The position numbers were made by a program, and so were the translations under genes. Shown here in pieces: positions 1 to 33,367 of a stretch of 33,367 nt of DNA. Source of the DNA: Candidatus Poseidoniales archaeon (lineage in GTDB: Archaea; Thermoplasmatota; Poseidoniia; Poseidoniales; Poseidoniaceae); NCBI GenBank assembly GCA_003602645.1, contig QQSI01000009.1, forward strand, positions 1-33,367, given 5' to 3'. The stretch's first letter is position 1; every line of letters starts with the position of its first letter. The notes under the pieces are model-generated. The model searched no databases, was not told the origin of the DNA, and was given only the letters and a program-made list of their open reading frames with translations.

Positions 1-242
1 TTTGTGGTGAAGTTGGTGTATGTGGTTCGACTGGCGTCCCCTCGAAGCTTGAACTCAGCGGAGGTCACCTCGGCGCCGAATGGAATCGACAAGTCTCCGG
101 CGCTTCCGTTTCCACTGCCGGAAAAGGTGTGCGTATAGGAAGTGGTACCGTTTTGAAACTGTGTCTCAGTGGTCGCTCCAGCGGCGATAGGAGCCATCAG
201 CGAAGTGAGGAAAATAAGGGTAAGAAAGATTGCTTTTCGCAT
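1..242 (-). CDS. Secreted protein, N-terminal fragment (runs off left edge)
   Basis: This gene is missing from the ORF track because it is open at the window edge. Reading the minus strand from the ATG at 242-240 gives 80 codons without a stop. The N-terminus is a clear Sec signal peptide: MRKAIF, then a hydrophobic stretch ending in LMAPIAAGA, with probable cleavage after an Ala near residues 20-22. The mature part is Ser/Thr/Gly/Asn-rich (QFQNGTTSYTHTFSGSGNGS), as in exported beta-sandwich proteins. The short pattern LSIPFGAEVTSAEFKL resembles INLPATDTVTSASLDI near the N-terminus of the large secreted protein at 28413, so the two may share a module. No enzymatic function can be assigned from this fragment. 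Confidence 0.8.
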   Translation of the reverse strand, partial: MRKAIFLTLIFLTSLMAPIAAGATTETQFQNGTTSYTHTFSGSGNGSAGDLSIPFGAEVTSAEFKLRGDASRTTYTNFTT

Positions 243-266
243 GAAAATCACCGTGTGTCCCTCAAT

Positions 267-286
267 GGGCCTTCGGCCCACCGAAG
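267..286. repeat. Two mutually exclusive short hairpins upstream of the secreted-protein gene
   Basis: GGGCC-TTC-GGCCC (267-279) and CTTCGG-CCCA-CCGAAG (271-286) are both perfect inverted repeats and overlap, so only one can form at a time. They lie 25-46 nt upstream of the minus-strand start at 242, probably within its leader. Apart from this, interval 243-471 holds only an AT-rich stretch at 371-380. Confidence 0.5.
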
Positions 287-370
287 CCAAAGCATTTCAA
301 CTTCTCCCCGGACCGTCACATCGACAAAATCGACGCGTCACCGATGACTGTTCTCACAAGGCTATCGAAG

Positions 371-380
371 ATTATATTCG
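371..380 (+). promoter_or_regulatory. Possible TATA element for the 472-1880 operon
   Basis: ATTATATTCG is the most TATA-like stretch between the divergent genes. If used, transcription would start near 400 and leave a leader of about 70 nt before the ATG at 472. It could instead serve the minus-strand gene. No strong BRE is apparent. Confidence 0.3.
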
Positions 381-471
381 ATTTGTGGGGTCTTGGTTTG
401 ACTGTCAATGATTGCTCTTGTGAAAGGAAGCCTCAAGAAGTTGTTCGGATTCTTGCCAAACGGGGCGAAGC

Positions 472-858
472 ATGGTTACCGGTTTGATTTCTAAATGGTG
501 GGCCGGCCAACACGGTAGGCAACTCGGGTATGCAGCGACCGCCTCGGGGGCAACCGGACTGTTGTTTCTCATCGCCATCACCCATCTTTTGTTTTTGCAA
601 AGCGACCCCTCTTGGAAAGACTACACAGGGCATGCTATTGGTCTTGCAGCGGTATCAAGCGTCCTCTTTTTGATCATCCTACCGGAATTTCTTACGCTCC
701 GCGGCCATGCATTGTTGCTCGAGGAATTGAAAGAACTCGACTCCACTTCAGAAATTCGTCGAAGAAAGGCAGAAGGAAACGAATCCGCTGACGCGCTGGG
801 TGCTGGCCACGCAGCCTCATGGACGGCATTCCTTGAAAGCAAGGGACTCCGACGGTGA
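472..858 (+). CDS. Small two-TM membrane protein, unknown function, coupled to signal peptidase
   Basis: This 128-residue protein has two hydrophobic segments at about residues 25-43 (ATGLLFLIAITHLLFLQ) and 53-72 (AIGLAAVSSVLFLIILPEFL). A charged, helical C-terminal region follows (ELKELDSTSEIRRRKAEGNES). I do not recognise the family. Its TGA (856-858) overlaps the GTG start of the next gene (855-857) as GTGA, so the two are almost certainly co-transcribed and translationally coupled. This suggests a role with the signal peptidase, for example as an accessory membrane subunit, but that is inference from context only. The start is the first ATG after an in-frame TGA. There is no strong Shine-Dalgarno motif, only GGGGCGAAG just upstream. 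Confidence 0.7.
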   Translation: MVTGLISKWWAGQHGRQLGYAATASGATGLLFLIAITHLLFLQSDPSWKDYTGHAIGLAAVSSVLFLIILPEFLTLRGHALLLEELKELDSTSEIRRRKAEGNESADALGAGHAASWTAFLESKGLRR

Positions 859-1880
859 GGCAGAGGGGAACACGTTTGTCGAACCACGTACCGCATGACC
901 CATTGTATTCTCTTCTTAGAGAAATGGTCCTTGCCGCCGGTATGATTGGTATCTTGGTGCTGGGTCTTTACGCTCACACTGGTTCAATGCCGCCTTTGGT
1001 TGTCGTTGAATCCTCCTCAATGATTCATGAAGAAAACGGTGAGGTTGGTAGCATTGATGCAGGGGATTTGGTCCTTGTACATCGTCAACCGATGGAGACC
1101 GTAATCACCTTTGCCGAAGCATCGAATCCATCCCACCCCAATTTCGGCTATGAACAGCATGGTATGGCGGGCGATGTCATCATTTACGACAAAAATGGTG
1201 AAGGCGGCACACCTATTATCCATCGAGCAATCCTTGAGGTCGTTGCTCATACCACTCAAACGCCCAACAGAAGTGTGGCCCCAGATGCTCCATCAAATGA
1301 GCACTGCCCTGATGGCGGTAGCTTTGATGATGCTCTTTTGGATCAAGATGGCCAAATCGGTACCTGCATCATGACTTGGAATGTACCGGGTACAAATGTT
1401 GTCAATGCAACAACCATCTCTCTTTCTTTCGATGGGGATGAAGCCGGTTATTACGACTGCAAACGCCTCGCACACGCCAACGTCGAGCCTTATCTTGTCG
1501 TATGGAATTGGACGCCTTCCCAAGAAGGGATGTTAACTCTGGGCGATAACAACCACTGTTCGGTCGACCAAGGATCAAGCGCAGTGAACGGGTCAGTCGG
1601 CGTTCATAGCGCCTCAGGCGTGGTCAAACCAGTTCGTGATTCATGGCTCATCGGCGTCGCTGGTGGAGAATTACCTTGGTTGGGTACGGTAAAACTCGCA
1701 CTCAACACGGCCCCGGGTTCGCCGGGCACCGTTTACGTTCCGAATTCATCCTATCTTGCTTTATTCGTGCTTGTGACCGCAGTTCTTGCCGCACCGCTTG
1801 TGCTGGAACCAGTTCTCAGACGGCTTGTCGTTGGGGCGCCAGAATTGAAATTGGCTGAAGATGAGTTAGAAGAGGAATAA
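855..1880 (+). CDS. Signal peptidase I, S26B (archaeal/ER) type, with large insertion
   Basis: This is a membrane-bound peptidase that removes signal peptides from exported proteins. A TM helix lies at about residues 25-41. It is followed by the catalytic box VVVESSSM (Ser55 before Met56), then GDVIIYDKNG and the IIHR motif (His123 as general base, replacing the bacterial Lys), and the LGDNN box (Asp231, with Asp238 the likely partner). This Ser/His/Asp set is characteristic of archaeal and eukaryotic Sec11-like enzymes. A second TM helix is at about 300-318 (YLALFVLVTAVLAAPLVL), ending in an acidic tail. At 341 residues it is much longer than the usual 150-200; the extra roughly 100 residues, including Cys pairs, sit between IIHR and GDNN. 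The GTG start overlaps the upstream stop. The gene ends tail-to-tail against the next gene with no spacer. Confidence 0.87.
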   Translation: MRQRGTRLSNHVPHDPLYSLLREMVLAAGMIGILVLGLYAHTGSMPPLVVVESSSMIHEENGEVGSIDAGDLVLVHRQPMETVITFAEASNPSHPNFGYEQHGMAGDVIIYDKNGEGGTPIIHRAILEVVAHTTQTPNRSVAPDAPSNEHCPDGGSFDDALLDQDGQIGTCIMTWNVPGTNVVNATTISLSFDGDEAGYYDCKRLAHANVEPYLVVWNWTPSQEGMLTLGDNNHCSVDQGSSAVNGSVGVHSASGVVKPVRDSWLIGVAGGELPWLGTVKLALNTAPGSPGTVYVPNSSYLALFVLVTAVLAAPLVLEPVLRRLVVGAPELKLAEDELEEE

Positions 1881-2618
1881 TCAGTGGCTGAGTGCCTCAT
1901 CCAAATCCAATTCGCCTCGAGCCACGGCCAGCGCCATATCTGCCGAGATGGTTTTCCGGCCATTGCTTCGTTTCCGGCTTTGGCGTTGAATTTCCTTCAG
2001 TTGCCCCTCGCTTGGTGTAATGTTTCGTTGCTCCCAAACCCTCTGGCCCCGAATCATTGCAATTCGAACGGCGGAAATGACGTGATTATGGCGCAGCAAT
2101 CCTCTTGATGTTCTCGTTTCGTCAACCTGTTCAATCAGTAGATTTGCTGCAATGCATTCGTTGATGATCTGGTCGCGCAAGAGCGGCGCTCCATCGCCAA
2201 TCCGAACCCTACTTTGTTGATGCCTGACCGCTGATTTGATTGTTTTAATGTGTGCAGTCACCTTGTCAATTGATTCCAATTGAGACATACCCAAGACGAC
2301 ACCATCCCCCATCCATGCAATGCCAGGGCGAGGACCGGGGTCAATACCAAACGTCAATTCATGAATTTGGTGGACACCTCGTAAATGAAGCAATGCTCTT
2401 TGGATGGCTCCGTCGATGTCTTCTAAAGATGCGGCCACAGGCCAACCTTGGTCCTCTCGGCCCACAATTTCCACATCGCTTGACATCCATACGGTTTCTG
2501 CGTGGGAAAGAGGTGCGTCATGGTCGAGCAAATCGAACTTGATGTTTTGCCCCTTGAGCGCCTGCATCAATCTGAACGCCAATCGGAAGTCCATGGTTCG
2601 CACTGCAAGCCTTGTCAC
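1881..2618 (-). CDS. RuvC/RNase H-fold predicted nuclease-like protein
   Basis: This 245-residue soluble protein has an N-terminal region (1-85) of unknown fold followed by an RNase H/RuvC-like core. The core opens with LTFGIDPGPRPGIAW (Asp93 in the first strand). It continues with a glycine-rich second strand, then VRIGDGAP (Asp142), EQVDE (Asp166) and a helix HNHVISAVRIAMIRG that resembles the last RuvC motif with His in place of an Asp. From the GIDPG signature and order of acidic residues I infer a RuvC-like resolvase or YqgF-like nuclease relative. Conserved archaeal proteins of this layout exist but I do not know a proven function. The start is GTG at 2618; an ATG at 2594 is possible but would cut the conserved-looking LAVRTMDFR. 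It diverges from the Hjc-like gene across 129 bp. Confidence 0.7.
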   Translation of the reverse strand: MTRLAVRTMDFRLAFRLMQALKGQNIKFDLLDHDAPLSHAETVWMSSDVEIVGREDQGWPVAASLEDIDGAIQRALLHLRGVHQIHELTFGIDPGPRPGIAWMGDGVVLGMSQLESIDKVTAHIKTIKSAVRHQQSRVRIGDGAPLLRDQIINECIAANLLIEQVDETRTSRGLLRHNHVISAVRIAMIRGQRVWEQRNITPSEGQLKEIQRQSRKRSNGRKTISADMALAVARGELDLDEALSH

Positions 2619-2747
2619 GGGCGGTATTCATCCGGGGAGGTTGAAGGAAGTTTGTATGGCTCGCCTCGTTTCCTCAGGGTTCAATTTGGAATGATCTTCG
2701 GGCCCTCAGCCGAAGTTATCAAGAACGATTGACATGGATGAACATCT

Positions 2748-3431
2748 GTGTCAAGCCAATATGAGCGAGAGTTGCGCCAAGTTCTTGCCGGGGTCCCCTC
2801 GGGTGTTGAAGGCGTCATTCGTTCATGCAGTCCAATTGAAAAAGAGCGGATGAGGCTGGTTCTCAATCGACCATTTTTGGTTGTGCGTGCCGCAGGTTCT
2901 GGTATGGAAGGTACGGGTGACCTCCTTGCTTTGCGCGGCGATTTATGTTTCCCAATCGAGGTCAAAAGCACGAAGGCGGACAAGTTGTACCTCTCGGGCC
3001 GCACAAAAGATCAGTACGATGCGATGGTGAGTGAAGGTGAGCGATGCCACCTCATGCCACTCTACGCCCACCGGCTAAAGGGGGTGCGCGGCGACTCATG
3101 GCGCATCTTCAGGGTTGAAACCTCCAACTTATCAGGACGGTTACGTCAGTTGGAAAAATGGATTCCTGCTTTTCCAAAGACTCGAAACGGTTCAAATTAC
3201 CTCAATTGGGAAGATGGTATGCCCTTGAATCAATTGATTGCCTTGCTCTGTTCAACTGCGGGAGCAGAAGCGGCCAGTCTCGCCGGGTTGACCGCTCGTT
3301 CGGCAACCGTTTCACCGAGCGCGCTTCCCGATACCGCACCAGACGTTCCTCAACCTGCAGCCCTTTCACCCGTGCTCCGTGGGCGTACGCAAACCAACGT
3401 TTTGGCAGAGTTAGCCCGCAGACGGTCTTAA
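2748..3431 (+). CDS. hjc: Holliday junction resolvase Hjc-like, with extended C-terminus
   Basis: This is a PD-(D/E)XK endonuclease predicted to resolve four-way DNA junctions during recombination and fork repair. The archaeal Hjc signature is present: YERELRQVL near the N-terminus (acidic/basic helix), VVRAAGSGMEGTGDLLAL (Asp58 metal ligand, with the Ser-rich loop), FPIEVKST (Glu71 and Lys73), then LYLSGRTKDQYDAM. Typical Hjc is about 120-140 residues, while this one is 227. The extra C-terminal region is Ala/Pro/Ser-rich and looks disordered (SPSALPDTAPDVPQPAALSP), ending in a basic ELARRRS. The GTG at 2748 is the only plausible start, because an in-frame TGA lies just upstream at 2739-2741. 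It converges on the site-2 protease gene with a 5 bp gap. Confidence 0.82.
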   Translation: MSSQYERELRQVLAGVPSGVEGVIRSCSPIEKERMRLVLNRPFLVVRAAGSGMEGTGDLLALRGDLCFPIEVKSTKADKLYLSGRTKDQYDAMVSEGERCHLMPLYAHRLKGVRGDSWRIFRVETSNLSGRLRQLEKWIPAFPKTRNGSNYLNWEDGMPLNQLIALLCSTAGAEAASLAGLTARSATVSPSALPDTAPDVPQPAALSPVLRGRTQTNVLAELARRRS

Positions 3432-3436
3432 CCGGG

Positions 3437-4894
3437 TCAAAGATACGGTACGGCGATGATGAAGATCAGCATCATCAACAAGGCAAGTGAGGAAAAACTC
3501 GAGGCCTTACTCGAAATATGATCGATCCACATGGGGTGTATGTCCCATAATTTTGTTTTCTTTCCTAGCTTTTTGACCGCTGAGAGCGTACCATGGAGGG
3601 TGTCTTTGAACAGATGGCCTCCATCGAATGGTACCATTGGAATCAAATTAGTAAATCCGAGAAGGATGTTCACCCACATAAGCCAGAAAAAGAAGTTGAT
3701 CAAGAACAACAAACCGCTGATTCCAATCACTGCACCAAGCCCTTCATCTGCGGTTGTCAGCATGGCTTCTTCCATTGGGTACATCGAGACGCCTTGGAGT
3801 TGGAACGGTACAATCATCAGCGTCAAAATGTGGATTGGGGCATAAATGGATTTGACCAATGTACCGCCCTCGAAACGAGGTGAGAACGGGCCGGCCAAGC
3901 GATCGATGCCCTGGGTCCCCTCACTCAAGCCTTCAACACCCAAAAACGGATCTCCTGGCTGAATGTCGAATGCTTCTAAATTGGCTTCGGACCACCCCAT
4001 ATCTTGGTGATAGAGGTACTTATCAGCAAAAACAATCGTCAACTGCTCTTTTTCTCCATTGGCGTGAATGACGTCCATTGTGACGCTGTCGTTTGCTTGA
4101 TAGAGTTGCATTTGATCTCTGAAACCATCCATTCCAATGACTTCTGTTCCGTTGATGGCGGTGATGATGTCCCAAGGCTCCATGCCAGCTTTTTCTGCTT
4201 CCCCATCAACGATAATGGCGCGTGCGTGTGGATGAGGGGTTGTTGAGATGGCTTGACCTGCTAATCCTCCAAGCATGAGAAGGCAAACAAAGGCGGCAAA
4301 GAGGTTGGTTGCTGGACCTGCAGCAAACATGCGCATGCGTTCTCTACGCGGGGCACGTTGCAGTTCCTCGTACTGGGGTTCAGCAAAGGCGCCAAGCGGT
4401 AAAGGGCCAAGTTGTAACAATCCAAAGGCACGGATGCGCATGCCGTGAGCTCGGGCCAGCAAACCATGTCCAAATTCATGAATGACAAGGGCGACAATGA
4501 AGGCCATTGCCCCCCAACCAAGGGGAATCATTGGGTTGATGCCGGGTATAGCGACAAGTTCACTCGCAGTTGGTGGGGCTGTTGTTGGAGGCGATAATAG
4601 AGCTCCAACGAAGGCAAGCCCCATCAGCAATCCGACAAGAAGCATTGATCCTACGCACAGCCATAAGGCCATTTCTCCGTAGATTCTCCAGAACTTTCTC
4701 GGCCTCGAAACCGTTTCCAATGCCTTCAGACCATAGGTGCCCCGCACCATCAATACAAATCCGAAAACACGGCTTGCGTTCCACTTGTCCAACGTACCAT
4801 TTCGTTCCCAAGCACGCAGAAGAATGTACCACAGCAACACAAGGAGCAGCAAGAGTCGCCAATCGGCTTCAACCGACCCCCACGCACCATCCAT
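3437..4894 (-). CDS. Site-2 protease (M50) with PDZ domain
   Basis: This is an intramembrane zinc metalloprotease of the RseP/S2P type, which cleaves membrane-embedded regulators after a first cut outside the membrane. The zinc motif HEFGH is at residues 139-143 of the chosen reading (VALVIHEFGHGLLARAHGM), and the third ligand motif is MVPFDGGH (Asp424). A PDZ domain lies between them at about 230-320 (AEKAGMEPWDIITAINGTEV). There are multiple TM helices on both sides and a terminal helix (LALLMMLIFIIAVPYL). The ORF track begins at a TTG at 4957; I prefer the ATG at 4894 (485 residues, MDGAWGSVEADW) because it directly precedes the first TM helix. That start leaves 94 bp to the divergent gene. 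Substrates are unknown. Confidence 0.85.
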   Translation of the reverse strand: MDGAWGSVEADWRLLLLLVLLWYILLRAWERNGTLDKWNASRVFGFVLMVRGTYGLKALETVSRPRKFWRIYGEMALWLCVGSMLLVGLLMGLAFVGALLSPPTTAPPTASELVAIPGINPMIPLGWGAMAFIVALVIHEFGHGLLARAHGMRIRAFGLLQLGPLPLGAFAEPQYEELQRAPRRERMRMFAAGPATNLFAAFVCLLMLGGLAGQAISTTPHPHARAIIVDGEAEKAGMEPWDIITAINGTEVIGMDGFRDQMQLYQANDSVTMDVIHANGEKEQLTIVFADKYLYHQDMGWSEANLEAFDIQPGDPFLGVEGLSEGTQGIDRLAGPFSPRFEGGTLVKSIYAPIHILTLMIVPFQLQGVSMYPMEEAMLTTADEGLGAVIGISGLLFLINFFFWLMWVNILLGFTNLIPMVPFDGGHLFKDTLHGTLSAVKKLGKKTKLWDIHPMWIDHISSKASSFSSLALLMMLIFIIAVPYL

Positions 4895-4988
4895 GGTGCG
4901 GCCAAGATGTCTTCTGCCTTCAACCTTAAGCGAAATGGCTTGAAGGTTGATGAACAAAGTTGAATATGGTTAGAGTCGACCATCAAGC

Positions 4989-5531
4989 ATGGTGTCCCAC
5001 AAATTTGCTCTTGAGGCTTGGTGTGAAGAGACATGGGGTCAAACTCCGGTCGATATATCGGAATGGGCAGCACATGATGATGTGCTTCAGGTTTTCATCA
5101 GACTCAATCGTGGCGTCCTCATCGCTGATTTCGCTATGGATGTTGACGGCACATTGCAATGTGAGGAGCATCTCCACATCCCACAAGATCGATGGAATCC
5201 AGGCTCAATTCAAGCCCATAGAACAAGCGAGGGCAGAGTAAGGTTTCGCCATCGGTCTTCCGAAATCGTTCTTTCTGCACGCCTTAGAGCACCCGAATGG
5301 GGTCAAGCATTGCTCGAACAATGGTTGATCGACCAGCGCGGGGAGGCATTGAAGCCGAAAGACCGCAGTCAACGGTTAAGCAGCATCAATCGAAGCAAGT
5401 TGAGCATCGAAAGAAACCTCAATCAAGCACGGCTCACCCATGCAAAATCTGAACTTGAACTCACAAAAGAACGTTTGACCTCAGCGGAGCGTGGCCTAAA
5501 CTCATCGCGCAGGTCCATCGAAGAAGAATGA
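4989..5531 (+). CDS. Hypothetical protein with C-terminal coiled coil
   Basis: This 180-residue protein is of no family I recognise. Residues 1-115 look like a small globular domain with alternating strands (LQVFIRLNRGVLIADFAMDVDG, EGRVRFRHRSSEIVLSARL) and several Trp residues. From about 125 onward the sequence is charged and helical (ERNLNQARLTHAKSELELTKERLTSAERGL), consistent with a coiled coil and possible oligomerisation. There is no signal peptide or TM helix, so it is probably cytosolic. The start ATG is 94 bp from the divergent site-2 protease start. The stop TGA directly abuts the stop of the opposite-strand diadenylate cyclase gene (TGATCA junction), so there is no spacer for a separate terminator. 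Confidence 0.65.
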   Translation: MVSHKFALEAWCEETWGQTPVDISEWAAHDDVLQVFIRLNRGVLIADFAMDVDGTLQCEEHLHIPQDRWNPGSIQAHRTSEGRVRFRHRSSEIVLSARLRAPEWGQALLEQWLIDQRGEALKPKDRSQRLSSINRSKLSIERNLNQARLTHAKSELELTKERLTSAERGLNSSRRSIEEE

Positions 5532-6380
5532 TCAACTCAACCGCACTTTGTACCGGTCCCTACCACCCGCGTACAACGTAATGCTTCCAGTTGATGAAAC
5601 ACAAATCGCCACTCCACCTGTGAGCTGCGAGATAGCGCGAGCGGCGAGGTGACGTCCACCTTCTCCTGCTTTTGTGCTCACGCCCGCAGGCACCTGAATG
5701 TAACGACCTGCATCACTTGCTACACCTTCTTTATTGAACAATATCGCACCGTCAAGCCAAGCGAATTCAGCAAGGGTTTCATGGTTCGCTTCATCAAGAA
5801 TCGTGCGTTTTTCCGCTGGATGTCCTTTGAACGGGTTCAGCACGAGCGCTGTCGAGTGTTTACGAAGTGAAGGCAGGGCGCCAATTGCAAACAAAGCGCC
5901 AACAGCATGCCCTTCTCTCCCCCTTCCACCAAGGTGGCGAGCCAATTTCATTAATTGTGTCAACACTTCGAGATCGATGTTGAATTCTTGAGCAAGGTTC
6001 GCAAAACGATTGGTGTTGAGCATTGTTGTATCAATCGCCATAACGCCGTCAATTGGTTCTGCCAACACAACCAGCAGTCGCTCACCTCGCGACAATCGGC
6101 CTTCCCCGATGCCTTGCAGGACAAGATCATGCATCTGGTTGAGTACGCCAAGGCCCTGAGCGGTCAGGCTTTCTTCGAGCAGGCTGCATTCGATGCCAGC
6201 CTCAATTAGTGTTTCAGCCACTCGATTTTGACTTGTAAGGACGGTGAGTGGCATATCATTTGGGAGAATTTCCGCCACAAGGCGCACCTTTCTTGCGTTG
6301 CTTGCCATCATCAACACGGCGTTGAACGGTTTCCTGTCGCCGGCAAGGGTGCTGCTGACCATCGCCGCAAGGTCGACCAT
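5532..6380 (-). CDS. dacZ: Diadenylate cyclase, archaeal DacZ type (c-di-AMP synthase)
   Basis: This is predicted to condense two ATP into the second messenger c-di-AMP. The 282-residue length fits archaeal DacZ, with an N-terminal alpha/beta domain (about 1-125) and a C-terminal DAC domain. DAC motifs are visible: ARHLGGRGREGHAVGALFAIG (147-167), the DGA motif FAWLDGAILF (Asp210-Gly211-Ala212), and GEGGRHLAARAISQLTGGVAICVS with a C-terminal strand SITLYAGG. The usual RHR nucleotide-binding motif reads RHL (243-245), so one Arg is replaced. I checked this against the bases (CGT CAC CTC). The gene lies 9 nt downstream of a macro-domain gene on the same strand, almost certainly in one operon. 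Whether it is fully active is uncertain. Confidence 0.82.
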   Translation of the reverse strand: MVDLAAMVSSTLAGDRKPFNAVLMMASNARKVRLVAEILPNDMPLTVLTSQNRVAETLIEAGIECSLLEESLTAQGLGVLNQMHDLVLQGIGEGRLSRGERLLVVLAEPIDGVMAIDTTMLNTNRFANLAQEFNIDLEVLTQLMKLARHLGGRGREGHAVGALFAIGALPSLRKHSTALVLNPFKGHPAEKRTILDEANHETLAEFAWLDGAILFNKEGVASDAGRYIQVPAGVSTKAGEGGRHLAARAISQLTGGVAICVSSTGSITLYAGGRDRYKVRLS

Positions 6381-6389
6381 GGTTTCACA

Positions 6390-7016
6390 TCACGCAGAGG
6401 TTGTGTCAATGCCAGGCAGTTGGTCCTCGGTTTCCCGGTAGACGGTGCGCATGTTGGAGATGAAGTTACGTTCCTTGACAACAATCGTGTACTCGCTGAT
6501 GCCTGGATCTACCTCTCCATCCAGTAGGTTGAGAATAATTTCGAGGGTAAGGCGAGCTCCTTCTCTATGTGGGTAAGCGAAGATGCCCATTGATAGGGGT
6601 GGAGACACTACGGACTGCACATCCATTTCAGCGAGAGTTGCAAACAAGTTCGCATAGGTCTCGGGAAGCAATGTTCGTCGCGCTTCATCTTGGTTTGGTC
6701 TTCGGCAATCAGGTCCAACAGCGTGGATGATGTGCTTGAAGTTGGTAGCCAAGGCGTAGGGTTCTGTGACGACGTTCTTGGTCACAGCACACGGAGGTGC
6801 GTTGATTTTACGCATTTCAAGGCAAATGTTTCGTGTCACGTCAGTCAATTCTTGCCCTGCTTTTTTGTGAATGAGTGCGTCAAGACCTTCACGTCCTGAG
6901 AGTCGATTATTTGCCGGTGTGATCAGGACATCACCGCTGTGATTCCACACTTCGCCACCAACAACCCGTAGCACGCCCCATTTGCAGGTTCGGGCCATGT
7001 AAAGTTCTGCCATCAT
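6390..7016 (-). CDS. Macro-domain protein (ADP-ribose-binding or hydrolysing)
   Basis: Macro domains bind ADP-ribose and derivatives, and many remove ADP-ribose from proteins or hydrolyse related metabolites. The core is recognisable: GDVLITPANNRLSGREGLDA (the VNAAN...GGGGV loop region, here PANN...GREGL), LIHKKAG, then KHIIHAVGPDC, the helical LLPETYANLFATLAEMDV, and SVVSPPLSMGIFAYPHREGA (phosphate-binding loop). There is no TM helix or signal peptide. The ORF track starts at a TTG at 7025; the ATG at 7016 or 7013 is more likely, giving about 208 residues. A TATA-like CTTGATAAGTA lies roughly 25 nt upstream of that ATG, compatible with a leaderless mRNA. It is the first gene of a likely two-gene operon with the diadenylate cyclase. 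The substrate is unknown. Confidence 0.8.
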   Translation of the reverse strand: MMAELYMARTCKWGVLRVVGGEVWNHSGDVLITPANNRLSGREGLDALIHKKAGQELTDVTRNICLEMRKINAPPCAVTKNVVTEPYALATNFKHIIHAVGPDCRRPNQDEARRTLLPETYANLFATLAEMDVQSVVSPPLSMGIFAYPHREGARLTLEIILNLLDGEVDPGISEYTIVVKERNFISNMRTVYRETEDQLPGIDTTSA

Positions 7017-7152
7017 GTTCAGCAAGAGGGGCCACTCTACTTATCAAGTTCGCAAACCAATGATGAAAACCCGTATTTTTGAGTTTTTTTTGAAAGCCAA
7101 AATCTAATTTTCTTGCACTTCTGTTCCATACTCCAGTGCCACTAAGGCGGTA

Positions 7153-7178
7153 CTGCTAAACCCTACTTGCTTTAGCAG
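7153..7178. promoter_or_regulatory. Perfect 8-bp inverted repeat just before the giant surface-protein start
   Basis: CTGCTAAA - 10 nt - TTTAGCAG is a perfect palindrome ending 3 nt before the ATG at 7182. As DNA it could be an operator; as RNA it would form a hairpin beside the start codon. The remaining 7026-7152 spacer is AT-rich (for example AAAATCTAATTTTC) and presumably holds the promoters of both divergent genes. Confidence 0.6.
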
Positions 7179-7181
7179 CCG

Positions 7182-10100
7182 ATGATGATGAAGTCGGGGC
7201 TCACGGCATTCACGTTCGTCATCCTCCTGCTTTTTTCATCAATGCTGACGGTGATGGTATCGCATCACCACAACCCACTCGACATCGAGAAATCAGCGCC
7301 AGAACGGCTAGAAGAGGTTTTTGTGGGCTTCACTGCTGAATCAGAATCCAGTGTTTGGAACGAAACTAATTGGCCACAGATTGCGATGCCAGGCGGCTTT
7401 GATTTCCTCTCTGTTTACGATTACAGCGACGTTGGAGTTTTGATTAACAATAACTCAGAGGCGAGCAGAACCATTGGTTCAGCCTTCATCGCAGCAAGAA
7501 ACATCAGCATGGAACGAGTCTTCATTTTCAATAACTCAAGCGCTCCAACAAAAGAAACAATCAATCGCGATCAATTCACAAATTTCTTCGCGGAACCCTT
7601 TCTTGAAATGGTTCAAAACCGACCAAACGCTTCGAGCATCAACTACCTCGTTACGACAAAAGGCATGCCATTGAGGGTGAGTGGTGGAAACAACAAGGCC
7701 AGTTTTGATCAAGAATTGTCTCTGCTTGGCGGTCAATACAACAGCAGTGTGGGTGGCGATTATTGGGTTGATCACGCCTATGGGCCGCTTGCCGGAAAGC
7801 AAATGCAGGCCTTTGACCGTGAAACACAGGGATTCTATCTGGTGACTCGGCTGACAGGTTACACCGTGGAGACTGCACTCGGGTTGATTGAAAAGGCCAA
7901 CAACAGCCTTGGCGCTCGTGGCGTTTTCGCCCTTGACCTTGCAACCAATCGAAACGGCTCGGGCTACAAGTTTTGGAACGATGATTTGTACACGGCCAAC
8001 ACCACCCTCAACTCAACGATGGGCCTTCCAACCACTTTTGATGATACATCTGTTTTCTTAACCAACATCAGTAACGTCATGGGCTATGCCTCATGGGGTT
8101 CAAATGATGGTTCATGGTCAAGCAATTCGCTACCAAACGGTGGATTTGACACGGCCAGTGCAAGCACTTCCAGTGGGTCAAAGCATTGGGATGCCACGCT
8201 TCCCACTCTTTCGGCAGGTGACTCGTTCAATTGGAGTTTACAGACCGACACTAAACAAGGCGGTTCCTCGGCACTGGAGGCTGCTGTAGCTGCAGAATGT
8301 GTGCCTGAATCGGCGCATGGGAAGCCGGGAATATTCTCAGAATTTTTTGACAATACGGGAGTGAGTTTCAATGCTGCCTCGATGCCTTCATTGATCGACC
8401 GAACACCAGATCACACCAGAATAGAATCCCAACTGGCCTACACTTCAATGTATAACGCCTACCCGGGTTTAGATAATCGCTTCAAGAACGATTGGGGCGC
8501 TCGGTTTAGCGGGCTCATCGATGTTCCAGACGCAGGGAATTGGACGTTTTATTTGACCAGTGATGATGGTTCAGAACTGTGGTTAAACGATTCGAGTCTG
8601 GTGACAAATTATGGGAGCCACGGCATGAGAGAGCGCTCCAACAGCATCGTTCTGGATGCTGGTCTACATGATTTTAGAATCGAATTTTTCCAAGGAGGCG
8701 GGCCCCACGGACTGACGCTTCACTGGGAGGGGCCAAATCAAAGCAAAGCCTTGATTCCAGCGTCAGCGTTCAAGATCGCAGGCGATCGTCTTCCAAGTTC
8801 CGAATCGTTGCAACACCATTGGTCTTTTGAGGACGGTAGCGGGACGCTTGCCAACGACACTGGGCAAGCCCATGCCGATTTTACTCTGTACAACATGAAC
8901 GCTTCAAACTGGAAAACTTGTGTTGACGGGGGATGCCTCTGGTACGATGGAGTGGATGACTACCTCGAGGTTGATGTTCAAGATTGGAATGGCAATTTCA
9001 CAGTAAGCCAATGGGTTTGGGCAAACAGCACAACGCTACCAAATTACGCCTCTGTGTTCGCAGCAGGAACACAAGCTGGTTCAAACGCTTCTTTCCAACA
9101 CGCGGTGTTCAATGGTGAGTGGCGACTTCACAACAATCAAACGCACACCTTTGGGGCAATGAAAGCCCAAAATTGGACTCATCTGGTGACCGTTTTCCAA
9201 GCGGGTGTTGCAAAACAATACCTTGACGGCGTCTTAGTTCGAACCACAACATTCCCTACTGGGAGCGTGGACACCATCGAATCATACAGGTTAGGTGTGA
9301 ACCGAGCAGGCAGCACTTATTTCGAAGGCATGATCGATGAAGTGATGATTTGGGACAGCGCCCTGAGCGACGGTGAAGTCACATCGCTGCATCGGGACAT
9401 TTACCTTGATTGTGCGGCGTATTCGGGCAACGGCCAAGCGGTTGCAAGCGTTCAACAAACATTCAGCATCGATGAGGAATATGAAAATCATGTATGGCTG
9501 GCTTCTGGATATGGAATGAGAACTGGAGATGTCTTCGGGACATACGAAATCGAGATGGAGGCCTTGGATGTCAACGGGACCGTGATTTCCACCAACATCT
9601 CCTCCGAGCAAGAATTTACCACAGCATGGTCCTCAACGACGATGCGGTTCAACCCTCCTGCAAGCGCGGTTGAACTACGGATCACAATTCCTTTGAATTT
9701 GGTCGCAACCTCATCAGACGGTTCTGTGTACCTTGATACATTCAGAGTGTATCCTATCCGTCCTAACAATGACTGGCTTAACGGTTCGATTGCTGAAACT
9801 GCAGTTTCGACCGGGGGGCGGTCGTTCACCATCGGTACCACTTATGGTCAATCTTTAGTTGCTGACCTTCTTGAAGACGGAGCATCCGGTGTCAAGGGCT
9901 ATGTCTACGAGCCGTACCTGACGGCCGTTGGTTTGCCAAGCGTACTGATGGCAGCTTATGCGAGCGGGTACAACCTTGCAGAATCCCATGCAGCGGCTAA
10001 CTTGCAAACCAGTTGGATGGGGGTGACGGTTGGGGACCCGAAAATGGCGCCCTATGCTGATTTGTTCCATGACATCAACATCATTGATGCTCGAGTGCCA

Positions 10101-12470
10101 GATAACGCATCATATGGTGTTCCGACAACCGTTCAACTTGCCCTTGAGAACAAAGGCATGGCGATGGCGAATGGCTCGTTATTGATTCAAGATATTCAAG
10201 GCAACATTGAGTTGTACACCGGTGGCCTATCGCTTCCATCAGGCGATACCATCGGGTCAAGAACCCTTGTCAACGTGACCATCACTCCACAAAAGACGGG
10301 GTGGATGGATCTACGAATTCGATATGACTCCTCTGAAGATGCGAGCGAGCGAATCATCGAAAACAACCTCATCACACTGCGTTTATGGGTGAATGCACCG
10401 CCCTCTGTTGATGAAATTTATTGCGACTCATCGACCTATGCCCGTGGAGACAGTTTCATTTGCACGGTGGAAGCAAGCGATGATCTCAATGTCACATCGG
10501 TCCACCTGTTGTGGACCGTAGCTGCCAACACAAGCAATCTAACAGGGGCAGTTTGGACGCAGCAAAGCCTCGGTACACTCGACAGTGTGCGATGGCAGAC
10601 ATCGATCACACTCCCGACCAACCTAAGCCTGGGCATGTTGGTCATTGAAGCAATTGCATTGGACCAAAGCCAGCAGGCCACCTCGCGTCTCGTTGATGAT
10701 GTAGCCGAAGTGGTGGATGCGCAGGCCCAATGGTTTGGCCCTTATGTCGAAGGTGTTGACCCTGCATCATGGTCCGGTGCAACGCCGCTTCCATACGCAC
10801 CATCCGGGGGAATCGAACGAGGCAAACTCACATCGCTTAGGGCATGTGTATTGGATGCTGATCACAACCCGGAACTGGACAATGCCTCAATCCTCGTGTC
10901 GAGAGGGCTGGTCAGTCACCTCACGCATGCACCTCAAGTGGATTCAAACCACCATTGTTACCTTGGTACGGTTTTGCTGCCAAAAGGAGATTCATTGGAG
11001 GCCATTTCATTTGAGGTCCGTGCTCAAAGCGGCGCATTGCTGAGTTCCCGCCTGATTGGAGTGGTTGATGTCGCACCGGTTGCAGAGTTGACTCTTGTTG
11101 ACAGCAACAACGTCACACTCGACCGAGTCTTAGGCGGTGGTGGTGAATACCTGCAAGTACATTTCAGCGACGAGGATGATCCTGGTACATCAGTGACCGG
11201 TGATTTATCGATCGAGTGGCCCGGAGCGACACCATTTGTTCTCCCGGTGGATGTTTTTGACATCAATGAGCCGTTTATTGTTGAATTACCGGCTCCGAAT
11301 CAACCGCTTGAGTCTGGGGAATTACGAGTTCAAATTGATGCCACAGGCCGGCATGGTGCAACCCTTCGTTTGGAAGAACAATTTACATTCCTTCTTTCCC
11401 CACCGATTGTTATTGAATCGGCTGCATGTGATTCGGACGGTATTGCACAATCGCTCCGCTTTGGAGAATCGCTTGTGTTGTACGCTCTTGTGGACAGCGA
11501 GCGTCCACTGGAGTTCATCCGAGTTTCAATGTCTCAATTAGGTTGGTCAGTCACGGCTCCAATGCTTGTGGAGGCGAGTGAAGATGATGTCCCTTCACAA
11601 TGCCTCCAACACTCAATTGAAGAGGAGAGCGATGTCACATTTGTTGCCTTCCGATTGAGGTTGGATGGCTCTTTTATTGATGGTGAAGGTCAAATTTCTC
11701 TTATTGTGAAGGACATCGACGGCCTTTCTAGCACTGAAACGATGACCATTAATTTCTTCCACGCCGCCCCAACGCTGACGATGCCCCCAATGGTTAACTC
11801 AACGGCAGGTGATCGCATTGAACCTGTTGCCTATGTCAGCGACCTCGATGGCCTTACCGATGTTGATTGTCGTGTAGAAACGCTCGACAACGGAACCTCA
11901 CTAGCAAATGTATCTGTTGAACCACAGGTCGATGCTCCGTCATCCCTCAACGGTTCACTTGCTTTTGTGTTCCCAACAACCCCAGCTTTAGCAAACACAA
12001 CCCTCTCCTTCACCTTCACTTGTATCGATAGTTGGGGTCAATCTGCCTCTGTATCTTCGACGGTATTCGTTGAAGCACCACCTCCGTGCATTGATTGTAA
12101 GGATCTCCCATCAGATGAGAACGATGTCCAAGATTTCGAACTTAGTGCCCGGTTGGTGATTGGCATCGCCCTTCCTTTGCTACTTCTTTTCTCAATGAGC
12201 GTGATTGTGTTGTCTCGCCGCAAAAAAGACGATGCCCCACCATTATGGGCAGTAGAAGACACGACACCAGTGCCTGAATTGGACCCTCACGAGCCAATCA
12301 TTCTGGCAGAGGGGTCCGCTATTCCAGAGGGCTGGTCCTCTGAAGCATACCACTTATGGCTTGAAGGCGATCGTCCTGAAGGCTGGAATGAAGAGCAATG
12401 GTCTTCTTTTGTCGAAGAGCAGTTGTCCTTCTTCTCTCAAATTCCAAGTGATGTGGCGGAGAAGGTTTGA
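7182..12470 (+). CDS. Giant cell-surface protein: TIGR03790-like, PA14, LamG-like, CARDB-like, C-terminal TM
   Basis: This 1762-residue membrane-anchored exoprotein has a signal peptide at residues 1-26. Residues about 60-330 resemble the TIGR03790 family (SINYLVTTKGMPLRV, MGYASWGSNDG). A PA14 domain follows at about 381-530 (GIFSEFFD, GNWTFYLTSDDGSELWLND), then a LamG/concanavalin-like domain at about 544-740 (HHWSFEDGSGT, FEGMIDEVMIWDSAL). The TIGR03790-like region resumes at about 879-955 (GVKGYVYEPYL, VTVGDPKMAPY), so PA14 and LamG appear inserted within it. CARDB/Ig-like beta domains continue to about 1640, with a CIDC pair before the TM helix (1656-1680, then RRKK). The cytosolic tail is Trp-rich with two PEGW units. 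Carbohydrate binding or adhesion is plausible from PA14 and LamG; no catalytic residues are proven. The start is the first of three ATGs. Confidence 0.85.
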   Translation: MMMKSGLTAFTFVILLLFSSMLTVMVSHHHNPLDIEKSAPERLEEVFVGFTAESESSVWNETNWPQIAMPGGFDFLSVYDYSDVGVLINNNSEASRTIGSAFIAARNISMERVFIFNNSSAPTKETINRDQFTNFFAEPFLEMVQNRPNASSINYLVTTKGMPLRVSGGNNKASFDQELSLLGGQYNSSVGGDYWVDHAYGPLAGKQMQAFDRETQGFYLVTRLTGYTVETALGLIEKANNSLGARGVFALDLATNRNGSGYKFWNDDLYTANTTLNSTMGLPTTFDDTSVFLTNISNVMGYASWGSNDGSWSSNSLPNGGFDTASASTSSGSKHWDATLPTLSAGDSFNWSLQTDTKQGGSSALEAAVAAECVPESAHGKPGIFSEFFDNTGVSFNAASMPSLIDRTPDHTRIESQLAYTSMYNAYPGLDNRFKNDWGARFSGLIDVPDAGNWTFYLTSDDGSELWLNDSSLVTNYGSHGMRERSNSIVLDAGLHDFRIEFFQGGGPHGLTLHWEGPNQSKALIPASAFKIAGDRLPSSESLQHHWSFEDGSGTLANDTGQAHADFTLYNMNASNWKTCVDGGCLWYDGVDDYLEVDVQDWNGNFTVSQWVWANSTTLPNYASVFAAGTQAGSNASFQHAVFNGEWRLHNNQTHTFGAMKAQNWTHLVTVFQAGVAKQYLDGVLVRTTTFPTGSVDTIESYRLGVNRAGSTYFEGMIDEVMIWDSALSDGEVTSLHRDIYLDCAAYSGNGQAVASVQQTFSIDEEYENHVWLASGYGMRTGDVFGTYEIEMEALDVNGTVISTNISSEQEFTTAWSSTTMRFNPPASAVELRITIPLNLVATSSDGSVYLDTFRVYPIRPNNDWLNGSIAETAVSTGGRSFTIGTTYGQSLVADLLEDGASGVKGYVYEPYLTAVGLPSVLMAAYASGYNLAESHAAANLQTSWMGVTVGDPKMAPYADLFHDINIIDARVPDNASYGVPTTVQLALENKGMAMANGSLLIQDIQGNIELYTGGLSLPSGDTIGSRTLVNVTITPQKTGWMDLRIRYDSSEDASERIIENNLITLRLWVNAPPSVDEIYCDSSTYARGDSFICTVEASDDLNVTSVHLLWTVAANTSNLTGAVWTQQSLGTLDSVRWQTSITLPTNLSLGMLVIEAIALDQSQQATSRLVDDVAEVVDAQAQWFGPYVEGVDPASWSGATPLPYAPSGGIERGKLTSLRACVLDADHNPELDNASILVSRGLVSHLTHAPQVDSNHHCYLGTVLLPKGDSLEAISFEVRAQSGALLSSRLIGVVDVAPVAELTLVDSNNVTLDRVLGGGGEYLQVHFSDEDDPGTSVTGDLSIEWPGATPFVLPVDVFDINEPFIVELPAPNQPLESGELRVQIDATGRHGATLRLEEQFTFLLSPPIVIESAACDSDGIAQSLRFGESLVLYALVDSERPLEFIRVSMSQLGWSVTAPMLVEASEDDVPSQCLQHSIEEESDVTFVAFRLRLDGSFIDGEGQISLIVKDIDGLSSTETMTINFFHAAPTLTMPPMVNSTAGDRIEPVAYVSDLDGLTDVDCRVETLDNGTSLANVSVEPQVDAPSSLNGSLAFVFPTTPALANTTLSFTFTCIDSWGQSASVSSTVFVEAPPPCIDCKDLPSDENDVQDFELSARLVIGIALPLLLLFSMSVIVLSRRKKDDAPPLWAVEDTTPVPELDPHEPIILAEGSAIPEGWSSEAYHLWLEGDRPEGWNEEQWSSFVEEQLSFFSQIPSDVAEKV

Positions 12471-12502
12471 AGTCCCAAGTCGTGCTGGTAAGGTTGAGCA
12501 CT

Positions 12503-12736
12503 ATGGCGGTTGGATACGTACTCATCAATGTGGCACCGGGAAAGGAGCATGAAGTTTATCTCGCTGTCAAGAACATGCAGCATGTGGCTGATGCAACTCT
12601 TCTCTTTGGTGATCATGATCTGATCGTCAAACTCGAAGCAGAGAGTTTAGCCACAATCGCAAAGTCAGTGGTTGAATCTATTCGTCAAGTTCCCGGGATT
12701 ATTGATACGAAAACCCTCGCGGGCGCAGAATTGTAA
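12503..12736 (+). CDS. Stand-alone Lrp/AsnC effector (RAM) domain protein
   Basis: This 77-residue protein is a single alpha/beta RAM domain: MAVGYVLINVAPGKEHEVY, then LLFGDHDLIVKLEAESLATI and VESIRQVPGIIDTKTL. In Lrp/AsnC regulators this domain binds amino acids and drives oligomerisation. Stand-alone versions without a helix-turn-helix occur widely in archaea and may bind effectors or modulate full-length Lrp partners. The ORF track extends to a TTG at 12467 overlapping the previous stop. I chose the ATG at 12503 because it matches the usual family N-terminus, with GGTAAGGTTGAG just upstream as a weak ribosome site. It is 32 nt downstream of the surface-protein gene and probably partly co-transcribed with it. 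A T-rich run (TTATTTTTACG) follows its stop. Confidence 0.78.
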   Translation: MAVGYVLINVAPGKEHEVYLAVKNMQHVADATLLFGDHDLIVKLEAESLATIAKSVVESIRQVPGIIDTKTLAGAEL

Positions 12737-12835
12737 CACGCTTATTTTTACGTTCGTTGCTCCTTCAGCTTCTCTTGTTGAATTCAACCGTTATACTGCG
12801 CCCTTGTTTGCCAAAATCGCCTTCTGGAATGGGGT

Positions 12836-12859
12836 ACTGCGGCCATTATACGGCGCAGT
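12836..12859. promoter_or_regulatory. Inverted repeat upstream of the MC1 promoter
   Basis: ACTGCG - 12 nt - CGCAGT lies 21 bp upstream of the MC1 TATA box. A third ACTGCG copy is at 12795-12800, in a related context (TTATACTGCGC against TTATACGGCGC at 12846-12856). The arrangement resembles repeated half-sites of a regulator, though it could be chance. Confidence 0.4.
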
Positions 12860-12880
12860 GTTGCCTTTAATCGGCAGAAA

Positions 12881-12889
12881 TACTATATA
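12881..12889 (+). promoter_or_regulatory. TATA box of the MC1 gene
   Basis: TACTATATA, preceded by purine-rich GGCAGAAA (BRE-like), is the best archaeal TATA box in the window. Archaeal initiation about 25 bp downstream would fall near 12908-12912, leaving a short leader that still contains the ribosome site at 12912-12917. Confidence 0.65.
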
Positions 12890-12911
12890 CCCGACAGATA
12901 ACAAACCCATC

Positions 12912-12917
12912 GGAGGT
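12912..12917 (+). promoter_or_regulatory. Strong Shine-Dalgarno of MC1
   Basis: GGAGGT sits 8 nt before the ATG at 12926. It is among the strongest ribosome sites in the window, most genes here having weak or none. This is consistent with high expression of an abundant chromatin protein. Confidence 0.7.
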
Positions 12918-12925
12918 AATCCAAA

Positions 12926-13189
12926 ATGTCTGATAAAAAATACTTTGTTCTCATGGAGAACGGAAAAGATACGAGCCAGGTTTTTGCAAGCAAACAACCC
13001 CGTGGCGCAGCCCTAAAAGCAGCAACCCGCGGACACACGACCATCCGCCTACGTGAGCGTGGCACCAAGCGTGTCCACTGCTTCACCGGCAGCATCGCAA
13101 TGGTTGACAAGCCAGCGAACGGTCCTGACTGGCTCCCACCAAAGATCAAGAAGGCCAACGTCAAGAAGACCGGCATCGAACACCTTTGA
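12926..13189 (+). CDS. mc1: MC1-type non-histone chromosomal protein
   Basis: This small basic DNA-binding protein bends and compacts archaeal DNA. The 87-residue length matches the MC1 family (roughly 87-93). Family blocks are clear: KKYFVLMENGKDTSQVFASK, KQPRGAALKAATRG, TIRLRERGTKRVHCFTGS, then NGPDWLPPKIKKANVKKTGI. The RLRERGTK strand-turn and the DW(L/M)P segment belong to the DNA-contacting region described for Methanosarcina MC1. The gene is monocistronic, with its own TATA box, a strong ribosome site and a hairpin terminator directly downstream, which suggests high independent expression. MC1 is best known from Methanosarcinales and haloarchaea; no histone gene is seen in this window. 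Confidence 0.93.
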   Translation: MSDKKYFVLMENGKDTSQVFASKQPRGAALKAATRGHTTIRLRERGTKRVHCFTGSIAMVDKPANGPDWLPPKIKKANVKKTGIEHL

Positions 13190-13217
13190 GTTCGATACCC
13201 TCGTCTTGAACGACCTT

Positions 13218-13308
13218 CGGATGAAGTGAAGCTTCGTCCGTTCCCGAAAGGGTAGCCGCCTTATTCGCCTCTTCGGAGGCGAATAAGGCCATCATTTTTC
13301 TTTTTCTT
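13218..13308 (+). terminator. Triple-hairpin 3' region and T-rich terminator of MC1
   Basis: Three consecutive hairpins follow MC1. The first is CGGATGAAG/CTTCGTCCG (13218-13240, one G-U pair). The second is CCC-GAAA-GGG with a GNRA loop (13243-13252). The third is a perfect 14-bp stem GCCTTATTCGCCTC-TTCG-GAGGCGAATAAGGC (13258-13289), capped by a C(UUCG)G tetraloop. A T-rich run (ATTTTTCTTTTTCTTC, from 13293) follows and overlaps the last codons of the convergent DoxX gene. The structure could stop transcription from both sides. Confidence 0.7.
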
Positions 13309-13705
13309 CTGTTGCAATAGATTGGCCTTGAGCAATGAACAATGCCATTGCAATCATCCCGATCTGAGCAAGGGCCCGAGCGATATGGGCAGGCGTGGAG
13401 AATGTTTGGCCACCTATGGCAATGTCATTGACCCACATATTGAGGTTGGCCCAATAGACGAGAACCAAAAATCCCGCAGTCCATCGACCAGCGCGCGCCC
13501 TTGTGCTTGGAAAAATCAAAGCGAGGCCGAGCAGAATTTCTGCTACACCACTCACATAAACCCAAAACTCCGGCCAGCCAAGGATAGCAGGAACGATGGG
13601 TACAAACCAGGTCACATCGACGAAGTGTTGGATGCCAATCCAGGTAAAAGCCGTCCCAAGGGCCACCGCTAAACCGGTTCGACCGTGGTCAATTGCTGAA
13701 GGCAT
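13292..13705 (-). CDS. DoxX-like membrane protein in the sdh operon
   Basis: This 137-residue protein has four predicted TM helices: GLAVALGTAFTWIGIQHF, WPEFWVYVSGVAEILLGLALIF, AGRWTAGFLVLVYWANLNMW and IARALAQIGMIAMALFIAQG. It resembles the DoxX/DoxD-like superfamily of small four-helix proteins, some of which interact with quinones or are linked to thiosulfate or redox-stress systems. The ORF track overextends into sdhB. The ATG at 13705, preceded by GAGGGGCG as ribosome site, starts 14 nt after the sdhB stop. Position as the last gene of sdhC-sdhA-sdhB-doxX suggests a link to the quinone-dependent dehydrogenase. Its end overlaps the T tract of the MC1 terminator. The precise function is unknown. 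Confidence 0.75.
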   Translation of the reverse strand: MPSAIDHGRTGLAVALGTAFTWIGIQHFVDVTWFVPIVPAILGWPEFWVYVSGVAEILLGLALIFPSTRARAGRWTAGFLVLVYWANLNMWVNDIAIGGQTFSTPAHIARALAQIGMIAMALFIAQGQSIATEEKEK

Positions 13706-13719
13706 AGGACGCCCCTCGA

Positions 13720-14487
13720 TCAATAGCGTACGTTTTGCCTGGTGATGGTTCGCCAAATTCGCTGAAGTGGGTCGTAGTAGCGATCCACAACTCGCTCTTT
13801 CAGTTGGATGATTGCATCGTCGGTGATTTGGATGCCTGCTGGGCATACTTCTGTGCAACAACGAGTGATGTTACAGTATTCGACGCCGAACTCCTTCTTG
13901 ATTTCTGGAATCCGATCCTCAGTGTCAAGGGGGTGCATCTCGTATTGTGCCAGACGGACAAGATTTCGAGGACCTGCGAAGTCATCAAACAAGGCGTGAT
14001 CCCTGAGCACGTGACAAGTGTTGACACAAAGGAAACATTCGATGCATTCACGGAATTGTTGCACACGGTCTGCTTCCATTTGGTTGAATTCCCAATCCAT
14101 CTTTTCAGGGCCCTTGATTGGCTTGATTTGTTGAGCAATATCATAGTTCCATTGGACATCGGTCACCAAATCTTTGACGTGGGGGAAGGCCTTCATTGGA
14201 CGAATCTCAATTGGTTGTCCTTCGGGTGTTTCTTCAACGACGTCACTCATTCGTGTCATGCACATCAAACGGGGTCTTCCGTTAATTTCTGCTGAGCAAG
14301 AACCACATTTTCCGGCTTTACAGTTCCATCGAACCGCAAGGTCGGGTTGTTGTTCGTGTTGAATCCGGTGAACACAATCTAAGACAACCATGCCTTCGTC
14401 CAGTTCAATATCAAAGGATTCAAGTTTTGCTTCCTCGCCTTCTCCACGCAGGATGTTGAATGCTTGTGTTTTTCCTTTCAATCCCAT
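13720..14487 (-). CDS. sdhB: Succinate dehydrogenase iron-sulfur subunit
   Basis: This subunit carries electrons from the flavin of SdhA to the membrane quinone site. Three cluster motifs are complete. The [2Fe-2S] site uses Cys56, 61, 64 and 76 (NCKAGKCGSC...MC). The [4Fe-4S] site is CIECFLC (Cys148, 151, 154) plus Cys215. The [3Fe-4S] site uses Cys158, 205 and 211 within CNITRCCTEVCP; spacing matches E. coli SdhB, with an extra Cys at 210. The length of 255 residues is normal. The ATG at 14487 overlaps the sdhA stop by one base (TGATG), so translation is coupled; the ORF track begins one codon earlier at a TTG. The sequence looks closer to the actinobacterial Sdh1 type than to mitochondrial-type SdhB, from memory. 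Confidence 0.94.
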   Translation of the reverse strand: MGLKGKTQAFNILRGEGEEAKLESFDIELDEGMVVLDCVHRIQHEQQPDLAVRWNCKAGKCGSCSAEINGRPRLMCMTRMSDVVEETPEGQPIEIRPMKAFPHVKDLVTDVQWNYDIAQQIKPIKGPEKMDWEFNQMEADRVQQFRECIECFLCVNTCHVLRDHALFDDFAGPRNLVRLAQYEMHPLDTEDRIPEIKKEFGVEYCNITRCCTEVCPAGIQITDDAIIQLKERVVDRYYDPLQRIWRTITRQNVRY

Positions 14488-16340
14488 CAATTGCCACCTC
14501 CGGCTTGCTCTGCAGCGCGTTCTGCAATCATCGTTTTGACTTCTTTGATGGCCGCTGTTAAATCTTCACGCATTGGTTCAACATCTTCCTGACGGATTTT
14601 GACGACGCCGTCTTCCATGTAGATGATGTTGATCATCTTGCTCCAATCTTCTGTTTCGCCGGGGAAATCATCGCGTGTGTGGCCGCCTCGGCTTTCCTCA
14701 CGAGTGAGGGCAGCAAGTGTTGCAGCCGTCGAGACGTCAACCATATTTTTCAGGTCAAGAGCCTGATGCCAACCTGAGTTGTATTTCCGAGATGTTCCCG
14801 GGAAACAGGCTTCTTGCCTTTGATTGAATGCAAGCAAGTCATCCATTGCTTCTGTCATCTCTTCTTTCGTACGGATGATACCAACCTTTGCTTGCATCAT
14901 CTCTCGCATTTCATCGTAGATGAGGCCGGGATTTTCCCCTTCAGTTCGCATCAACGGTGCAAGCATGACTTCGATTGCGCCTTGCACTTGTGAGTCGTCG
15001 ATTCCTGGTTGGGCTAGAGTTTCAGCTCGTTTTGCAGCGTGTTCGCCAGCCCGCTTGCCGAAGGTGATCAAATCGGAAAGAGAGTTTCCACCCAAGCGGT
15101 TTGCGCCATGCAATCCAGAGGCCACTTCGCCACATGCAAAGAGACCCGGAACGTTGCTTTCTTGCGTTTCTGCGTTCACTCGAACGCCTCCCATCACGTA
15201 ATGTGCGGTTGGGCCGACTTCCATTGGTTCCTTTGAAATATCAACGCCAGCAAGTTCTTTGAATTGGTGGTGCATTGATGGTAATTTCTTCAGAATCGCT
15301 TCTTCGCCTCGATGTGAAATATCGAGGAAAGCACCGCCGTGTGGTGATCCACGACCTGCTTTGACTTCTGAATTGATTGCTTTTGCCACGACGTCTCTTG
15401 TGAGAAGTTCCGGTGGGCGCCTGACCGTTGCGAGTTTTCCTGAAACCACTTCTTCGACCCACTGGTCGCTTTCTTCAATGGTTTCTGCGTGATCGCCTGC
15501 AAACATTTCGGGCACGTAATTGAACATGAAACGCTCGCCTTCTGAATTTGTGAGGCGTCCTCCTTCACCACGAACCCCTTCTGTTACGAGGATTCCTCGC
15601 ACCGACGGAGGCCATACCATTCCAGTTGGGTGGAATTGAACGAATTCCATATCTCGAAGTTCTGCACCTGCCCATAGGGCGAGAGCGTGGCCGTCACCGG
15701 TGTATTCCCATGAGCCAGAGCAAACTGACCAGCAACGAGTGATACCGCCGGTAGCGAGCACAACAGACTTAGCAGAGAATGCGTGGAAGTCTCCATCCAC
15801 CCTTGTGTAAGCAACGCAGCCAGTGACTCTGTCACCCTCTTTGAGAAGATGGCGAACGGTGTATTCCATGAAGATGTCAATGCCTTCGTGAATGCCACGC
15901 TCTTGGAGGGTTCGAATGAGTTCCAAACCGGTTGCATCGCCAACGTGGGCCAATCGAGGGAAAGTGTGTCCTCCAAAATTTCTCTGATTGATCAAATTGT
16001 TTGGCGTTCGGTCAAACACTGCGCCCCAAGTTTCGAGTTCTCGAACACGGTCTGGGGCTTCTTTGGCGTGGAACTCAGCCATTCGCCAGTCAGCCAGCCA
16101 TTTGCTTCCTTTCATCGTGTCATGGAAGTGTACTTTCCATCCATCTCTTGGATCTGCATTCTGCAATGCGGCAGCACATCCACCTTCTGCCATGACCGTG
16201 TGGGCCTTTCCTAGCAGAGATTTTGTGATGATGGCTGTTTTAGCACCGCTTCGAGCGGCCTCGATGGCAGCCCTAAGTCCAGCACCACCTGCTCCAATGA
16301 CAACAACGTCGTATTCGTGTTTGGTGTATTCTTCAGTCAT
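14487..16340 (-). CDS. sdhA: Succinate dehydrogenase flavoprotein subunit
   Basis: This is the catalytic subunit of complex II, oxidising succinate to fumarate with FAD. It has the Rossmann GAGGAG motif (about 16-21) and [10 protein letters not shown], with His47 at the position that covalently binds FAD. It also has [20 protein letters not shown], the substrate-site segment [11 protein letters not shown], and [15 protein letters not shown]. About 617 residues is normal. GAGGTGA at 16346-16352 is a good ribosome site that overlaps the sdhC stop and favours the ATG at 16340 (or 16343) over the upstream TTG in the ORF track. Segments such as [18 protein letters not shown] (here [18 protein letters not shown]) and [15 protein letters not shown] recall actinobacterial Sdh1. 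It is the second gene of the operon. Confidence 0.95.
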
Positions 16341-16345
16341 CATCT

Positions 16346-16352
16346 TCACCTC
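16346..16352 (-). promoter_or_regulatory. sdhA ribosome binding site overlapping the sdhC stop
   Basis: On the minus strand TGAGGTGAAGATGATG contains the sdhC stop (TGA), the Shine-Dalgarno GAGGTGA and tandem ATGs. It decides the sdhA start and implies coupling of the two genes. Confidence 0.65.
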
Positions 16353-17205
16353 AAATTGCAAAGAGCACCATGTCGCTCAACACATCGGCTTCAACAGCCA
16401 GGACCCATAGGTCACCCAAGAATACGAACATCAATGAAGTCCAGAACCAAAATCCATGCGAGCGGTTTAGTACGCTGATGCGTCCAAACAAGGCTCCACG
16501 AAGTTTCGCAACTGGAGTAGTCCAGCGGTCCAACACGCCTCCAGCGAGGTGACGAAGTGCGTGGCAAGAAGTGACGTACATGGTAAGGAGGAAGGCTTCA
16601 ATGCCCATGACGAGGGTTCCAATGCAGATGCCCCATCCTTGGGCAGCACCTTCGGTGAAGTGGAGGGTGTGGGTCACATCCCACCACTTGATGGCAAGGA
16701 TAATCATTGCAGCATAGAGGAAATAGCGGTGCAGGTTGTTGACAATGAAAAGGCGCTTTTCACCTTTGTAGCCGAGTTTTTTATTGATTTCAGGTTCATC
16801 GACCCAGCAGGCGGTTGGACTGGCAAAGAATGTGCGGTAATACACCCGGCGCATGTAATAACATGTGCCACGGAACCCAAACGGGATCCAGAGGACGAGC
16901 ACAGCGGCGTTGACCCATCCGGGGTGGTCCCACTCATTGAGGCCAAACAAACTCCATTCAAGCACGTTCGGTGAAAAAATAGGGGACATCACAGTGGCGC
17001 CGTTGATGTCGTAATGGATCGTGTCAGGATACAAAAACAGGCGGGCCACCGTGTAGATTAGGGTGATTGTCAATGCAACACCCATGGCTAGTGGTTGAGA
17101 CCACCAATTATCAATTCGATTTGTGCGTCCCAATCCATTCAGGACTGGAAGTTTGATGCCTTCACCCATCTTTTTCACCCACCGCCCAAGGGCGGTTGTT
17201 TTCAT
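16351..17205 (-). CDS. sdhC: Succinate dehydrogenase membrane anchor, Sdh1-like cytochrome b subunit
   Basis: This membrane subunit anchors SdhAB and carries the quinone and haem sites. Its 284 residues include five TM helices at about 38-60, 97-117, 160-180, 193-220 and 252-275. Candidate haem ligands include His159 region ([12 protein letters not shown]) and the His residues of [12 protein letters not shown]. The segment [28 protein letters not shown] closely recalls the actinobacterial Sdh1 anchor (CYYYRKAYYR..W.SP.AC.V.EP), unlike the SdhC/SdhD pair of proteobacteria. A single anchor gene thus replaces separate sdhC and sdhD. The ATG at 17205 begins the operon. The 88 bp upstream spacer separates it from the lipoprotein gene and presumably holds the promoter; I see no obvious TATA box in it. 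Confidence 0.85.
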
Positions 17206-17293
17206 CCAAGACGCTGAGGTCTTTGAGGTTCACCATTCACCATCTTAGCCAAGAGGGGCTGAGCGTGCCGTTTAGGTGGAATTGTCGAGAATC

Positions 17294-17890
17294 TCAATCG
17301 AAGAACAACAATGCTTCCTCAAGGACGGTTTCGTTGGCCCAGTAGGTCTTGGATTGCCAAACTATTGCGCCGCTTTCATCGATCAGTTGCAAGGTTGGCG
17401 TGCTCGGGTTTCCATACGCTTCATAGAGAGGATATCCGGTATCAACTCCGGTCTCAAATTCATAGGTAGGTGTGTCCACCTCGGGAACCACGACCGTCCA
17501 AGGTGTGTAGTAAGATGTGTTGGTATCATCAGCAAAGGTCTCCATGACATCTTCTGTCGTTTCGAAGAGTGCCCATCGATGAACGCTCACTACGCTGATG
17601 TTTGTGCTGTTGAACCCACCTTCGTCCATTGTAGCCCGAATCAGTTCGGTCCAATCATGGCAACCCGAACAGCCCGCACCGACCCACAGCACCAATGATG
17701 GTCCTTCTGAGAGGTGTTGTTTGAGGTTGAAGGTTGCTCCGCCATCTTCGCTACGGTCGAGCGTTGGTGCCTCGAAGGACATGTGAATCGGCGGATTTTC
17801 TCCTCGTTCTACCTCAATCGATTCTGGGGCAATACAACCGGTACAGAGGCTGAGGGTGACGCCGATGAGAACCAGAAGGTCATACCGCAT
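17294..17890 (-). CDS. Thioredoxin-like lipoprotein
   Basis: This 198-residue exported protein has an N-terminal hydrophobic stretch LLVLIGVTLSLCTGC whose Cys19 is a plausible lipid-anchor cysteine, although -3 is Cys rather than Leu. A thioredoxin-like fold follows: LVLWVGAGCSGCHDWTEL carries the redox pair Cys74-Cys77 in the first helix, and YGNPSTPTLQLIDESGAIVW contains the cis-Pro region and following strand. This resembles TlpA/peroxiredoxin-like extracytoplasmic thiol proteins, though the acidic linker is unusual. The ORF track overextends into crtI. I chose the ATG at 17890, with GGTGAAGG as ribosome site inside the crtI 3' end; it overlaps the crtI stop by 11 nt, so the two are coupled. 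A role in disulfide or haem-protein maturation is possible but unproven. Confidence 0.75.
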   Translation of the reverse strand: MRYDLLVLIGVTLSLCTGCIAPESIEVERGENPPIHMSFEAPTLDRSEDGGATFNLKQHLSEGPSLVLWVGAGCSGCHDWTELIRATMDEGGFNSTNISVVSVHRWALFETTEDVMETFADDTNTSYYTPWTVVVPEVDTPTYEFETGVDTGYPLYEAYGNPSTPTLQLIDESGAIVWQSKTYWANETVLEEALLFFD

Positions 17891-19490
17891 GGCCTTCACC
17901 ATTGGCGGTGCCCCGGGCTCTAGGTTGAGCGCTTTGGCGGGAGGCAACCTTCGGTCGCTTGACATCTTTGAACCACGTGTCAACGCCGTTCCAATCGGGG
18001 CGCATGCCGAGGTCGGCGAGGACAAGCTTGCTGCTGATTCTTGCGCTTTCAAAGATGGTTGGTAGGCCGCTTCCGGGGTGGGTGCCTCCTCCGACGATGT
18101 AGAGGTTGTTTGCCTCCTCAAATCGGTTGTGTGGGCGTCGCCACAGCATTTGTTTGAGGTCGTGAGTCAAGTTGAATACAGCCCCTCGATAAATATCCGA
18201 AGCACCCCAGTCGTCGGGTGTGATGATGGTTTCAGAAACGATGTGATCGGCGATGTCATCGTAACCGAGTTTGGCCAGTTGCTTCACAATGGTTTCACGG
18301 AAATCACCTTTAATATCGTCCCAGACAATGCTTTCGTGTTGGTTTGGCACGGGTACGAGAACGTAGATCGTCGAGTGACCATCTGGCGCTAGGGAATCGT
18401 CTGTGATGGATGCGTTTTGGACATACACCGATGGGTCTTCCCAGGTCAGGCGATGGTTGGTAATGTCCCTCAAATTTTCCTCGTATGCGGAGGAAGCGTA
18501 AATTTGGTGGTGGGGCAACTCGTATTCTTTGTCGACGCCCAGATAAAGCATGAATGTGGAACATGAATACCCCTTTTTCTCGAGTTTCTTATTGCTCCAT
18601 TTCTTCCGCTTTTCATCTGGGACGAGGGTGGTCATTGCGTGAGCAAAGTCGGCGTTGACCACGACTTTGTCTGCCATAATTTCTTGACCTTCGATTCGAA
18701 CGCCAGTGACTGTTTTGCCCTCATAAATGAGGGATTTGACAGGCGTGTTAAGTCGGATGTCGACGCCCATGCTTTCGGCAATCTCGCCCATTCGAGCGGT
18801 GATGCTTCCCAAACCGCCCTTGGCGTGGAAAATACCGTGCTCATACTCAAGGAATGCGAGGATGGTGAACAAGGAGGGTGCGTGGAATGGACTCATCCCG
18901 AGGTATTTTGTTTGAAACGACATGGCGAGTCGAACTCTTTCATCGTCGAAGTGCTTGCCGAGGTCGCCCGCAACGCTGGCCCATGGTTTGAGAACGGTTG
19001 CAACTCGCATGGCTCGCTTTGTGAGCACGTCCCTTGGGCTCGACCACGGAGTCTGAAGGCACTGCTTGGAAAGATCGAGTTTCTTTCGGTTTTGCTTTAC
19101 GTAATTCTTGAACCCGTTTGCGTTTTTGTCTCCAGCAAGTTCTCGAATACGTTCTGTCATTTCTTCGAGGTTGCTGGTTGCGTCAATATGGCCGCCAGCG
19201 CCGAACACGAGTCGGTACATTGGGTCCAATGGCATGAGACCAAGTTCCTTGTGAGCATCCAATCCGATGGCTTTGAAAATTTCTTCAATGACCTCGGGGT
19301 AATGGAAAAAAGTTGGCCCTCGGTCAAATGTGTATCCGTCTTTCTTGAACAGGCGAGTTCGACCACCCACGGCATCGGCTTTTTCGAGGACGGTGACATC
19401 AACGCCTGAATGTGCGAGGAGGAGGGCAGAGGCAAGGCCACCGGGCCCTGAACCTACAATGACGGCGGTTGGAGTTTTAGTGCTGGACAT
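17880..19490 (-). CDS. crtI: CrtI-type phytoene desaturase / carotenoid oxidoreductase
   Basis: This is an FAD-dependent amine-oxidase-fold enzyme that desaturates carotenoids such as phytoene. The dinucleotide-binding motif is at about residues 9-45 (AVIVGSGPGGLASALLLA... VLEKADAVGGRTR), followed by YTFDRGPTFFHYPEVIEE, typical of CrtI. The C-terminal CrtI signature is NNLYIVGGGTHPGSGLPTIFESA. The length of 536 residues is near the usual 490-510, plus a basic tail. The ORF track overextends; the ATG at 19490 fits the family N-terminus and sits about 27 bp from a TATA box. Carotenoids in marine archaea often support rhodopsin or membrane protection, but no rhodopsin or phytoene synthase gene is present here. 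The exact step (CrtI, CrtD or other) cannot be settled from sequence alone. Confidence 0.88.
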   Translation of the reverse strand: MSSTKTPTAVIVGSGPGGLASALLLAHSGVDVTVLEKADAVGGRTRLFKKDGYTFDRGPTFFHYPEVIEEIFKAIGLDAHKELGLMPLDPMYRLVFGAGGHIDATSNLEEMTERIRELAGDKNANGFKNYVKQNRKKLDLSKQCLQTPWSSPRDVLTKRAMRVATVLKPWASVAGDLGKHFDDERVRLAMSFQTKYLGMSPFHAPSLFTILAFLEYEHGIFHAKGGLGSITARMGEIAESMGVDIRLNTPVKSLIYEGKTVTGVRIEGQEIMADKVVVNADFAHAMTTLVPDEKRKKWSNKKLEKKGYSCSTFMLYLGVDKEYELPHHQIYASSAYEENLRDITNHRLTWEDPSVYVQNASITDDSLAPDGHSTIYVLVPVPNQHESIVWDDIKGDFRETIVKQLAKLGYDDIADHIVSETIITPDDWGASDIYRGAVFNLTHDLKQMLWRRPHNRFEEANNLYIVGGGTHPGSGLPTIFESARISSKLVLADLGMRPDWNGVDTWFKDVKRPKVASRQSAQPRARGTANGEGHAV

Positions 19491-19512
19491 GATTCTCAGT
19501 CCGTGGGGTCTC

Positions 19513-19521
19513 CATATAAAA
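19513..19521 (-). promoter_or_regulatory. TATA box of crtI, placed for a leaderless transcript
   Basis: On the minus strand TTTTATATG (plus strand CATATAAAA) is centred about 27 bp upstream of the crtI ATG. With standard archaeal spacing, transcription would begin at or very near the A of the ATG. The rest of spacer 19491-19661 holds AAGGAGG at 19611-19617, too close to a GTG at 19620 to be convincing. Confidence 0.65.
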
Positions 19522-19661
19522 GGCCGTTTCCGCCCTTGAATCACAACGCAGAAAATCACTGATTGAAACGGTGCTAAAGCGAACTCAAGCGGGGCGGTGA
19601 TAAGCATCTTAAGGAGGCTGTGGTTGGGGCAAATCACAGCCTTAGGTTGTGCGGTGATACC

Positions 19662-20912
19662 ATGAGCGACTGGAGTTCAAAGAATCCATACATGTCTGAA
19701 ATCACAGAGAATTACATTCTCAACGGTGAAGGCTCGAGAAAAGAAACTCGCCACATTGTGTTCGATTTGGGTGATTCCGGCTTGGATTACAAAGTAGGCG
19801 ATGCTCTTGGTGTGATTGCTGAAAACCCACCACACATCGTGGAAGAACTGATTGAGGTTCAAGGCTGGGACCGTGAGACGATCGTGGAAACTCACAACGG
19901 AGAGCGTGACCTCTACACCGCACTCAAAAAGGACTTCGAAGTGCACCTAGCAAACAAAAAATTCGTTCAATCACTCGCCCACAAAGTGGTTTCAAGTGGC
20001 ATGCGCATCTCTCTCTCAATCGTATCAAGATCCCGAAACGGCCAAGAGTGGACAGCAAGCGATGCTCAAGCCCTTCCACCCGGTCTTGCTCCGAACCAAC
20101 CCTCGGACGATCCAGTGGCTAAGGTCGAGGCATTGGTTGATGATGCGAAAGCTGTTGAAGACTACCTTTGGACTCGAGATTACATTGACATCATGCGAGA
20201 ATTTGATGTGAAGTACTCCCCACAAGAATTTTTGGAACTCGCAGATCGATTGAAGCCACGTCTCTATTCAATCGCTTCATCCCATGATGCACACCCAGGT
20301 TTTGTTGAGTTGACCGTTGGAATCGTTCGATTCGAATACAACAACAGACCACGAGGGGGCCTCTGCACGCAGTTCATGGCTGATGAAATTGACACATCAG
20401 GGACTCCAATCGGCGTTTTCATGTCCCCAACAAAGTCGTTTATTCTACCAGAAGACAAGAGCACGGACATCATCATGGTCGGGCCAGGAACTGGGATTGC
20501 ACCGTTCCGGGCGTTCATGGAGCAGCGTGTCTTCGACGGTGGAGAAGGCCGCAATTGGTTATTCTTTGGTGACCAATCAGCAAAGACCGAGTTCTATTAC
20601 AAGGAAACCATTGAGGGTTGGATGGACAGCGGCGACCTATACAGGTTTACGACCGCGTGGTCAAGAGACCAAGAAGAGAAAATTTACGTTCAACATCGGC
20701 TCAAAGAACACGGTGCAGAAATATGGGAGTGGTTTGAAAACGGTGCGTATTTCTACATCTGTGGCGACAAACAATACATGGCTAAAGACGTGCACCGTGC
20801 GCTCATTTCAATCGCAGAGGAACACGGTGGTATGAGCAATGAAGAGGCAACACATTTCATCGAGAAAACGATGATGCGTGAACAAAAGCGCTACCTCAGA
20901 GATGTCTACTGA
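19662..20912 (+). CDS. CysJ-like FAD/NADPH flavoprotein reductase lacking a flavodoxin domain
   Basis: This is a predicted NADPH:acceptor diflavin-reductase module. It starts directly with the CysJ-type connecting/FAD domain (SSKNPYMSEITENYILNGEGS, YKVGDALGV). The FAD motif RLYSIASS is at about 200-206 and GGLCTQFMAD lies in the flavin phosphate region. The NADPH motif is MVGPGTGIAPFRAFMEQR (about 273), followed by LFFGDQSAKTEFYYKE, YFYICGDKQYMAKDV and the terminal KRYLRDVY typical of CysJ. At 416 residues it lacks the N-terminal flavodoxin (FMN) domain of CysJ or cytochrome P450 reductase. It must therefore use a separate flavodoxin or ferredoxin, or pass electrons directly to a partner such as a sulfite reductase. 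The ATG at 19662 was chosen over the GTG at 19620 because family homology begins there. Confidence 0.85.
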   Translation: MSDWSSKNPYMSEITENYILNGEGSRKETRHIVFDLGDSGLDYKVGDALGVIAENPPHIVEELIEVQGWDRETIVETHNGERDLYTALKKDFEVHLANKKFVQSLAHKVVSSGMRISLSIVSRSRNGQEWTASDAQALPPGLAPNQPSDDPVAKVEALVDDAKAVEDYLWTRDYIDIMREFDVKYSPQEFLELADRLKPRLYSIASSHDAHPGFVELTVGIVRFEYNNRPRGGLCTQFMADEIDTSGTPIGVFMSPTKSFILPEDKSTDIIMVGPGTGIAPFRAFMEQRVFDGGEGRNWLFFGDQSAKTEFYYKETIEGWMDSGDLYRFTTAWSRDQEEKIYVQHRLKEHGAEIWEWFENGAYFYICGDKQYMAKDVHRALISIAEEHGGMSNEEATHFIEKTMMREQKRYLRDVY

Positions 20913-20966
20913 TACCAGGCTGCTTTCCTTATGGCACCCGAGTGGCGCCACCGAAACCAACAATGT

Positions 20967-20983
20967 TACTTTCATCCTTTTTT
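20967..20983 (+). terminator. T-rich terminator of the flavoprotein reductase gene
   Basis: TTACTTTCATCCTTTTTT lies 55-70 nt after the stop, upstream of the convergent gene end at 21005. A GTGGCGCCAC palindrome at 20942-20951 precedes it. Archaeal terminators are often just T-rich, so this is plausible but weak. Confidence 0.35.
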
Positions 20984-21004
20984 GTCAAATCATCCACATT
21001 CTGC

Positions 21005-21466
21005 TCAATTGGGAAGCGAAACACTGACGACTGGAATCAATCGCTTGTGGGCAGCATCTTCCATTCGCTTGGTCCACACTGATTCAGGTCCAGGAAATGC
21101 GAGCATATGGGTCGCACGCTCGAGCATACGATCCACTAAACTCGCTTCGGCTTCTGGCCGTCCGCTGTCGTTGGGTTGATTTGGTCGAGGGTTCGACCAT
21201 GCCTCGGTAAAAACGGCCAATGGTATGTTGTTGTTGTCAGCCCAACGTTCGGCGAGATAATCCACTCCGCTTGCACCTCCGAGGATGATCAAGTCTGGGT
21301 AAGCGTTGTACTTGACCCATTCATCAATGGCGTTTTCCAACCATGCGTAATCATAAAATTTTGAATTCCCACAAATCACCAAATTAACAATTCTTCCATC
21401 GTTGTTTAGGTCTCGGCCTGCGAGTCGGTCGAGGGCTTCGGCCCCAGTTTGTTGTGTCGGCGTCAT
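21005..21466 (-). CDS. SLOG/DUF2493-like nucleotide-binding protein
   Basis: This 153-residue Rossmann-like protein contains NLVICGNSKFYDYAWL and LIILGGASGVDYLAERWADNNNIPL. Together these match the G-x-x-G-[AV]-D pattern of the DUF2493/YspA branch of the SLOG superfamily, to which LOG, DprA and several antiviral nucleotide-sensing proteins belong. The second half (AEASLVDRMLERATHMLAFPGPES) fits the usual 'R-N..M...AD.L.AF.G' segment. It is predicted to bind a nucleotide or nucleotide derivative; the substrate is unknown. A TATA-like GATATG at 21488-21493 lies about 25 bp upstream of the ATG. It is monocistronic, with no recognisable defence effector beside it, so a defence role is not supported. 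Confidence 0.72.
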   Translation of the reverse strand: MTPTQQTGAEALDRLAGRDLNNDGRIVNLVICGNSKFYDYAWLENAIDEWVKYNAYPDLIILGGASGVDYLAERWADNNNIPLAVFTEAWSNPRPNQPNDSGRPEAEASLVDRMLERATHMLAFPGPESVWTKRMEDAAHKRLIPVVSVSLPN

Positions 21467-21648
21467 GTTTGGCGAACACCGTGAAGAGATATGAAACTTG
21501 CTCTTAATTTACACTTTTTTGGAAGAAAATAAGATTTTTCCACCGTTTTATGTCAATAAAAGATGAATCAAGGACGCACTCTTGCGTTTCCCCTCGCTAT
21601 TCTAATGGGTTCTTTTTGTCCCGTTCAACCGTTGGCATCATAGAGTAA

Positions 21649-21663
21649 TTCCTCTTCGAGGAA
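21649..21663 (+). promoter_or_regulatory. Hairpin enclosing the ribosome site of the biotin carboxylase gene
   Basis: TTCCTC-TTC-GAGGAA is a perfect 6-bp stem ending 2 nt before the ATG at 21666. The right arm contains the only Shine-Dalgarno-like GAGG, so the hairpin would occlude it. The rest of spacer 21467-21648 is AT-rich, with a T run (ACTTTTTTGG) and TCAATAAAAG that could be promoter elements. Confidence 0.5.
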
Positions 21664-21665
21664 CC

Positions 21666-23006
21666 ATGGCGTTCAAGAGAGTGCTGATTGCGAACCGCGG
21701 TGAAATCGCCCTTCGAATCCTCAGAACCTTACGCGACATGGGTATTGAGGCTGCCATCATTCATGGTCGTGAAGACCGTCTATCTTTGCCGGTCCGGCTT
21801 GCTGATGTTGCCTATGCCAACAACAAAGCGAATCCCTTGGACACCTACCTCGATATCGAATCGGTGATTGCTGCGGCTAAGGAAATGGAATGCGATGCAG
21901 TCCATCCAGGGTATGGTTTCCTTGCAGAAAACGCAACCTTTGTTCGTCGATTACAGGAGGAGGGCATTACATTCATCGGGCCTTCGGCAGATGTCATCAC
22001 ATTGCTTGGAGACAAAATCGAGGCGAGAGCGGCTATGGAAGCTGCTGGTCTACCCACGGCTAAGGGTTCATCCGAGCCAATCTCTTCTCCCCTTGTCGCT
22101 TCTGAACTGGCCAACGAAATTGGCTACCCTGTGATCATCAAGGCTGCAGCCGGTGGTGGTGGTATAGGTATGCAGATCGTTGAGGAATCATCCCAATTCG
22201 AAAGTGCCCTAAAGTTGTGTCAATCGAGAGCAAAATCAGCCTTTGGGGACGAACGAGTGTTTGTGGAAAAGTACATCCAAGGCGCCCAACACGTCGAATT
22301 CCAAGTCCTGGGTGATGGCAAAAATGCGATTCATTTTGGTGAGCGGTTTTGCTCGATTCAAAGACGGCATCAAAAATTGGTCGAAGAGGGTCCATGGCTT
22401 GATGACGCAAAGCGGAAAGAAATCGGTGAACTTGTTTGCCGTGGAGCAGAATCTGTTGGTTACAAAGGACTTGCGACTTTCGAATTCCTTCGAGATGCCA
22501 ATGGAGATTTTTACTTCTTGGAGGTGAATCCTCGGGTCCAAGTTGAACACACAGTCACCGAACTGATCACCGGCTATAACTTAGTTGAACTTGGCGTACG
22601 GGTGGCGCAGGGCGAGTCACTTCCGGTGACACAAGAAGACATCAAATGGAACGGTCATGCCATACAATGCCGTTTGAACGCAGAGGACCCAAAGAAGTTC
22701 ATTCCAAGTCCGGGACGCCTTTGGGAGTGCCATTTCCCCTCAGGCTACGGGGTTCGAGTGGACACCCATGCTCACCCAGGTTACGATATGCCAGGTTGCT
22801 TTGATTCCTTATTGGCCAAATTACTGGTGTGGGGCAGGGACCGTGAAGATGCAGTACGCCGCATGAGAACAGCCTTGGATGAAACGATGATTACCGGTGT
22901 TGAGCACCTTATTCCGCTTCACCGAAGGATCATGGATGAGAAGGATTTCTTGAACAGGAACATTACCATTCAGTACATCGATATGCACCAAGAATTGCTC
23001 GGATAG
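21666..23006 (+). CDS. accC: Biotin carboxylase (acyl-CoA or pyruvate carboxylase subunit A)
   Basis: This enzyme carboxylates biotin on a carrier protein using ATP and bicarbonate, the first half-reaction of acetyl-/propionyl-CoA or pyruvate carboxylases. Hallmarks: KRVLIANRGEIALRILR at the N-terminus, AVHPGYGFLAENATF, the glycine-rich ATP lid AAAGGGGIGM (about 159-168), ERFCSIQRRHQK, and the EVNPRVQVEHTVTE active-site segment (about 285-298). At 446 residues it is the normal length for a single-domain AccC/PycA. There is no biotinyl carrier domain, and neither a carboxyltransferase nor a carrier gene lies in the window, so partners must be encoded elsewhere and the acyl substrate is undetermined. 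The downstream PfkB kinase follows after 77 bp, probably with its own promoter. Confidence 0.92.
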   Translation: MAFKRVLIANRGEIALRILRTLRDMGIEAAIIHGREDRLSLPVRLADVAYANNKANPLDTYLDIESVIAAAKEMECDAVHPGYGFLAENATFVRRLQEEGITFIGPSADVITLLGDKIEARAAMEAAGLPTAKGSSEPISSPLVASELANEIGYPVIIKAAAGGGGIGMQIVEESSQFESALKLCQSRAKSAFGDERVFVEKYIQGAQHVEFQVLGDGKNAIHFGERFCSIQRRHQKLVEEGPWLDDAKRKEIGELVCRGAESVGYKGLATFEFLRDANGDFYFLEVNPRVQVEHTVTELITGYNLVELGVRVAQGESLPVTQEDIKWNGHAIQCRLNAEDPKKFIPSPGRLWECHFPSGYGVRVDTHAHPGYDMPGCFDSLLAKLLVWGRDREDAVRRMRTALDETMITGVEHLIPLHRRIMDEKDFLNRNITIQYIDMHQELLG

Positions 23007-23083
23007 AGTGCCTTGTTTTGCCCTTAAGAATTCTGAACCTTCTTCAGTGATATCTTGAAGTATCTTCTACCGATGGTGTAGGC

Positions 23084-24004
23084 ATGGACGTTCTTCTTGT
23101 CGGTAGCATTGCCTATGATTCCGTGACTTCGCCAGCTGGAAAAGTCGAGCGAGCATTGGGCGGTTCGGCCACCTACGGCGGTTTAGCAAGTTCTTTTCAT
23201 GCAAAGCGACTCGGAATTGGAACCGTCGGATTGGTTGGAGTTGTAGGAAAGGATTTCACGGAAGGCGATCGCGCTATCCTTGCAAGCAACGGTACCGACA
23301 TCTCAGGGATTGAAACCGCTGAGGGTGAAACCTTCCGGTGGGAAGGTGCATACGAAGGTTCGATGGCTGAGGCTGAGACTCATGCAACTTACTTGAACGT
23401 CTTCGAACACTTCCAACCTAAGGTGCCAGCCCATGCCAAAACGCCAAAGGTGACGTTCTGTGCAAACCTCCACCCAGCGCTTCAAGAGAGCGTTTTATCC
23501 CAAACTCAACCCACCCGCCTCTCGATGCTCGACTCGATGAATTTGTGGATTAACATTGCCCGTGAACCTTTGCTTCATGTGATGCAACAGGTGGATCTGA
23601 TCATCATTAATGATGGCGAAGTGCGCATGCTCGCCGAAGATGAAAATCTGGTTCGAGCAGCAGCAACAGTCCGAGCAATGACATCGGTCTCCACCCTAGT
23701 CGTCAAACGAGGAGAGCACGGCGTTCTTGCGTTCCATGGCGATGAAATCATTGCATTACCTGCTTACCCGACCGCAGATGTCCAAGATCCAACAGGGTGC
23801 GGTGATACCTTTGCGGGAACTTTGGCGGCCTACATCGCCTCTGGCGAAGGGATGTTAGAACGAGGGGAATTACGCAATGCTTTGATTGCCGCAACAGTGT
23901 CTGCGAGTTTCACCCTCCAATCCTTCGGTGTTGAATCGCTCAAGTCCATGACAGCAGATGCATTCGAAGAGCGCGTGGCTCGATTTGAAAGCATCTTGAG
24001 TTGA
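23084..24004 (+). CDS. PfkB-family sugar/nucleoside kinase
   Basis: This is an ATP-dependent kinase of the ribokinase fold. It has an N-terminal GSIAYDSVTSP and the sugar-binding GGSATYGGLASS. The segment LIIINDGEVRML, the strand STLVVKRGEHGVL and the catalytic DPTGCGDTFAG (about 233-243) follow; the Asp of GCGD is the catalytic base, with Cys replacing the common Ala of GAGD. The length of 306 residues is typical. Substrate cannot be read from sequence; archaeal members include nucleoside kinases, ADP-independent sugar kinases and KDG kinases. The ATG at 23084 has a TATA-like TGATATCTTG about 31 bp upstream. Its TGA abuts the TAA of the convergent gene with no spacer. Confidence 0.86.
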   Translation: MDVLLVGSIAYDSVTSPAGKVERALGGSATYGGLASSFHAKRLGIGTVGLVGVVGKDFTEGDRAILASNGTDISGIETAEGETFRWEGAYEGSMAEAETHATYLNVFEHFQPKVPAHAKTPKVTFCANLHPALQESVLSQTQPTRLSMLDSMNLWINIAREPLLHVMQQVDLIIINDGEVRMLAEDENLVRAAATVRAMTSVSTLVVKRGEHGVLAFHGDEIIALPAYPTADVQDPTGCGDTFAGTLAAYIASGEGMLERGELRNALIAATVSASFTLQSFGVESLKSMTADAFEERVARFESILS

Positions 24005-25669
24005 TTATAAATCAAGGCGTGGTAAACCGGAAACTCCAGCGGTTGCTTTGTGCTTCTCGACGGATTCGGTCAATTCCTCAAAGGAGAGTTCCTCGAGATT
24101 CAATGTCTTTTCTTGTTCCTGGCGTTCCTGGTAAATTTGCTCCACGATCGAACTGCGTCGAGTGATATGGCTTTGCAAGCGTTCAGCTTCCTCGGGCGGT
24201 AGGGCACCTCCGTTCAATTCTGAAAGGTTGGAAACGCTGTTGATGATTTCTTCCTGCAATGTATGAGCGGAGCGCTCACGTAATTCTTGACCAGTCTCTG
24301 TCTCTCCTGTCGATGAATTTCTGGAAGATTGGGTGCCGGTTAGGAACTTTCCAGCAATGGCTGCATTTCGATTGATGCCGTCAAAGAACGAGCGCACTCT
24401 CGAAGAACCCCCTTGCGCACTGCTTCGTCGAATCCAACGTGGGTGAGAGAAACTCGACTCACGCGGGCGCATTATGTATCGGTTGATCTTGCTTTGAGGA
24501 ACGGTTGATCGCGGCTCTTGCACCAACTCAGCCTCAAGTGGTTCCTCAACTCTTGCTGTACTGACAAGCGATTGTGGGGGTTCAATCGCCAACTCATCAA
24601 GTTCTTCTTCAAACGGAAGAAGCGAGGGGTCAAACTCAACTGTCGATTGGGTTACAGATGGATTTTGTTGAGGCACATGGGCTCCTTCTGGACCGACAAA
24701 ACTGGGCAGGAACTCAGACGGCGCTTGGCTCGGAGTGCCCACACTGTGCCTGTGTGATAGTTCGGGATTTACTTGTGCAATTTGACTGAAGGACCGACTT
24801 ACCTCCGGTGGTTGCGCAACTGGGTATGGGTGAGATGGATGATGGTCGTACCTCGGTTCAACGAGAGGAGCATCCACTCCATGCACGCTGCGTCGAATGC
24901 GGGCGTTCGCCCTACCTCGCTCGATTAAACCGTGATTCAAGTCAAGATTTGGTAACATTGGCTCTTGCTCACCAAACATCCAGCCTTCAGTCTCTGGTTC
25001 ACCAAAGTCAAGATCGAGTGGCTTTTCATCACCGTGGAAATTCAGCGGCGCGTCAATCATAGCATTCGCTTCCTCATCGCCGTGGTTTGTGATCAATGCT
25101 GCAATCGCAAGTGGAGATTCGATGTGGACCGGTTCAACGGGAATGAGCCTCTGTGCTTGGGAGCGTGGAAAATCCACATCACGCTGCAATTGATCAAGAC
25201 CAAGCCTCGCCTGTTCCAACGACATTCCATCAGTCAACCGAGAATGAAGCTCACACAATCGCATTAACACGGCGTCGTTACCGGTCATCATGTGACAATC
25301 ATGGGCTTGAGTTTCTATGATGAGCATTGGCCTTTTGATACCGAATCTACCGATAATGCAAAGCAATCCAATGCCGATAGTGATGAGTTGTGAAGTCGTG
25401 CCAAACACCATACCACGGTATCCTATCCACAACATCACGAGGCCTAAAACTGCATATCCGTTTGGCACAAAGGGCTTTTTGGTGTGGTTCATTCTCATGA
25501 CCCAATCATGAGAAATAACGGTGCTATGGCCTGATTTTTGCTCGATTGAAAGCTTGCGCTCATTGACCACGACGTGTACCCTTCCGGGTGTTCCAACTAA
25601 GTGCAGTCCGTTGAAGACTTCAGAGTCTTCTGCACTTTGTGGACCTTCCTCCTGTCCAATGATGCGCAT
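24005..25669 (-). CDS. Unknown protein: two TM helices plus long disordered region
   Basis: This 554-residue protein is of no family I recognise. The first about 60 residues look like a small beta-rich domain (LHLVGTPGRVHVVVNERKLSIEQ). A hairpin of two TM helices follows at about 68-110 (GYAVLGLVMLWIGYRGMVF, LITIGIGLLCIIGRF), then a strand and helix (MLIIETQAHDCHMMTG, RLCELHSRLTDGMSLEQARLGL). That N-terminal half recalls bacterial-PH-like membrane domains, but this is weak. Residues about 170-430 are Pro/Ser/Glu/His-rich and probably disordered. The C-terminal part is charged and helical (EEAERLQSHITRRSSIVEQIYQERQEQEKTLN). A GTTTGATAACC stretch about 32 bp upstream may be the TATA region. The ATG at 25669 is preferred over a TTG at 25681. 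It diverges from a tiny membrane protein. Confidence 0.65.
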   Translation of the reverse strand: MRIIGQEEGPQSAEDSEVFNGLHLVGTPGRVHVVVNERKLSIEQKSGHSTVISHDWVMRMNHTKKPFVPNGYAVLGLVMLWIGYRGMVFGTTSQLITIGIGLLCIIGRFGIKRPMLIIETQAHDCHMMTGNDAVLMRLCELHSRLTDGMSLEQARLGLDQLQRDVDFPRSQAQRLIPVEPVHIESPLAIAALITNHGDEEANAMIDAPLNFHGDEKPLDLDFGEPETEGWMFGEQEPMLPNLDLNHGLIERGRANARIRRSVHGVDAPLVEPRYDHHPSHPYPVAQPPEVSRSFSQIAQVNPELSHRHSVGTPSQAPSEFLPSFVGPEGAHVPQQNPSVTQSTVEFDPSLLPFEEELDELAIEPPQSLVSTARVEEPLEAELVQEPRSTVPQSKINRYIMRPRESSFSHPRWIRRSSAQGGSSRVRSFFDGINRNAAIAGKFLTGTQSSRNSSTGETETGQELRERSAHTLQEEIINSVSNLSELNGGALPPEEAERLQSHITRRSSIVEQIYQERQEQEKTLNLEELSFEELTESVEKHKATAGVSGLPRLDL

Positions 25670-25849
25670 CCCAACGCGCAAAGGGTGCCTTGTGGGTTAT
25701 CAAACCACCGACAAAAGTCAAGCAAAGGCCCGTTGAAATCGTACCCTTTTTTCTTCGCCGAACCCCCCATTATGGCCACTTTCCATGGATGGCACACCCC
25801 GTCAGGGCGTTCACTTAAATGGCAGAGGGGGGCTTCCAATTTGAGAGTC

Positions 25850-26020
25850 ATGGCTGAGATCATCGGGGAAGTGTTGGCAGGAGAACTAGGCGAAAAGGTG
25901 ATGGAATCTGTTGGTGAAACCGCTGAACGTTGGTCGAAGCGGTGGTGGTGGGTCATTGTTCGTTGGACCGTTCTTATCGCACCTTTCGTTGCAATCGCAA
26001 TCTACTACTTTGTGCTTTGA
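25850..26020 (+). CDS. 56-residue single-TM membrane protein
   Basis: Within the 139-residue ORF-track entry, only the last part looks like a protein. From the ATG at 25850 it reads MAEIIGEVLAGELGEKVMESVGE, an amphipathic helix, then ERWSKRWWWVIVRW, a Trp/Arg-rich interface, and a TM helix TVLIAPFVAIAIYYFVL at the very C-terminus. An ACTTAAAT stretch about 33 bp upstream could be its TATA box. The upstream part of the ORF is antisense to the divergent gene's leader and lacks protein-like composition. Function is unknown; the layout (amphipathic helix plus tail anchor) would suit a membrane-tethered small regulator. The stop is 2 bp from the convergent gene end. Confidence 0.5.
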   Translation: MAEIIGEVLAGELGEKVMESVGETAERWSKRWWWVIVRWTVLIAPFVAIAIYYFVL

Positions 26021-26022
26021 TT

Positions 26023-27045
26023 TCACTCAATGCATTCAAGATTTGCACTGCCCATGATCCTTGGTTTTGAATCAAGTTGAGCAATCAAGGTTGGTTCCGG
26101 GTGTTCACGTCGAATAAAGAGGGGGTTTTCCCATGCCACAATTGCACTGTCACCATCGACTGACGCAATGCGGCCAACGACGAACTGCAGGTCAACGCTT
26201 GCATGAATGACATCGCCTTCAGCCAGCACGCGCTTTTGGAAAGGAGACCGCGTCAATTCGATTTTTGATTTGCTGTGGGCAACGACCGCCAGTGGTACAC
26301 TGGTGTTGGTTTTTTTGTCCTCGATGGCGGGGCGAACCAATAGCGTTCCACTGCCAAGATGGTCTTCCTTTGCGTTTCGAAGAGCAAGGCCAACCCTGTC
26401 GCCCGCTTTCGCCGCAGGGACATCATCGTCCATGACTTGGAGCGACTTCGCATTTCCAGTCCCGTTTGCAGGAAGGAGAACCAATTCGTCATGAACATTG
26501 ACGGTTCCTGATTGGACATAACCGATGGCGACCAAGCCAATTCCCTTGACGTTAAAATGCTGGTCGACAGGAATCACCAAAGGCGCTTCAGCGTTTGCCT
26601 TCAGTTCCTCAGCGCAGTCATCCATCAACTCATACAGCATGTTTCGCAATTCAATGCCATCGTTTTTAGCGAATGTCCAGCCACCGAGACCAGCTTGTGA
26701 AAAGAGCATTTTCACTTTGTCTTCATCCACCCATTCGCCTTCTGGCGGATTGATGACTGCAAGCCCTTTGCTCAGGCTTGAACTCGCAAAGGCCACAAGC
26801 GCTTCACCCAAGGTCGCGTCGATGCCCTGTACCTCGATGACGCCGACTCGAGCCGCCGATAGGGCGTTGAGGAAGGGGCGCAATCGCTCAGGGTACTTTG
26901 CTGGTCGAATCAGGGATAGAATTCGTGGGCCATCAGGGCCGCTTTCCTTGTGAACATAAGTGTGGACATCACGTTGGTCCGTGGGTTTCGCAATTTCTCT
27001 GGCAAGGTCATCGCTGCCAATCATTGCAATGTTGAGAACAGGCAT
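26023..27045 (-). CDS. SelB/EF-Tu-like translation factor homologue without a P-loop
   Basis: This 340-residue protein resembles archaeal EF-Tu/SelB paralogues. Its N-terminal domain aligns in length with a GTPase domain, but where GHVDHGKT is expected it reads IGSDDLAREIAK, and no NKxD is visible, so GTP binding is probably lost. The later domains are better conserved. Beta-barrel domain II is at about 158-240 (FNVKGIGLVAIGYVQSGTVNVHDELVLLP, AGDRVGLALRNAKEDHLGSGTLL). Domain III is at about 255-340 (LTRSPFQKRVLAEGDVIHASVDLQ, ENPLFIRREHPEPTLIAQLDSKPRIMGSANL). The ATG at 27045 with AGGTGG ribosome site is preferred over the long ORF-track start, which runs through the upstream gene. It lies 40 nt downstream of the thioesterase gene. 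The role is unknown. Confidence 0.75.
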   Translation of the reverse strand: MPVLNIAMIGSDDLAREIAKPTDQRDVHTYVHKESGPDGPRILSLIRPAKYPERLRPFLNALSAARVGVIEVQGIDATLGEALVAFASSSLSKGLAVINPPEGEWVDEDKVKMLFSQAGLGGWTFAKNDGIELRNMLYELMDDCAEELKANAEAPLVIPVDQHFNVKGIGLVAIGYVQSGTVNVHDELVLLPANGTGNAKSLQVMDDDVPAAKAGDRVGLALRNAKEDHLGSGTLLVRPAIEDKKTNTSVPLAVVAHSKSKIELTRSPFQKRVLAEGDVIHASVDLQFVVGRIASVDGDSAIVAWENPLFIRREHPEPTLIAQLDSKPRIMGSANLECIE

Positions 27046-27085
27046 GGCCGTGCCACCTGTAAAGCCCACATGAATGTAGGGGTGC

Positions 27086-27547
27086 TTAGTCGCTGGTATT
27101 GGCTCGCATCTGTTCACGGATGCGTTGAGCATGGTCCCAATCTTTCTGTTCTTCATCATTCTCAACGGTCAATTGAGGAATCGGAATCGGGCGCATCATC
27201 GAATCGATGGCGACAAAGAAAAAGTAACCCTCGCAAATTTTCTTTTTCTTCCATGTGGCTTTGTCAACGGCCATTGCAGTGACTTTGGTGCATGCTGTGT
27301 GCGTGCTTGTGAAGACTACTTTTCCAGTCACTTCGAGCAGATCGCCTTGCCGAGCAGGTGCGATGAATTTCAGGGTGTCAATGGAAATGGTGACAAACTC
27401 TCGATGTGCGAATTTCGAACAGGCGATGCCCCCTGCCTTGTCCATGATGGAAAGCAATCGTCCACCGAACAGTGTATCATGGTCGTTGGTATCACCAGGA
27501 AATATGTGTTCAATGAGCGTCACGGACTCTTTTGAGTAGGGTTCCAT
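27086..27547 (-). CDS. Acyl-CoA thioesterase, hotdog fold (YciA/BACH-like)
   Basis: This enzyme hydrolyses acyl-CoA to free acid and CoA. The hotdog-fold signature is clear: HIFPGDTNDHDTLFGGRLLSIMDKAGGIACSKFA, with the catalytic Asn/Asp region (TNDHDTLFGG), followed by FVTISIDTLKFIAPARQGDLLEVTGKV and EGYFFFVAID. The length (about 153 residues) and a charged C-terminal tail fit YciA/acyl-CoA hydrolase members. The start is the ATG at 27547 (MEPYSKES), while the ORF track uses a GTG five codons upstream; either is possible. It is the first gene of a probable two-gene unit with the SelB-like protein and diverges from the PP-loop gene across about 90 bp. Acyl chain preference is unknown. Confidence 0.86.
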   Translation of the reverse strand: MEPYSKESVTLIEHIFPGDTNDHDTLFGGRLLSIMDKAGGIACSKFAHREFVTISIDTLKFIAPARQGDLLEVTGKVVFTSTHTACTKVTAMAVDKATWKKKKICEGYFFFVAIDSMMRPIPIPQLTVENDEEQKDWDHAQRIREQMRANTSD

Positions 27548-27638
27548 GCCTTTGCCAGCCACATCACATTCATGAAGTCATGGAAGGGAACACCAATTCG
27601 AGGGGTGGTTTCATCACCTGACCGCCCTGCCGGTTGGT

Positions 27639-28310
27639 ATGGATGAGGTCAAGGTCTGTGTGGCGTTGGTTTCAGGAGGTCTCGATTCGCCAGTTGCTCT
27701 GGCCCGCGCGCTCAAAGCGGGTTGGACCATTTATGCAGTTCATTGCAGTCAAGAACCTGTTGTTGGGCCCGAAGCTGAGGAAAAGACAATCGCTGCCCTA
27801 CGGCATATTTTGAAGGCGAGCGGGCCAATTGGAGAGGCTGCACGCAGTCAATTGCACCCCGTGCTCACGGTCGTTCCGGTTGCGCCTCAATTGGCCCTTT
27901 TCACCGAAAAATGGGCACATACAGAGTACTTTATTCACATGAAACGAATGTACCATCGGCTTGCTGACTTTGCTGCAAAAGAAGCGTCAGCAACGCATTT
28001 GTTGACGGGTGAAAACCTCGGGCAAGTGTCTTCTCAGACCTTAGGCAACCTCGGTAGCATTGAACAGGCCTCCTCACTGATCCCGCTCAGGCCTTTGCTC
28101 GGTTTTGACAAAAATACCATCATCAGCATGTCTCGCGTTTTAGGGCTCTATGAATTGAGTTTAGGGCCGGAGGTGTGCGACGCTTTAGGGCCGACAACAC
28201 CGGTGACAATTGCCAATCAGGAATGGCTTGAAAAGAGTGAACTGCGAGCAGGCGGGTTGCAGGAATTGTGCGAAAGCGCTTGGGCACTACGTCGCCATGT
28301 TGACCTGTGA
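27639..28310 (+). CDS. ThiI-like PP-loop protein lacking THUMP domain
   Basis: This is an adenylating PP-loop ATPase related to the sulfurtransferase ThiI, which makes 4-thiouridine in tRNA. The PP-loop VSGGLDS is at residues 11-17. The ThiI core LLTGENLGQVSSQTLGNLGSIEQAS (122-145) and LIPLRPLLGFDKNTIISMSRVLGLYELS are strongly conserved, with Cys180 at the position of ThiI's active-site Cys region (PEVCDALGP). Full-length ThiI is about 390-480 residues, with ferredoxin-like and THUMP domains before the PP-loop. This one is only 223 residues and starts right at the PP-loop, so its RNA-binding part must be supplied by another protein or it modifies something else. The ATG at 27639 gives the family start; there is no in-frame room for THUMP upstream. 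Confidence 0.82.
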   Translation: MDEVKVCVALVSGGLDSPVALARALKAGWTIYAVHCSQEPVVGPEAEEKTIAALRHILKASGPIGEAARSQLHPVLTVVPVAPQLALFTEKWAHTEYFIHMKRMYHRLADFAAKEASATHLLTGENLGQVSSQTLGNLGSIEQASSLIPLRPLLGFDKNTIISMSRVLGLYELSLGPEVCDALGPTTPVTIANQEWLEKSELRAGGLQELCESAWALRRHVDL

Positions 28311-28412
28311 TTGTGCGGCATTAATCACGCCACAGATAGGTGGCTCGTCCTTAGGCAAGAATGCGATGTGATTTTAGGGGGAAGAAACCTCGCGTGAAAA
28401 GCAGGTGAGTCC

Positions 28413-31400
28413 ATGACACACGAGAATCGAACACTAACCGCCCCGTTATTCCTTGTAGCATTAATGCTGCTGGCACCATTTGCTGGTGCAGCAAGCGTAA
28501 CCACATTCGCAAATTCAGACGCTGATGCCGACATCGAAATGCGTGACGGCTCACCATTTTCTAATCTAGATGACGGAAGCATCAACCTCCCTGCAACCGA
28601 CACTGTTACGAGTGCGAGTCTTGACATTTCAGTCAACATGGTGGAGCATGCTTCACATCAGCGGATTGACACAGACACCATGCCTCGCGTTTGGAATCCG
28701 AATTACAACAACCAACTCACCAAGTTCTCCAACGCCTCTCATTTCACTTTTGAGGATGGAGCAACGGCCACTGCGGTATCCCTGACTGCAGAGGGCGTGC
28801 TCACCGATTTCGAAGAAACTATGGCTGGGTTCGCCGATCAACGTGATTTTTACCAGAAGCCGTACGGGTTCGACCACGGTGAATTGGGTACCCCAGGTTC
28901 TCCACCAATACCAGGTGTTCCTGATTGTGCCTCGGGCACTTACTGCTGGGGTACTGGCCTTTCTGACGGCGACTACACCGATGAGTTCACCAACCAAAAC
29001 GGCGGTCTTTATGCTCTCAACTCACCTTCACTGTACGTCGATCAGGCGTTGAAGGATACCACCGCATACTTCGATTCATACCACGACCTTGATCGAATCA
29101 CACCACAAGGTACGAACCCTGCAATCAAATACACAGATTGTGCTTATGTGCAAATTCGCACATCGAGCAACGGTGTGTTTCCACCTGATCCATCTGGCTT
29201 CCAATACATCGACATCGACATCGGCAATTCAAGCGGTATTGGCTACTCGAACGGTTACTACCGAGTGAGCACCGGCTCAAACAACGCTGGTGAGATTTAC
29301 AACAGTTGTAACGGGGTTCCAGCAGGTGATTATGCTCTCGGTGGTACGTCCGTCAGCGCAGGCAACCCAACTGGCTGGGGAACCATTGCTGTCGACTTGA
29401 TTCAATATCTTGGTCAATACGTCCAACTTCGCTTTGTCATGGATGACAACGACATCAACACCGCAGATGGCGGTGCCGCTGGTTGGTACATCGATAACTT
29501 CCGACTCGGGGACCGACTCCCACAAAGCGCATCCATGGACATCAATGGATTCCTGCCATCTGTTCAAGGCGGCGAAAACCAACCAAACGGATACGGTATT
29601 CTCACCATCGAATCTGAGACCACATCCTCTGCGACCCTCTCGCTTGAGGTGCTTGATTCTGCAACAGGCCTAACCGTCATCGACAACCACGGCAATCCAA
29701 TGACCGGCCTTCAGGGGAAAATCATTGAACTATGGGACGTCAACTCAACTGAGCACCCCTCTGTGAACTTCCGCTTCACCTTCGACTCTGGAGCTTCACG
29801 TCTGTCCTCTCCAGTGTTCCATGGATTTAGCATAGGAACCCGTGTCGGCACCGGCTTCAACCAGACTGACGGGATGCTCAATGGCGTCGTTGATGGTGTC
29901 TGGCAGGCAAGCGGCGAGCCAATGATTTTTTCACCATTGATTTCTGATTCTTCCTACTCGCCGACCCTTGAGCGCAGCAGTTTTTCGAAACCAATCACTC
30001 GGATCACCGCCCATATTCAGGATGATTGCACTGAAATTCCAACCATTGATTTGCAGGCCTACGGTGGCAACGGTATTACTGGCATGATTCCCGATACTGA
30101 ATACATCCTTGATACTCCAATATTTGGGTTTGAAACCTTGTTGGTGTATTCAAATAATTGCAACGTCGGCGGAGTTTGGTTTGACTTGACCTTCGGCCAC
30201 CATGCGGAACATTTCCTCGTTGATGTTGCGAACGACAGCAACATTGATTGGGGCTTTGATGAACCAGCGTTTGGTGCATTCGGTCGACAAACTCAATTCC
30301 TCCTCAACAAGATTGATGGCATTAACTATGGCACAAACTCGGCAAACATTACCACTGATTTGAGTGGTGTTGCAGAGGGTGCAAGCTTCATGCTGCCTAA
30401 GGGCGCAACTGTCCTCTCGACAGATTTCGTCCTCGATGAAATGATGATTCATTCAACCACCGATCCAATGGAGGGCTTCGACTTCTCAGTGCTTTCTGGT
30501 ACCCAGTCAGTCAGCCTTGGCGAAGTTGGAAACTTTACTCGAATGCTTCCTGAATTCTTGGGTGAAACCGACCTGACCGCAGCATTGAATTCACTGCTTT
30601 CCAATCCGATGGTTCCTGTGAGCCACGTTGACGCTTATGGCAATGAATGGATGACCTTCCGATTCAAGGCCGAATCACCAAACGCATCAACAGGAGCCAC
30701 CATGGTCATCCGTGATATCGATGTTGTGTACAACTTCACAACAACACTTGACAATTCAAACGGACTGGATCTTGAACTGAACAAGGGAGTCGCACTTTGG
30801 ACCGGCGGTTCCACGGCCAACGTCGAAATTGCAGTGACCTCTACCAGTGGTGGTGGTTTGACCTTCTCAAACCTCAACATTCTCACAGCAAGCGGCTATG
30901 ACAACACGCTTTCCGTCACTGGCAATCCAGTCGGGTTCTATCCAAACGGTGACTTGTATGAAATCGTCACCACCCACGCCGTTGCTGGTTCAACAGGTGC
31001 TACACTCGCTGAGAGTCGGCTTACCCTTGAATCAAGCACCGGAACTGTTGTTCTCTCGTACAGCGACGCCTTCGGATTTGCCGAGGCATCCGATGAGGAC
31101 GACCTCATCAGCCTAGAATCGACCTCGACTCAATCCGACATCACCGATGGAAAGTCCGTGACCTGGCGGTTCATTGTGAACTCAAATTGGGAGGACACCG
31201 ATGAAGTACGCATCTATTCTGGACTCATCGCCAGCGATGGCGTCAACGGCCTACCTTCTGCCGTGTTGATGGCTCCGCCGGGTGGAAATGCAGTCGAAAA
31301 CGATGCAATCATCACCAACTTCGAAGTTCGAAACGACATCGGCCTGTCCCAAGACCTGGACAATGGTAAATCGAACCAAATTGTCAATCTTGCAGGGAGC

Positions 31401-33367
31401 ATCCGCCTTGAGAATCTTGATATTTCTCCTGACCCAAGTCGCTATTTCATGGTGCTAGAGCAAAAATACATCAACACCTCTTCTGAAAACTTCACCATTG
31501 AATGGTTGCCAATTGAGAACCAATCCGGCGTGATTGGCGGTGACTTCAATCTCGATATTGATCTTGGGTTTGCAGCTGGCGAAGAAACATACAGGTTCAG
31601 AATTGATGGCTACGAGGGCGGCGACACGCTCTGTCCTGCCGCAGTTTACCGCCCTGACAGCGACTGTGCCATTCCATTCAACCTCTCGATTGATACTCTC
31701 GACCCTTCATTGATTGAAGTCAAGATTTTGAACGGCCAAGTTGACCCTGCGCTCGAAAGCAACTGGCGTACAATGGTCGATGACACATGGGTTGTTCCGT
31801 CTGCCAATCAACAAATCCGCCTCTTGGCCTATGATTTGCCAAACCCACCATCCTCCCTTGACATCAAGATCTGGGTCGAAAACGATCATGACGCCAACGG
31901 CGACGGGCATGCAGATGCTTCAGAATACATCACGGTGACCGTGTACAACGACGGAGAGGCACCTTTCGCAAATTACACTGGATCCTTCAGTGACATGGCT
32001 AATATTGGTGCAGACCCAGTTGGAAAGGTCTCCATTTGGATTGAAGGATACGATCTTGCTGGCAACCCAATCAACGGAGGCGCCCCAGGATTCGAAGACG
32101 ACCACTTCACCTATGTTTCGATGAATTCCAAGTCTCCAGTCATTCGGAACTTCTTCATTGACGACTCCCAAGACGGACGATTCCTCAACTCAAATCAGCC
32201 ACAGTATGATGGAAAGTGGAATCAAACCATGTATGCAGGAAACCAATATTCGCTGATTGTTGAAGCAAACGATGACAACGGATGGCGAGACGTGGACTAT
32301 TTCCACCTTGACTTGGCCGATGATCGAGATGACATGAATGTCTATTACTACCCAAGAAACGAAACTGCATGGACTGATTCTCCTTGGATTACCATTCTCG
32401 AGGAGAGTGAAATTTCAGATGGACCGCAAATGCTCCGCATGGATGGTGGCGCATTGATTGATCCATTCGAAGCTGATTTCATGCTTGATCTACCAATCCG
32501 CATCGACTGGGGTGTGCTTGGCGCAACCACTGCACTGAACAACCCGGTGCTTTACATGCAAGACCTCGACAACCCAACGTACAGAATGCTACCCGCCCCA
32601 GGTCGCCACATCCAAGATTGGTACTACAGCGATGGTATTCAACTCGACTTCCGAACCGATGAAGTCAACGATTTGATGGTTACACCGCTCTTTGCAGACT
32701 TGTCAGAACCACAAACTGAAGACGTGCGCAAAGGATTCGTCTATCCAGGTGATACCATTTCATTCACTGGACAGTACGCATATTTGGATGGAATCAACAA
32801 CGGCGTGTTCATCACTCCAGAAATCCCACTGACATTGGAAATCACCCGCCAAGACGCCGTTGCGAACGGTGCTAAGGGCTATGTTCCATACCCCGGGGAG
32901 GTCACCTACCACACCTTCACTGGTGGCGTGTTTAACATTAACATCACAGCGGCTCCCGTAGCGAATGATTACCAGTACTCATTCCGACTCTGTCCTTTCG
33001 ATGATCCAACAACTGCTCTTGATGATGCCACTACGTGTGGTCCTGATGAGATTGGTCTGCCGGATGGGGCAGTTGACACAACGCCAGCGGTGTGTGCTGG
33101 TTCGAGTTCATACGGTTGTTCGGTGTTCAACATTAAGGTGGATGGAAACCCACCTGAAGTCAACACCGATTCATGGACTGCTAAGCGCGGTGCAACCGGT
33201 GAAGTGATTTCTGGAGACATGCCAACATCAACCTACCATTGTGTGGATGTTGAAGTTGTGCTCAAGGAACGTGAAGCCTTGTTCCAAGGCGATGTCAACG
33301 TAGCTTGGAGTTTCTACTCCGATGCAAGCAACAACATCGTTTGGCCAATTTTCCGAACCTCCTTTGG
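28413..33367 (+). CDS. Giant secreted multidomain protein (runs off right edge)
   Basis: This is absent from the ORF track because it has no stop in the window. From the ATG at 28413 (GGTGAG ribosome site just before it) the frame stays open for 1651 codons. A signal peptide occupies residues 1-27 (LTAPLFLVALMLLAPFAGAA). The rest is a chain of beta-rich extracellular domains with many Asn/Ser/Thr/Asp. About 325-370 contains YVQLRFVMDDND...GWYIDNFRLGD, typical of MAM/immune-inhibitor-A-like jelly-roll modules. Near residue 1158, DHDANGDGHADASE is a thrombospondin/EF-hand-like calcium loop. No enzymatic motif or TM helix is seen so far; a C-terminal anchor may lie outside. It is probably a surface or secreted adhesin-like or structural protein. 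Its N-terminal pattern resembles that of the fragment at 1-242. Confidence 0.85.
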   Translation, partial: MTHENRTLTAPLFLVALMLLAPFAGAASVTTFANSDADADIEMRDGSPFSNLDDGSINLPATDTVTSASLDISVNMVEHASHQRIDTDTMPRVWNPNYNNQLTKFSNASHFTFEDGATATAVSLTAEGVLTDFEETMAGFADQRDFYQKPYGFDHGELGTPGSPPIPGVPDCASGTYCWGTGLSDGDYTDEFTNQNGGLYALNSPSLYVDQALKDTTAYFDSYHDLDRITPQGTNPAIKYTDCAYVQIRTSSNGVFPPDPSGFQYIDIDIGNSSGIGYSNGYYRVSTGSNNAGEIYNSCNGVPAGDYALGGTSVSAGNPTGWGTIAVDLIQYLGQYVQLRFVMDDNDINTADGGAAGWYIDNFRLGDRLPQSASMDINGFLPSVQGGENQPNGYGILTIESETTSSATLSLEVLDSATGLTVIDNHGNPMTGLQGKIIELWDVNSTEHPSVNFRFTFDSGASRLSSPVFHGFSIGTRVGTGFNQTDGMLNGVVDGVWQASGEPMIFSPLISDSSYSPTLERSSFSKPITRITAHIQDDCTEIPTIDLQAYGGNGITGMIPDTEYILDTPIFGFETLLVYSNNCNVGGVWFDLTFGHHAEHFLVDVANDSNIDWGFDEPAFGAFGRQTQFLLNKIDGINYGTNSANITTDLSGVAEGASFMLPKGATVLSTDFVLDEMMIHSTTDPMEGFDFSVLSGTQSVSLGEVGNFTRMLPEFLGETDLTAALNSLLSNPMVPVSHVDAYGNEWMTFRFKAESPNASTGATMVIRDIDVVYNFTTTLDNSNGLDLELNKGVALWTGGSTANVEIAVTSTSGGGLTFSNLNILTASGYDNTLSVTGNPVGFYPNGDLYEIVTTHAVAGSTGATLAESRLTLESSTGTVVLSYSDAFGFAEASDEDDLISLESTSTQSDITDGKSVTWRFIVNSNWEDTDEVRIYSGLIASDGVNGLPSAVLMAPPGGNAVENDAIITNFEVRNDIGLSQDLDNGKSNQIVNLAGSIRLENLDISPDPSRYFMVLEQKYINTSSENFTIEWLPIENQSGVIGGDFNLDIDLGFAAGEETYRFRIDGYEGGDTLCPAAVYRPDSDCAIPFNLSIDTLDPSLIEVKILNGQVDPALESNWRTMVDDTWVVPSANQQIRLLAYDLPNPPSSLDIKIWVENDHDANGDGHADASEYITVTVYNDGEAPFANYTGSFSDMANIGADPVGKVSIWIEGYDLAGNPINGGAPGFEDDHFTYVSMNSKSPVIRNFFIDDSQDGRFLNSNQPQYDGKWNQTMYAGNQYSLIVEANDDNGWRDVDYFHLDLADDRDDMNVYYYPRNETAWTDSPWITILEESEISDGPQMLRMDGGALIDPFEADFMLDLPIRIDWGVLGATTALNNPVLYMQDLDNPTYRMLPAPGRHIQDWYYSDGIQLDFRTDEVNDLMVTPLFADLSEPQTEDVRKGFVYPGDTISFTGQYAYLDGINNGVFITPEIPLTLEITRQDAVANGAKGYVPYPGEVTYHTFTGGVFNINITAAPVANDYQYSFRLCPFDDPTTALDDATTCGPDEIGLPDGAVDTTPAVCAGSSSYGCSVFNIKVDGNPPEVNTDSWTAKRGATGEVISGDMPTSTYHCVDVEVVLKEREALFQGDVNVAWSFYSDASNNIVWPIFRTSF

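Follow-up and report, generated by a model that had tools for sequence, protein, structure and literature searches.

A conserved macrodomain-dacZ operon of the Poseidoniaceae and its probable relation to c-di-AMP turnover

Whether two genes that are held tightly together in an operon also act in one pathway is the question raised by a locus of the Poseidoniales, in which a gene encoding a macrodomain protein (hereafter macro) lies next to dacZ, the gene for a diadenylate cyclase. A sequence-only reading of this DNA had placed the two on the same strand, 9 nt apart, with a TATA-like element before macro only, and had proposed that the two form one signalling unit, in which the macro protein may bind, break down or modify c-di-AMP, pApA or another nucleotide connected with the cyclase. 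The DNA analysed (33,367 nucleotides; the window) makes up contig 81 in a genome assembly of 1.76 Mb, 85% complete, in which macro and dacZ each occur as a single copy. The arrangement was borne out: both genes are confirmed by Pfam (Table 1), with macro matching the Macro family at 75.4 bits against a cut-off of 22 (E = 4.7e-21) and dacZ matching DAC at 42.1 bits against a cut-off of 27 (E = 7.5e-11), and the DNA just 5' of dacZ is macro coding sequence, with the TATA-like element found before macro only. The true start of macro is probably the second ATG, at 7013, which encodes the conserved Met. In the literature collection searched, no paper mentioned macro domain together with diadenylate cyclase, or Poseidoniales together with c-di-AMP.

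Table 1. Features of the macro-dacZ locus in the window and of the DHH-DHHA1 gene at locus L237 of another genome.
Feature	Position	Strand	Size or sequence	Basis
dacZ, diadenylate cyclase	5532-6380	-	282 aa	Pfam PF02457, motif alignment
Macrodomain gene (macro)	6390-7016	-	208 aa	Pfam PF01661, alignment of 26 orthologues, AlphaFold model
Intergenic junction macro/dacZ	6381-6389	-	9 nt, TGTGAAACC	
Core promoter of operon	7037-7053	-	GCGAACTTGATAAGTAG	Upstream-DNA alignment of Poseidoniales loci
DHH-DHHA1 protein	L237:5679-7091		~470 aa, unlinked to dacZ	DHH and DHHA1 domains, metal-binding motifs

Within the core promoter, the TATA-like TTGATAAG at 7040-7047 lies 27-34 nt 5' of the conserved macro ATG. 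An alignment of the DNA upstream of macro from Poseidoniales loci revealed an AT-rich box at about this distance in relatives from the two families of the order, in the presence and in the absence of dacZ, and placed the AT-rich peak at -30 to -27. At the other end of the gene, the distance from the macro stop to the dacZ start was 8-10 nt in nearly all Poseidoniales loci, and in many relatives the macro stop codon forms the first part of a Shine-Dalgarno-like TGAGGTGA (GAGGTGA) located 8-10 nt before dacZ. A match of at least five bases to GGAGGTGATC was present at the junction in 31 of 51 rows (some genomes being represented twice); in the window only a shorter match, GTGA, is seen. With a shared strand, a short gap, one promoter before macro and an order that is conserved across relatives, the pair has the features of a bicistronic operon, so that the earlier proposal of an operon is well supported and a single mRNA would be predicted to span both genes.

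Conservation of the adjacency was followed in an order-wide sample of 244 Poseidoniales genomes, mostly incomplete metagenome assemblies. Macro lay directly upstream of dacZ on the same strand in 43 of the 44 genomes scored by coordinates, and in the lone exception (G164) a contig end cuts macro, the cut gene still being beside dacZ (L077). A scan of GTDB species genomes yielded 80 DacZ loci, 56 of the Poseidoniales type and 24 others; macro was upstream of dacZ in all 56 of the former and beside it in none of the 24 outside the order, and where other Thermoplasmatota possess both genes they sit apart. The expected adjacency across relatives thus held in every dacZ-positive Poseidoniales locus examined and failed beyond the order. 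Recurrence of the junction in each of these loci is far above chance, and macro-dacZ is a real, conserved operon of one family, the Poseidoniaceae. It has also endured while its surroundings changed: the block w1881-hjc-M50-w4989 behind dacZ has been inverted from one genus to another, and some lineages lack the TIGR03790 gene that precedes macro, with the pair intact in both situations. The inversion breakpoint of this block coincides with the end of dacZ or of macro (window 1881-5531, L063-L102), and hjc directly follows macro on the same strand in several genera of the sister family. On the other side, at 7182-12470 of the window and divergent from the operon, a gene kept in most relatives encodes a 1762-aa protein with TIGR03790, PA14 and LamG-like domains. 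One genome (G199), for which 5% contamination is listed, had two macro-dacZ copies (contigs C3 and C7), and the DHH protein discussed below was not found there.

In an alignment of the window DacZ with 30 others, the DGA active-site motif (LDGAI) and GGRHLAA were intact and shared with other Thermoplasmatota DacZ; these motifs suggest that the protein makes c-di-AMP. The best named model for it was NF041371, the NCBIfam equivalog for haloarchaeal DacZ (E = 1.6e-18, residues 21-265), at 67 bits against a cut-off of 430, a shortfall that concerns the haloarchaeal equivalog for which the model is named and not the wider DacZ class. All other aligned proteins read GGRH or GTRH where DacZ of G066 (L274/L069) reads GGREL.

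The macro protein was modelled by AlphaFold with a pLDDT of 90.7, and Foldseek matched the model to AF1521 and to the MacroD of Oceanobacillus iheyensis (OiMacroD; 5l9k/5fud), the latter being its best match in the PDB (E = 1.4e-12, TM 0.78/0.85). By fold and by Pfam it is a macrodomain, closest to the MacroD type: as in OiMacroD, Escherichia coli YmdB and AF1521, its second loop is of the GxFxYP kind, and its catalytic Asp, D46, corresponds to D40 of OiMacroD. It departs from that type in the catalytic loop, where all macro proteins have EG instead of GG in the signature N-x6-GG-[VIL]-D, an invariant GREG taking the place of GGGG and a Glu standing at the position of OiMacroD G37. The kcat of OiMacroD, 0.48 per second, falls to 0.13 per second when Val replaces that Gly (PMC5413906). 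Among 96 aligned Poseidoniales macro proteins, GREGxD and its Asp were found in 96 and the Asn in 88; a GPDCRRPxQDxxRR stretch and YPHRE were near-invariant, and this stretch, together with a conserved C-terminal VYRExxDxxPGxDxT tail, further sets the protein apart from the MacroD type. None of 19 macrodomains from other Thermoplasmatota had the GREG loop, 18 having the classical glycine loop (GGG) and one a longer loop, and in the phylum sample intact Poseidoniales macro proteins scored at least 315 bits with their profile compared to at most 92 bits for any other. Given the invariant loop and this gap in profile score to the rest of the phylum, macro is an order-specific macrodomain variant.

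As judged from the fold only, the ligand of the macro protein may be of the ADP-ribose type. Two sources of such a ligand were considered and set aside. A sirtuin partner producing O-acetyl-ADP-ribose was rejected, SIR2 being patchy (24 of 54 genomes) and absent from the window genome and from most of the sister family. The other candidate was KptA, an enzyme able to produce nucleic acids with ADP-ribosylated ends (PMC7050489). It was found in 51 of 54 genomes of the order but also in 175 of 196 of the phylum; because it is almost universal there, its match with macro says little, and its presence shows only that ADP-ribosylated nucleic acid substrates could exist.

The distribution of the two genes argues against a common reaction. 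Macro was detected in 230 of the 244 Poseidoniales genomes, including all 22 genera sampled, and dacZ in 78, belonging to seven genera. On a tree built from four neighbourhood genes, the dacZ state requires four changes, which are read as one gain in the Poseidoniaceae and losses in genus g2, in genus g6 and in a single genome of g4 (G047). Macro was retained in all three losses, and the G047 locus is that of its sister genomes minus dacZ. Neither profile searches nor tblastn found a degenerate dacZ in dacZ-negative genomes, and the loci of these genomes hold neither a dacZ remnant nor a ribosome site behind macro. When macro residues were compared among dacZ-positive members of the family (51 proteins), dacZ-negative members (9) and the sister family (39), 49 positions were invariant throughout, and no residue distinguished the dacZ-positive from the dacZ-negative members. 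Its distribution and the absence of any dacZ-linked residue show that macro is independent of dacZ. The proposal that it binds, degrades or edits a cyclase nucleotide therefore finds no support, the protein being present and unchanged in genera that lack dacZ.

Another protein follows dacZ more faithfully. A search for DHH domains identified a protein of about 470 aa in 25 or 26 of 27 dacZ-positive genomes (the ambiguity being G035, seen only through its weaker single match) and in none of 27 dacZ-negative ones. An order-wide profile search found both genes in 73 genomes, dacZ only in 5, the DHH-DHHA1 gene only in 7 and neither in 159. Macro is missing too from five of the seven DHH-only genomes, and hence their dacZ locus was probably unassembled; the remaining two, G166 and G211, contain a cut or degraded dacZ. 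A clear exception among the better genomes is G066, 90% complete, which has dacZ and no DHH protein; its missing DHH and the GGREL in its DacZ would fit a decaying pathway, in one genome. The Fisher value for the co-occurrence (2e-47) ignores the relatedness of the genomes and is therefore too strong; a fairer tally is that the DHH-DHHA1 protein disappeared together with dacZ in each of the three losses, for which a sign test, having little power with only three independent losses, gave p = 0.125. By both sequence and fold, c-di-AMP phosphodiesterases and their NrnA-like relatives are the solved structures closest to this protein. Co-occurrence, co-loss and fold together suggest that this protein removes c-di-AMP, and the putative phosphodiesterase is likely a better-supported functional partner of dacZ than macro. 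It fits the degradation role that had been assigned to macro, and macro as a c-di-AMP hydrolase was rejected as unlikely both by its distribution and by the DHH co-occurrence. TrkA_C/RCK_C domains (PF02080), considered as dacZ-linked receptors, occurred in dacZ-positive and dacZ-negative genomes alike. A TraB-family gene (PF01963) follows the DHH-DHHA1 gene, overlapping it or nearly so, in 11 of 12 loci (L237:5679-8253, L238-L247), and a dihydropteroate-synthase-like gene lies close to the two.

It is considered probable that dacZ is a facultative gene on the promoter of the older macro, and that DacZ and the DHH enzyme turn over c-di-AMP. A single TATA promoter before macro, with little or no leader, would drive the two-gene unit, and dacZ would be translated from the ribosome site that overlaps the macro stop codon in many relatives. 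DacZ would then synthesise c-di-AMP and the unlinked DHH-DHHA1 enzyme would remove it, while macro, the older gene and one found throughout the order, would encode a macrodomain that acts on an ADP-ribose-type substrate of its own and has no need of dacZ. Since dacZ appears to have been gained behind the older macro in the Poseidoniaceae and then lost cleanly several times, the adjacency may mainly set dacZ expression at the level of a housekeeping gene. Co-expression could also be without selective value, dacZ having landed behind macro once and stayed there by descent, as the single gain on the tree, its clean absence elsewhere and a macro promoter that is the same with and without it would allow. 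Such passive hitch-hiking is doubtful, however, given that the linkage has been lost in no dacZ-positive Poseidoniales locus examined and that the ribosome site overlapping the macro stop has been kept in many of them.

That the pair is unbroken despite the inverted block behind it and the sometimes missing gene before it could instead mean that selection couples the two genes by more than a common promoter. The two proteins might catalyse separate reactions in response to the same stress, be it in NAD/ADP-ribose metabolism, RNA or DNA repair or the osmotic state, with co-expression selected; a comparable case is the retention of dacZ and mscS2 in one operon by haloarchaea (PMC6741144). Yet three lineages run macro without dacZ and vertical descent can explain most of the linkage, which leaves this indirect coupling about as doubtful as hitch-hiking. 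Somewhat less probable is that macro, with its GREG loop and CRRPxQDxxRR strip, is the founder of a new class of macrodomains whose ligand is not ADP-ribose but some other molecule, perhaps a nucleotide relevant to c-di-AMP signalling, dacZ having been recruited as the pathways meet. A direct signalling unit, as the sequence-only reading envisaged, is very unlikely. The adjacency unbroken through rearrangements on both sides, the binding of adenosine-containing nucleotides by macrodomains and the unusual invariant charged residues in the macro loops would favour it, but macro is unchanged in dacZ-negative genomes and kept after each dacZ loss, dacZ outside the Poseidoniales is never beside macro (0 of 24), and the DHH-DHHA1 protein already co-varies with dacZ.

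The macro-dacZ locus illustrates that genes can share a tight, conserved operon without necessarily acting in one pathway. The analysis presents DacZ and the DHH-DHHA1 protein as a candidate c-di-AMP turnover pair, gained and lost together, in widespread uncultured marine archaea, and because some sister genera have the pair and others lack it, comparing them offers a test of what c-di-AMP does in this group; it also draws attention to a macrodomain, present across the order, whose catalytic loop is altered. With the known enzymes GdpP, Rv2837c/CnpB, TmPDE and DhhP, the DHH-DHHA1 protein shares both domains and the HDNPDPDA, DHH and GGH motifs, and its fold matches the GdpP catalytic domain with an E value of about 1e-21. 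It differs from these enzymes in being archaeal, in the TraB-family gene next to its own and in an extra N-terminal region of about 135 aa without a Pfam match, which looked Rossmann-like by eye and was left unnamed. The closest parallel to the operon is the predicted dacZ-mscS2 operon of haloarchaea, HVO_1660/HVO_1659 in Haloferax volcanii, where mscS2 can be deleted and dacZ cannot (PMC6741144). There the partner is a mechanosensitive channel, in contrast to the macrodomain of the Poseidoniales, and DHH or RCK appear nowhere in that paper, i.e., no such phosphodiesterase partner is named. The two systems are alike in combining, in a predicted operon, an archaeal DacZ-type cyclase bearing the DGA motif with a lineage-specific partner gene that dacZ can function without.
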